DNA from: Saccopteryx bilineata
Taxonomy: Eukaryota; Chordata; Mammalia; Chiroptera; Emballonuridae
DNA length: 64,000 nucleotides
Direction of reading: 5' to 3'
NCBI RefSeq assembly: GCF_036850765.1
Contig: NC_089494.1
Location: 4,610,177-4,674,176, forward strand
The notes under the pieces were generated by a model. It did no database searches and had not been told where the DNA came from. It saw only the letters and a list, made by a program, of their open reading frames with translations. The position numbers and the translations under genes were made by a program. Positions 1-64,000 of this stretch are shown here, in pieces. The first letter of the stretch is position 1, and each line of letters starts with the position of its first letter.

Positions 1-119
1 AAATGAGCCCCTGGTTAAACAAAAACACCAATCTGTTCCCCCAGAGAGCGCAGGGCGGCACCTGCTCCCAGCTGGTGGCGAGTTCTGATTACCAGCGGAA
101 GAAACAATGTCAGAGCAAT

Positions 120-245
120 GACAGCCCCCTCTGGGGCCCTGGTCCCCACCCTCGAGCCTATATTTAGTCTGCTCTTTATGGAAAATCTACCCGACCTCGA
201 ACACAGACTGATTATTCAAAGGGCCCATTAACAACCTTTTCTGGC
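120..245. other. Candidate conserved non-coding block in intron 1
   Basis: This is an AT-containing, non-repetitive stretch with a MEF2-like CTATATTTAG and a homeodomain-like GATTATT. It stands out from the GC-rich, mutable surroundings. Conservation cannot be judged without alignment. The remaining first 830 bases show no gene or recognisable mobile element. Confidence 0.3.
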
Positions 246-848
246 GGGGAGGTGGGGCGATATGTGCCCTCCTTCCTTCCCCAGCCCCCCAGGCTCAACC
301 GAGACACCCCTTTCGGCCCTGTTCAGTAGTGAGTGAGGAGCACAAGGAGGTGGAGAGACTACACCCAAACTAGACAGTGCCAGCCCTGCCCCTGGACGGG
401 TGGGTCATCGGTGATATGATGGGAAAGTCACCCCCCACGCAGCCCTGCATGCAGGCTTCCCACGCTACACAACAGGCGCCACACACACACCCCCCGCCCC
501 TTGGCGCTCCCGAAAGGCCAAGCTCACAACGGCACACAAAGCCTCGCACTCAAACCCCCGTGCAAGAATAACAGATGCTGCAGAGATTAGAGACGGACAT
601 CTGTAGACTGCATTTTGCCGCGGAGAAAGGTACTTAACAAAGGGAAGGAATTATGCACAGCTAAGCACCGGATCAGAACCCCGAACCCTGGATTTTAAAA
701 ATAACTACAGCCAGGTCCGGTTTGCCAAACTCAATCACTTCAGGGAAAGACTCGCAGGCTCTGGTGCGCGGGGAACGGGGTGAGGTTGGGGGGCGGGGTG
801 CAGGGAAGAGGTGCATGGGTTTGTGTGCGTTTTAAGAAACACAAGACC

Positions 849-1227
849 GGCCCTGGCCGGTTGGCTCAGTGGTAGAGCGTCAGCCTGGTGTGCAGAGGTC
901 CCGGGTTCGATTCCCGGCCAGGTCACACAGGAGAAGCACCCATCTGCTTCTCCACCCCTCCCCCTCTCCTTCCTCTCTGTCTCTCTCTTCCCCTCCCGCA
1001 GCCAAGGCTCCATTGCAGCAAAGATGGCCCGGGCGCTGGGGATGGCTCCTCGGCCTCTGCCCCAGGCGCTAGAGTGGCTCTGGTCCCGACAGAGCGACGC
1101 CCCGGAGGGGCAGAGCATCGCCCCCTGGTGGGCGTGCCATGTGGATCCCGGTGGGGCGTATGCGGGAGTCTGTCTGTCCCTCCTCGTTTCCAGCTTCAGA
1201 AAAATACAAAAAAAAAAAAAAAAGAAA
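849..1227 (+). mobile_element. Bat tRNA-derived long SINE (type A), full length
   Basis: The head resembles a tRNA, with an A box at 862-872 and a B box at 904-914. It is followed by a CT-rich segment, a conserved body ('cagcttcagaaaaat') and an A-rich tail. A perfect 15-bp target duplication, AAGAAACACAAGACC, lies at 834-848 and 1228-1242, so insertion was by LINE machinery and fairly recent. The body holds one CTCF-like core, CGCCCCCTGGTGG, near 1119-1131. Open frames across this element on both strands are SINE sequence. Confidence 0.93.
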
Positions 1228-1739
1228 AAGAAACACAAGACCAACTCAGTAGTTAAAACAAGCCAGAAAGCCAGAGCCAGACGGACAAACCATAAACACC
1301 TGCAGGGGACACAGGAAGAAAAAAAAGAAGGATGCAAAATATGGGACTCTGCTCTCAACAAAATTAAAACTCTGGTCTGGACACCACACGGGTGGTGACC
1401 ACAGGGCCGCCGGTTCTGTTGTGCAGGTTCCTGCAGCTGCTGTGGCCGCTTCTCCCTTCTGACTCACTTCCTTCGCCCCCCCCCCCCCACAGCCCTTTTA
1501 AGACACTAATAACACAAAGGTCCCCTTTCTCGGGAAGGGCTCCGCTGGCTCGGAAGCAGCAGTCACCGAGGGCATTGTCAGCACCACAGGTGCGTTCTGC
1601 ACATCTACACGTACGGGCCGTCCACCCGTGCAGGTCCCACCTCTCTACTGGACTCCCCCCTGGCGATGTCCGTTCCCCCACCTGACCACTTCCCACTCGG
1701 GGCGCTCAGCATCGCAGAGGCATAGTGAGCACATGCTTG

Positions 1740-1840
1740 AAGCCCTTGGGACCTGCGTTTCACTCCCTCTTACACTGCATTTACGCTGCGTGACCCTAAG
1801 CAACTCCCTGGGCTGCAGATCCTCACCCACAACCGGCAGG
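1740..1840 (+). mobile_element. Possible MIR fragment
   Basis: The phrase TGCGTGACCCTAAGCAACTCCCTGGG resembles the MIR core 'tgtgaccttgggcaagt' followed by 'cctcagtttcctc', but heavily diverged (key positions about 1788-1812). Confidence 0.3.
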
Positions 1841-1958
1841 GAGGGTGAGAGGGGAAGACAGGGAGGGCCGTGGGAGTGCTGGCCCAGAGAAGTCACCCAG
1901 TGCCTGGAGGCTCCTGCCACCCCACTGGGATGCTTCCCAAATGGCATCCCAGGCCGGC

Positions 1959-2564
1959 AGCACCAGCATCCCCAGCACCCTCAATTCCCTCAGCATCCCC
2001 AGCACCCTCAGCATCCTCAGCACCCTCAGCACCCTCAGTACCCTCAGCATCCTCCCTCAGCACCCTCAGCACCCCCAGCACCCTCAGCACCCTCAGCACC
2101 CCCAGCACCCCCAGCACCCTCAGCACCCTCAGCATCCTCAGCACCCTCAGCACCCTCAGCACCCTCAGCATCCTCAGCACCCTCAGCATCCTCAGCACCC
2201 TCAGCACCCTCAGCATCCCTCAGCGCCCTCAGCATCCTCAGCATCCTCAGCACCCTCAGCATCCCCAGCGCCCTCAGCACCATCCCCAGCACCCTCAGCG
2301 CCCTCAGCGCCCTCAGCATCCCCAGCACCCTCAGCGCCCTCAGCGCCCTCAGCATCCCCAGCACCCTCAGCGCCCTCAGCGCCCTCAGCATCCTCAGCAC
2401 CCTCAGCGCCCTCAGCATCCTCAGCATCCTCAGCGCCCTCAGCATCCTCAGCACCCTCAGCGCCCTCAGCATCCTCAGCATCCTCAGCGCCCTCAGCATC
2501 CTCAGCATCCTCAGCGCCCTCAGCATCCTCAGCATCCTCAGCACCCTCAGCACCCTCAGCACCC
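1959..2564. repeat. 9-bp minisatellite (CAGCAYCCT/CAGCGCCCT)n
   Basis: About 65 tandem copies of a 9-base unit, with variants CAGCACCCT, CAGCATCCT, CAGCGCCCT and CAGCATCCC. The distal half has higher-order structure: a 36-bp super-unit repeated about three times around 2299-2405, then a 27-bp super-unit (one GCG variant followed by two others) around 2406-2540. Because 9 is a multiple of 3, several frames stay open on both strands and give QHP, SAP, LSI or MLR repeats; none is evidence of a protein. Confidence 0.95.
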
Positions 2565-2574
2565 CCGGGGGAAA

Positions 2575-3618
2575 GTGGTTAGCACAGCACACTCGCGCCC
2601 CAGGCCCACAGACTGGGAACTCTGGGGTGAGGGACAGTCTGCTTCCCCAAGCCTGCCGTGTGATCTCACTGCTCAACTCCGAGGACCACAGTGGCGCTCG
2701 GTGTTGCACTGAATGAAGATCCACACTCGGTCAGCCGCTTAGTCTGTCCACCGTGTGGCCCTACGGACAAAGAGGGCCCTCCATCTAAAAGTCACTGACG
2801 CCGACAGAAGCACAAGCTGCCAGGAGTCCGCAGACAGATCCCCCCATCCCACCACCACCACCACCACGTACACTGAAGAAAACCTCGCTCCCACCACAGC
2901 GAACCCACCCGATCCTCCAGGGGTGCAGCCCTGACATCTGAGCTCCAGGACGATTCAAATGCCCTGGCTCCCCGGGCAGAGGACAAACACCACTCATAGT
3001 GACACGGAGGAGGACAAGGACCCGAACTCCAGAGGAAAAGTCAGCTCCTCCGGCGGGTCAACCAGTCCGCAAGCAAACAATTCCCGGGCAACCTCCAAGG
3101 GCCAGACGGGACACGTGAAATCGCTGAGATAAGAAATGAACACGGCCTGACTTCTGCCCTCAAAGAGATCCCAGTCCTTCCGGCGGGAGTGGCGGACGGG
3201 CGGAGCCAGAGGGAGCAGGGGGCACCGCAGGGGAGGGGGGGTGACAGGGACAGGCGGGAAAGGGAAGGACTTCAGCCAGGCAGGCTGGAAGGGACGCCTG
3301 CATGTGAAGGCATGAGATCTAACCTGGAGGCCACAAGGAGCCAAGTATTATTGTAAAGAATGAAACTGTGATATTTATATCAATAATTAAAAGACACCCC
3401 CCCCCCCAAACCTACACCGTTTGATTAACCTTGAAATATGTCACAAATACAGCCAATAGTGGCCAAGAAAAACCAGGCTCCTTCCACGGCAGGGAGAAGA
3501 TGTGCCCGCGCTACGCGCACACACCTGCAATGAACACGTCACATACATCTCTGCAGGAGAGCCAACTCTCGCCAACAAGTTTTGCTGACGTGACTGAGGA
3601 ACTTTACAGAGAGCAGGC
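2575..3618. other. Intronic single-copy DNA, no gene seen
   Basis: Non-repetitive sequence with a short CCA run near 2850 and a poly-C tract near 3398. No coding similarity, RNA gene or clear transposable element is recognisable. Confidence 0.5.
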
Positions 3619-3702
3619 TGCTCACGGCTGTCTGCAACATTCCCAAACCCTCCCCGTCTCTGCTCACGGCTGTCTGCAACATTCTCAAACCCGCCCCGTC
3701 TC
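3619..3702. repeat. 42-bp tandem duplication
   Basis: Two adjacent copies of a unit beginning TGCTCACGGCTGTCTGCAAC, with only a few differences between them, indicating a local duplication. Confidence 0.9.
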
Positions 3703-3849
3703 CTCGGAAGGGGGCACACACGCCTGGGACGGTTTGCAGGCAGGGCTGCGGAAGTGTCAATAACCGGGAGCTCCGTTCCTACCTGGGACGGAGCTCGGGA
3801 GCCAGCGTGGAGGTCGGATCAGCCCAGCCCACCTCTCGGGTCCAGTCGG

Positions 3850-3965
3850 CTACGGTCTCTGAGCCTGAGAGGTGGCATCTGTGTCACAAATTGCCACAGG
3901 ATGAAATGACATCATGCAGGATAAGCACGAAGCACTCCGCTGGGCACAAACGCTGAACAAAGGAG
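3850..3965 (+). mobile_element. MIR SINE fragment
   Basis: The order 'aggatgaaatgac..catgcaggataagc..gcactccgctgggcac' matches the 3' half of MIR ('aggattaaatgag..aatgcatgtaaagcgctt..agtgcctggcac'), with the divergence expected for this old family. Confidence 0.55.
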
Positions 3966-6900
3966 CTGTATCATGGGATTAAGGGGCACCCCTGCCCTGT
4001 CTTCCTGGGTCCCCCCAAATGCAGGGCCCAGCCTTGGAAGCTCCGCTGTGAAAGTGCCCTTACCAGGGGTACCAGACAGAGCTCTCCCACCGAGGCCTGG
4101 GCACCGTGCCCTCTCCGGTGCCCTCAGAGGAAGCCGCACAAAGTCCTATGAGGCTCACGGTGGGAGGGGGGAGGTCTGGTCCCCACAGACCACCGTCTGA
4201 GAAGCTGGTTGGGGGTCTGAGCGTGGCCCTGGCTGGAGGAGCAGGCTGGGTTATCACCAGCCTCCCAGTCCTGCCGCCGGCAAGCTGAATTACGAGGTGT
4301 GACCGCTAATAGAGACTTGATCCCTAACAGAAGAATGAGCTTTATTTAACAAGAAAGGCAGTTGATTCATTTACTTCAACCCCACCAAACCCAACCGGGT
4401 TTTTTAAGAAGAACCAGGGTGGGGAAGCCTAACCCAGCCGCTCACCCTGAAGGCCGGCCGCCCGGCCCCTTCCAGACTTTATTCTGGGCACGGAGAATGC
4501 CTGAGCTACAGGCTACATTTCACAGCAGGCCCCACCCCTGTAGGATACCCCCCGAAATCTGATCGGGTAAATCTGAAAACCGTCAGCAACAGCTGGGGTG
4601 GGGGGAGAACAAATCTCTCAAACTCTGAAATAAAGAGATGAAAAAACACTTTTGGGGGTAACAGGGGGGGGTGTGAGGGCAAGATAATATTTCAAACAAG
4701 ACTGGGAACGAAAGTCCCCTTCCTCATGCCCACACACAGGGTCACAGGCCCACTTTTATTTGGGGATCTCCGGGAGCTCTCTCACCTACAACGTATACAA
4801 TTCAGTCCATCTTACTAGAGATCGTCTGATCCACACCCGCTTAGAATCCCTTTGAACTGAGCACCAAGCCAAAACATCCCTCCCTCATTCCAACAGCAAA
4901 CACCCCTGAAGCTGCCAGGGAACAGGGGAATTTTACATAAACCACGGCACAGCCAAACGCTGGAACAGCATGCCAACGTGAGAAATCATATGTTCAGAAC
5001 TTTTCATAACACGGAGAAGTGCTCACATGACGCTAATCACGCAACCCTGTGAGCACGGCTCCGCGTGTCTTCTGCACGTCCGCACAGAGCACAGAGGGGG
5101 AGGGGACCCTCACGGGGCAGCCCCTCAGATGCACCGGTTTCCCCCCGTCCGGCAGGGCCAGCTCCTCTTCAACTCCCCACTACGGTGTGCATATACCTTC
5201 CTCGTTAGACATGGCTGGTGATGTTTTAGGGTTGAAAAGGACGGACGTTTCGCCAGGGTAGTAGCGTCCTAACCTGCCAGGTTCACAGGCAGGGGCAGAC
5301 CCGCGTCAGTTTCCTTGCGTCACTGTGACGATCCCCTCTCCGTGACCTGGCCGGGCTCCTCCAAAGGCCCCTGCAGCCTCGGTACCACACGGCCCTGCTC
5401 TCAGACTCGGTACAAGTGTGCAGCCTGCACCTTACACACCTGCGCAGAACTGTCTCTGCACACTTCCCTTCTCTTACAAAAAAAAAAAAGCTCTCCTGCC
5501 ACAATTGCAGAAAGCCTATTTCCAAAACATCAAGGTGCACACATAAATCACAGCTCTATCCTACAAGCTGCACAGCGCGGCACACTGCATTACAACAAAT
5601 GGACTCGCGTTTCCTTGGACGGGGCAGTGTGAGGGAGGTGCTTCTGGGAGGGTGCTGACCTGAGCTCTCTATTCACATGACCCCGTGGGTCCCACCGAAC
5701 TCCGGTCAAGTCATCATGCCGTCAGCCCTCCCTGCACGTCCATCCTCGACCAGCGGAGGGTAAGGAAGGCCACATTTCCTCGCAGGGCTGGGGCAGCACA
5801 CCAGGGGATCAGGAAAGCGAGAGAGTTTACTTTTGCTCAAGTTCTATACAAATGAAAGGCATGGTCTCATTGCTGATGACGCAAAGCAGCAAAGCACAGG
5901 CGCGCGACTCCTCGGCCTCACTGAGTTAACAACGGCTCGGACAGGATGCAGACATCCCTCTTGCTAACAGAAAAGTGGTGATACCGGCAAAGCCCCAAGA
6001 AGGACTCGTTCACTGATCCTGAGTCTTATTAAAAATGATAAAAGATTCCGGCCAAGAAGGGGACTTATGTCTCCCATCATAAAGGCAGAGACATCAAGCT
6101 ACAATAAATAAACAAACAAACAAATAAATAAATCTAGAAACCACACAGTGTTTCTTGTTTTCTGAAAGAAGAAAAATGAAACCACATCCTCTTTCTAGAA
6201 GGTCCAGCTGCCTTGCGGGAAGCGCTCGAGACCCCAGAGCTGGGCTTCGGGAATGGGCGGTGAAAACGGGGGTGTCATGAATCACACTCGGCCGGACGTC
6301 TCCGCACCGCCCTGAGGTGCGCTGGCCAGGTGCGCCCGGCCGGGTACACTCAGTCCTTGGCACCGACTCTCAAAGCGTTTCATCAGACTCTGTGGATGCT
6401 TCCAGGGAGCTGCAGAGACGAGTGACACAGGCCCCGCGGCCCCCTCGGCTGGACGGCGACAGAACAGAGCTCGGGCTCCAGGGGAACACTCTGACACACC
6501 ATCCGACCATCAGCAGCTGTGCAGCTGTGCAAGTCCAGGGCCTCCTAGTAAGTAGCCCCTGCCTCTTGCAGATCCCGGAAGCATCCTAAATGGCCAGGAC
6601 GGAGGGGGGGGGGGGGGGGGGGGCAGGTGCACTGAGAGCCAGGCCCCACAGAAGGCACCGCTCAGATCCTCCAGGGGAATTAGCTAGTCCCCTACAGACA
6701 GAGCCCCCCAAGCGGTAGCGGTAGCCTGGCCTGGCCACTGCTCAAGTTCATGGAGCTGCCAAATGCCAAGAGAATCAGCACCACAGTGTTCACACTCTCC
6801 ACCCAACTGGCCAAGCATCCAACCAAGGCAATCTGGGGTCAGCAGGGCAGACCACATGGTACCAAAGCAGAGCCCTCCTGCGGCCGATGCCCTCTCACGG

Positions 6901-7739
6901 CAGATGGAGAGGAGGTGGCAGGTGACAGCCTGCAGCCAGGCGCTTGGACACACTCCTGCCAGGCCTCTCTCAACAGCGTCCCTACTGGCCTTGGATTAGG
7001 GACAGCCCACCATGCCCACCTCGCCCTGTCACTGGCCCACAGCGCCAAGCAGGAAAGACTGCTTGCTGACTGGCTGGGGTAGAACCCCACATTCAGTGTT
7101 TATACCGAACTCGTCTCCCAGGTGAACCTTGGCAGGACCAAACAGATAGAGCAAGGAGACAACCCAAAAGCTGAGTGTGGAGGCGCAAGAGCCACCTGGA
7201 ACCCAGAAAGAACACAAGCCCAGGAGAGGCAGACTCGGCCTCTGCTTCCTTCCAGGGTCACAGCCCCGCCTGGCACACGGGAAGGGTGGCTGGCTTCCAG
7301 GAATGTGAAAGCGAGACCCTGAGGCTAAGGGATGCCTACCTTCCTGGTCATCTGGCCCAGGACTTTTGATAGAAAACTAGACAGGAGACTAGCCTTTGCA
7401 CAAGGGTCCGGGGCACAACGCTGCCTGCAGCGGGAGACGACTCTGGCCCAGGGCTCACCTCAGCTGCCTCCACTGTGCCCCTGAACCGAGCAAAGACAGA
7501 AGGCAGGCCGCCCTGCCCACCTAAGCACGCTGGCCAGAGCCCCGCCCCCAGCAGCACTTCTCAAAACATGTCTTCAACGTCCAGCCAGAGACTGGGCCCT
7601 GACCCGGTAACCTGTCACGGTCGGGTGGCGCCAACCCCTCCAGCTGCCCCCAGGGCAGTGGCCTGGCCAGGTCACTCGGGCGACCCATGACAGCACCGCA
7701 TCCAGCCACTTTCTCAGAGGAGAGGCTCATCTTCCCTGG
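3966..7739. other. Intronic DNA, mostly single copy
   Basis: No exon or mobile element is recognisable. Simple repeats are an (AAAC/AAAT)n tract at about 6102-6133 and an uninterrupted run of about 20 G at 6604-6623. Several stretches read as ordinary slowly decayed mammalian DNA. Open frames here are short and have no family resemblance. Confidence 0.5.
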
Positions 7740-7864
7740 CAGAGCTTCCCGCGCTCACCCGGCCCTCGGCCTCCCCCTGGGCTCTCGCCCGGCCTTGCTT
7801 GGTAAGAAGCTCCGCAGTGCTCACTCGGCGGGGCAGCCGCGTGCCACGGCCCGGTGCGTGTGTA

Positions 7865-7902
7865 CACTCACGCGCGCGCACACCACACACACACGCGCAC
7901 AC
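7865..7902. repeat. Alternating CG/CA purine-pyrimidine tract
   Basis: A run of CACGCGCGCGCAC followed by (CA)n and a second CGCG core, about 70 bases inside intron 1. Alternating CG/CA DNA of this kind can adopt the left-handed Z form under negative supercoiling behind RNA polymerase. Confidence 0.7.
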
Positions 7903-7962
7903 CCCGTCGCGCCGGGGGCGCTGGCCTCCCCACGCTTTCCAGAAGCCCCGCGACGGCCGGGC

Positions 7963-7971
7963 CCTCACCTT
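7963..7971 (-). other. AGAP1: AGAP1 exon 1 splice donor
   Basis: Read on the minus strand, the exon ends AAG and the intron begins GTGAGG, a strong U1-type donor. It falls exactly where the AGAP1 protein match stops, which fixes the exon boundary. Confidence 0.92.
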
Positions 7972-8131
7972 CGATGGCAATGACGTGTTCCCGGATCTGA
8001 TTCTGCAGCACCGGCTCCTCCACGCGCTCCAGCAGCTCGTAGATGGAGTAAATGTTGGGATGGACCGACTCGAAGCGCTGGATCTCGGCCCGGATGGCAG
8101 CCGAGTTGGCCAGCTGCTGCTGGTAGTTCAT
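7969..8131 (-). CDS. AGAP1: AGAP1 coding exon 1 (N-terminal 54 codons plus one base)
   Basis: The minus strand encodes a protein starting MNYQQQLANS, followed by VHPNIYSIYELLERV and ending REHVIAIE, which I recognise as the N-terminus of AGAP1. AGAP1 is a multidomain Arf GTPase-activating protein (GTPase-like, PH, ArfGAP and ankyrin domains) that acts on Arf1 and binds AP-3 on endosomes. Only the part before the GTPase-like domain is here. The ATG (complement of 8129-8131) has a good Kozak context, CACCATGA with A at -3. The frame runs 163 bases to a GTGAGG donor and leaves a phase-1 junction, so the next codon is split; this fits the aspartate that follows in known AGAP1. The frame stays open past the donor to about 7868, but that part is intronic and does not look like AGAP1. 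The paralogues AGAP2 and AGAP3 differ here, so the assignment is firm. All other exons lie outside the window, beyond position 1. Confidence 0.95.
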
Positions 8132-8920
8132 GGTGCAGGCGCCGCGCCTGGAGCCGCACGCCCCCCGCCGCCGCCGCCCCGCGCCCCGGGGCTCGCGGGC
8201 CGCCGAGCCCGGGGCACCGCAGCCCCTAGGGAACCGGGCCCGCCGGCGGCTGGCGGAGGAGGCGCAAGAAGAAAGGAGCGGGCAGAGCAGGCGAGGGGCT
8301 GGCCCGCGGACTCAGTTCATGGCCGGGACGCGCGGCCGGCGAGCGAGCGGGCCCCGGCGCCCCGGGTCAGCGGGCCCCCATGGAGCGCGCCGCGGCGGGC
8401 ACGGCTGGCCCCTCGAGGAGGCTCGCTTGGGCGCCTTCCTGCGCCGCAGCCGATTCCAGCCTTAGGCGCTGCCCCGGCGAGCAGCCATTAAAGCCCAGGC
8501 GGCCGCCGCGCTCTGAGCGCCGGGGCCGAGGACCGGCCCCCGGGCAGTGGCCGCGCCGCTCCGGGCTCCGGGCCGCGGCGAGGGTCCGCGCGCTGCGTGC
8601 TGCGCCGTCCGGCGCGCCGGGGCCCCCGCGCCGAGCCCGCCGTGCGTCGCCCGCTGAGCCGGGACCGAGCCGCAGGCGCTGTGCAAGCCGCGGAGCCCGC
8701 TATCGGTGCCGCCTGCCGCCGGCCGCCTTCCCGGCCAGCCCCCTCCCTGGCACGCAGGGCTCCGGCCCACGTCGGCCCCGCCTCTGCCCCGCCTGCCCGC
8801 GCGCTCGCCGCCCTCCAGCCGCCGCCGCCGCCACTGCCGCCGCTGCGTCCTCCGCGGCGCTTCCCAGCGCGCCGGATCCCGGGGAATTGCGCCAGGCTCC
8901 GCCCCGCGCCGGCCTCTGGG
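8132..8920 (-). promoter_or_regulatory. AGAP1: AGAP1 5' UTR and core promoter region (boundaries inferred)
   Basis: This lies directly upstream of the AGAP1 ATG on the minus strand and inside the CpG island. The transcription start cannot be read from the sequence. If the ZNF143-type site near 8930 is a proximal promoter site, the start probably falls between about 8500 and 8900, giving a 5' UTR of several hundred bases. Divergent transcription toward higher coordinates is possible but unsupported. Confidence 0.6.
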
Positions 8921-8922
8921 CT

Positions 8923-8940
8923 TCCTGGGACTTGTAGTTC
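8923..8940 (-). promoter_or_regulatory. ZNF143/Staf-type (SBS) promoter motif
   Basis: The minus strand reads GAACTACAAGTCCCAGGA, matching the known ACTACAANTCCCAGNATGC site bound by ZNF143, often with THAP11. Such sites sit within about 100 bases of transcription starts in CpG-island promoters, which fits the location upstream of AGAP1. Confidence 0.6.
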
Positions 8941-9190
8941 GCGCCGCGTCGGAGCCCTGCGGGGACAACGCGGAGGGGGCGCGAGGAGCCCGTTGCCCCG
9001 CGCGCAACCGATCCCGGGGAGCGAGGGCGCGGGACCTCCCCGCCCACCGACCTCCGGAGCCGCCCGGCCCCTGCCCCAGGCCTCTCTGCGGGCCCCCAGC
9101 GCTTCCCAGCGGGCTCCTGCGCCTCGGGACCCGGGAGGCACTGCGCGCCTCCGCCCGCCGCGGTTTTGTTTGTTTCCAGGCAGCTGGTTC

Positions 9191-10145
9191 AAAAAGCCTT
9201 TGCGACTCTCCGGTCTACCCTAACGGCAATTTGTCATCCCTGCTTTATTTACTTGTTTATTTTTTTTCTTTTTTTAACTTTCTGCCTTTTCTGAAAGATA
9301 CGAATGCTCCCTCGGGGCCGTGAGTGTTCGCACTCCGCGAGTGAACTGAAGTTTAGAAAAGGATGCGAGCTAGGTGCGATGAAATACCACGGCGGCTTCC
9401 TAAGCATCCTTTACCTTTAAAAAGAAAAAAAAAATAGATATAGATCTCAAGCTGCAGCCTCTAGAGCGCTGCCATCTGCTTCGCATGGGTCCCCAGCCAC
9501 TTGCTTGTCTGCCCCCACCCCCAACCCCCGCGCAGCTCAGCCCCCACCCCGGGGACTCCGCGGAGCTGGGTCGCACTGCAGCAGCGGCACCAGTGCGCAG
9601 GGCTCGCCCACAGGTTTGAGGGCAAAATGACCCTTGGGTAAATGTGCCTGGTTGGTGCGCCCCGGCCGAGTCCCTGCCCCCACCCATCCTTTGCAAACAA
9701 GTCAGCAGCTCTTGACATCCCTGATTAAAGCCAGCTGAGGCTTCACCTGGTCCACGTGAAGCCTGCGCATGGCTTATGCACCCAGGTAGCCAGCCTTGTT
9801 CGGCTGCGGTCTCTGGGGCTCACAATTCCCCAGACAAATGTACCGGAACATCTTCTGCATTCAGGGCCTCTGTGCCCCAGTCCCCAGTCCCGAGACCCAG
9901 CAGGGTCCCTGACACAATTAAGCCAAGTTCATCTCTCCATCTGCTTTACACTGATCATGAGGAACCCTGGGAACTGAGAGAGGCCTTGCGTGTGGCCTCA
10001 TTTTCCTTGACCATGAGCAGTCATCGATCACTCCACTTCCTTGCGCTAAGACCACGCACACCCAGGCTCCCCAGGCTTTCCCACGACCTTCCCGGCTTCT
10101 CAGTTCCTGGTGTGATTCCTTCTTGCTTCCCTAACCTCTGAGAAA
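9191..10145. other. Upstream flank of AGAP1 CpG island, no gene seen
   Basis: Just outside the island is an AT-rich T-run near 9250-9275, then mixed single-copy sequence with an A-run near 9420. No coding or structured RNA signal is visible. Confidence 0.45.
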
Positions 10146-10390
10146 CGGCAAGCCCCACTGGCCTCAACCTTGGACCTCTTCTCTTTCCTATTTGCAGGAA
10201 CTCTGCTTTTGGCTTTGACTATCAAATACAGGTTAATGGACCTCAAATTTACATCTCCAGCCCAGACCTCACCCCCAATAACAAATTCCTGTTGAACAGC
10301 CTCCTCACCATCTATCCCTTGGATGCCTCCGGCAATGTAAACCCAACAAGACTCAAGCTCTTGACCTGCCGTGTTGTGAGGAAGCCCCAG
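10146..10390. mobile_element. Probable L2 LINE fragment
   Basis: The phrase 'cctcaaatttacatctccagcccagacctc', followed by 'ctcaccatctatcccttggatg', resembles the 3' ORF end of mammalian L2. Broken by indels and short. Confidence 0.4.
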
Positions 10391-10829
10391 CCACACGGAC
10401 AGGCTGCACAAATAAAAGAATAAAAGGTGCTGCAGGTGACTCTAGCTGCCCAACTGCAAGCCTTCCAGATGCAGCTCCGGACACAGGAGACAAAGACTGC
10501 CTGTCCTCTCTGTGCCTTGCGTGAATTTCTGACTCACACAAACCCTGAGAGGAACTGAGTGGCTTCTGTACTAAGTCACTGCCCTTTAGAGTAGTAATTT
10601 GTCCGACAGTGACAGGTTCTAATCGACGGGATCCTTCAACCTTCTGAGGATTGTGGTGTGAGCACGAGCCAACGAGGGCGTGTGAGATCTTGGTTTCTTG
10701 ATTCGTTATTTATTGAGCGTTTGCCTTGATAAGGGACCCCTTGAGACAGAGTCCAATGGTCCAGTTCCACATTGACTTTGCTTATTATCTCCGAGCAGCC
10801 TTGGCTGATGGCCATGACTCATTTTCTGA

Positions 10830-11328
10830 AACGGTATTATTAGCTTACCGTTGGTGGCTTAAACAGCACTCATGGATTGCCCTCTAGTCCCGTGGGTCAG
10901 ACATGTGACAAGGAGCTGACCTGTGTTAAGGCAAAAGTTAAGACGGCAACCACTTCCTTTTTGTGAACTCTGCATAGGATTCCTTTCCTTGTCTTTTCCA
11001 GCTTCTTGGGGCTGCCTGCACTCCTGGGCTTGTGGCCCCTTCCCCCTTCCCCCTTCTACTTCACAGCCAGCAAAGGTGAGTTGAGTTTTTTTTTCAAATC
11101 ACATCACTTTGACCCCCTCCTTTGCCTACTTTTCAGACCTTTTGTGTTCCTATTAATCCCACCCAGATAATCTAGGATAACTTCCCCATTTCAAAGTCAT
11201 CTGATTAATAAACTTAATTCTATCCATTACCTTAATTTTCCTTTGCCATGTAAGATAACATATCGACAGGTTCCAGGGTATAAGAACCCGAACCTCTTTG
11301 GAGAGTGGGGGACGTTATTCTGCCCATA
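10830..11328 (-). mobile_element. MaLR (MLT1-like) solitary LTR
   Basis: In order the plus strand shows the reverse complements of MaLR landmarks: a 'ggtggcttaaaca' end, 'ccagcttcttggggctgcctgca', 'cacccagataatctaggataa', 'cctttgccatgtaagataacat', 'caggttccaggg' and 'attctgcccata'. The element is diverged but nearly full length and has no internal retroviral genes. A related, opposite-strand relic may lie just before it (about 10490-10620). Confidence 0.7.
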
Positions 11329-11474
11329 AAACATTCATACACTCTGCCACTGTCCAACGTACATTTACTGTTGTCGAGTGTAAAGGAAGTTGCGTTTGAA
11401 CTGACGCCTGTCTGTGACTAGAAGCGCTTTCAAAAGAAATATTGGGCTGCCAGTATTAGCCTTAGACCCAACAC

Positions 11475-11515
11475 TCCCTCCCCCACCCCCACCCCCACCC
11501 CCACCCCCATGCCAG
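11475..11515. repeat. (CCCCCA)n simple repeat
   Basis: A short run of CCCCCA units, G-rich on the minus strand. Confidence 0.85.
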
Positions 11516-12374
11516 GTAACCACTGGGATCTGGGAAGTTTTGTGTAACCTGAGAAGTTACCTACCTACCACCACCGTGTTCAGAATCCCTCTACAGGGCC
11601 CCTGGCCCTGACCCAAAGTGATGGACAGCAGGAACACAGGGGAACACTTTCGGTTCTAAAGGCTCCCTCCCTCCTCGGTGCCTTCTGCGTTCACAGGTGT
11701 AGGTCAGCCAGCACTTGTTGGTGAAGGCCAAGGAGTGTTTTCTCCACCTGCGAAGTTCCCAAGATGAGCAGTAGGGCTATTTCGCTCAAGGTCATTTTTT
11801 TTTTTAAAGATTTCCACAGTCATTGACTCTCCTTAAAATGAACTTAATAGACACTATGTAGGTTTTCACCCAGATTTTCAATATTCTGCCAACAATGCAA
11901 AAGATTTCCGTATGAAATCCCCAAGTTTTATTCTTCCGCGTGTCACGAAAAATGAGGGTGTTTTTTTCTTGAAGACGCTTACAGCACTTTAGGAGTCAGG
12001 GAAGGTGAGGCCGGGGTCAAAGTCAGAGGTCAGGAGAGACAGAAGTAAATGAACACGGGACGGGAGACTAGTTTTCATTCCAGTTTCTTGGTGGTGGCCA
12101 TGGGGGCCCTGCCGCCCAACGGTCCCCCTCGGGCCCCTCCCTTCTCCTGAGGGCAGCTGCTCCTCCCCTCCCAGTCTCCCCGACCTTGAAATGCCAGCAA
12201 GGAATTTGCCCCAGACCGTGATGGTTCATAGCACTCACATTACCTCTTTGGAGGGAAGCCCAGAGGCCAAAATTTCCATCGCCACATTTTCTCAAATTAA
12301 GGAGTAATTGTTACAGATGAATTGTATGGGTCATGATTTTTTTTTTTTAATAGGTTGAGTTCAAGTCAATCGTT

Positions 12375-12445
12375 CAATAGGATAAGACAGGATAGGGTAG
12401 GATATGGTAGGGTAGGGTAGGGTAGGATAGGGTAGGATAGGATAC
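12375..12445. repeat. (GGTAG/GGATA)n pentamer repeat
   Basis: Imperfect five-base units of GGGTA and GGATA. It is similar to, but not, the vertebrate telomere hexamer. Confidence 0.9.
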
Positions 12446-12599
12446 CAGGGCCTAGTAGGGGTGAGTCCTGCTTAAGGGGAACAGTTGTTGTCTTGAGTTT
12501 TGTTACTAAGTAAAAGCAGAAAAGGTACTCTTCTCCCAGGACAAGCGTATCCATAGGCAGAAGCCCCGCCCTGCCTTCCCGGGGTCTCTCTGCTCAGCA

Positions 12600-13060
12600 T
12601 AACCATTCTGCAGTTCTCCTGTTGTGTCCGCTACCTGTGGCCGCTACAACACATGCACACAGACTCAGGAGCTTAGAACAACAGCACATCTTCATGGTAC
12701 AGTTCTGGAGGACAGAAGTCCGAGATGGGTCCCACAGCGCTAAAATGAAGGTGTCGGCGGGCGGGGCCGAATTCCTTCTGCAGGTTCTGGAAGGGGATCT
12801 GGCTCCTTGCCCGTCAAGCTTCTTCTGCAGGTCACCCGCGTCCCCGGGCCCCGTGGCCGTCTCCTCCTTTGTGAAAGCCAGCAGCCCAGCGTCTCTGCAC
12901 GGCCCTCTGGTCCTCCTGCCTCCCTCCTGGGGGTCTTCTGAAGACATTGAACCCACCTGGATGGATGCTGTAACCTCCCCATCTCGGGTCCCCCCTGATG
13001 CAATCACATCCGCAAAAACCCCTTCTGCCCCATAAGGTCGCGTTTTCTCAGGGAGCCGGT
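12600..13060 (-). mobile_element. MaLR (MLT1-like) solitary LTR
   Basis: Contains 'aggagcttagaacaacagcacatcttcatggtacagttctggaggacagaagtccgagatggg' in the expected MaLR minus-strand order, followed by 'ggtgtcggcggg..ccttctgcaggttctgg' and later 'gatgcaatcacatc'. Diverged, with no internal proviral region. Confidence 0.65.
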
Positions 13061-13389
13061 CTACTCACTGCCGTCACTTTGAGTTACTTACAAACGCAAA
13101 CAATATTTTGAGTTAGTTGTAACATAATGTGATGGGAAAATGTCTGATTGCTCTTGGTGGCAACGCCTCAGATAGGGCTAAGGCTTCTGTGCTCTCTTGT
13201 TTACAGTCACCCTGGAAGGAGGTAGTAGTCTATTTCCATTGAGAGCTCAGTGAAACTGAAGATGTAAATGTCTTCCTATCCAGGTGCACAAACAATCCTC
13301 CCTCCCTGCCTTTGTATAAGCCGGGAGAGCTGAGGAGATTGGATGCCTGGTCCGGGCAGAGGGTTTGTCTCTCTAAAGCAATTCCTCTT

Positions 13390-13830
13390 TCAAGAATTAC
13401 TTCTTTAAATCATTTTAAAATTGCGTTAATTTTTCATTTTATACAATTTATCATCGTCACCGCTTTTTTTTTCTTTTCATCGTCACCGCTTTGAAGTGTA
13501 CCTTCAGTAGCGTTCAAGTATATCCTCGCTGTTGCGCACTCACAGTCCAGACCCCTTTCCATCCGGCAGAGCTGACACTATGACCCCATTGAAGCCGCAA
13601 TGCCCACCCGCCCTCCCTCCCTCAGGCCTTGGCGGTCACCCTCGCACGTCCTGTCCCTATGAGTGTGTCCACCAGAGGTGCCGCCTGTCCGTGGGACTGG
13701 CTTTTTCCACTTCGCCTGATGTCCTCCACGTGTATCCGCTTTGCAGCATGTGCCGGAGTGTCCTTCCTTTTCAGGCCTGAATGGGATGTCGCGTCTCCTG
13801 GAGACGCTGCTCTCCGTTCTGCGGGGTGCT
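13390..13830 (-). mobile_element. L1 fragment
   Basis: Plus-strand text matches the usual reverse complement of an old L1 3' region: 'tcatcgtcaccgctttgaagtgtaccttcagtagcgttcaagtatat', then 'tgtcctccacgtgtatccg', 'gcagcatgtgccggagtgtccttcctttt' and 'gcctgaatgg'. A short internal duplication of 'catcgtcaccgcttt' flanks a T-run near 13465. Confidence 0.65.
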
Positions 13831-14760
13831 GGTCATCCCTGGGTTACGCACGAGGTCGGCTCCGTGGGTTTATTCCCAAGATGAACTGGGATGTAAGTTG
13901 GAACGGGTCCCTTTACCTCGTCAAGGCAACTTCGATGTCTGTCTTCACATAGTCTCTATTTCTGCCTCTCCACGCCGATCAATACTAGAACCTTTTGGAT
14001 CCAACGGAACGCGTCCCGTTGGTAAGCCAGCGACTGCCCGTGTGTACACACCTGGGATGGGGGGCTGCTGGTCCCAGCACGTCCGCTCTGTGGCGTGTCA
14101 GCGTGCAGCTCGGCCCGGCTGAGGCCAGGTGCGTCCAGACCAGGTGTGCCGAAGCGCAGACTGACGCCAGGGAGAGGCGGTGAGAAGGCTGCGGCCTCAG
14201 AGTGTCACAGAATGGACCCAAGGAAGGGAATCTTGGGGTCCCTTTCACATAGCAAAGAGAAAACCGAGTCTCCACAGATGAAGTCATTTCACCCAACCTG
14301 CACCCTTTGATAGAAAGAGATCCAGGAGCAGAGAACGGAGTCTGAGAAAGCGACCACGTCCTGAACCTGCCCGGGGGTGGCTCTCCCCGTGGTTACGGTA
14401 GGACGACACCAGGCTGCCGGTGTCAGGGAGCCCGGGACGGAGGGTGGTGCAGGCCACCGGGCAGAAATTCCACAGCTCAGTGGTCATGCCCCCACCCCTT
14501 GCCTGGTAGGAACAGTCGCACAACAACTGTTGCCCTAGAATGCAGAGCCAACTGCTGGTACTCCTTGTTTCCATGTGAAGGTAGAAGGCAGAGATGCCTT
14601 CCGATCCGAGCAATCTCCCCTAGTCATCTTCCACACGCGCCGAGAAAACACTGGTTCGTGTTCACGTCAGCTCCCTGGGGCGGGGAATACATCTGTAATT
14701 TGCACACCATCCTTGAAATTTGCAGCCTCTTTTTTTTTTTTTAGAGTGGATGTTGATACA
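13831..14760. other. Single-copy intergenic DNA
   Basis: No gene, RNA or clear mobile element. Some of the sequence just after the L1 piece may be a further decayed L1 extension. Confidence 0.4.
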
Positions 14761-14764
14761 GACA

Positions 14765-15030
14765 CACACGAACATGCCCATGGAGATCACTTCCTCTGGG
14801 TTTCAAGGGCAAAATGCATGATAATTCTGGGTGTGTGAGTTCTTCTCTCGTAAAACAGAAGGTGAATTTGCTTACCCACATTCCGGGAGCTGATGGAAAG
14901 AATGGTTTTCTGCACATAGCTTTGGCTGACGAACAAATTAGACATTGAGAAATCAGATGCAAATGAGGAGTTTACAGACACTTGTGAAATTATATAACCG
15001 TCTCCCAGATCATGTGAAAAACCCAATAAT
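14765..15030. promoter_or_regulatory. Candidate conserved enhancer
   Basis: An AT-rich, non-repetitive block with a perfect octamer ATGCAAAT (14957-14964), an ATGCATGATAATT motif near 14815-14827 and other homeodomain-like sites. It resembles ancient developmental enhancers in texture, but its function is inferred from motifs alone. Confidence 0.4.
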
Positions 15031-16572
15031 GATTTAGAATGGATTTTTTTTTTCCCTTTGGGAAGCAGCCAGAAAGAGAGTTCCTGTAATGCTCACCAAC
15101 TTGATTCATTCTCCTCGCACTTGGCACGCAGTTATGAAGGCATCGTTACACTTGAAGCTTTTTGTTTGTGTCACAGATTATCCGCCACGATATCTTCGAG
15201 AGTTTTGTTAAACTTCAGGACTTTGACTACGTTTGGGGAAACGGTTCCTATGGACGTGCCCTCGGAATGTACACAAAACGACAGCAACCAAAATATTTCT
15301 GTTCTTCAGTGTTCACTGGGTTTCTAAATATAGACGCAGTTTAAATATTTATCAGACTGCCGCCAAATACTTGGCTGGGGCACCTTTCAACCTTATCTCA
15401 TTGAACCTTCCGGAGAGACCTGGCTTGGCAGGTCAGGGAGGTGGTAGTGTGCCCGTGGCGACTGCCAGAAGGGACGCGCCCAGAATTTAAATCACACCCA
15501 GTTTTCTATTTTCTGAGTGGAAGGCATGGTGCCTTCCGTTCTAAGCACAGCAGTCTCCCCTGATTTTACAAACACCCCGGGAGAGTCCATCCGCGGGAGA
15601 GTCCATCCGCGGGATCCCCGGGGACGTTTTTCTGTCATACGAGGGACAAGCGCAGGACAGAACACGATCTAGACCCACGGGCCTGGTGATTGTGCATTTC
15701 CTGTGTCGTCGAAGGGCACCTGTCCTGCCCTAATCTCGCTCTCTCCTGTTCGCACCAGCCACGGCTTTGAGAACTGGTACATCCGTGTTTTCCTTAGAGC
15801 GGCGACCCCACCCACCCAGCCAAACGTGCTGGCTCACAAGGAAAGTGTTTCCGCGTGTGGCCTCGGTCACCGGTCGCGTCGGCCCAGAGCGAGCATGTCT
15901 GCCAGAGGAGGCCCGGCACGTGCCGGGCTCGGCACACGGCACGCAGGCCCACTCCGCAGGGATGCCAGGAACATACAGTCGCCTGCAGAAAAGGAACAGC
16001 AGCCGGCTGCCCAGACTTGCCTCCTCCTTTTCCTTTTCCTAGAACAGAGGTTGTCAAACCCAGCTCCTTGGACCGACCCCTCCCTGCCCCCACCCGAGCT
16101 CCTTGACATAAAATCTCCACGCTTCGCGTAATATTATATCCCTATCAGCTTCACTTGGGGGGAAGTTAAGAAGCAAGAAGCACCGGAAGAGGTCATAAAA
16201 GAATTTCCAGATACTTAAATATTTTCCAGGCCCATCACGACCCCTCTTCATAATCATTCAAGGTTACTATTCACTTGGGGCATTTTTGCTCTGTCCCTCA
16301 CAGCAGAAGACAGAGCAAAGGGGTGATGTGGACAGGGGGGGATTGGGATGAGACCCCCCCCTGCCCCTCTGTCTTCCTTTCTGACACCCCCCTCTGAGTC
16401 TATTTCTCTTCCTACCTGCCCTCCGCCCAGAGTGGAGAAGCACTTATCAGGAGGCTGGGTGGGGGTTGGCACCCTGGAGCCCGCACGCCAACCCCTCCAC
16501 CATGGCCCATTTCTGCATGGCCTGCGAGGTAAGAATTACTTTTACATTTTAAATGGTTTTTTGAAAATGTCA
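15031..16572. other. Intergenic DNA, little recognised
   Basis: Includes a 17-bp duplication near 15580-15613 (units of GGGAGAGTCCATCCGCG) and a segment near 16040-16250 whose ends faintly recall a hAT/Charlie element. A G-run lies near 16337. No coding gene is supported. Confidence 0.4.
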
Positions 16573-16735
16573 GCCCTGGCCAGAGAGCTCGGTTGGTTGG
16601 AGCACCACCCCAAAGCACAAAAGTTGCTGGTTCGATCCCCGGTCAGGGCCCATACAGGAACAGATCAATGATCCTGTCTCTCTCTCTTTCTCTTCCTGTC
16701 CCTCTAAAATCAAGAAAATAAACATTTAAAAAAAC
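16573..16735 (+). mobile_element. Short bat tRNA-derived SINE (VES-like, type D)
   Basis: The head 'gccctggccagagagctcggttggttgg', the B box GGTTCGATCCC and the tail 'cctctaaaatcaagaaaataaa' are typical of the short bat SINEs. Flanks 'aaatg-tttt..gtca' are similar on both sides, a decayed target duplication. Confidence 0.8.
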
Positions 16736-16811
16736 ATTTAAATGTTTTTATAAAGTCAGAAGAAGACTATTTCATAACACTGTGGAAAGTTATAGATAAA
16801 ATTCAATTGTC

Positions 16812-16875
16812 AGCATCAGCATCTAAATAAAGTTTTATTAGAACACACCCATCCACGCTCACTGGCTTGTGTGCC
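16812..16875. mobile_element. Possible hAT-Charlie fragment
   Basis: The phrase 'atctaaataaagttttattagaacacacccatccacgctcactggcttgtgtg' resembles the widely dispersed Charlie-type segment 'aaataaagttttattggaacacagccac'. The rest of the element is not visible. Confidence 0.4.
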
Positions 16876-19564
16876 ACCAGCAGCTGCTTCCCGACTCCAG
16901 AGGTGAGTGTTGCTGATGGAGATCGCATTGACCTGGGAAGCCTCTAATCCTGACTGTCAGGCCCTTTGCAGAGAGTTTGCTGTCTTCTGTGCTGGTGTTA
17001 AAGGATTCTGCCTGGTTGTAGCAGGGTCTCCAGAAGATGTTGCAGTACCAGTGAACCCCTAGTGGTAACAGAATGCAGGTAATCCCTGGAAAGGTCTGGG
17101 GTGAAAGAGAGTCCTTAGTCTGGACTCCTTGTGACCACAGCTGTCCCTGTGGGGGACCTATGAATAGATCAATGAAATAAATACGGAACTTTAACTTTGA
17201 CGCCCATGGGACCGAGTCCTCAGGAATTTTATGACCACGCTCACAAGCACGCACTGACCTTTGGCAGCTCATTTCTGAATTTCATTCATGCTGTTGCATC
17301 CCTCAAGCCTTTGACACAGGTATGTAACCAGGAAGCGGCTTAATGAGCGTCACCGGAAGCTGGACAGAGCTTGGTGGGTGGCCCGGAAGACGGATAATTT
17401 GGCACCCACCCAAAACCAATACTCACTAAATACTTAACGCATGTAGACGCAAAGCAGGGCTGTTCTAGGAGGGCGAAGAAAACATTTGCCCTGCGGATGT
17501 CCCGCGCCAGCCATGGTCTCTACTCTCCGTGGCGGTTCCGCTCCGCCCCAAACCTGCATCGCCTGCTCAGCAAAGCTAATGCTTGGGAAGGGGCGGGAAA
17601 CCACCCTCTTTAGAACCCACTGTGCTGACCGTCCTCGGGCCTCTCACCCCAGCCCGGCTGGGTTCCTTCAGAAACAGAGTCCGAGGTAAGGATCGGCGTG
17701 TCAGGCGTTGATTTGGGAGGTGACCCTGGCACCTCAGAAGGGGAGTCGAGAGGTGAGGTAAGGAAAAGGAGGAGGAAGCTAGTTTAGGCTGGGTGCCTGA
17801 GAAGGGTGCTGCTGTAGGGAACCGGGGTTCGATCCTCCAGGGTCCCCTAGGAGACCTAGGAGACTGCATGGGGTTCACAGCAACACGGCCCTACACACTT
17901 TGGGAGTGAGGCCTTTATTCACCAAATCGTTGGGTAAGGGTGTTCTCTGAGGCGTCGGCTCTCTAATGTGTCACACCTAGCACTCACCTACAGTCAAAGA
18001 ACCCCTCAGGCTCACACAAGTTCACACAGGGAAGATCCCCCCCACCCCGTGCATTTGGGCGGTAAGCCCCGGGGTGTAGGGAAGGGGCACCGGCCATGTC
18101 CCCCCCGCCCCTTCTCTGCTCACCCTGCGGCCCCTGCGAGGCTGCTGGAAACTGTGTGTTCTCCTCCTCGGCTCTCATGTGGGGGTATTTTGTGTCCCTG
18201 ACCATTGGCTGCTCGAGGAGGCCACTCAGTTGTCCGTCCTCTGTCCATCTCCAGGGCTACAGAAAGAGGAAGAGAGTCTCATGGCTGGGCAGAGGGAGGG
18301 GCAGCCACTGTGCCTCAGCCGGGGTAGGGGGTCGGGGGGTCCCTTGGCACAACCACCAACTTCCTGTCACCAGGAATAAATGACTTTCTCTCCTGGTCTT
18401 CCATTTCCTGACTTGAAAACATGTCAGATGGACCGAGAAGGCCTGCAGGTGAACCCCTCTCAGACTTCCGCGTGCACGCAGGTAGCCTGGCGTCTCACTG
18501 CAATGCGGGCAGGTCTCAGGTCAGTCCCCAGCTGCTGTCCTCTTGTCTGCCCGGCACGTGTCGAGTGCCCAGGGTGTCGCGTGCCTGCCCACCGAACATC
18601 TCGTTATTCAGGGTGGTGCAGGAAGGGGGTGGCGGGTCTGACCACTTCCACAGCTGTTTTGGAAACATTTTTGTTGTCGCCTTTCTAACCCTTGCTATAA
18701 ATTTCTGTCTAAGAGGTTTTAGACCATAGCCTTGTGTTAGGAAGCCCACTGTAATTATGAAAACCAAAGCAGTTTCTGGAAGTTTCTTAGAGATGAATGC
18801 AATCCCATTTCTTTTCCCTGGAAAGGTACTTCTCTGGCACTCCAAAGGTCCTGCTTGTTCAATCACCCTGTTCATTACAAACACAGGGTCACTCCCAGGG
18901 CAAAATGTCCTCGATGGGGTGAAGTGGGTGTCCCAGCCAATTCTCTTTCCCCAGACCTGCCGTAGAAGCTCATGGTCCCTGGCTTCTGGCTGCCATTCGG
19001 GCCCTGGGCAGCTCGCCCGCCTCCACTCGCCAGCAGACTGGACCACGGCCTGCCTTGCTCTCGGCCAAACCGCCCTTCCTGGTAGCGATAACCGGCCCAA
19101 TCAATCTTGTGCTTGCGACGCCAGCATGCCAGCCAGACCTGTGCCCGGAAACTCCAGGTGGCTCTTCTTCGTGAGCGTGTGAACAGGGGCTTAGACCTCG
19201 CCTCGAGTCCCCGAGGGTCAGTGGCCGAGGTAGCGGCCGGTCAAGCTCTTCAGGCCGTGATGTCCTCATGGGTGAAACGGAGCCGCTAAAACGCCCACTG
19301 ACCCGGAATGGTGACTGTGTTTCTAGGTATTGACCCCACCTGCAACCTTTTGAGGAATGTCAGTGACTAATTTAATTTACACACAGGCAATTACAACGCG
19401 TAGTGCCCTTTGACATTTGTTCTCAAACTCAGAGGATGTCTGGGTTTTAGGTTAAACAGGCCCTCTGCCATCTTATTTTATGTTTCAGGATATATTTCAG
19501 GATGTATATATATACACACCTCAGCTAAGGTGGGCTTAGCATAGAAAGGGGGCCAGTCAACCCA
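16876..19564. other. Intergenic DNA, no gene supported
   Basis: A 137-residue open frame on the minus strand at 16859-17272 has no recognisable domain and starts within the hAT-like relic. The part from about 18660 to 18900 is AT-rich and could be conserved. A TATATA run lies near 19506. Nothing else could be assigned. Confidence 0.4.
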
Positions 19565-19567
19565 TCA

Positions 19568-19680
19568 GCAAATGTTAATTGAGCTCCTGCTGGTGGGAGG
19601 CATTGAGCTAGAGACTGGCGACATCGCAGTCAATGACACAGAAAAGTCACTTCTCTCCCCGAGCTGTTGGGGTGGACGGA
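19568..19680 (+). mobile_element. L2 LINE 3' fragment
   Basis: The order 'ttaattgagctcctgctggtgggaggcattgagctagagactggcgacatcgcagtcaatgacac' follows the L2 3' end 'ttattgagcacctactatgtgccaggcactgtgctaggcactgggga..cagtgaacaagac'. Confidence 0.6.
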
Positions 19681-19689
19681 GGACACTTT

Positions 19690-21112
19690 CTCACCACTAA
19701 CTAACTCCTTTCAGGGGTGCGTTCCCGTGGACATGCACTGAGGTACACTTCGCGGTGGCTTCCGTGTCTTCGGCCCCCGGATCCGGGACAGATTTCCCCT
19801 TTCCTGTCCCCCTGGGTGATGGGGGTATTTCCCTGTGGCACCTGAACGTCCCTTTGACCTTGCCCTTCAAGGGCTGAAGCTCCAGGGGCAGAAGGAGCTG
19901 GTCAGCTTCGGACAAACGGCAGGTACTTCTCTTGTTTTGAAGAGAGGGAGTCGATGTTTATGGGAGGGAGGGAGGGAGTTGAAAAGCGTTGGATGACAGA
20001 AGTTGATTTTTTGAGGCTCTGTGGGAGGAGATGGGGAGGGGGACGTTCCGTTAAATTTCACTATACGACGTGATTTTTTAAAAACAGTATGGCATTTTTT
20101 TTTCTTTCCATAGAAAAAAATTAGTAACATCTATAGTACTTGCACAAAAAAATTCAGATATGGATATTTTATTTCATACGGAAGGTGCTGAGACCGGGGG
20201 CGGGGGGGGGGGGTGGGCAGCCACAAAGCTCAGGGGTGTCGCCCCAGGCAGAGGTGTGCAGGCAGGGCCCTACTCTCGCCACGCTTGCGGGCCAGCCTCA
20301 CCCATCGGGCCTGTGCTGTGGGCACCATGTGTCTTTCTAAGAAGAACCCCTATGGCCAAAGTGTCGGTCCACGGAGGCCTGTCCGGCGCTGCCCGGCCGG
20401 GACGTAGCAAAGGTCCGACAGAAGACAGAGGGGGCGCGGCCACACTGGCAGGCACACTCTCCGTCTTGCCTTAGGCGGATCAGCCCCTGCCTCTGTGGGA
20501 GGTCTGATCATGATGGTGGGTGGGGGTGGGGCCCGAACCGGGCGGTTTTCAGGAGGACGATGCATTATGGACTAATCTTTGTGACGTTGTTGCCTTTGAG
20601 CTCAGCCTGAGCAGCTGCCCCACCTGTGGTCAAGGTGCTGGAGAGGTCGGGAAGCCACAAGTGCTCTTAGAATTATCTAACTAAGCAAACCCGCCTTCAT
20701 GCTGCTCTCCCCCAGGACCCCGCGGAAGCCGGGAAAGTCTGCCTGGCGCTGGCCTCGGGTCAGCCTGAGGTTCGTCAGGACGGACCCCGAGAGTGGATCC
20801 CGCCCTGAGTGGCAGGTCAGGTCCGGAAGGCAAGAGCCTTGTTCCCGATTCGCTTCAGCTGGGCTCATACTTGGTGACGGCTGTCGGCAGAGACAAGCCC
20901 GCCAGGCTGGGCTCCGGTTCCAGGTCTCACGGTGGAGATCCCGCCTCCCCGACCCGTCTGCTGTGTTGACTTTCCCCCCCAAACCCTGTTAAAGGTGCGG
21001 CGCTCACGTTTCCTTTCCACACAACCGCGCTCCGGCTGGTCTCCAGAGTGGTGGCCGGTGTGGTCCCGGGGCTCAGACGGTCCGGGAGCTTTCCCCGGGG
21101 GGCAAGGCTGCT
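19690..21112. other. Intergenic DNA, no gene supported
   Basis: Holds a (GGGA)n stretch near 19960 and a long G tract near 20196-20211. No coding similarity or complete mobile element was recognised. Confidence 0.4.
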
Positions 21113-21470
21113 GCTAGGGACCGAATTGCGTCCCCCCAACATTCATATGGTGAAGCCCTGCCCCCACAGTATGACTGAGTTGGGAAATGGGGATTTTTGG
21201 AGGTCATCAAAGTTACGTAAGGTCATACGGGTGGGGTCTTACACGGATGGGCCTGGCGCCCTTATAAAAAGAGGGAGTTCTCTCTCTCTTTCTCTCTCGC
21301 TCTCTGCTCTCTGCCCCGAGGACACAGTGGGAAGGTGACTCTCTATGAGCCAGAGCCAGAGCTCTCACCAGAACCCAGTGCTGCTGGCTGATACCCTGGT
21401 CTTGGACTTCCAGGCTCTCTGGAACTCGGGGGGTAAGCTGCATTCCTAAGCCACCCAGTCCGTAGCCCGC
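21113..21470 (+). mobile_element. MLT1-type MaLR solitary LTR
   Basis: Shows the ordered MLT1 landmarks: 'gaattgcgtccccccaacattcatatggtgaagccctgcccccacagtatgac', 'cccttataaaaagagg', a CT-rich run, 'gaggacacagtgggaaggtg', 'ctctcaccagaaccc', 'tcttggacttccaggctct' and 'taagccacccagtc'. One of the best preserved LTRs in the window. No internal viral genes. Confidence 0.8.
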
Positions 21471-21808
21471 GGGTCTCACGAGGTCCACGCTGAGACGGCT
21501 CCTGTCTTTCCAGCGTCGTGGCTTCATCCTCACCCGGTGCTTTCTCCCCAGCAGCTCGCAGGCCCCGAGGACGACCGCCAGCCGGCGGGCGGGAAAGCAC
21601 GGGGGCAGCCAGTCCCCAGCTGTCCGTGTCTCTGGTCTTTTAACTTCTGTCCAGCGTATCTTTAGGAAGTGACATCACAGGAGCACCCACTGTATACCCT
21701 GAAGACAACCGTGGGAGTCATAGCTTTCGGAGTGTGAAACATAAGTACTCGGCAACGTGACACCGGCCGACAGCAGGAACGGCAGCGGTGGACTCGCTGA
21801 GCCCCAGG
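21471..21808. other. Short intergenic stretch between LTR and minisatellite
   Basis: A GC-rich part near 21530-21610 is followed by ordinary sequence. No gene seen. Confidence 0.4.
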
Positions 21809-21811
21809 GCC

Positions 21812-22185
21812 GGGGGCGGGGCATCCCAACTCTACCCAGGAGGGCTGGGGGGGATCCCAACTCCACCCAGGAGGGCCGGGGGGGCATCCCAACTCTACCC
21901 AGGAGGGCTGGGGGGGGCATCCCAACTCTACCCAGGAGGGCTGGGGGGGATCCCAACTCTACCCAGGAGGGCTGGGGGGGGCATCCCAACTCTACCCAGG
22001 AGGGCTGGGGGGGGATCCCAACTCTACCCAGGAGGGCTGGGGGGGCATCCCAACTCTACCCAGGAGGGCTGGGGGGGATCCCAACTCTACCCAGGAGGGC
22101 TGGGGGGGGCATCCCAACTCTACCCAGGAGGGCTGGGGGGGATCCCAACTCTACCCAGGAGGGCTGGGGGGGATCCCAACTCTAG
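21812..22185. repeat. ~32-bp G-rich minisatellite, 12 copies
   Basis: Tandem units of the form GGG-G(C)ATCCCAACTCTACCCAGGAGGGCTG, 31 to 33 bases long. Length differences come from the G run (six to eight G) and from a GCATCC/GATCC alternation. The last copy is cut short. The plus strand is strongly G-rich at each unit junction. Confidence 0.95.
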
Positions 22186-22195
22186 GGCTGGCAGG

Positions 22196-23256
22196 GATGT
22201 GGAAAACACAGTTCTCTAACCTGTGCCTTAAAAAGGCAAAATGCAACATTTTGTGTACGTTCTCATTCAAAAACGAGAAAAAAAATGTATCCATGTGAAG
22301 GGAGAGGGTAGAAAAAACAAGAAGCCATGATTTCATGGGTTAAAGTGGTGGGATGTGAGGGAATTTGAAAAATGAGAACATTTTCCCTCATCCTTGGAGT
22401 TCCATTGTTTCTACCGAGGACAAAACAAGGCTTGTCCTTGCCACTCAGTGACCTTGGCAGCGCCAGCCCGGGGGTCTGCCCCACGCTGAGTGTCCCGGCC
22501 CACGAGTGGCCTGCCGTGCCCTGGGCCCAGGGGGCTGTCCTTTACAACAGAAGAAAACAGGCAGTTGTCACAGGAACCGGCCCTCCACAGCAGGGTGACC
22601 GTCCCCACAGGCCCCGGCCGTCCGCCACGCTCCTCTCCGAGAGCCTCACACCTGAGCTCACCTCTGGTTAACAGGGAAACCTGCGTGAAGCCCCACGCCC
22701 AGACCAGCCGCAGTCTTCCACTGGCCGGCTGTCTCTCTCCGCGGGGGTCACGTGGTTGGTTCTCGATGACCACATTCCCTGGAACCAGATCCTCCTCTGA
22801 GTCAGAGCGGGAGGCTCTCGCCAAGTGTCCGGTGGCCGGTGGCTGGCGTTAGGTGATACCCGGCCTGGCGTCCTGACATCGAGCTCTCGGGAGCGGGTGG
22901 TTTTGGCTTTCCCCACCCTGCTTTCAGCGGGTGCGGGCGCTTTCTTCTCAGAGCCTCGAAGCTCATCCTGGTCCCTTTGTCCGCCTCCCTGGGCGCGGAC
23001 TGCGCTCTGGAATTAAAGTTAGGGAGGAGGCGATGACCATATTTTCCATTTCTACAGCACTTTTTAAAATCAATTTTTGAAGCTATTTCCTCTCTAATAG
23101 AAACGAAGGAATGCATCTGCGAGGAACAAACAGCACAGAGCGGTCTGAGGAGAAAAGTAAATCCACGCTCCGCCCACCAGTTGGGAGGGATTACTAACCG
23201 CCCAGCGGAGGCTGTGTCTACGCATGTTTGCATATGTACGAAACCAACATGTGTAC
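22196..23256. other. Intergenic DNA, no gene supported
   Basis: A moderately AT-rich start and a GC-rich middle (22440-22900). No family match for any open frame. Confidence 0.4.
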
Positions 23257-23267
23257 ACTCTATGTCT

Positions 23268-23641
23268 TTTTTACTTTTACTTTTTATTTTTCTTAAGTGA
23301 GAAGCAGGGAGGCAGAGGAGAGACAGACTCCCACATGCATCCTGACTGGATCCACCTGGCATGCCCTCTATGGGGCAATGTTCTGCCCATCTGGGGCTAT
23401 TGCTCTATTGTTTGGCAACCGAGCAATTTTAGCACCTGAGGCAAGGCCGTGGAGCAGCCTCAGCGCCCCAGGGCCAACTTGCTTCAACCAAGCAGGAGGG
23501 GAAGAGAGAGAAAAAAGAGAGAGGGGGAGGGGGTAGAGAAGCAGGTGGTCACCTCTCCTCTGTGTGCCCTGACCGGGAATCGAACCGGGGACACTCACAC
23601 ATGAGGTTAACACTCTACCTCTGAGCCAGCCAGCCAGGGCC
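23268..23641 (-). mobile_element. Bat long SINE (type A), older copy
   Basis: The reverse complement carries the tRNA-like head ending at 23641 with B box GGTTCGATTCC, the CT-rich segment and the conserved body. The target duplication is imperfect, ACTCTATGTCT against ACTCTACATCT. The CTCF-like core has decayed to 'ccctctatggggcaat' near 23363-23378. Confidence 0.9.
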
Positions 23642-23699
23642 ACTCTACATCTCAAAACAAAACCAAGTCAGAATCATGATGAACATCGTTCTAGCCTCA

Positions 23700-24230
23700 C
23701 TTTGTTCACTTAATTGTATATCTTGGTGGGGGTGGGGGGCTTTACTTTCACATGTTTTTAATGGATACATAGTGTCTCATTATAGGACCACAGCCTGATT
23801 TATTCTAATAGACCTTTTAAGAGACGTTCAGATTTTTTAAACTGTTTTTCTTGTAGCATATAGCGCTGCATGTGACTAATCTGTGCCCAGAACTTTGTGC
23901 ACGTTCCCAAGCTTACTTGTACGGTAGATTCTGAACGATGAAAAGACTGGGTCAAAGCTCATGCGCATCAGACGTTTAGACTTTCCCCCGAAACACTGGA
24001 AACACTGCCGGCAACGCAGGGACCCGCCAGGTGGTCCACGCTCCAGCCCAAGGTGCGCGCAAACTTTTAAACTTTTAAACTTTCGCCGACAACAGCAGAA
24101 AAGCGGCCCCTTCCATGATTTAACGATGGTGTCATCATTATTTAATTTGCATTTCCTTAATGAGGAGCGAGGTTAAACATCTGTTCGCGTATCCGTGGCC
24201 CATTTGCGTCTTTGGCTTTTATGAAAGGCC
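23700..24230 (-). mobile_element. L1 LINE 3' fragment
   Basis: The plus strand gives the usual antisense L1 text in decayed form, ending clearly with 'ttaatttgcatttccttaatgaggagcgaggttaaacatctgttcgcgtatccgtggcccatttgcgtctttggc'. A duplicated AAACTTTT motif lies near 24062. Confidence 0.65.
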
Positions 24231-24546
24231 GCCCCCCACCCCCCCGCACGGTTCTCTGCAGGCACACGGCATTCGTCATTCTCTGATTGCTTCGTTAAGG
24301 GACCAAGCTCTTTACCTGCTTGTGGACGGTCAACCTCTGGGTTTCCGCCGCGGGGAACTTGGCTTATGAGGCTGTTTTTCATGCAGAGAAAAAAATTTTC
24401 ATTTTTCCCTTTGTGACTTGAATAATTGTCCTCTGAGTTTTCAGTTGCTTGTAGATACTTCTCCATGCCAAGACTTCAAATATGTGTGTTTTTCTCCTGA
24501 TGCTTTGATGGGTCAGTGTTTGTATGTAAACACTCGGACCCTTTAG

Positions 24547-24910
24547 AGCGGGCTTGCTCAACAAGAACTTTCTGTGATGGTGGGATGTTTCGTGTGGTCC
24601 GAGATGGTAGTCCCTTGCTCCATGGGGTCTGCGGGCGCTTGAAATAGGCCTGATGAGTGTTTATTTTTATTTAATTTTAAGTATTATTTACTTTAGTGAG
24701 GAGGAGTGGGGAGAGAAAGGAAGGAGGAGCCAGAAGCATCGACTCCCACTTGTGCCCTGACCAAGTAAGCCCGGGGTTTCGAACCAGCGACCTCAGCATT
24801 TCAGGTTGACGCTTTATCCACTGCGCCACCACAGGCCAGGCACTTTTATTTAACTGTAGTAAATTTAGATGAAAGAGCCACGTGTGGCTAGTAGCTACTG
24901 CTTTGCAAAC
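24547..24910 (+). mobile_element. Non-autonomous hAT element interrupted by a SINE
   Basis: The left part, 'caagaactttctgtgatggtgggatgtt' and 'gcgcttgaaataggcctgatgag', and the right part, 'agagccacgtgtggctagtagctac', match the known mammalian hAT family whose copies read '..caatagaactttctgcgatgatggaaatgtt..' and '..agccacatgtggctagtggctac'. The two halves are separated by the SINE below. Confidence 0.6.
24682..24841 (-). mobile_element. Short bat SINE (type B) nested in hAT
   Basis: The antisense tRNA head 'ctttatccactgcgccaccacaggccaggc' and the B box complement are clear. Flanks share about 15 bases of 'ttttatttaa-t-tag'. Confidence 0.85.
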
Positions 24911-27718
24911 CACACGTCTAGAATTTATGTTGGGGTTAGGACGGCTGTACGGCTCACTACCCTCTCCCCCTAAATGCCTGACCAGCTGTCCCCTATCCTC
25001 TACTTCACCAGCCTTATCCCTCTGGTTTGACACGTCCCCATCGTCATGGGCTCCCTCCCTGGGTGCAGTGGCGTCTATTTTGGGGCGCCATTGACTACCC
25101 ACCTGCAGAGAGCTCTCAGAGCTTCTCCGGTTACAAGTGCCTCGGGGGTGCTGGGGTCCTGGAACAGAAGCTCTGTCCAGTCCCTTAGCCGTCAACGTCC
25201 TGGAGGATGGAAATCCGCCCCTGGCTGTTCCCGGCATCCTCCTATCCCCGTTCTGTTTTCACTTTAATACTAAACATGGAACAGCCAGCCTAACAGTGAT
25301 GGCAGAGAACACAGAAAGACAGTTAAGGGGCTGGTGTGTGCGATTTTAAGAACTTCACAGACACACGGACACACACACACATGCACAGAAGTTTTCCCAA
25401 GGTATCTTGGGGAGCCAGCTCAGGGCAGATGGGGTGGATGGAGCTGAGGCTCAGCCCCAGCCCTCACTGCTCTGCACCTCCAGGCCTCCCCCTCCCAATC
25501 AGCAGGTGTTCCTCCCCCACCTGAGAGTCCCCGCCCTTCCCCGTCACTTGCAGGAGAGACTGGTAGAAGGCTCATGACATTCAGCCGAAGGGTTCTTACC
25601 CACAGTGGTGTGCCTGCTCCCAGGAAACAAGCTCTCTGGCTTTGTAATAAAAGGACAAATTATTGTGGGATTTCTGGTGCCACCACTGAGAAGGGGCCAG
25701 TTGTCAAGGATGTTAGATCACCCAAGAACTTTGGCTCCTTAGACGCGTCACTGTTAGGTTAGTGGGTGAGCTCCAAGGGGAACACTCCTGCACTGTTTCC
25801 CTTCCTTCCGGCCAGCTCACTGCGTCTCCATCCCCTTCCCTCCCTCACTCCTCTGGGCAGAGACTGTTGGTCCTCTCAGCTGCCACGGGCTCGTTTAGGG
25901 GACAGTGATGCCCTGCCCAGGAGTAAAGGGTGCAGACCTGTCGAATATGAGAACTTCCATTTCACGACTAGGGTTTGCCTAGTTCCTCCAGCTCAGGCTC
26001 CGAGGGGAGGGCAGAGGTTCTTCTACCCACCCTCCCGTCTGAGCCAGGGGAGAGGTTCCTCTACCCGCCCTCCCGTCTGAGACGCCCTGGGGACACACAG
26101 AAGGGAGAAGCACCAAGGAGCAGACATCCTCCTTGGTGACAGGGCTTCTTTGCAGCTCACTCGTGGCTGTCCAAGCTCGAGGTCATGACAGGCGCCCAAA
26201 TGCTGGTTCTCTGTTGCACGTGAAGTATCGGCTCTTTGGAGGGCCTGTTCTCTGCTGGTTTATTATAACTCTCCTCAGCGCCTACCCCAAGGTTCACCCT
26301 ACAGCTTCTACAGCCTCTTACAGTGGAGGCCCCCATGGCCTCCCAGGGTGGGTGCCGATAAAGTTGGCTCTATTGAGCGAACTTTCCAATATCCACTTGG
26401 CCCATGGAAAAGTCATGCATTTGAACCACACCAAATGCTGGGGGTCCGTGCAGCGGCATGGCAGCCCACTGCCCTGGCTCTGCCATCACTGGTGCTCAGC
26501 AAAACCCCCCCTCCATCACAGCCTCCAATGGAAAGCAGGTTATAGTTCTCCCAGCACCCCAGCCCAGAGCAGCAGGATGGCCGTGAGATTCTGCAGCTCC
26601 GGGAGGAGTAAGACACAGACATCCACAGTCTGTAAGAAGGGGTCTCCTAGAGCCTGTTGGGGTTGGAAGTGGGGTCATAGGAAACACCGGAGGGCCCGCC
26701 CCCAACCCCACAGTTTGACGATTCTCTATTCCTGTGAATTATCTCCAATAAGCTCTCGTCTCTGACTAGACGGCCTGATTATGGTGGAGGGTGTTGAGGA
26801 TTATAGAACATGGCTGTCAACTCAGGGTCAGTCCCATGGGGATGTGTCTTGAAGCCCCACATTGGAACCCGAGGCCACTTGCTTCCTCCTGTCCTCAGGG
26901 GTGGGGCCGTCCCTGTGATGCTCAGACAACAGTGACAAAAGTCATATACACCGGGCACGTGGTACCTCCATCCGCTGCTTTTGAATCCTCCCTGATTCCC
27001 CGTTCCCTCCTCCCTCTCATCCTTTGAGCATAGCCACGTTCTTCCTCACAGCTTCTAAGATGAATTTAGAACGAAGTACCAGGACAACGGTGAGACCCAG
27101 AGAGCGATGAAGAGGGTTGGCGGGGACGGAGACCCGTTCTGGAGTTTCTCCTCTGCGCCCGGGAAGGCTTCTCCCGCTCTGGCAGAAGCCGGCTTAGCCC
27201 CCTCTGTTCCAGCTCCCTGCGCACCAGGCACACGTGACAGCAGGCGCCCCGGCCGGCTGGAGCAGCAGGCCGCTGGGCGGGTGCCAACCTGTGGAGTCCA
27301 GGGCCAGGCCGCAGAGGTGGCCCTGCCATGCTGAGCTCAGAGATAGGGCCTCCCCGGGGGAACCAGCAGAAATTGTGCTGCGTTCAGATAAAAGGTAGCC
27401 AATGAATAAGAAACGTAAGGAAGACCCGGCTGGTGCTCCACGCTGAACCTGTGGTAGGGACCACGCCATCCTAACAGGTCTGATGGTCCTTTTCTGAACG
27501 AGAGCGGCTCAGCCCAGGGTCAGAACGGGGCTTCGGGAAAGGGGGTCATCTGTTTCCATGGCTGTGTTCTTCAACTCCTCGGCAACCAGAGATTCTCCTC
27601 ACAAGTGGATAAACAACAGCTTATTTTCCTCTGGGCTCCTTTTGAGTTTTGAAAGTCAGGCTGGAGGGCTTTTGTTCTTCTATTTAAGTATCAGTAAAAA
27701 CAAACAAAAACTCCCACT
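24911..27718. other. Intergenic DNA with one 211-codon open frame of doubtful value
   Basis: The plus-strand frame at 26133-26765 is the longest one outside recognised repeats. It has no recognisable domain, no clear Kozak start, no splice sites and no homologue I know. A 38-bp near-duplication lies at about 26010-26081 ('gaggttcytctaccc'). A short (CA)n lies near 25365. Confidence 0.35.
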
Positions 27719-28463
27719 GATGAGAGCTGGCCCCACCCTCTCCGTGCTCACTGATGGGGGCTGGCCCCACCCTCTCCGTGCTCACTGAGGAGAGCTGGCC
27801 CCTCCCTCTCCGTGCTCACTGATGAGAGCTGGCCCCTCCCTCTCCGTGCTCACTGATGAGAGCTGGCCCCACCCTCTCCATGCTCACTGATGAGAGCTGG
27901 CCCCACCCTCTCCGTGCTCACTGAGGAGAGCTGGCCCCTCCCTCTCCGTGCTCACTGGTGAGAGCTGGCCCCACCCTCTCCGTGCTCACTGAGGAGAGCT
28001 GGCCCCACCCTCTCCGTGCTCACTGAGGAGAGCTGGCCCCATCCTCTCCGTGCTCACTGAGGAGAGCTGGCCCCACCCTCTCCGCGCTCACTGATGAGCT
28101 GGCCCCACCCTCTCCGTGCTCACTGATGGGGGCTGGCCCCACCCCTCTCCATACTCACTGGTGAGAGCTGGCCCCACCCTCTCCGTGCTCACTGAGGAGA
28201 ACTGGCCCCACCCTCTCCGTGCTCACTGATGAGAGCTGGCCCCACCCTCTCCGTGCTCACTGATGAGAGCTGGCCCCTCCCTCTCCGTGCTCACTGATGA
28301 GAGCTGGCCCCACCCTCTCCGTGCTCACTGATGAGAGCTGGCCCCTCCCTCTCCGTGCTCACTGATGAGAGCTGGCCCCTCCCTCTCCGTGCTCACTGGT
28401 GAGAGCTGGCCCCACCCTCTCCGTGCTCACTGAGGAGAACTGGCCCCTCCCCTCTCCGTGCTG
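27719..28463. repeat. 34-bp minisatellite, about 22 copies
   Basis: Units read GATGAGAGCTGGCCCCACCC plus TCTCCGTGCTCACT, with common variants (GAGGAGAG, GATGGGGG, GGTGAGAG; CCACCC or CCTCCC). Variant types are interspersed, which suggests repeated unequal exchange. One copy near 28094 has a three-base deletion. Confidence 0.96.
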
Positions 28464-28689
28464 GAACACCTGAGCAGACCTCGTTTGCTTACCTTCAGTT
28501 CTCGAAACCCACCTGCCTCAGCCTTTGCTTTCGAGCAGAGCAATGGTTTTGTTTGACCCACGTGCCGCGGAGTGTGGACGGCACATTCCCAAGTGAGCAG
28601 AGGCAGGCGGAGGGGAGAGTCTCGGGAGGTGCGGATTCCAGTCCTGGTTCTGGTTGTACCTCCGAACCCCACTGTGTGCTGAAGCCAAG

Positions 28690-29127
28690 TACCGAAACTG
28701 ATGGCTTAAACCAAAAGAAATCCATTCTCTCAGGGTTACAGAAGACAGATGTGTAAAATCAAGTTGTCAGCAAGGTTGGCTCCCTCCTGCGGGTTCGGAG
28801 GATGAATGTGTCCTATGACTCTGTCTCTCTCTCTGTCTCTCTCTCTCTCTCAACTCTGCCAGCAATCCTTGGCTTGTGGATGCATCTCTCCCATTTCTGC
28901 CTCTTGACACACCGCGTTCTTCCATGTGTCTTTAGGTCTCTCTTGTCCTCTTCTTCTAAAAACACCGATCACATTGGCTAAAAGGGTCGACCCTACTCCG
29001 GTCTGACCTTAAGGTAACGTACATCTCCATTCCGCCCGCAAAGACCCCATTTCCAAATCAAGTCACATTCACAGGTACCAGGGACTGTTACCCTATCTTT
29101 TGGGGGACACAGTTCCACCCATAACAC
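28690..29127 (-). mobile_element. MaLR solitary LTR with internal (TC)n
   Basis: Antisense landmarks in order: 'ggcttaaaccaaaagaaatccattctctcagggttacagaag', a TCTCTC run near 28818-28852, 'cgcaaagaccccatttccaaatcaagtcacattcacaggtacc' and 'cttttgggggacacagttccacccata'. Confidence 0.7.
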
Positions 29128-29850
29128 CCTCTGATCCTGGCTTCCGCTGGTGGAGTACTTACTGTGAGCGCTACGGAGAAGGTCTCTGGTGCTAAGCGGC
29201 GTTTGGCTGGCTTTCCCGATGATGTCGTTTATGCATGATGCTTCAAGGGCTTCCCTGGGTACGGAGGGCAGGCCCATGATCGCAATCAGTGCTCTTCATT
29301 GAGTCATAAAACCTCCACACCAGTGTGTAAAAAAATACAACACAGAGGGTCCTGATTAGTAATTGAACTAGTAAGCTCTTAAAAAAAAAAAATCTGTTCT
29401 CCACAAATCTCGGATTCCTCCTAACCACCGGCCTCTGGTCCGAAGGAGTTGCGGTCCTTGTCCCCTCGGTGTCCCTATGTCCTCCCCCTGACAGGAAAGG
29501 CATTTCCCCTTGAGAGCCCACGCAGCCCTCTTCCTTCCGCATTCCGGCCCCTTTAATTATGATGCTTTGTCACCAGCTCCTATGCTGTTTCCTGCACGAA
29601 CAGACCAACGGCTTCGCTCTTATCGCCACTCCTGACAGCACGTGATGCTGGGCTGTGTCCCCTGATGGGGGTGGTTCCCCCCAGTGTTTCTGGAACACTC
29701 CATCTACCTCGTCTCCTTTGTCTGGCCCTCATGGTGTCCCGTGCGGGCATTGCACACGAGCCAGTGGCGGCGGCCAGGGTGACAGACGTGACTCGAGAGC
29801 CACGCACGGGCCAGCAGCCTCCCCTCCAGGGTCACCTTTTCCTTCCCCTT

Positions 29851-30174
29851 TGCAAGACGGGACCCCAGACTTGCCCCTGTCAGTCTCTCCCAGTGGCTGG
29901 GCGTGTAGGAGGGAGTTCCCAGGTTGCTGTCTGCAAGACGGGACCCCAGACTTGCCCCTGTCAGTCTCTCCCAGTGGCTGGGCGTGTAGGAGGGAGTTCC
30001 CAGGTTGCTGTCTGCAAGACGGGACCCCAGACTTGCCCCTGTCAGTCTCTCCCAGTGGCTGGGCGAGTAGGAGGGAGTTCCCAGGTTGCTGTCTGCAAGA
30101 CGGGACCCCAGACTTGCCCCTGTCAGTCTCTCCCAGTGGCTGGGCGTGTAGGAGGGAGTTCCCAGGTTGCTGTC
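29851..30174. repeat. 81-bp tandem repeat, 4 near-identical copies
   Basis: Units begin TGCAAGACGGGACCCCAGAC and start at 29851, 29932, 30013 and 30094. Differences are only a few bases, so the array is recent or homogenised. Being 27 codons long, the unit keeps long frames open on both strands; the resulting 27-residue peptide repeat is not a known protein. Confidence 0.95.
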
Positions 30175-30645
30175 TTCAGGTCTTTTCCAGGGGAGACGCC
30201 CCCCAGCATCCGGCTTGGAATTGAGGACCCGCAAGCCCATGCCTGGGGGCTGTTAGAAGGAGGGGACGGGGTCTCCGCCCCCATAGCACAAACACACGCT
30301 GGACCTCCCCGTCTTCAGGAGGGACCTTGCCCTCCATGAAGCTGGGGCCACTTGCTTCCCTCTCTCGGCGGGTCCACTTCTGGGCTTCGCAGGCTGGGAA
30401 GGAGCACCTCCTTACCCAGGTCTCATCAGTCCGGCTCTGACCCCTGACCCAGCCCGTGTCTGGAGGTGCTGGGTGCCCCCAGTTCCGAGGCCTTTCGGGG
30501 ATCCTGCGCCCTGTGCTCAGCCTTCTCCCGGCCTGCGCGCGCTGTCTCAGCTCTGCTGGGTCAGTACCACTCGCGGTCTGCGTTCCAAAGTCCAAGCCGC
30601 ACGGCTGCTGTCGGTCTGCCCTTCAGCAACCCTTTCCCTATAGTT
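30175..30645. other. Intergenic DNA, no gene seen
   Basis: GC-rich single-copy sequence without recognisable elements. Confidence 0.4.
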
Positions 30646-31225
30646 GACTCTGTGGTAATCAAGTTAGATAATCAACTATTGTTTTGGATATTCAAACTGT
30701 TCCCATTTTCTGTCACTATAAAGAAGCTGTATTAAATAGCTTTATATATATATATATATATGCTTATATAGCTCTTGGACTATTTATTTATTTATTTTTA
30801 TGGAAGACAGAGACAGAGAGTGACAGAAGAGGGACAGAAAGTGACAGACAGGAAGGGAGAGGGATGAGAAGCATCAAATCTTTGTTGCAGCACCTTAGTT
30901 GTTCATTGATTGCTTTCTCATATGTGTCTTCACCAGGGGACTATAGCAGAGTGAGTGACCCCTTGCTCAAGCCAGCGACCTTGGGCTCAAGCCAGCAACC
31001 CTTTGGCTCAAGCCAGCAACCATGGGGTCATGTCTATGATCCCACGCTCAAGGCAGAGATTTCAGGGTTTCAAATCTGGGTCCTCTGCATCCCAGTCCGA
31101 CGCTCCATCCACTGTGCCACTGCCAAGTCAGGCTCTTGGACTATTTCTTAAAATAGATTCTTGTCAGAGAAATTGCTGGATACACATATCCACATACATT
31201 TTACTGTATATGATAAATATGTATC
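30646..31225 (-). mobile_element. L1 fragment interrupted by a SINE
   Basis: The left part 'ggatattcaaactgttcccattttctgtcactataaagaagctg' and the right part 'cttaaaatagattcttgtcagagaaattgctgga' form adjacent pieces of the usual antisense L1 text. Between them sits a SINE with a perfect duplication. A (TA)n run lies near 30745-30762. Confidence 0.55.
30786..31131 (-). mobile_element. Bat long SINE of type C
   Basis: The antisense head 'gctccatccactgtgccactgcc' lies at the right end, followed inward by three or four copies of a 21-base 'gctcaagccagcgacctt' motif and an AG-rich tail at the left. A perfect 15-bp target duplication GCTCTTGGACTATTT lies at 30771-30785 and 31132-31146. Confidence 0.92.
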
Positions 31226-31238
31226 AAAAGACTTATGA

Positions 31239-31639
31239 GGCCCTGGCTGGTTGGCTCAGTGGTAGAGCGTCGGCCTGGCGTGCAGAAGTCCTGGGTTCGA
31301 TTCCCAGCCAGGGCACACAGGAGAAGCACCCATCTGCTTCTCCACCCCTCCCCCTCTCCTTCCTCTCTGTCTCTCTCTTCCCCTCCCGTAGCCGAGGCTC
31401 CATTGGAGCAAAAGATGGCCCAGGCGCTGGGGATGGCTCCTTGGCCTCTGCCCCAGGCACTAGAGTGGCTCTGGTCGCAACAGAGCGACACCCAGGAGGG
31501 GCAGAGCATCACCCCCTGGTGGGCAGAGCGTTGCCCCCTGGTGGGCGTGCCGGGTGGATCCTGGTCGGGTGCATGCGGGAGTCTGTCTGACTATCTCTCC
31601 CCATTTCCAGCTTCAGAGAAATAAAAAAAAAAAAAAAAA
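31239..31639 (+). mobile_element. Bat long SINE (type A), young copy with two CTCF-like cores
   Basis: The tRNA-like head has a fully complementary acceptor stem (GCCCTGG with CCAGGGC) and T stem. Target duplication AAAAGACTTATGA/AAAAGGCTTATGA lies at 31226-31238 and 31640-31652. CTCF-like cores lie at about 31511-31522 and 31532-31544. The A-run at the end is long and pure, a sign of youth. Confidence 0.93.
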
Positions 31640-31679
31640 AAAAGGCTTATGAAAGTATATACCTGAGATAGTCATACAG

Positions 31680-31735
31680 TCTCACATATATACTCACATA
31701 TATATATACACATATACATACATATATATATATGT
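31680..31735. repeat. (TATACA)n simple repeat
   Basis: Alternating ATATAC/ATATAT tract. Confidence 0.8.
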
Positions 31736-31837
31736 CTGCCAATGCATGCATACTTATGGGTCTATGTGGCACACTCGTAGGTGACACATATTGCTAAAAA
31801 TAGTTTTGCTACTGTGCTTTTCTTTCATCAACTGTAG

Positions 31838-31990
31838 GGTTTTGGGGTCAGACCTCAGCCCTTCCACTTGCTATAGCATCACTGAACCTCTCTGTGCTTC
31901 AGTGTGTCCATCTGTGAAATGGGGCGACAGCTGGCCTCCTGCCAGGGCAGTGGTGAATGAACGCTCAGTACAACGATACTGAAATGTCCC
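31838..31990 (+). mobile_element. MIR SINE
   Basis: Ordered MIR landmarks: 'ttttggggtcagacctcagcccttccacttgctat', 'aacctctctgtgcttcagtgtgtccatctgtgaaatggggcgac' and 'aatgaacgctcagt'. It is followed by a (CCTGT)n run at about 31986-32012. Confidence 0.8.
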
Positions 31991-32012
31991 TGTCCTGTCC
32001 TGTCCTGTCCTG

Positions 32013-33237
32013 CCCCGGAGCCTGGCCCAGGGCCAGCCCTGACTAAGGGTCAGTAGTGTTTGTTCTCAGGGCCAATAACTTTCCTCCGCTCTCTCCCGAT
32101 CTCTGAGTAACAGTAACCTAAGACAAAGCACCGAGCGGATAGAGACCTCCGTACCACCTTTATCACTGCCGGGGCCAGGTTCCGATGTGGCCCCGCGAGC
32201 TCCCTGCCTGCCTAGGGGACCTGGCCCGGGCTGCAGAGGGACAGAGTCCGTGCCCAGGGGATGACACGCTCTACCCTGTCCTGCTGCGTGGGTCCAGGTC
32301 GGGGGAGAAGGGGAAGACAGGCTGTCGGGGCGTGAACTTGAGGTTGGTGGCTCCACACAGCGCAAGGATGAAGCCTGGCGCTGCTGGCTGCAGGGAGCTT
32401 GCCCTATGGCTGAGGCCTGGGGTGCTCTGGGGACATCCCTCCTCACGGCCAGAGCGGTGGCTTCCATGCTCCTAGCTTGCTACCCTCTGTCCCCACTGGG
32501 CTCAGCTGTGGGGCCCACGGGCAACCCCAAACCAGCCCCATGTTGCAGAAGAGACCAGCAGTTTGTCACGGGTGGGGGTCCGCTCCCATCTCGGCAGGAT
32601 GCCCCCCCTCTGCCCCGCCCCCGCCGCCCCAGGCACTGGTCTTTTTTCTCGATTCTTTGAGAGTCTTGGACAATCGTCCAGACTCAGCTCCAAAACAGCT
32701 CAGAAGTCAGTTGGAAGGTGGTGTGAGTTCAGTCACCTCAAGGTCACACTTCCCCCGAGGGCTCTCCCTCACCTTCCGACGCATTCTGTGTCTATCTCAG
32801 ATTCTGTCTAGCTGTGCTATGTTACCTCATCGTTGTCTAGCGCTGTGATCGGGTGATGTCCAAAAGATCTTCCGAAAAGTTAGAGGCGGTCAGACATTGC
32901 CACATATTTGAATAGAAACCCTTTCTTCGTTTCAGCATTTTCTGGGGGATAAAAAAAAAAAAAAAGAAATCAGAAGATTAGGTCCCTCGCAAGTTGCACT
33001 TCAAAGAAGTGGCAATCCAAAGACCTCAAAGTTGGAATTAGATTTCTCTTTGCCCTGGTGAGTTAAAAGTCAAAAGAAATGAAAGACAGAAAAGAAAAAA
33101 AAAAAAACCAAGCTCCCCGGTTTCTAATTCCTCTCGGGCTCAGCTGCGGACTTTCCTGATGGGATCTGTGGGCAGATCAAGGGTTCCTCACGCAGCTGGG
33201 CTCTCTCCCGCGGGAAAGGGTGGGGTGGCCAGCCTCG
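32013..33237. other. Intergenic DNA, no gene supported
   Basis: Single-copy-looking sequence with A-runs near 32950 and 33097. No recognised family in any frame. Confidence 0.4.
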
Positions 33238-33321
33238 CCACGCAGGATGGTCAGCGGGCGCCTCACCACGCAGGATGGTCAGCTGGCACCTTGCCACGCA
33301 GGACGGTCAGCTGGCGCCTCA
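33238..33321. repeat. 28-bp tandem repeat, 3 copies
   Basis: Units begin CCACGCAGGATGGTCAGC and differ by a few bases. Confidence 0.85.
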
Positions 33322-33322
33322 G

Positions 33323-33745
33323 CTTCCTGGGGCTGCTGGGGCAAAGCGTCCCCGATTTGAAGGGCTTAAAAATGACAGAAATTTCTTCTCTCGGAGCTTT
33401 GGAAGCTCTAAGTTCAGAATCAAGACGTTGTCTGGGTGAGTTCCATCCGGAGGCTCTGGGGGCGACACCATCCCGTGCCTCCTCCTAGCTTTCCAGTAGA
33501 TCCTGGACACGCTCGCTGTTCTTTGGCTCGTGGACCAACCGCGTCCATCTCTGCCTTGTCTTCCGGCGGACTTCTCTGTGTCTCTGTGTGTCCTCCTCCG
33601 TCTCTTGCGAGGACCCCTTCATTGGATTTAGTGTGCTCTCCCGTCTCGATTTTTAACAGATTTCATCAGCAGAGACTCTGTTTCCAAAGGAGTCACATTT
33701 CTGAAGTTCCGGGTGGACCTGGCTTTCTGTCCTCCCGACACCCAG
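33323..33745 (-). mobile_element. MaLR solitary LTR
   Basis: The antisense order is clear: 'tggggctgctggggcaaag', 'gggcttaaaaatgacagaaatttcttctctcggagctttgg', 'agttcagaatcaagacg', 'cttgcgaggacccc' and 'gtttccaaaggagtcacatttctgaagttcc'. Confidence 0.65.
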
Positions 33746-33909
33746 CTCCCAGGACACACCCCACACCCGTTAGGTCAGCATCTCTGGGCTGAGACACGGG
33801 CATCGGAAACTCTTCAGGTCTCCACGGGTGATGCAAACACACGTCCGGGCGGAGAAGCCGGTCTGGGCTTGCGCGGGCCGCGTGGACCTCTTGCGTCAGT
33901 GCCTGTTTT

Positions 33910-34294
33910 TTTGTTTTTTTGGGGGTTTTTTTTGTATTTTTTCTGAAGCTGGAAACGGGGAGGCAGTCAGAGAGACTCCCGCATGTGTCCAACCGGGTTC
34001 CACCCAGCACGCCCACCAGGGGGCGATGCTCTGCCCATCTGGGCGTCACTCTGTTGTGACCAGAGCCACTCTAGCGCCTGAGGCAGAGGCCACAGAGCCA
34101 TCCTCAGTGCCCGGGCCAACTTTGCTCCAATGGAGCCTCGGCTGCGGGAGGGGAAGAGAGAGACAGAGAGGAAGGAGAGGGGGAGGGGTGGAGAAGCAGA
34201 TGGGCGCTTCTCCTGTGTGCCCTGGCCGGGAATCGAACCCGGGACTTCTGCACGCCAGGCCGACACTCTACCACTGAGCCAACCAGCCAGGGCC
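33910..34294 (-). mobile_element. Bat long SINE (type A) with an intact CTCF-like core
   Basis: The reverse complement is a full-length type A SINE with head ending at 34294. Target duplication TCAGTGCCTGTTTT/TCGGTGCCTGTTTT lies at 33896-33909 and 34295-34308. The core CCACCAGGGGGCG is on the plus strand at 34013-34025. Confidence 0.93.
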
Positions 34295-34308
34295 TCGGTG
34301 CCTGTTTT

Positions 34309-35524
34309 GAAGAGTGTCAGGAGTGAAAAGGAGAGGAATGTCCGTGCCCCTGTGAAAACACCCCCACCTTCTTGCGGAAGGCCGGTGCTCAGCCTTGCAG
34401 TGATGCGGGGGCGTGTGAACAAAGGGCGGGGGTGGGGAGAACCCGGCCTTTACCCCCCAGGATGCCCGGCAGTCTGTGATGCTTGACTCAAGTCTTAACC
34501 ACTGAGTAAAACTCGACCAGGAGTAATCTGACCTCAGGTGCTGCGTTCACCTCATGGGTGGGGGTGGGGGTCACCGGTACATGTGATGTCACTGCCTTCT
34601 TGAAGAGCTCAGATGTTGATTGTGTAAGACCCATTCCCGGACCTGTGGGAGGTCCTTCCCCGTTCTAACATAAAGTCACCTCTGGTTTGGGGACCGTGGC
34701 ACTCTGAGCCCATGCTCCAGCTGCTCTGTTGACAGTGCTCCCTGTCGGGGGCCGGGTCTCACGGCGTTTGGTGGCCTGGGTCCCCTCTACTGTCCTACTT
34801 CTTCCGAGGGCCCCTTGAGTTTCCAGCCGTTCAGGTCCCTCTCTGAAAGCCTGTCCAGTTAGCCAGGGTGCCTTCTCTCCTATTTTCTTGTGGCTTTTGT
34901 TTTGCACACAAATTCCTCCACACGCTGCCTGGGGCAGGGGCAGGGGCAGGGGCGGGGGAGTTCAGGGAGAAACAGGCAATAACATGTTCTGGGCCTGTGA
35001 CAACCACCCGCTGTGCAGAGTCCTGATCTCCCTTCCCGAGTGGGAAACCCCCCCCCCCCCCCCGCCCTGCTGATGGGCATCTCAGCCAGGCCTGGCCTTG
35101 ACCCGTGACTGCTCTCCTGCCTCAGGGCGTCTCGCCTGGATGTTTTTTGGAGAGTCCTCATGTCTGACACTTGTCCTCGCACGGCAAGTCTTTCTGCTAC
35201 TACGGGGCTGCGCCCCCTTGAAGGGCGCGTCAGGGGGCGGCCGTGACCTTTCACAGGGTCCCGGCAGCCTTCCCTCTGAGCTGTTTGATTTTCTGTAGCC
35301 ACTTGGCTTCCCTGTCCAACCACGAACGGCGGTTTCCCTGCCGACTTTACTGTAGACTCGGATGCCCCCCTCACACCCCCCAGCCCCCCGAGAAGGAAAG
35401 GAGGTCCTTCCTGGCGAAGCTGCGGAGAGGGTGGATCTGTGAGGTGTCGGACGCCAGGACTTTCTGATCTGTCAGCAGCCAGGGTCATGTTGACAGATCG
35501 TCTTCCTTGCTGCCCCCATAAGAA
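34309..35524. other. Intergenic DNA with G/C-run tracts
   Basis: Contains (GGGGCA)n at about 34933-34957, capable of forming a G-quadruplex, and an 18-base C run at about 35048-35062. No gene seen. Confidence 0.45.
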
Positions 35525-35812
35525 CAGTTAACCCCGGGCACCCCTCTCTTCCTGTGTATACAGTTGGCCCCGGGCACCCCTCTCTTCCTGTGTATACAGT
35601 TGGCCCCGGGCACCCCTCTCTTCCTGTGTATACAGTTGGCCCCGGGCACCCCTCTCTTCCTGTGTATACAGTTGGCCCCGGGCACCCCTCTCTTCCTGTG
35701 TATACAGTTGGCCCCGGGCACCCCTCTCTTCCTGTGTATACAGTTGGACCCGGGCACCCCTCTCTTCCTGTGTATACAGTTGGACCCGGGCACCCCTCTC
35801 TTCCTGTGTATA
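35525..35812. repeat. 36-bp minisatellite, 8 copies
   Basis: Exactly eight contiguous units, CAGTTGGCCCCGGGCACCCC plus TCTCTTCCTGTGTATA. Only the first (TTAACC) and the last two (TTGGACC) differ, each at one or two bases. The unit is 12 codons, so frames stay open on both strands; these are not genes. Confidence 0.97.
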
Positions 35813-36073
35813 CATCTTTCCTGGCCCTTAGACCTCAGCTGCTCCTCAGTATTGTTTCAGATGCCTGCTAAACTGCCACCATTGCTCCCGTCTCTGAAAG
35901 AAATCTCTCTCTCCGGTTTAATCCTCCCAAGTCTGACTTAGCTGATTCCTTCTTGATTTTCTGAGCAGAGACTATTTTTAAAGGCACAGGTATTTCAAGC
36001 TTTTTGAATTTGCAACAATTTCATGGAGTTGTTTCACTTTAACCCAGCATTTGTTTCATTAGAGATTGCCCTT

Positions 36074-36200
36074 TCCTTCCTTCCTTCCTTCCTTCCTTCC
36101 TTCCTTCCTTCCTTCCTTCCTCTTTCCCTCCCTCCCTCCCTTCCTTCCTTCCTTCCTTCCTTCCTTCCTTCCTTCCTTCCTTCCTTCCTTCCTTCCTTCT
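36074..36200. repeat. (TTCC)n microsatellite
   Basis: About 127 bases of TTCC units with a short CCCTCCCT interruption in the middle. Long polypurine/polypyrimidine tract. Confidence 0.97.
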
Positions 36201-37111
36201 CTTTCTTTTTTTGTTACTAAACATCTACCACCCCCTGAAGGTGAATCACGTGGTCGGGTCTCTGAGGTCTAAAGCCAGGACCAGAGCCTTTGTAAATGAA
36301 TACATCCACAGCCAACTTGGACCCCGGGGAACCACATGATTCAGGCTCAGTCCCACCGGCTTTCTCGTGGGCAGGACCAGGCGGCATGGACCTGTCACCA
36401 CCGGCTCCCCAGGCTCAGGGCCACCTTCTAAAGCTGGAACGAACCCTCTGCGGTGAAGGCAGACTCGGTGGCCTCCCAGCTTACACGCAGAAAATGTTGT
36501 GCCCGTCAAGATCTAAGGTCTCCTCTAGCCTCAGCCTCACCTGCATCACAGGTGTGCGCGTTTAAACGTCAGCTGTGTCTGCGTAGCTCAAGGTTAAGCT
36601 GTAGCAGCCGGCAGGCCGCAGCTGCCCACGCCGCTCACGGGCGGCTAAGGCACCTGCTCGCTCCTGGTTGCGCTCACCTGCGCGGAGACGCAGGCCCCCA
36701 GGCAGCCCCCACCTCCCCTGACTTGGCTAGGTCCGTCGCAGCTGGGAAGCGTTTGCTAAGGTGTGAGTGGCCCGTGCCTGCTCAAGGTCAGGGCCTGCTG
36801 CCCTTCCTACTGAAATACAAAATGACCCAAAGCTGTCTGGACCAGAGATTTGACCAAGGTCAAAAATCTCACTTGGATCTTCCGAAAGCTGCCCCTTCCA
36901 GAAATCTGCCAGGCCTGCTCTCACTGAAGGCCCTCCTGACCCATGTTCTTTGCAACCCCAGAGGTCCTCCTGAACCTAATCGGGGCTGAGGGTTGCAGCT
37001 CAGCAGGAGAGCCACCTGCTCAGTCCCAGGCACAGGCAAGGGGACAGCGCCCCTCTGGCCGCAGGTGCGACTCTGGACCTGGACGTTGAGATGGGGAGGG
37101 GCCGACCAGAA
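36201..37111. other. Intergenic DNA, no gene supported
   Basis: A moderately GC-rich part around 36600-36720. Open frames of up to 178 codons have no recognisable domain and no splice context. Confidence 0.4.
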
Positions 37112-37363
37112 CCCCTGCTCTTTGGTGGCAGAAACAGGGTCGGGCCGGCTGCGCAAGCCGGTGCTCTTCCCCTCACTGCCCAGTCCGGTCACTGACCCCT
37201 GCTCTTTGGTGGCAGAAGCAGGGTCGGGCCGGCTGCGCAAGCCGGTGCTCTTCCCCTCACTGCCCAGTCCGGTCACTGACCCCTGCTCTTTGGTGGCAGA
37301 AGCAGAGGCGGGCTGGCTGCGCAAGCCGGTGCTCTTCCCCTCACTGCCCAGTCCGGTCACTGA
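37112..37363. repeat. 84-bp tandem repeat, 3 copies
   Basis: Units begin CCCCTGCTCTTTGGTGGCAG and start at 37112, 37196 and 37280. They are nearly identical apart from a few changes in the third copy. A 28-codon unit again leaves long open frames on both strands. Confidence 0.95.
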
Positions 37364-38524
37364 CCCCAGCTCCCTTGGGAAAAGTGACAGGCAGGAGGAG
37401 GAGGAACCAGAGTGTTTAGGGGAAATCCTGCTCGTGGAAACCAGCGCAGCCGTGGAAAAGCTTCTAAATGTGGTGGTGGTCGTCGTTATAACCATTGTCA
37501 CCCTGGAGGCGACATTGACTGCCTCTTGGGGTTTTACCCCCATATTGAGGTCATCACTGCTAAGTCCTAGGTTAGGTGGGCGTCACATCACCCGGGCACC
37601 TGAACTCCGGGATTTCCAAACGCTCTTATCTGCCGTGTTAACTCGAATGGCGCGCACGCCGCTCTTCCTCCTGCAATGCAATTAGCGGCTGTGACATTGG
37701 CGAAGGCTTCAATGTCAACCAAGTGTAATTTTAGAAATGAAATTCAGCAGAACACAAGCATCTTAACTCATCTGACCCCTTTGGCGGTCGGTCATAACCT
37801 TCGGAGAACTGACAACCGCAGTTAGAACCCTTTTCATTCTGTTCTGTGTCCTTGGCTTTGTGATCAAAGCACAGGGCAAAGGTGGCTTATTCGTTCCTGA
37901 CAGAAGTGGAGCCCCTACACCTGTTTTAAGTCATGGCGTTGGAGGAGGAGATCCATGATGTGCACCCCTGAGGAGTGTCCGTGAGCCCCAGGGTTACAGG
38001 ATTAACTGGGGGGGGGCATCTGGGAAATGGATTCTGCTGTCATTTCCGTGACACTTGTTGCTTCTCTCATGTATTTCCCAAGAGAAGGCTAAAATGAACC
38101 CAAGGGTGTTGAATTGAGATCAGAGGGATGAGTATGTAATCTCGTGATTTTATAGAGATATGTCGATGCAGAGACATATAGGTGTCTATATACACATGGG
38201 TTTCTCCATATACGTCTATTTTTCTGCTGAGAGAGCCTGGAAGCAATAACACCCCCAGCAGCACTGAGCACACCCCGTGCCCACATCTTGGTCTCTAAAC
38301 ACCATCGTCCCCAATGACAGGAGCCAGGGGAAGGTGCCAATCCCAACGCCAGGGCAGGGAAAATACAAAGATGAGCCTAGAACAACAGCTTGTAGTGTCC
38401 AAAAGGTAAGGAAGTGCTCGAAAAGGAGGAGTGCTCGCCGAAAGAACACAGGAATCACCACGAAGGAACCCCACGTGGCCAAAGCGGAAACATTGGAGCA
38501 ACGACATGGATGGTGATAGTATTG
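37364..38524. other. Intergenic DNA, no gene seen
   Basis: AT-richer from 37700. The stretch 37720-37870 is non-repetitive and could be conserved. A G run lies at about 38009-38015. Confidence 0.4.
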
Positions 38525-38539
38525 AAATTTCAACACATA

Positions 38540-38881
38540 GCCTGACCAGGCAGTGGCGCAGTGGATAGAGCGTCGGACTGGGATGCGGAAGACCCAGGTT
38601 TGAGACCCCGAGTTCACTAGCTTGAACGCGGGCTCATCTGGTTTGAGCAAAAGCTCACCAGCTTGAGCCCAAGGTCACTGGCTTGAGCAAAGGGTTAATC
38701 GGTCTGTAGCCCCACGGTCAAGGCACATATGAGAAGGCAATCAATGAACAACTCAGGTGTCACAGTGCACAACGAAAAACTAATGATTGAGGCTTCTCAT
38801 CTCTTCGTTCCTGTCTGTCTGTCCCTGTCTATCTCTCTCTCTGACTCTCTCTCTGTCTCTGTAAAATAAATAAATAAAAAA
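38540..38881 (+). mobile_element. Bat long SINE of type C, full length
   Basis: The head 'gcctgaccaggcagtggcgcagtggatagagcgtcgg' has a B box-like GGTTTGAGACC. Three or four copies of an internal 'gctcaccagcttgagc' motif follow, then 'tcaaggcacatatgagaaggcaatcaatg' and a CT-rich and AAATAAAT tail. Target duplication AAATTTCAACACATA/AAATTTAACACATA lies at 38525-38539 and 38882-38895. Confidence 0.92.
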
Positions 38882-39060
38882 AAATTTAACACATAGAATG
38901 AGATTAAAAGCCAAGTTCATATTGGCATAAATAACTGAATAAGTAAGGAAATAAACGGAGGAGAGGGACAGCTCTCCCCCCCCAAAGAGAATTGTAATGA
39001 CTAAATAAAGACAACATGAGGGAGATGGAGAATGACCGTTAGGCAAACACCTCAATAATA

Positions 39061-39612
39061 ATTGTTGCGGGCAAGGCCGCCGCCGCTAAAGTTAGTGGGA
39101 GAAAGTGTGCGTCGTCTCAGAGTGTCTCCCCCAAGAGTCTCATCCGCTACCAGGAAGAGAGAGTGACTTTAAATGGGGAAACCCAGGAGGCAGCAACTTC
39201 CGCAGAGGAGCCGGGCACGCATCACAATGAGTAACGAGCATCAGCCTCATGAAGCCCTTGGTAAGAGGCATTGAAAAGACATGACATCATTTTTGCTGTA
39301 GCCTTGCTAACATGGTGCAACCTTGCTCCAGGTCATGAAAAAAAAAACGAAACCAAAAACAAAAACATCGACTAAACCTTCACTGAGAAACATTTTACAG
39401 AGTAACGTATCAGCATTCTCCCTAAGTGTCAATCATGGTCGTGAAAGACAGGGAAGGACTAAGGAACTGTCAGAAGGTGAGGAGACTAACCACCAAAAAC
39501 CGACACAGTCTGGGGACCCCGGGTCAGATCCCGGCGCAGAAAAAGAATCAGCGGACAAAATCGGTGCCGTTCTAATAAAGTCTGCAGCTCAGTGAATGCC
39601 GTCCTAAGCGAA
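39061..39612 (+). mobile_element. Probable old L1 (L1M) 3' UTR fragment
   Basis: The text 'gtcaatcatggtcgtgaaagacagggaaggactaaggaactgtcagaaggtgaggagactaaccac' and 'gaccccgggtcagatcccggcgcagaaaaagaa' parallels the L1M 3' UTR ('aaagactgaggaactgttccagatt..ggagactaa..gatcctgg..tggaaaaag'). An A-rich tract at 39339-39365 may mark a second junction. The left border is uncertain. Confidence 0.5.
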
Positions 39613-40725
39613 GTTCCTTCCCTGGTCTTGGCTAGATGAGGGCTGTGTGAGCATGAGCAGGGAGCAGGGTACGCTACGCTCACAACTGGTTTGGTTGAAC
39701 GTCTCCAGATTAATTCAAAACGTGGAGCTTAAAGGGAGACAGTTTCCCTCCCACACCGTTTTATGCAGGGGCAGATCCAGATTTCGTGGTGCCTGATGCT
39801 TGTACGATTTTGGACGGCCTCCTGAAGAAGGAGAATACACAATTATGAATACAAAACGAGACACAAAAGCACGTGTTTATTTATAAAGACTAAAACAAGT
39901 GCAATAGATTTTCAATTGCTCATAATTTTGCCTTTGAGTCACTCTGGTCCTGCAAACGCTGACTTATAGAAAGAAAAAAAAATGCTATGTTTTTGACGAG
40001 AGCCTTGTTTGCTTGGGCCAGTTGGCTGTGTGGGTAGCAATTTTGCATGCTGGTTCATCCAGAACCAGCCGACTTCATAAGGACATGATGTTTCAGATAC
40101 ATGAAAACATGATCCAAATGGTGGGGGTGCATAAAAGATGAGTCTTTTACACACACACACACACACACAGACGTGCCTATTGTTTGTACTACTGCTACAG
40201 GTTGAGCAACTTGCATAGAAATTCTGATAAATTCTGTGCATGCAATTCCCATGGTAAAGACCCACTCCTGCGGGTCTCTTTGGAGCTCCCTGGTTACAGC
40301 CCCGATAAGAGAGCACTTCCACATCATAGGCATCCTTGTCATTTTACACATGTCATGACTGGAAGGGTTTTCCACAGTCTAGCTACTGTGGAAACTTAGT
40401 TCTGCTCCTCTGCACACACGCTTGTGAGGTTGGGAACCCAGGAGCACCTTCATGTCACCCTGAAGTGATCAATCCAGGTCAATCCATCAGGGTGGGTCGC
40501 GGAGCGGCTAGAAATACAGTAAACTGTGTACAAAACCGTGAGCCAGATAGATACATCCGTTAACCCCCAACTAACTACTGTCTATCGCCGAGGTAACTTC
40601 CTCTCAGTCTGAGACCCCAAACTGCCCATTCCCCGGAGTGTCAGGGGCCTGAGAGAAGTTGATGGAGGTAAGCAGAGCAGAGAGAGAAGAGACTGGCTCG
40701 TACTCAAGTGCTGGGGAGACGTCTT
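39613..40725. other. Intergenic DNA, no gene seen
   Basis: A (CA)n tract lies at about 40149-40169. Sequence around 39770-40060 is AT-rich and single copy. Confidence 0.4.
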
Positions 40726-40899
40726 AGTCGGAAAGGGGAAAGAGAGGAGCATCAGCTCATTGTTCCACTTAGTTGTGCACCCCGTTGGTCGCCTCCCCCA
40801 TGTGCCCCGACCGGGGTTTGAACCAGCGACCCCGGATAAACTAGCAACCATGTTGCTCCAGAAGGATGCTCTATCTACATCGCCACCGGCCGGGGCCTA
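40726..40899 (-). mobile_element. Short bat tRNA-derived SINE (type D), diverged
   Basis: The reverse complement starts GCCCCGGCCGGTGGCGATG and has B box GGTTCAAACCCC and 'cggggcacatg'. Flanks AGACGTCTT and AGACATCTT form a degraded target duplication. Confidence 0.8.
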
Positions 40900-42840
40900 A
40901 GACATCTTCCATTTGCCACATGTTACCGGGCCCCTCCCTGGGCCCCGGCAAGCAAAGAGCCTCCGAACCTTCAACGCCTCTCCTCAAACCTCCGCTTGCT
41001 CCCACATTCCGATCCTACTGCCCAAACTGGCCCTTTCCAGACGTTTGGCCAGCAAGTCCTTGTTTCTCATCGACTCCCCCTTTTTTTTTCTAGTCGCAAA
41101 AATGATTCTGGGATCACCTCTGTCTCTTTGGCTTCCTTTGTTGTTCTCTTCAAGCCCCAGTGACCAGGAGTCCTTTCCCCAAAGGACCTAGTGAGGAGGG
41201 GGGAGGCGGAGCAGCAGGTGTGTCTCTGTTCTACACTAATAGCTCGGTGTCTGTTGTAGCCACAACCGAGGACTGAGGCTTCACACCTGCCAGGGGCCGG
41301 GTGATTTCTGTGCCTCATCCCACCGACAACTCCCAGTGACTCCGCGAGACAGACCGTTCCAATCGTTCAACTCTTTCAGCCTCGTTAGGGCATGAGCAGC
41401 TATGGGGCAGCAATAGACTTGCTCCGGTGATTAAGGCAGCCTCCCAGAGGCGGACGGATGTGGCCGGCAAAGACCCTCTGGCTGTGGGAGAATAGAGTGG
41501 GGGGAGAGCCCTGGGGGAGGGTGGGGGGACTGACACAGGAGTTCAGGCGAAGAGATGAGGTCAGGGGCTCCTCACCAAGTGGTGCAGAGAAGAGGAGGGG
41601 CAGACAGTGGTAGAAAATTAGGTATATTTCCTGAAACATCTGAGAGCTTACCAGTGAAGACATGTTTGTGAGGCAGTCACTAGGAATAGGGACGTGGCCG
41701 CCGCAGACTGGCCGTGCTGCTCACACGATAGGCCTTTCCTGGTGGGGAGGGTAGAGGAGCGGGTGACCGGACCGTGGAATCCCACGGGCGTTCCCGGAGG
41801 TTCTGAGAGCCGTCACTGGGGTTAAGAGCTCACGCTGCTGTGTCCTGCATTCTAGTTCATACAGCCATGCATGGTGGCTGGAAAGGTATACCCCCAGGGT
41901 GTTGACAGATTGACCAATGTCAACACATAGGATGGTTTCCCATAGTGCTTGGCCTTGTCCTGGTCCACATTGGGAAAACCCCAAACCCTTTACTCACTGG
42001 GGGGACAGCCTCCTCTCTGGGGACGGGTCCGAGCCACAGTCCCAGAGCTCAGATCAGCCGTGGCCCTGGCGCTGTGCGCAGTCCCCCTCCCCGCTGTCAC
42101 GGACGCCCCAGCGGCCTGTCTCCCCGGCTCCCCCAGGCCAACAACACTCATCAGCTCTTCCTGGTGGTGCAGCCTGGTCTCAGCAAGGTTGGTTCTTCCT
42201 AGAGCCTTGGCTCGTCTCTTAGCAGTGACCTTGCTATGACAACTCCCAGAGACATCGTCAAAGGCTCTGCTTCCCTCCAAATGAGACATCCGGTGGACAC
42301 CGAGCTCCTCCACACATTTCAGGCTGCTCTTGGCTTTTGTAACAGATTTCTCTGACGGGGGGGGGGGGGGGGGGGGGAATCGTACATCTCACCTGAGAAG
42401 CCAGGCTTCCTCCCATCTTGGGGCGTTTGCCGACCCCCCCCTCCCCGTGTTCCTGCTGCCTGGAACCACCCTCTTCTCCCTCCCTCCTCCCTTCTCCACA
42501 CTAGTCCTGACTGCTGCCCCACAGGCAAACCCCGCAAGCTTCCCGTTCTGCCCAACTGAGCCCACAGGGTTTCACACAGACTTAGAACGTCTCCCCTCCG
42601 AACGGAAAATGAAAGTTCTTCTTCAGTAAACGCTGGTGGAATATTTAGGGCTGGACGTCAACCTTCCTTGACAATTCCAAAATCCTTCTCCCCGATAAAT
42701 GCTTCCACTGGCGAAGTGGCTGTGAGCGTAGGAGGAAGCCCTTCAGAGTCAGGTCGGGGGTTACGTTCTGGGCTGGGATTCGATTTTCGGTCGGGAGTAG
42801 GACGCATGGTTGAAGTCAGAGCCTTTCTAACTTTGGAAGT
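40900..42840. other. Intergenic DNA, no gene supported
   Basis: Contains a 21-base G run at 42357-42377, one of the two longest in the window. No gene or element was recognised in the rest. Confidence 0.4.
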
Positions 42841-42854
42841 CATTTTTATGGGTT

Positions 42855-43115
42855 ATTTTATTTTATTTTTTGGTCTTTATTTCCTGTGTATTGAATTTAT
42901 TGAGGTGACAATGGTTAACAAAATCCTACAGGCTTCAGGGGCACCTTCACCTACACATCATATGTACGCTGTACTGTGTCCCCCCCCTCCCAAGTCGCGT
43001 CTCCCTCCATCACCGTGAATCCCTCCGACAGCCCCCTCCACGGCTCTCCCCCCCTCCCCCGACAGTCCTCACACTGTTGTTCCCATCCGTGAGTTTTTTT
43101 TCTCTCTCTTGTTTT
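42855..43115. mobile_element. Dispersed retroelement fragment, probably L1-derived
   Basis: The order 'ttgaatttattgaggtgacaatggttaacaaaatcctacaggcttcaggggcacc', 'tgtactgtgtcc', 'caagtcgcgtctccctccatcaccgt' and 'cacactgttgttcccatccgtgag' matches a repeat common in laurasiatherian genomes and usually assigned to L1. Strand not assigned. Confidence 0.55.
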
Positions 43116-43931
43116 TTCCTTTCTGGCTCCATCTCCCCAGCCCCTCCCCCCTCCCCTCCAGCTCCCAACCCTCCCGGCAAGTTATTTTTGTAAGTTCCAG
43201 GAACACCTTCGTGAGTCCTGGGCACGTCTCCTTTCTGATCAGTGGTGTTTCGGCCGGCGGGGGGGGAGAGAGCTGGCCCCCTGGGTCCCGTCCCGTCCCG
43301 TGAAGTCACAGTGGCCCGTGTGCTTTTCCTGGCGAAGGCCAGCTCTTGTGCCCTTAACCACCGTGGTCTTCCCCTGGGGCCCCTTCCAACAGGACGACGT
43401 GGGCACGCAGGTTGCCAGGTGACCCGGAAACAGGCGGGCAGCGGAGTGCGGGGTGGGAAGCTCCCGCCCAGCCGGACAGCCGCTGAGCAGCTCCGCGGGT
43501 GCCTAGTGACGAAGCAGCCCGGGGGGGACAATCTGCTGACGCTCACGTCACGGAAGGGTGTGAGTTCGTTCTCGCCCTCGAGTTTTCTATCTTTAGGCTT
43601 TTCCTTCACGGAGGGAAACACCTGTGGGTGGCCCACCCTCCGTCTCAAGGTGCTGATCTTTTTATTTTTTTCCTCTGCAGAAATCAACACATGGGGGTGG
43701 GGGGGTGGACATGCTACAATGACACGAGAAATAGCCTGACATTTGCAGCCACTAAAAGGTATTAAAGGAGCATAGAGGAGTCATGCTGGAGTCAGATTTT
43801 CTTACTAAATGAAAGCTCAATTGGAAACACTTGCAGTCCCCGAGGTAGCCACAATCGGTAGCCACACTCGAGGGTTTGGGGAACATCCATCCCTTCCGCA
43901 GGTTGTCTGTGTTGTGTGTGAATGAATCAAT
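43116..43931. other. Intergenic DNA, no gene supported
   Basis: GC-rich from 43240 to 43560 with (CCCGT)n near 43297. Open frames have no recognised family. Confidence 0.4.
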
Positions 43932-43948
43932 CAGACATCCTATTTTAT

Positions 43949-44360
43949 TTTACTTTATTATTTTAATTAATTAATTTTTTGGGGGGGCAAAAGAGACAGA
44001 GAGAGTGGGGGAGGCAGGCAGGGACGGATAGACAGACAGACAGGAAGGGAGAGAGATGAGAAGCATCCACTCTTCATTGCAGCACTTTAGTTGGTCATTG
44101 ATTGCTTCTCATACGTGCCTTGATGTGTGGGGGGGTAGAGGGCAGCTCCAATTGAGTGAGTGACCCCTTGCTCAAGTCAGTGACCTTGAGCTTCAAGGCA
44201 ATAACCTTTGGGCTTAAGCCATCAACCATGAGGTCATGTCTATGATCCCACGCCCAAGTTGGATGAGCCCGTGCTCAAGCCGGCGACCTCAAGTTTTCGA
44301 ACCCAGGTCCTCCGTGTCCCAGGTCAACACTGTATCCACTGCGCCACCACCTGATCAGGC
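43949..44360 (-). mobile_element. Bat long SINE of type C
   Basis: The antisense head 'actgtatccactgcgccaccacctgatcaggc' is at the right end, with inner 'gctcaagccggcgacctcaag' and further 20-base repeats, and an AG-rich and AT-rich tail at the left. A perfect 17-bp target duplication CAGACATCCTATTTTAT lies at 43932-43948 and 44361-44377. It interrupts an L1-like text (44378-44450, 'ataatctgctttttttcttagcaaggcattggg'). Confidence 0.94.
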
Positions 44361-44450
44361 CAGACATCCTATTTTATAATCTGCTTTTTTTTCTTAGCAA
44401 GGCATTGGGAATAACTTTCCATGTTGATTCATTTACTTCTTTCTGCAGCT

Positions 44451-45107
44451 ATGATTCTGACCCCAGTTCCAGTGTGTGGATTTCTCCCCCACACATCCAA
44501 GGAACTCTCAGGCACCAGCTGGCGGTCCTGCAGTTGAACTCAAGCCTGACCCGATCTACCTGGAGACAGCATCAGACCCCCCCCCCCCGGTTGAGGGCTC
44601 AGTCCACAGACTGCCCTCCTCCCTGTCCCCAACTTTAGGCACTAATCACAAATCCAGGTTGTCACCTGCGCTTCTGACCAGCTGGCTATGTATCGGACGT
44701 TCCAATGACCCCCTCCTTGGGTCTGATTAATTATCGAGAGCATGTGACCGAGCGGGTCCCGTCATCACCCAGTGGGTCTGTGCTCTGACTTAGGCCTGGT
44801 TTAGCTTCCAGGTCACAAGGTCGATTCCAGGGGAGCAAGCTGAAGGCTCTGGGGGCCAAGGGAGAAGGCCAGACCTGAAGTGCAGCTTAGGGTAGGACCG
44901 GTACGCGTTGAGACCTGTGGTCTGTGGCCACCTGTTCCTACCTGTGCGGCCACACGCGGAGTGTCCCTCCCCTTCTTGCCGAGCCAGATGTGTAAGTAAG
45001 TAGTCGGCAAACGTTCCTGCAGGTGCGATGGCTAAGGAGTTTGCAACACGCTCGCCAGCAGAGCGTACGGAAGCTTCTCGGCCGTGGTGAGTTTCGAGGC
45101 CCTTATT
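44451..45107. other. Intergenic DNA, no gene seen
   Basis: A C run lies near 44578. No recognised gene or element. Confidence 0.4.
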
Positions 45108-45115
45108 CTATAAGG

Positions 45116-45329
45116 CAGTGGTTCTCAACCTTTCTAATGCCGTGACCCCGCAATACAGTTCCTCATGTTGCGGTGACCCCAAACCAAAAAATAATTTTGG
45201 TGGCTACTTCATAACTGTAATTTTGCTACAGTTATGATTTGGAATGTAAATACCTGATATGCATTATGTATTTTCCGATGGCTTTAGGCGACCCCGCTGG
45301 GGTCGTGACCCACAGGTTGAGAACCGCTG
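45116..45329 (+). mobile_element. URR1-like non-autonomous hAT transposon, complete
   Basis: The element is bounded by terminal inverted repeats: CAGTGGTTCTCAACC at the left and the complement of CAGCGGTTCTCAACC at the right. Inner sequence 'tacagttcctcatgttgcggtgacccc' and 'ggtggctacttcataactgtaattttgctacagttatga' closely matches URR1/hAT-Charlie elements known from rodents. Target duplication CTATAAGG/GTATAAGG (7 of 8) lies at 45108-45115 and 45330-45337. At 214 bases it has no transposase and would need one in trans. Confidence 0.9.
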
Positions 45330-45337
45330 GTATAAGG

Positions 45338-48094
45338 GAAAGTTGTGCGTGAAAAGGTGTGTTCAAGCTCTCTTGTTTGCTCAGAGTAGTGATTCACTCC
45401 TCTCTCTCTCTCTCTCTCTCTGTCTTCCTATCGGTGGAAACCGTGGAGGGGAAGCTGTCGTCCTTGGTGGTAGAACTGCATTCCCTCTGCACCAGCACGA
45501 GCCCACACCCCGTAAACGCTGGGATGGGCCTGAGTCCCCTTCCAGGCCGACCTCTCCCCCAACCTTGACCTTCATCTGACCCCTACCCTGGAAGGCACCT
45601 GGCACTTGACCTATGCTTTCCGTATTATGGGTCCTGACTCTTGGTCGTGACATCAGCTGGGAGGGTTAGGATCTGCATGTTTTGTTGCGGGTTTTTTTTT
45701 TAGAGAAGTTAAATAGAATGCAGGAAATATTGGAGTACATTGTACTAAGTGAGGGGAACTAATATTTTACGAGACTCTGGTTTCGTTGGTGTACATGGTT
45801 TGCGGGCGGGGGTCTGTGTGTATATAGTGGGCTGCCATGTAAAACGTGTTTTTATTTACGGGTCATGGACATAAACGACGTCTGAGAAACAGGGGTCCAC
45901 CTGAGCCCCAGAATCTCCCCCCCCTCGTGCTGAGGTGATCCCGGCCGCAGAGAGGGGGTCGAAGGCCTGTCTTGGAGCTGTCCCAGAAGAGGACCCTCTC
46001 TGAGGTCACTCAGCCTGCCCCTCGCGCTGATCTGGCTCGCCCCCCCTCCTCCTCAGGACCGGGCTGGTTGGCCCCTGTCCTGCTCTGGTCGGCTCCAGTT
46101 TGTTGTAACCCTGCTGCCCCAACTTTGGCCTAGACCCCATGACCCCATGGCCACAGCTGCTGTCGCCAGGACGCCACCTGCCCCTCCCTGGAAGACGCGG
46201 CCGTGTCTGCTCTTGCAGGATCTGTGGTCTCCGCGTCCGGTCGCCCGCTGCCTCCACTTCCCTGGCTCGGTGCCCGCTGGCCCCTCTGGGCTGCGGGCGG
46301 CTCAATCCAATGGGTGTTCTTAGAGGTTGGGGACCCTGGGATCTGGGCCAGCCAGGGGCATCCTGGTTGATGAGAGAGGGTTGAATCTGGCACCAGGAGC
46401 CAGGTTGGCGGAGGGAGGGGGGTAAGGGGAGTCACACAGGGGGCTGATGTCGGAGGGGCTGACGTCACAGGGATTTGGGGTACGTTAGGTGAGCGTGTAC
46501 GTCAGCAGAGGAGAAACACAGGTGGAATCTGTGAGTAGGAGGAGGTAGTCAGAGGCCACGTCAGGGGCACTGGAGGCAGGGGGGTGGTGGGCAGGGACAG
46601 ACTGGGTGTCTGGCAGGAGCTCCGAGGGCGAGGTGAGCTGGCAGGCTGTCCGGCCGTCTCTGGCCGCCCGCTCCTGGGGGCTCACCTCTCTGATACTCCT
46701 CTGTTCAAACTGCGTTCCCTTCTGTCCCAAAGTTACTACCCAGGCCCTGCCGGGAGGTGCCCGCCCCGCCTGCTGGTGCTCACACTTGGAGTATCTTAAC
46801 CTAAAAGCTGGTGATCTGACCCGAGCTCTGAGTCCTTCTCAAAGGCCCTTGTCGAGGGAATTGAGGCAAACGGCTTCGGCACCCCCCGGAGCCCCTGAAT
46901 CTGACCCCAAAGGAAAGCCCCAGGTTATACCCAAACCACGAGGGGGCACTGGGCGAGGGCTCTGGGGCGTGGACCCCACACCTTCCGGGGACTCGGGGCC
47001 TCCCGCTCTCCACAGACGTGGGACCCCATCCCGCAGATAAAAGGAGGGCTCTGTCGCCAGCCTTGCGCGAGAATGCTCCCTGCTTCCCACGAGTGAGCGT
47101 GCTTCCGTTGGATGCGTCTGTGTACATTTTTCTCTTTGAAGCCAGAGCTCACAGAGCGTCATCTTTTATTTCCGTCACAACCAGCGGCCGGGCGCACAGG
47201 TGCTGAGGAACGGGACTGGGAAGCCAGGGACACGTGCTCACGCCTCACCATGGCTGCTCCCTTCCCTTTTAGCGTCTCCCTCAAGGCCCTGCGCCCTAGT
47301 CATCCCTGCAGATGAGTGTGAGTGCAGGGGGGGAGGGAGGAGGCGTGCAAGCACTTTGGGACCAGGGCGCAGGGACATAACTGAAGGGCTGTGTCTTCCC
47401 GTTTCATCAGGCGACCTACAGAGTTCTGGCTGAAGGGAGCTTCATGCAGCGGCTGCCCCAGCCGGGCAGCTGCACGTGACAGTGTCGGGAACACGGGGGG
47501 GGGGCAGCCGAGGGGCTGCCTGACCCCCGCCGTGCTCGGGCAAGTCACTGCCACGCCACCTGGGGTGGTCTGGACGTCGGGAGGCCAGACGAAACCCTGC
47601 TCAGTCTCCATCTTCCTGACCGAGCTCGGCCGGCCGCTTCACAGCTCTGCGATGCCACGTTGCTGCGTGACCCGGGCGGCCCTTCCATCGTGGGCATGTT
47701 GAGCCTGCGATTCCCTCTGGGTTCTAAGATTCTCCCGTGGGGAGGGCAGAGAGCCGGGCACAAGACGGAGATGCTGACCTCAGGCACGTCGCGGGAGGTG
47801 CCAGGGAAGGTCCGACCAGCCTGCGGCACCCGAACACTCTCTCCAGATGTCGGGGCGCTCAGCCACCCAGCTTCCTCTGCGTTCAGTGACGCCCCGCCCC
47901 TGAGCCCTTGACGAAAGTCTTCTTGATGAGGCTGAAGAGTTTTCTACGGAGGCTCAGCATTGCCCAGCTCACGCACAAGCATATCCGCTAAAGGCACCAC
48001 CGCGCGCCTTGGAAAAGTGACATGGAAATTGTGTGTGGCCTGAGGAAGTGGCCCGTGATCCGAATGGAGCCCAACAGTGAGGTATCTCCAGGTA
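45338..48094. other. Intergenic DNA, no gene supported
   Basis: A (TC)n tract lies at 45402-45421. The rest is mixed-composition, non-repetitive sequence with many short open frames and no recognisable families. A MIR-like segment cannot be excluded. Confidence 0.4.
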
Positions 48095-48377
48095 GGTCAG
48101 TCACATGGAACTACCACTGACCTCGGTCACACGGAAATACCACTCACCTCGGTCACACAGAAACACCACGCACCTCGGTCACACGGAAACACCACTCACC
48201 TCGGTCACATGAAAATACCACTGACCTTGGTCACACGGAAATGCCACTCACCTCGGTCACACAAAATACCACTCACCTCGGTCACATGGAAATGCCACTC
48301 ACCTCGGTCACATGGAAACACCACTCACCTTGGTCACACAGAAATACCACTCACCTCGGTCACACAGAAACACCACG
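48095..48377. repeat. 26-bp minisatellite, about 10.5 copies
   Basis: Units read CCACTCACCTCGGTCACACG plus GAAATA, with C/G and A/C variants; one unit is 25 bases. Each unit carries an ACCTCGGTCACA core. Confidence 0.93.
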
Positions 48378-49000
48378 CAGAGCCAGCGGGGAAGCGACGT
48401 TCGAATTCGGTACCTTCAAAGAGGAAGGACACTGAGTTCCGCCCCCCCCCCCGGGCTGGCGTTCACCTCTTCCCCACGAGGGGTGCGCGGGGCTGGCCTC
48501 CGGCTCTGCACTGCTCCGACGACCCCGGCAGCAAACGGATGCATTGGGGAAATCTATCTTTTTAAAGACACTCAGACGCTCACGCTCCTTGGGAAAATGT
48601 ATGCCCTGAAATGGTCAGGTTAATAGAGCAGTTTGGATGTTAGCCTAAAATGGAAAAATAACAAAATGATAAAAAAAAAAAAAATCAAATGTCGCAGCAC
48701 AGGGGTTTACGCAGAGTAAGAGCTTAAAAGCTGATGGGAGGCGTTTGTGTCCTCTGGGAGCTCAGGAGACCTGGACGACCCCAGAAGCAAGGAGCCAGAA
48801 GGGACCCTGCGAAATCAGCTCACTCTACGCTGCGTCTGAGGAGGGGTCTTCGCCACGTGGGCTAGGGGTTTCTTGGAAAACACCTATCAAACATTAACTG
48901 TTGCTTCAAAAGTTGCTAAGTTATTTATGAAGAGAAATGGATTTATTTATTTATTTTGCGTGTGTTTTTCACAATTGCGCTTGAGTATTATTTCAAGAAT
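48378..49000. other. Intergenic DNA, no gene seen
   Basis: A C run near 48444 and an A run near 48671, otherwise single-copy-looking. Confidence 0.4.
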
Positions 49001-49370
49001 TCCGTGTTCGGGCGGCCATAACGGAATGCCCCTTGCCCGGTGGCTTTACGCAGTGGAGACTGATTTCTCACGGTTCTGGCGGTTGGCAGTCCGAGGTTAC
49101 GGCGCCAACACGATCGGTCTTGTGCCGAGGCCTCTTCCTCGGCTCGTGGGGCGGTGCCGTGGCGTGGTGTGCGCACACGGCTGACCCCTCCCGTGAGGAA
49201 GTAGGGAGATATCAAGAACTCGGGTGTCCACCATGATGAGATCGTGGAGGCCCGCCCTCATAACCTCGTCTGCCCCTGATCACTTCCCAAATGCCTCATC
49301 TGCAAAGACCATCGCCCTGCGGGGTTAGGGCTTCAACCGGGTGAACTGGGCGGGGGGGGCCACATTCCGG
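49001..49370 (-). mobile_element. MLT1-type MaLR solitary LTR
   Basis: The antisense order is well kept: 'cgggcggccataacggaatgcc', 'ggtggctttacgcagtggagactgatttctcacggttctggcggttggcagtccgagg', 'cctcataacctcgtctgcccctgatcacttcccaaatgcc' and 'ggggttagggcttcaac'. Confidence 0.8.
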
Positions 49371-50986
49371 CTCCTGTGTATGGAATTTGTGTGTGCATAG
49401 ATGGCGTACATACGTGGACGTAGTATACATATTTTTTCAAAAGCTGTGCATCTTTTCGGCTGTTGCCTTGAGAGTCAGCAGCCAGCAAAAGTCGGGAACA
49501 CCCAGCCAGAGCCAGGGGGCTGCCAGAGAGGAGGTGACCAGGACAGAGGGACACAGTGTCTCACAGGGAGCCTGCCCTGGCCAGCCGGGTGAAGGACACG
49601 GGCAAAGGCTGGCTCCAAAAGCCAGCTCTGTGGGGACTCTGCCGTGTCCACCAGCCCCGCTCCGCATGCCTGGGGTGCGGAGGGGGTTGGTGGTGTTGGG
49701 AACAATGCTCTTTTCATCTGTCCGTGAATGGACTGTGGGTGAGAGAAGTCACATACACCACAGGGCCGTCACCGGGAACACCACGGCAGCCGCTGAGATC
49801 GCCGACGACCACATTTGGTCAAACAAAGCTGTGTGTGTGTGTGGGGGGGGGGATAGTGTGAGGGCCAAGAGCCTGTTCCTGCCGCTGGACTTCCCGCTTC
49901 CTTCCAGGTGGGTTCTGCCCCACCAGTGCGTTCCTGTGTCCCCCCAGTGTCTGGACGTGGCCAGAGCCAAGGCCAGGCTCACCTCCCAATTCCTCTTTGA
50001 TAGGGGGGAGGAGGGACAAGCGACATCCTTCCTCTTGAGCCGTCCAATTCCTCCCCCTCTTCCCGCCCTCCACTCAGGATCTGCTTTCTCTACGACCCTC
50101 CCGGAAAACTCCGGCCTCCGGGAGTTCTTCCCCTGGGTAGCTCTCTGTACCAGGTGAACCATCTGGCCAGCTCCTGGTGTGTGGTCGACACCGAGAGTCC
50201 GAGGTCCCTCAGGTCAGGGGGAAACAGAATCCGGTCCTTGTCTGAACCTGCCCAGGCTGGGAGGCGGTGTCGGAGTGTTTGCTGACTGCACCAAGCCCCT
50301 GGAACTCAGCTCTGGCCCAACAACAGCAGAGCGAATGCGGTCAGAAATTCCTTCCCGAGACCCGGGGTGCGGGGGGAGGGGGGGCATTTGGTGGTTGTTA
50401 TGGAACATGGATAGCAACGATGTTTATGACACCATGCTACTGAGAAACGGTCCCCAGGTGAGTGTTAGGAGAAAGAGAAAAAATAAAGGTATGAGGTGAC
50501 CATCAAGGGACAGTTCTCATATATTCTTTATAATACATTCTCACAGCGGGCCTGGGAGTTAAGCGTGTGTTTCCCCACACGCACACGAACACGCCGCGCC
50601 TTACACCATCTGCCTGACCGGGAGCTGGGTTCTAGATTCAGGGTTCAGGAAGGAAGCTGTGATGATGGGATGTACCCAAAGCCATACGATGCGTGAGTGA
50701 CGAGCAGAGAATAAAACTCGGGTCTGTCTGCCTCCTAAGGCACATAGTTGGCAGCCTTCCCGCACACTCTACAGACACAAGTACATTTAATCCCAGCGAG
50801 TGTCAGACGAGAACACCCCTTGAACACCAGGAACTGAAGGCATCAATGTCTTCCCAGAGCACTCTCCTTTATTTGAGACGAGTGGGTCTTGGCCCGGCTG
50901 GATAGATGGGGCCGATACCCGCGTCCCTTCTGGGTCAGGTGGTACTTCACCCCTCCTGTTGGCTCCTTCGTGTCACTTCTTAGGTC
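49371..50986. other. Intergenic DNA, no gene supported
   Basis: A 256-codon plus-strand open frame (49387-50157) has no recognisable domain and crosses a (GT)n(G)n tract at about 49831-49853, so it is unlikely to be coding. Confidence 0.4.
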
Positions 50987-50997
50987 AAGAAATCGAG

Positions 50998-51187
50998 GCC
51001 CGACCTGTGGTGGTGCAGTGGATAAAGCGTCGACCTGGAAACGCTGAGGTCGTCAGTTCAAAACCCTGGGCTTGCCTGGTCAAGGCACATATGGGAGTTG
51101 ATGCTTCCTGCTCCTCCCTCCCCCTTCTCTCTCTTTCTCTCTCTCTCTCACTCTCTCTCCTCTCTAAAAATTAATAAAAAAAACCTT
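50998..51187 (+). mobile_element. Short bat SINE (type B), full length
   Basis: The head 'gcccgacctgtggtggtgcagtggataaagcgtcgacc' has B box-like AGTTCAAAACCC, followed by 'tggtcaaggcacatatgggagttgatgcttcctgctcctccc', a CT-rich run and an AATAAA tail. Target duplication AAGAAATCGAG/AAGAAGTCGAG lies at 50987-50997 and 51188-51198. Confidence 0.92.
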
Positions 51188-51239
51188 AAGAAGTCGAGCA
51201 TTTATTAAGCTTCAAGAAGAAGCTTTAAAAAAAGAAAGA

Positions 51240-51307
51240 GGGGAAGGAAGGAAGGAAGGAAGGAAGGAAGGAAGGAAGGAAGGAAGGAAGGAAGGAAGGA
51301 AGGAAGG
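51240..51307. repeat. (GGAA)n microsatellite
   Basis: About 68 bases of near-pure GGAA units between the SINE and the L1 3' end. GGAA tracts are ETS-factor binding sites. Confidence 0.96.
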
Positions 51308-52106
51308 AGACACTCAACATCATTAGTCATCAGGGAACTATAGACCCAAACCAAAAGGAGATAGCCTTTCACACCCACTGGGAGGACCACAATCAAAAAA
51401 GACAGAAAATACTAAGTGTTGACAAATAGACAGAGAAATCAGAACCCTTACACACTGCTGGTGGGAACGGAAAGTGGTCCATCTGCTTTGGAAAACAGCC
51501 TGGCAGCCCCTCAAAATGTTATACATAGAGTGACCAGACGGCCCAGCAGTCCCACAACCAGGTGTAAACCCAGGGGAAATAAAAACGTACGTCCACACAA
51601 AAACTTGTGCATGAATCTTCATAGAAGTTTTATTCATAAGAGCCCCAAAATTGCAAATAATCTACATCTCCACCGACAGCTGAATAGATAAAAAAAAAAT
51701 GTGGGTATATCCACTCAGGGGACTATTTTTCGACAGTGAAAAGAAATTAACTACCGATTCACCCTACAACAGAGATGAGCTTTGAAAACATCATGCAAAG
51801 TGAAACAAGCTAGTCACAAGAAAACCACAGATTGTATCATTCCATTTATACCAAAGGTCCAAAATAGTCGGATCTTAGAGGCAGGAAGTAGATAGTGGTT
51901 TCCAGGGATCTGGGGAGGAGAGGGAGTGACTTCTAATGAGCAGGGACTTTCTTATTGTGGTGACAGGATATTTTCAAATTAAACAGTGAAGATAGTTGCG
52001 CAACATTGTGAATGTACTAAACCCATTGACGTGTACACTTAACTAGGTGAATTGTGTGGCATATGAGCAGTGTGTCAATGAAACTGTTATTAAACAAACA
52101 AATAAA
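51308..52106 (+). mobile_element. L1 LINE, 3' end with UTR
   Basis: The end of ORF2 and the 3' UTR of an old L1 are recognisable: 'aacatcattagtcatcagggaactatagacccaaacca', 'ctgctggtgggaacgg', 'tgcatgaatcttcatagaagttttattcataagagcccc', 'gtggtttccagggatctggggag' and 'ttgtgaatgtactaaacccattgacgtgtacactt'. It ends in an AAACAAACAAATAAAC tail. Frameshifts and stops make it inactive. Confidence 0.9.
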
Positions 52107-52815
52107 CAAAGAGGTGACGAAAGAAAAAGCAAGAAAGAAAATCAAAGAGAGAAAGAAAGGAAAGAAAATATTTCTACAGGACAGGAAGTCTGGTTCATTC
52201 GGGGAACTGGTCTACCGGTGGTTTCTAGAGCCACCAAGTTCCTTCTTAATTCCATGCCTCTGTTCAGCCTTTTTCTCTTTTTGGAAGGCTTTTCCCAGCC
52301 CTGTCTGCTTGTCAGACCTATTATTCCACCACCAGGGTCCTGCTGCCCACGCCCACACGTCTCTGTGGTTTTCCGGGCCCACCCCAGCGGCTCGCCTGGC
52401 TCTCTGCTCTGTGAACCCAAAGACCGTGCTCCTTTGGACCTGTCGTGTGGTAGCACGGTTCCTGGCTGACTGTCCGTCTTCCGGACGACCCTGTGAGGTT
52501 CCCGGAGGACCAAGACATGACAGCATTTGTCTCCGCGTCCCCAGGAGCTGTCCTCAGCCCGGCGGACGGCAGGGGCGAGGTGAGTGGGTGTGGGGTGGAA
52601 TTGTAGGTGTCCACGCAAGCACCTTCTATAAATACACGCCTCCCGGGAAAGCAGAAGCGGAATTTAGCCTATTTTTAGGCAATTTTCTCCTCCCTGTTAT
52701 ATTTTGGGCAAGTGATCAGGTATACGCGTTCTCATTGTGCTTAAAACAAACAAACAAACCCAGGTTTGAAATTTAGGAAAGTGGAGACTCAGCCCAGGCT
52801 CATCTGAGAAAGACG
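52107..52815. other. Intergenic DNA, no gene seen
   Basis: A purine-rich start (AAAG/GAAA units to about 52170), then single-copy sequence. The overlapping open frames on both strands have no recognised family. Confidence 0.4.
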
Positions 52816-53115
52816 GACAGATTCTGCTACAAAAAAAAACCCATAATGCCAAAACATCAAAGGCAATTACCTTAAAGAAATGTAGCAACTTACCTGGTGC
52901 TAACAAACTATTTTGACTTGTGTACAATAAACAAAAGTAATTTAATTTAATCACTTGCCAATTTGAGAAAGCTCCCTCAGAATAGTAAATAATTTCAAGG
53001 AAAATAAATATTTGCTGTCTGGCTGTCAAATTAATTTGTTCACAATTTAAATGCACTCTATAAATTTCTTGAGCATATAGATGAAAAATTCTGATTGCTA
53101 ATTGATCAGTGTTAG
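52816..53115. promoter_or_regulatory. Candidate conserved AT-rich enhancer
   Basis: A sharply AT-rich, non-repetitive island. Motifs include a TCF/LEF-like ACATCAAAGG (about 52855-52864), CAATTACC, a SOX-like ACAATAAACAAAAG, an E-box CACTTG, AAATTAATTTG and GCTAATTGATCAG. This density of homeodomain, SOX and TCF sites with no transposon signature is typical of deeply conserved developmental enhancers. No coding role is likely. Confidence 0.45.
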
Positions 53116-53185
53116 TCTTTGTAAACTACAGCTTGTATTCCTAAGAAATTTCGGTTGCAAAGCCCAGAACATTACATGAGCTTCC

Positions 53186-53575
53186 TTTTTTTTTTTTTTT
53201 AAACTTTTTCCCCCCATAAGTGAGAAGGAGGGAGGCAGAGAGACTGATTTCTGAATGCTCCTCAACAGGAATCCACACAGCAAGCCCCCCTGTGGGGCAA
53301 TGCTCTGCCCATCTGGGGCAGTTCCTCTGTTGCTTGGCAACTGAGCTATTTTAGTGCCTGAGGCAAGGCCATGGAGCCATCCTCAGTGCCCAGGGCCAAC
53401 TTACTCCAACAGAGCCATGGCTGCAGGAGGGGAAGAGAGATGGAGAGAGAGAAGGGAGAGAGGGAAGGGTAGAGAAGCAGATAGGTGCTTCTCCTGTGTG
53501 CCCTGACTGGGAATCGAACTCGGGACATCTACACACAGGGCCGATGCTCTACCACTGAGCCAACTGGCCAGGGCC
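53186..53575 (-). mobile_element. Bat long SINE (type A), older copy
   Basis: The antisense type A element has its head ending at 53575 and a T-run at the left. Flanks TGAGCTTCCTT and TGAGTTTCTTA form a degraded duplication. The CTCF-like core has decayed to 'ccccctgtggggcaatg' near 53287. Confidence 0.9.
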
Positions 53576-54879
53576 TACTTGAGTTTCTTAAGCAAGAAGT
53601 AAAATTCAGTTTAAGGCGTAGGGGCCTCTATGAACCCAAGGCCTGGAGGCTACTGAGTTTCAGGCCCTGGAGCTGGTCGGGATCCTTAAGGAGATACCAC
53701 CTGCAAGGACTCGGTTTCTCCTGCCCTCCGTTTCCACATCAATGTCCCTTCTCCTACAGAGGGGCCGTCTCTGTGTCCTGCTCAGCACAGCTCCAAGTGG
53801 CGTCCCCCACAGCCCCCACGCTGGCCTAGGCTCCATGCCAGACAAGAGAAGGACTGATGTGGAGAGTCGGACTTTCAAATTCCATGGACATTAGACTTGA
53901 TTTCAGATCACACTCATCGTGAGTCCCGGGAACGAAGCATGTGACCGGGTTCTCAGAGTCTCTGTCCCCACACCGAGGGACCGCCCGCTCCGCTCGGGTC
54001 TGCTTCCCCGCGTCACGATGTACGACCCTGAGGCAGCCGGTGGGCCCTGCAGACGGCCAGAGCAGGGCAGGGGCGGTCCCAGCGCAGGCCCAGGGTCTGA
54101 GGACCTGGACTTTCCTGAGAGCTCTTTCCTGGGCAGGCACCGATCGGGAGGAAGTGCCCACCCCTGAGCACGCGTCCTCACCTGTGAGACGGGAAGCACT
54201 GCGCCCACCTGTGAGGCCCCCCTGAGATCACACACCTCCTGCCCTGACGCCCCTCCACCCTTGGGCTTCTTCATGATGCTAAACTCCCATCCCTCTCCTG
54301 TCTCATGAAGGGAATCCCAGCACCTTCCCTTTCAACCCCACGTGAGGGTACCGGGGCTGCAGTGCCAGTGACCGCCCGGCATCTCTCTCCTCCACCGCCT
54401 TTCCCTGGAAGCTGGGTTGGGACTGGGTTCCTGCCCATGGGAGGGGGGTAGAAGCTGACTGACCGAACCAGCTCCAAGCCTGGCTGGAAGACCCTCTCTC
54501 CAGATTCTCCAGTTCTCTCCCTTTTCCTCCAAAATGTCCTTGGAAGCCACAGGAGTAAGTGGACTGGCTTCTCGACCTGCAGTTGTGAGAAATCAACCTT
54601 TATCGAGGGTTTATTTGTTACTGCGGTGCAGCTGCGGCCATCCTGACGAATTCAGGAACTTGCAAATTCCTCAAGGGTCATTCACCCCCTCACCCCCCCA
54701 CACTCCCCCCCCAAACAAGACATTACCTACAAGACAGTGAAGACTTCAAACCCTTCCTATAACGTGTCCTTGAGGTGACCTTGCAGGGCTGCCGGCCAGG
54801 ATCAAAAGGCTCAGTGTTCACGGTGTTCACCGTCTGGCAGGCTTGGCGCTCAGACAGCACTGGGGCGGTCTCCTGCCTC
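53576..54879. other. Intergenic DNA, no gene supported
   Basis: A segment near 54176-54235 ('tcctcacctgtgagacgggaag') resembles MIR. A C run lies near 54700. No gene is seen. Confidence 0.35.
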
Positions 54880-55168
54880 CCACAGTGGCTGCGTGGGTTT
54901 ACATTCCCACCAACAGGGTCCCAGTTCCTGCACACCCTGACCGACGGCCGTTATTTTCTCTTTCTGTTTGGTGGGAGCCACCCCGGTGGGGGTGAGGGGT
55001 CTGGTTGTGGTTTGCGTTCCCCTCAGGACCGGCGAAGACCAGCACCCCGCCATGTGCTTGTCGGCCCTTCATCGTAACTCGCCTTTGCAGAAAAGTCTAT
55101 TCAAGATGTTGGCCATTTTTAAATCGGGTGGGGTTTTTTTGTTCGTTTGTTTTTCCTTTTAATGATAA
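54880..55168 (-). mobile_element. L1 fragment
   Basis: Antisense L1 text: 'cagtggctgcgtgggtttacattcccaccaacagggtcccagttcctgcacaccctgaccg', 'ggtctggttgtggtttgcgttcccctcagg' and 'cagaaaagtctattcaagatgttggccatttttaaatcgggt'. Confidence 0.75.
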
Positions 55169-55579
55169 GAATATGCAGAAACGAGCGAGGTGAAATTTGA
55201 AAGATGCGATTGAAGCTTTTCTTCAGAACCAACGTAGTCTCAACTCCAGCCCCGGGCAACACGCTCAAATCAGAAAGTCATTTCCAAGTTCATGGCGTTC
55301 AACACCCACAGACTTGTTTTCGGAGCTCTGGCCTCAGGCCCAGGGGACAGAAGGTTCCTGCAGGCACGTTATGGCTGGTGTCTCCTCGGAGTCCCTGCTG
55401 GGAGACGGCAGAGACTACACAGCCTAGTCTCTGGGGCTGGGGTGGGAGTGGTCTGGGACGGGACTCCTGACAAAGCACGCCTCTCATCTTGGGTCTCAGG
55501 AGACTCCCTGGCAACCCTGGCCCCGGGGCCAATTGGCCTCCTCTTCTCCTTCCTGTCCTTGGAGCCCTTGACAGCTGTG
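55169..55579. other. Intergenic DNA, no gene seen
   Basis: Single-copy-looking sequence without recognised elements. Confidence 0.4.
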
Positions 55580-55587
55580 TCCTAGAC

Positions 55588-55853
55588 CAGTGGTCCCCAA
55601 CCTTTTTTGGGCCACGGACCGGTTTAATGTCAGAAAATATTTTCACGGACCGGCCTTTTGGGGTGGGACGGATAAATGTATCACGTGACCAAGACAAGCG
55701 TCAAGAGTGAGTCTTAGACGGATGTAACAGAAGGAATCTGGTCATTTTTTAAAAATAAAACATCGTTCAGACTTAAATATAAATAAAACAGAAACAATGT
55801 AAGTTATTTATTCTTTCTCTGCGGACCGGTACCAAATGGCCCACGGACCGGTA
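55588..55853 (+). mobile_element. Non-autonomous hAT element lacking its 3' terminal repeat
   Basis: The left end CAGTGGTCCCCAACC and the inner inverted phrases 'cacggaccggttta' and 'gcggaccggtacc' identify a hAT family common in some mammals. No inverted copy of the left terminus follows the right subterminal repeat. Instead CCTAGA, matching the left flank (CCTAGAC, 55581-55587), follows directly at 55854-55859. No transposase is present. Confidence 0.82.
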
Positions 55854-55860
55854 CCTAGAG

Positions 55861-56638
55861 GACTTCAGTGTGCCATGTGGCACCTGATTCTCCTTGTGCC
55901 CCGGCCTCTGGGTGGGGAGCTCTGTAGGGGTCTGGGGTCCAGAGGCCCTGGTGAGTGGTTGCCTGTGTTTCCTGAGTGCCAGTCGGGCGATGGGCCCCTC
56001 ACTTTTCCTCTGCACGCCCTTGGTTATGACCTCACTCTGGGAAGGCAGGTAAATCTAATTCCTGACCAGAAAGAAAGTCTGTCCGTAAGCTGACGACAGG
56101 CACCGTGACGGGCGAGGAGAGTGGACACAGGGCTTCCCCAGGGAGTCAGTGCCCGCTGGCCCAGAGGCAGCCTCCCTCCCTCCGACCTTGGCATCCTCCT
56201 CCCCGTGCTCCATGCCCTTGAGAAGTCCTTGGCCCCTCACGTAAGGAATTCCGCATACTATTTCATTTTTAGAACTTTTAGAGTTGGCAATAAACACCTA
56301 GTTATTAAGAGTCATAATATAATTTTGGAGTGAATACAGGGGAAGGAATAGAAAAACATTTCCTTTTTTTTTTTTTTTTTTGTGACTGTCTAGATATCTG
56401 TATTCCATCCTACCTGAAATTTGTATACTAAGCACAGGTAGGGTGTTCCTTTTTCGATACGAAACCACACGGGAACAAAGTCTCAAAGACGATCTCGGCG
56501 TCACAAGGCCTGTTCTCGGCCAGCGGCACGGCAGGCGGGCCGTGGGGGACACAGAGCGTCCTCTGTGCTGCTCTCGTGATCACACATTCTATTCGGTGCA
56601 CTTGCGAGGCTCAGCGTGGCACATACCTCCTCCAACCC
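55861..56638. other. Intergenic DNA, no gene seen
   Basis: A T run lies at about 56363-56381; the flanking part (56230-56340) is AT-rich. Confidence 0.4.
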
Positions 56639-56765
56639 TGCGACTTCGGGGGCCATCGATCGTTTTTCTCACTTTACAGTTGAGGAGACTGAGGCCCAAG
56701 CAGATTAAGTGACTTGCCTGCCCCGGGGAATAACGTGGCAGCCAGAATTTGAGATAAAACACCCG
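56639..56765 (-). mobile_element. MIR SINE fragment
   Basis: The phrase 'cactttacagttgaggagactgaggcccaagcagattaagtgacttgcc' is the antisense MIR core ('cattttacagatgaggaaactgaggcacagagaggttaagtaacttgcc'). Confidence 0.8.
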
Positions 56766-57585
56766 ATGTGTTCTCTCCCGTCCTGGGGCTTTGCAAGCTC
56801 TCACACCTGCTTCCACAAGAGCCGGTCTGAGCATCTGGGCTTTCGCCTCTGTCCTGGGAGATTCGGTCTAAGCATCTCTGTTCCCTCACTCGCCTCTGCC
56901 CTGCCCCCTGGGCTGGTCATTAGATTGAGCCCTGGGCCATTCCTCCTGAGGCTGTTATAATTGGAAGGCTTCCTCCCCCTCAGGGCGTTCGCAGACATCA
57001 CTCATCCCGCTCATACAGACTCATCGGGGGCCGACTACATGTTGCTCCTCACAGTAATATTCTAGTCATTGAATACAAGCACGCTTTAGGACAGATGCAT
57101 GAGGTGAAAATTCTGCAGTGTTGCTCACATTCTGGTCATGACTTGATCTTCTCAAAGCTGGGCCGCCTTTACACAGGTGGAGTGGGGTGACCGGCAGTCC
57201 TGGTTTGCCCCGGAGTGTGGGGTTCCTGGGATGCAGAGCTTTCACTACGGAACTGGGGGGTCCTGGGCAAATAGGGATGGTTGGTCACCTACGACAGAGA
57301 AGAGGCTCAGGATGAGGGGTCTCCTCTCTTCTAAGATCCTCTTTTCGGGGGGCAAAGCCTCCTCCTGAGAACTAGTTGACTTGACGTTGATCCCGGTTGC
57401 TCTCTACTCTGGGCATATCGAGGTGAGTGAGAAATGTTCCCAATCGAGCAACCAACCAATCAAAAATGGATATCAGCGCTACTTGAGCATGAAGTGCAGA
57501 TGGCAATTTGAAACAAATGCTCCCTTCTAAACAGCTGTAAGAGTATTTCCCCCAAATATACACCCACTGGAACCTGTCCATGGGG
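56766..57585. other. Intergenic DNA, no gene seen
   Basis: No recognised elements. The segment 57000-57180 is mixed single-copy sequence. Confidence 0.4.
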
Positions 57586-58132
57586 CCTTGTCTGGAAATA
57601 GGGCTTTTTTCAGATGTAAATAAGCCAAGAGGAGGTCCTACCGGATGGAGGTGGACCCTGCCTCCAATATGACTCCTGGACGTATATGAAGAGGAAAGTT
57701 GGGACACAAAGTCAAACAGGACAGACAGCCACGTGCAGATGGAGACAGAGATTGGAGTGACACCCCTTCAAGCCCAGTGATTGTTAGGGTTGCTGGCAAC
57801 CACCAGTTATTTTTTTTTAATTTTTTTTAATTATTAATTTTGAGAGAGGAGAGAGAGAGAGAGAGAGAAGGGGGAGGGAGGAGCAGGAAGCATCAACTCC
57901 CATATGTGCCTTGACCAGGCAAGCCCAGGGTTTTGAACCGGCGACCTCAGCGTTTCCAGGTCGACGCTTTATCCACTGCGCCACCACAGGTCAGGCTAAC
58001 CACCAGTTATTACAAGAGGCGGGAAGGTTTCCTCCCAAGGGCCTTTGGAGAGAGAGTCGTCCTGCTGACACCTCGATGTTGGACTTCCGTCCTCCAGAGC
58101 TGTGAGAGAAGAGATTCCTCTTCTTTTAAGTC
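57586..58132 (+). mobile_element. MaLR solitary LTR split by a SINE
   Basis: The left part has 'ggaaatagggcttttttcagatgtaaataagccaagaggaggtcc' and 'agacagagattggagtgacacc'. The right part has 'gacacctcgatgttggacttccgtcctccagagctgtgagagaagag'. Together they follow the MaLR LTR order on the plus strand. Confidence 0.75.
57812..57997 (-). mobile_element. Short bat SINE (type B) nested in MaLR LTR
   Basis: Antisense head 'gctttatccactgcgccaccacaggtcaggct', B box complement 'ttttgaaccgg' and an AG-rich tail. Target duplication AACCACCAGTTATT lies at 57798-57811 and 57998-58011, exact. Confidence 0.93.
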
Positions 58133-59949
58133 ATTCAGCAAACCTGGGAAACCAATATACAAATCAAGTCCTTGTTTTATTTTTATTTTTGAAATGAAAA
58201 ACAGCTAAGTGGGAAATTTGAAGAGGCACTTGTAGCTGTGTGTAATGACCAGCCCCCTGACATAGCTGAGGTTTACACATTCGCTTTAAATATCTGCTCG
58301 CTGTCCTCGAAAGGGCTCTCAGTGAGTGTCACACGCCTTCGGTGGTGGCATTGTTATTTGTTTACTTGTCTTATTCATCTTGGCATCTTCAAAGTCTAGC
58401 AAAGCGTTTGATCAAGGATTTATTCTTTTTCCTTTCTTTTTTCTTGCAAGTTCCATGCTTTATGAGCACATTACTCTCACACATCTGGGTGACAGATTTG
58501 ATACAAGAATTTATTCTTTCTAATATTTCTTTGAATAAATGAATAACTATAAGACAGCAGGCTTTTCTTTTCTTTTCTTTTTTTAAGTTCCTTTGAGAGC
58601 TTCATGGCAATTTGAGCATTATTTTCAATACGTCGAGACCGTCTAGGAGAAATGACCTTATTTTATGACGTTGACTTATTTTAGTGATGGGACGCTAGAG
58701 TTAAGATGCTAAGCTTTCCAGAGTCAGAGGCCAGACGCCCAGTAGATTACACCGACCCCCTCAGCACCAGCCGGTATGAACGGGCTAGCTCAGGCTCCCG
58801 CAGTGAGGAGGAGGACAGCTCCCCGGACTCCTGAGGGTGCACACGAGGGCGAGGGAGACCACTGCCCCTTCCACCTTCACTTGCACAAGTCACGGCCTCC
58901 TTCGGATTTAGAAAGCGGGTCGCTTGTTTTCAGAAGCAGAAGGTTCCGGAAGGCTCGTCTCATTGGTGGGACGGTGGCCGAGTAACCACATCATCCTTGT
59001 CCTCCACGTTAAATTATTTTGGTCTTTACCCCTCGCTCTCTGACACAGCTTCCTGGGCTGAGCAACACCACTCCGGGTCTTTCTCTTTTAACCTAGTCTG
59101 TGCTCCCTTGATCTCGTTCTAATCTGGTCTTACTCAGTACAATTTCCGGTGCGGAACATTTATTTATTATCTGGGAGAGGAAAGAGAACCACCGCCCAGC
59201 CCAGAATTCAAGCATTTTGGGAGTCACCTTCTTAACCAGGAAGGGAAGTCCATTTCTGTCTTTGAAACCTGAAAATAGGTTTGTTACTTACTGCCCACGA
59301 AAGTCACTTCGACTCTGTTTAACGACAGTGACAACACCAGCAAACCAACCTTTAATCACGCTTGTCGGGAGAGTCGCCCTGGCATGGGGTGGGGGGCGGG
59401 GGGGACAGGGAGGAGAGCGGGAACCGCCTGGGATTGTGAGTCTCACATCTGTGTATTACTTGAATTTCCTGAAGCATGTTTGTCTTACTTTTGTGACCGG
59501 GAAAAGCAATAAAGAGAAATAATTTTCTTGAGGGTTAAAAATGTTGGGAAGGAAATCGTTCCTTTCAGAAAGCAATTTCTGGAACGCTGTACACAGTGTC
59601 AGGTAAGCTTTCGTTGCTAGGGAGTTGCTAAGGGAACTCAGGTTTCTAATAGAACTCTATTGAGCAGTGATTGATGGGTGGAAGGCAACGCCGCTCCCCT
59701 CCCCGGGCGAGGAGAACATTCTTCCCATCTGACTGGAGGCGATCCAGGCGAAGTTCCCGGACCATACTAGGAGAGAGTGTCTACCGTGTCTCTGGGAAAG
59801 CCATGGGAGGGGTTGGTGATGATGGAGGTGGGAGATAAACCAGGTGCCACGGGAAAACACGGGTGGCACAGAGCTTGGTGCAAGGCAGACCCTCACGCAT
59901 CCTGAAGTCACCACCAAAGTGGGAAGTCCCTGCGGGAATGACTTCCGAT
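58133..59949. other. Intergenic DNA with possibly conserved AT-rich segments
   Basis: Segments near 58230-58560 and 59440-59650 are AT-rich and non-repetitive, with a (TTTTC)n run near 58562. The phrase GTTGCTAGGGAGTTGCTAAGG (starting near 59613) holds two direct GTTGCTA units resembling half-sites for RFX factors. No gene is seen. Confidence 0.35.
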
Positions 59950-59967
59950 AAAAAGTGTCAAAGGGAA

Positions 59968-60367
59968 GGCCCTGGCTGGTTGGCTCAGCGGTAGAGCGTC
60001 GGCCTGGTGTGCGGGGGACCCGGGTTCAATTCCTGGCCAGGGCACACAGGAGAAGTACCCATTTGCTTCTCCACCCCCGCCTCCCCCTCCTTCCTCTCTG
60101 TCTCTCTCTTCCCCTCCCGCAGCCAAGGCTCCATTGGAGCAAAGATGGCCCAGACACTGGGGATGGCTCCTTGGCCTCTGCCCCAGGCGCTAGAGTGGCT
60201 CTGGTGGCGGCAGAGCGACGCCCTGGAGGGGCAGAGCATCGCCCCCTGGTGGGCAGAGTGTCGCCCCTGGTGGGCGTGCCGGGTGGATCCCGGTCGGGCG
60301 CATGCGGGAGTCTGTCTGACTGTCTCTCCCGGTTTCCAGCTTCAGAAAAATACACACACACACACAA
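59968..60367 (+). mobile_element. Bat long SINE (type A), young copy with two CTCF-like cores
   Basis: The tRNA-like head has paired GCCCTGG/CCAGGGC. A perfect target duplication AAAAAGTGTCAAAGGG lies at 59950-59965 and 60368-60383. CTCF-like cores lie at 60240-60252 and, lacking one C, at about 60262-60272. It ends in (CA)n then A. Confidence 0.94.
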
Positions 60368-60383
60368 AAAAAGTGTCAAAGGG

Positions 60384-60787
60384 GAGCCGTCGGGCTGGAA
60401 TATTCGAGCTCAGCAGCGTTACGTTGTTTGGCCTTCGGTCTGTTCTGTCATGACAAAGCCAGGTTCAGCCTGTATGTATTGATAGCCTTGGTGCTGGGAA
60501 AGGGTGAAGTCACAGAGAGACATTGTAATAGATGTCCCTGCACAATGGGGTGGGGATAGGTTTACAACAGTGTGGAAATACCGGTACCAAAGGAAAATCG
60601 GACCGTGGCGCCAGGCTGCCGGTGTGGGAACGGAACCCAGGGAGCCACTGGACCCTGACGATGAAGAGCAGGACGGACCTCGGGGCAGAGGTCAGCACGG
60701 GCTGGGGTCCGCCGGTGAGACGGTCCCGGTGGGCTGTTTCTAGATCCATGGCTTTTGGAAGCCTGAAGTGCCACCCCCTGGAAGCAC
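60384..60787. other. Intergenic DNA, no gene seen
   Basis: Single-copy-looking sequence between the SINE and the 21-bp array. Confidence 0.4.
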
Positions 60788-60892
60788 CCCTGAGTAACAA
60801 GGCAGCGTCCCTGAGTAACAAGGCAGCGTCCCTGAGTAAGAAGACAGCACCCCTGAGTAACGAGGCAGCGTCCCTGAGTAATAAGACAATAT
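60788..60892. repeat. 21-bp tandem repeat, 5 copies
   Basis: Units CCCTGAGTAACAAGGCAGCG plus T, with substitutions rising toward the right end. The unit is seven codons long and so leaves frames open on both strands. Confidence 0.93.
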
Positions 60893-61376
60893 CCAGACAC
60901 AATATCCAGAGGTCACCTCTGCTCTCTCTCCATTTTTTGGAGAAAGGTTGGGGGTTGAAAGGAATCTACCCGCAGAAATGTCACATAAATCGGCAGAGCT
61001 GGCAGTGGCCACGCAGCCCACATAATGTCCTCCCTTGTACGTTGAAACACCCCTTCTCCTGTCCAGCTAGCAGCTAGCTGACCGCAGGTGGATGGCCTCA
61101 GTTACCACTCTGAGCTAAGCCATCTGAGGTTATGTGAGCTGTGCCTGTCAGTGCGGCACTCGGAGAGGACCCTGCTTTAGGTGTTTTGTAGCCTTTCGCC
61201 TTTATGGATTTTGATTCTATTTATTCCAAGTGAACTCATTCTTCATACCTTCCTTCTCCAGGGGTGTGGGATACGTGCAAATCACATCACAGAGTCTCTG
61301 CGATCTCGCTCAGCGCTTGGTACTCAAACGTTAGCAAACATTTGTGGATCGGATTAATCAATGTGCACACACTAAT
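60893..61376. other. Intergenic DNA, no gene seen
   Basis: No recognised elements in this stretch. Confidence 0.4.
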
Positions 61377-61377
61377 C

Positions 61378-61567
61378 CGGGCGTCCCCAAACTACGGCCC
61401 ACGGGCCGCATGTGGCCCCCTGAGGCCATTTATCCGCCCCCCCCCCGCCGCACTTCCAGAAGGGGCACCTCTCTCATTGGTGGTCAGTGAGAGGAGCACT
61501 GTATGTGGCAGCCCTCCAACGGTCTGAGGGACAGTGAACTGGCCCCCTTTGTAAAAAGTTAGAGTCT
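61378..61567 (+). mobile_element. Non-autonomous hAT element, 3' end lost or decayed
   Basis: The left terminus CGGGCGTCCCCAAACTACGG is a slightly mutated CAGGGGTCCCCAAACTACGG. The inner phrases 'ggccgcatgtggccccctgaggccatttatcc' and 'cattggtggtcagtgagaggagcactgtatgtgg' mark a hAT family seen in bats. A SINE is inserted at its right end, and no clear right inverted repeat follows. Confidence 0.75.
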
Positions 61568-61903
61568 GAGGTCCTGGGTTCGATTCCCGGCCAGGGCACA
61601 CAGGAGAAGCGCCCATCTGCTTCTCCACCTCTCCCCCTCTCCTTCCTCTCTGTCTCTCTCTTACCCTCCCGCAGCCAAGGCTCCACTGGAGCAAAGATGG
61701 CCCGGGCGCTGGGGATGGCTCCTTGGCCTCTGCCCCAGGCGCTAGAGTGGCTCTGGTCGCAACAGAGCGTCGCCTCGGAGAGGCAGAGCATCGCCCCCTG
61801 GTGGGCGGAGCGTCACCCCCTGGTGGGTGTGCTGGGTGGATCCCCACCGGGCGCATGCGGAAGTCTGTCTGACTGTCTATCCCCGTTTCCAGCTTCAGAA
61901 AAA
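61568..61903 (+). mobile_element. 5'-truncated bat long SINE (type A) with two CTCF-like cores
   Basis: The copy begins inside the tRNA-like head just before the B box, so the A box is missing. A perfect 15-bp target duplication AAAAAGTTAGAGTCT lies at 61553-61567 and 61904-61918, so the truncation occurred at insertion. CTCF-like cores lie at 61791-61803 and 61814-61826. Confidence 0.94.
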
Positions 61904-61918
61904 AAAAAGTTAGAGTCT

Positions 61919-62284
61919 AATCAAAGCCTGCAGAAAAAAATAAATCATGAATTCCAAAAAATGGATTGCTGTTTAATATTTGAACAAATGCATTCATTTT
62001 GAACTTTTCCTAAAACTGGAAAATTATGTTGACGAGCCAGAGTGTTGGCATCGAGGCGTTCTGAGAAGGGACAGAGGCCGTGCAAAAGTCACGGTGGCCT
62101 AGCAGAGACGGGACCTCATCTGTGTCCCCAGCTAGTGACAGCGTGGCCGGCGGGTCACATGTCTATGTGCCACAGATCAGAAGCTGCCCTTCTGAGCACG
62201 GCTACCCACGAGCCACAGCGGGCGAACGTCGGTGGGAGGTCTCAGAGATCATACCTGTGATCTAGACAAGTAATGTGAAGTCAG
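61919..62284. other. Intergenic DNA, no gene seen
   Basis: AT-rich to about 62040, then mixed. No recognised element. Confidence 0.4.
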
Positions 62285-62717
62285 GAGGCCGCATAATGGT
62301 CCCTGAAGAGGTCCCCACCGTCATCCCTGGAACCTGTGACTATGTCCCCTTCCATGGCAAAGGGGCATCACGGGTGTGACTAAGGACCTTGTGATGGGCA
62401 TATTATCCTGGATCACCCGAGTGGGCTCAGGGTCATCACAAGGTCCTGATAGGAGGGCGGCGGGAGGTAGGAGTCAGGAGTGAGACGTGGTGTTGAAAGC
62501 AGAGGTTGGCGTGATTGGAGGAAGGAGTCAGGAGCTGAGGGATGCGGGCAGCCCCTAGAGGCTGCAAGAGGCCAGGACACGGGGTCCACCCGGAAGCCTC
62601 CAGAAGGAGGGCAGCCCTGTGGGAATCCTGATTTTAGACTTCGGTGCTCCAGAGCTGTGCGGTGGTCGGTTTGTGCTGTGTTGAGCTACTGAGTTTGCGG
62701 TAATTTGTGTCAGCAGG
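62285..62717 (+). mobile_element. MaLR solitary LTR
   Basis: Plus-strand landmarks in order: 'gtccctgaagaggtccccaccgtcatccctggaacctgtgac', 'ccatggcaaaggggcatcac', 'ttatcctggatcacccgagtgggctcagggtcatcacaaggtcctgataggaggg', 'cgggcagcccctagaggctgcaagaggccaggac' and 'gagctactgagtttgcggtaatttgtgtcagcag'. Confidence 0.82.
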
Positions 62718-62739
62718 GCAGTGGGCTACCTCGGGTCCC

Positions 62740-63372
62740 CTCCAGTCCAGGAGCGAAGCACTCATCCCCCTTGTGGCTATACAGGGAGGTGGAACTCTAG
62801 GAGGTAATTCAGGTGACATGAGGTCACATGGTAGGGCCTGTTAAGACATGTCCTGATAAGAGATACCAGTGGCATGCTCTCTCTTTCTTCCCCCTGTGCC
62901 CCTTCTTCAGACCGTAGGAGGAAAGGCCATGTGAGAACCAGGGCACCACCAGCAGATCAGGATGAGGAATCCTCCCTGGGCCCCGTGTTGGGGTTTCTAG
63001 GCTCCAGACCAGGGGCCGGGAACCGTTTTGGCTGAGAGAGCCATGAACGCCACATATTTTAAAATGTAATTCCATGAGAGCCATACAACCACCCATGTAC
63101 GTTATGCATTATCCAATAAAGATTTCGTGTTGTCCCGGAGAACAGCTGTGATTGGCTCCAGCCACCTGCAACCATGAACAGGAGCGGTAGGAAATGAATG
63201 GATTGTAACACATGAGAATGTTTTATATGTTTAACGCTATTATTTTTTTATTAAAGATTTCTCTGCGAGCCTGATGCAGCCATCAAAAGAGCCACATCTG
63301 GCTCGTGAGCCATAGGTTCCCGACCCCTGCTCCAGACTGTGAGAAATACGCTTCTGTTGTCTAAGCCGCCCA
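62740..63372 (+). mobile_element. MLT1-like LTR interrupted by a hAT element
   Basis: The left part has 'ggaggtaattcaggtgacatgaggtcacatggtagggcct' and 'ccatgtgagaaccagggcacc'. After the hAT, the right part continues with 'ctccagactgtgagaaatacgcttctgttgtctaagccgccc', the standard MLT1 3' end. Confidence 0.8.
63010..63329. mobile_element. Non-autonomous hAT transposon, complete, with perfect 8-bp duplication
   Basis: Terminal inverted repeats are CAGGGGCCGGGAACC at the left and the complement of CAGGGGTCGGGAACC at the right, with an extended inner inverted match around 'gagagccatgaacgccacat' and 'agccacatctggctc'. The 8-bp target duplication CTCCAGAC at 63002-63009 and 63330-63337 is exact. 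At 320 bases it encodes no transposase. Confidence 0.95.
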
Positions 63373-63500
63373 GGAGCAAAGCCGAGCCCCTCCCCTAGCC
63401 TGTCTGTCAGTCCCGGGCTGCGGGACCCCACGGAATCTCACATCACCTCCGCGCCTCCGTTTCTCCACCTTCGGGATGGGGCTAACACCACGGGGCCCTG
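63373..63500 (+). mobile_element. Possible MIR fragment
   Basis: The phrase 'tccgtttctccaccttcgggatggggctaac' resembles the MIR core 'tcagtttcctcatctgtaaaatggggataat'. Confidence 0.45.
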
Positions 63501-63849
63501 GATACCTTATCCGAAGGCAGTAAGGGTTGGATGCAAGAAGTAAATATTTTTAAAAGTCATATGGCGTTGGACGCCGTAGAGTGCAATATTTCCGTAAGCT
63601 TGAGGCTTGACGGGTGGTGCCGGGAAGCCTGTGCCGGGATTTCCGAGAACGAGGAATGGCCCATCAATCAGGAGATGGCCCCCTGTCTTTCCCAAGGACC
63701 CGCCCCCGCGGACTCCGCACACTCAACCCGGCTCCTTTGTTATCCACAGGCCTGGGGACAGACACGCAGGACCCCAGGGCAGAGCATGGGGTCGGGTCTG
63801 TGGGAGAAAAGGGGTGCTGGGACTGGAGGCGCCCTTGCAGGGCACTAGT

Positions 63850-64000
63850 CTTTAGAAGCACGCTTTACAGAAGCCCCTGAAGGGTGACTGAGGAACCTGG
63901 AACCTGTCTGTGTGAAGGAAGACTTGGCTTATTAAAATAATTAGCACAGTCAAAGGGCTCTTATTAGGAGACCATTACCCATGAGCTCCGAGCGGTGTCT
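63850..64000. promoter_or_regulatory. Candidate conserved non-coding block at window edge
   Basis: AT-rich, non-repetitive sequence with 'cttattaaaataattagcacagtcaaagggctcttatt', that is, TAATTA homeodomain and TCAAAGGG TCF/LEF-like motifs close together. It is cut by the window end. The stretch 63501-63849 shows no recognised element. Confidence 0.35.

What the first reader, a model, noticed from the sequence alone, without database searches (positions are those of the whole stretch)
31239..31639. Long bat SINE carries a near-consensus CTCF core, often duplicated
All well-preserved type A SINEs here contain CGCCCCCTGGTGG (complement CCACCAGGGGGCG), which fits the CTCF core CCASYAGRKGGCRS. 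Examples lie near 1119, 31511, 31532, 34013, 60240, 61791 and 61814. SINE-borne CTCF sites are established for rodent B2 and some other mammalian SINEs. I do not know of a description for this bat family. If bound, this family could have spread thousands of sites through the genome.
Basis: partly seen in the sequence, partly recalled or inferred. Interest (0 to 1): 0.78.

Follow-up and report, generated by a model that had tools for sequence, protein, structure and literature searches.

The report
SINE that spreads CTCF sites
A jumping DNA element, probably of a bat, carries a near-perfect landing site for the chromosome-folding protein CTCF and has copied it to well over a hundred thousand places, sometimes several times within one element; whether the protein sits there is untested.

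Summary
The window has seven copies of a ~400-bp tRNA-headed SINE. All five young copies, and neither of the two old ones, carry CGCCCCCTGGTGG or a one-step CpG-decay form. In the window's own 2.61-Gb genome the exact word occurs 152,560 times, against 95 for the word read backwards and 339 for another CTCF-like word two letters away. In 19 blind 10-kb samples, 23 of 27 CTCF-matrix hits of at least 16 bits lie in this SINE, which fills 6.3% of the bases. "Duplicated" means a 22-bp tandem unit: 15 of 24 young copies have two units, but only 6 keep both cores intact; one copy elsewhere has seven matrix hits in a row. The core looks ancestral and grew stronger, from 16.5 bits in the old consensus to 19.8 in the young. 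No sign of germline occupancy was found: the core CpG decays like a control CpG, 12.5% against 12.3%. SINE-borne CTCF sites are known in rodents, dog and opossum. This is a further case, with an internal array of sites. Binding is untested.

The parts
31239..31640 (+). Young SINE copy, full length, two 22-bp units
   Evidence: Alignment of seven copies; 13-bp target-site duplication with one mismatch
31245..31314 (+). tRNA-like head of the SINE
   Evidence: ARAGORN; Rfam tRNA 40.1 bits over 31245-31310
31507..31525 (-). CTCF-matrix hit, first unit, 16.3 bits (core CpG decayed to CA on the + strand)
31529..31547 (-). CTCF-matrix hit, second unit, 18.4 bits (core CpG decayed to TG on the + strand), 22 bp from the first
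849..1223 (+). Young SINE copy, one unit
   Evidence: 15-bp exact target-site duplication
1116..1134 (-). CTCF-matrix hit, 19.1 bits
33926..34294 (-). Young SINE copy, one unit
   Evidence: 11-bp exact target-site duplication
34010..34028 (+). CTCF-matrix hit, 19.1 bits
59968..60369 (+). Young SINE copy, two units, the second short of one C
   Evidence: 16-bp exact target-site duplication
60237..60255 (-). CTCF-matrix hit, 19.8 bits, best of the window
61568..61908 (+). Young SINE copy, 5'-truncated, two units
   Evidence: Match starts at base 47 of the query; 15-bp exact target-site duplication
61789..61807 (-). CTCF-matrix hit, first unit, 19.1 bits
61811..61829 (-). CTCF-matrix hit, second unit, 14.1 bits
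53186..53575 (-). Old SINE copy, no CTCF-matrix hit of 10 bits or more
23268..23641 (-). Old SINE copy, no CTCF-matrix hit of 10 bits or more

Best explanation
It is a ~400-bp tRNA-headed SINE moved by LINE-1-type retroposition. Shown: tRNA-like head, A-rich end, target-site duplications, one 5' truncation. Near its 3' end, on the strand opposite to the SINE, it carries a near-consensus CTCF core. The core sits in a 22-bp unit that can be tandemly multiplied. Shown: the word is present at about 150,000 exact places, and the young consensus scores higher than the old one. Inferred: the core is ancestral and was strengthened; each insertion delivers an oriented CTCF site; CTCF binds a minority of copies left free of methylation and repressors; some of these stop cohesin and act as loop anchors whose direction is set by the SINE's orientation. 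Most copies stay closed through CpG methylation, H3K9me3 or ChAHP (ADNP-CHD4-HP1), as described for mouse B2.
For: Matrix hits of 14.1-19.8 bits at all seven places. 152,560 exact words against 95 reversed and 339 for a comparable word. 23 of 27 hits of >=16 bits in blind samples are in the SINE. A hit of >=16 bits in 21 of 24 young copies. 20,170 pairs of intact cores within 30 bp, control 44. Score 16.5 in the old and 19.8 in the young consensus. Rodent, dog and opossum SINEs with CTCF words are bound (PMC3368268, section 10).
Against: No CpG protection: 12.49% decayed at the core, 12.29% at one control CpG, z 1.5; 0.27 against 0.13-0.43 at other CpGs in 24 copies. Only 6 of 24 young copies keep two intact cores, so the array is not generally maintained. 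Two flank positions disagree with the matrix. No upstream M2 motif was scored. No binding data.
Confidence: 0.62

Rival explanations
1. Passenger: the word arose by chance in the SINE's GC-rich 3' part, was amplified with the family and is silent; CTCF binds few or none of the copies.
For: One ancestral coincidence plus amplification gives any count. No CpG protection. 1 of 4000 shuffles of the consensus reaches the score, so it is rare but not impossible for one family among many.
Against: A 19.8-bit site is normally competent for CTCF (established knowledge). The score is higher in the young than in the old consensus, though this could be chance. Rodent, dog and opossum SINE families with such words are bound.
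Confidence: 0.2
2. The word is chiefly a docking site for the ChAHP complex (ADNP-CHD4-HP1), which keeps the SINE closed; CTCF binds little. The core CGCCCCCTGGTG fits the ADNP motif CGCCCYCTNSTG, which I recall and which no passage that I read prints, at all 12 positions.
For: ADNP and CTCF share B2 sites in mouse, and CTCF rises there when ADNP is lost (passages of PMC13061322, PMC11293393, PMC11288131). Lack of CpG protection fits closed copies.
Against: The CTCF score is strong in its own right. In mouse many ChAHP sites are also bound by CTCF, so the two are not exclusive. ADNP was not tested here.
Confidence: 0.13

Closest known systems
Rodent B2 (and B3) SINE-borne CTCF sites
   Same: A tRNA-derived SINE that carries a CTCF core through a genome in very many copies (PMC3368268, section 10)
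   Different: B2-bound sites mostly have M1+M2 with 20-bp spacing; here several M1-type cores at 22-bp steps were found and M2 was not scored. Binding is shown for B2, not here. B2 sequence was not compared by tool.
Dog SINEC_Cf CTCF sites
   Same: Lysine-tRNA-related SINE of a laurasiatherian mammal with an M1-type core only
   Different: Well under a thousand bound events in dog. No tandem unit is mentioned in the passages that I read.
Opossum MAR1_Mdo CTCF sites
   Same: SINE with M1 only
   Different: MIR-family element; bound sites number in the hundreds
Ves SINE of bats
   Same: tRNA-derived bat SINE (PMC4436864 passages); head sequence similar as I recall
   Different: Shorter, with a different body, as I recall. 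No Ves consensus was compared by tool. The passages shown mention no CTCF site; that paper was not searched for the term.

Membership tests
tRNA-derived SINE | tRNA-like 5' head with a pol III-type internal promoter region | tested here: met
   tRNA-like head called in 4 of 7 window copies by ARAGORN and Rfam; promoter activity not tested
tRNA-derived SINE | LINE-type retroposition: A-rich end and target-site duplications | tested here: met
   5 of 5 young window copies have duplications of 11-16 bp with at most one mismatch; the 2 old ones 10 of 12
SINE family that spreads CTCF sites | Near-consensus CTCF core in the family consensus | tested here: met
   19.77 of 26.1 bits in the young consensus; 1 of 4000 shuffles reaches it
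SINE family that spreads CTCF sites | Genome-wide excess of the word, carried by the family | tested here: met
   152,560 against 95 reversed; 0 exact words outside the SINE in window plus samples, of 20
SINE family that spreads CTCF sites | CTCF bound at the copies in cells | not testable with these tools
   No ChIP-seq or CUT&RUN data at hand; indirect test by CpG decay shows no protection
B2-type CTCF site (M1+M2) | Upstream M2 motif at about 20 bp from M1 | not tested
   No M2 matrix was available or typed
Ves SINE | Ves consensus sequence over head and body | not tested
   No Ves consensus was fetched or typed into a tool

The most novel reading that the evidence does not exclude
This one SINE family holds more near-consensus CTCF sites (about 0.2-0.5 million) than the rest of its genome together, and its 22-bp unit can grow into arrays of three to seven same-facing sites inside one element. 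The genome thus carries a very large CTCF sink plus ready-made multi-site barriers. The species must either silence them in bulk or fold its chromosomes with them, which makes it a natural experiment in CTCF titration and in how tightly packed sites stop cohesin.
Probability: 0.3. Interest if true: 0.85.

Novelty: new variant of a known kind. Interest (0 to 1): 0.6.

Why it matters
SINE waves are a known way for new mammalian CTCF sites to arise. Here a near-consensus core sits in a young family at about one exact word per 17 kb, and some copies hold arrays of same-facing cores at a fixed 22-bp step, closer than two CTCF proteins are likely to share (inference). One CTCF profile from this species would show how a genome copes with a large excess of strong sites: by methylation, ChAHP, SETDB1, or use.

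Tried and rejected
Chance: rejected on exact counts and on shuffles of the consensus. The 2-mismatch count in the window alone is not significant.

Old copies as core-free ancestors: my first reading, dropped. The consensus of the eight old copies has a core of 16.5 bits, though only 1 of 8 old copies itself has a hit of >=16 bits and several show no core at all. The ancestral state is therefore an inference.

CpG protection as a sign of germline CTCF: tested, not found. Only one control CpG was counted genome-wide.

Better survival of the core as a sign of selection: the exact 13-mer is intact in 16 of 24 young copies (0.67; median over all 13-mers of the consensus 0.46, ninth decile 0.67). 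The tandem unit gives it two chances per copy, so I do not read this as selection.

Related DNA in viral contigs: 0 matches for one 20-mer.

Literature: ten searches of an open-licence library. In their listings and in the passages read I saw no report of CTCF sites in a bat SINE. Listings were capped at 20 or so, and most subscription papers are not held, so this is not proof of absence.

Not obtained: genome counts of the second unit with one C missing, of triple arrays, and of the core within its SINE context.

Full report
What was checked. A BLAST of the 31239 copy against the window finds seven long copies of one ~400-bp element: the query itself, four others at 85.6-90.4% identity, and two at 70-74%, plus six weak partial matches to its 5' part. 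I call the first five young and the last two old. Rfam and ARAGORN find a tRNA-like head in four copies. All five young copies end in an A-rich stretch and are flanked by target-site duplications of 11-16 bp with at most one mismatch; the two old copies show 10 of 12 matching. The copy at 61568 lacks its first 46 bases yet is duplicated at its ends. This is a tRNA-derived SINE moved by LINE-1-type retroposition.

The word. CGCCCCCTGGTGG is exact at 4 of the 7 listed places and one CpG-decay step away at 3 of 7, including both places in the copy at the finding's coordinates. It gives 14.1-19.8 bits of 26.1 at these places. They are the window's top five hits and seven of the top eight; the other one, 17.5 bits at 46933-46951, is outside the SINE. 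The young consensus loses 5.7 bits at positions 3 and 17. 1 of 4000 dinucleotide shuffles of the consensus reaches its score. Counted with two mismatches, the window's 8 matches are not above chance.

Genome scale. The window lies in a genome of 2,612,309,609 bp. The exact word occurs 152,560 times; the same word read backwards 95 times. Another word that fits the CTCF consensus, two substitutions away (CGCCCTCTGCTGG), occurs 339 times, control 4. That is a 450-fold difference. A word of the same SINE about 54 bp upstream, GGCGCTAGAGTGG, occurs 94,671 times, control 3. I took 20 stretches of 10 kb at round-number places; one was all N and was dropped. In the remaining 188,640 readable bases, 23 of 27 matrix hits of >=16 bits, 20 of 21 of >=18 and 14 of 14 of >=19 lie in the SINE or its relatives, which fill 6.3% of the bases. 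Scaled up this gives about 319,000 sites of >=16 bits in the SINE (Poisson 95% interval 202,000-478,000) and about 374,000 copies of 300 bp or more (246,000-544,000). The samples hold 16 exact words where the genome count predicts 11. Of the 20 exact words in samples plus window, none lies outside the SINE. At a low threshold the SINE stands out less: of 54 hits of >=12 bits, 22 are outside it, against a mean of 13.1 hits in all in simulated sequence.

Copy by copy. Samples plus window gave 45 pieces, 34 of at least ~300 bp. I grouped the 34 by eye, from their best query and score, into 24 young, 2 intermediate and 8 old; the 11 shorter pieces were left out. A hit of >=16 bits is present in 21 of 24 young, 2 of 2 intermediate and 1 of 8 old copies. 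In the 34 copies all hits of >=10 bits are on the strand opposite to the SINE.

History of the core. The old consensus reads GCCCCCTAGTGGG (16.5 bits) and the young CGCCCCCTGGTGGG (19.8 bits). So the site seems ancestral and strengthened; with eight old copies, of which only some show a recognisable core, this is an inference. The unit GGCAGAGCATCGCCCCCTGGTG is 22 bp. Among the 24 young copies 15 have two units, 8 one and 1 none. In the 15, both 11-bp cores are intact in 6, the second has lost one C in 6, and it has other changes in 3 (my tally from the printout). Genome-wide there are 20,170 pairs of intact 11-bp cores with 0-30 bases between them, control 44 (most of the 100 pairs listed are at the 22-bp step), and 14,290 in a strict 22-bp form, control 0; overlapping pairs in arrays are counted each. 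Arrays occur: L029 is one SINE with seven matrix hits of 17.3-19.8 bits at 22-bp steps (six of them with the intact 11-bp core), and L030-L033 have three each. These five were picked because the listings showed arrays, so they say nothing about frequency.

Test for occupancy from sequence. If CTCF kept the site unmethylated in the germ line, its CpG should decay less. CA/(CA+CG) is 12.49% at the core (21,772 and 152,560) and 12.29% at one control CpG of the same SINE (13,268 and 94,671), z 1.5. In 24 young copies the core CpG has decayed in 0.27 and the other 25 CpGs in 0.13-0.43. So there is no protection. This speaks against occupancy of most copies in the germ line; it does not exclude occupancy of a minority or in somatic cells.

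Mechanism. Shown: a strong, oriented, mobile CTCF word in very many copies. Inferred: CTCF binds a minority of them. The rest would be held closed, as in mouse, where ChAHP competes with CTCF at B2 (passages of PMC11288131, PMC11293393, PMC13061322) and SETDB1-H3K9me3 with DNA methylation restricts access to a subset of SINEs (abstract of PMC11221086). The core also fits the ADNP motif as I recall it. The core's CpG lies at the position (C12) where, as I recall, methylation is tolerated by CTCF; no call tested that.

Compared with the known. Schmidt et al. 2012 (PMC3368268; passages, section 10) report B2 in mouse and rat mostly with M1+M2, dog SINEC_Cf with M1 only and well under a thousand bound events, and opossum MAR elements with hundreds. 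Choudhary et al. 2023 (PMC9902604, passages) cover human, mouse, dog and macaque. Kentepozidou et al. 2020 (PMC6945661, passages; authors recalled) report that in mouse the greatest fraction of transposon-borne CTCF sites is SINE-derived. Passages seen in bat papers (PMC4436864, PMC7547651, PMC10239488, PMC9446614) mention no such site; only the last two were searched for 'CTCF', with 0 and 1 occurrences, the one being an RT-qPCR target. What differs here is the abundance of the exact word and the tandem unit.

Limits. No tool named the species. The genome (2.61 Gb) is larger than the six bat assemblies tabulated in PMC10239488 (1.9-2.3 Gb). A sac-winged bat is my guess from genome size and large chromosomes only.

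Noticed in passing
L019:3700-3960 and 9680-9940; relatives in L014 (1892-2144), L018 and L024 (8376-8634): A second repeat, about 260 bp and 92-95% alike between copies, looks like a DNA transposon. It holds a palindromic CCACTAGTGG that scores 16.7 bits with the CTCF matrix in both L019 copies.
   Followed up: partly
46933-46951: A single CTCF-matrix hit of 17.5 bits (AAACCACGAGGGGGCACTG) outside the SINE; its surroundings match nothing else in window or samples. It may be an ordinary CTCF site.
   Followed up: partly
about 1628-2716, 21757-22219, 29655-30340, 35564-35941, 36869-37685: Several minisatellite-like stretches whose open frames translate into repeated peptides.
   Followed up: no
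about 7799-9323: Overlapping long open frames on both strands rich in Ala, Arg, Pro and Gly, as expected of a GC-rich promoter region. GC was not computed.
   Followed up: no
16573-16705, 24695-24840, 31065-31119, 38554-38608, 50997-51160, 57844-57983: Short, weak matches to the 5' part of the SINE (62-78% identity), probably another tRNA-headed SINE family.
   Followed up: no
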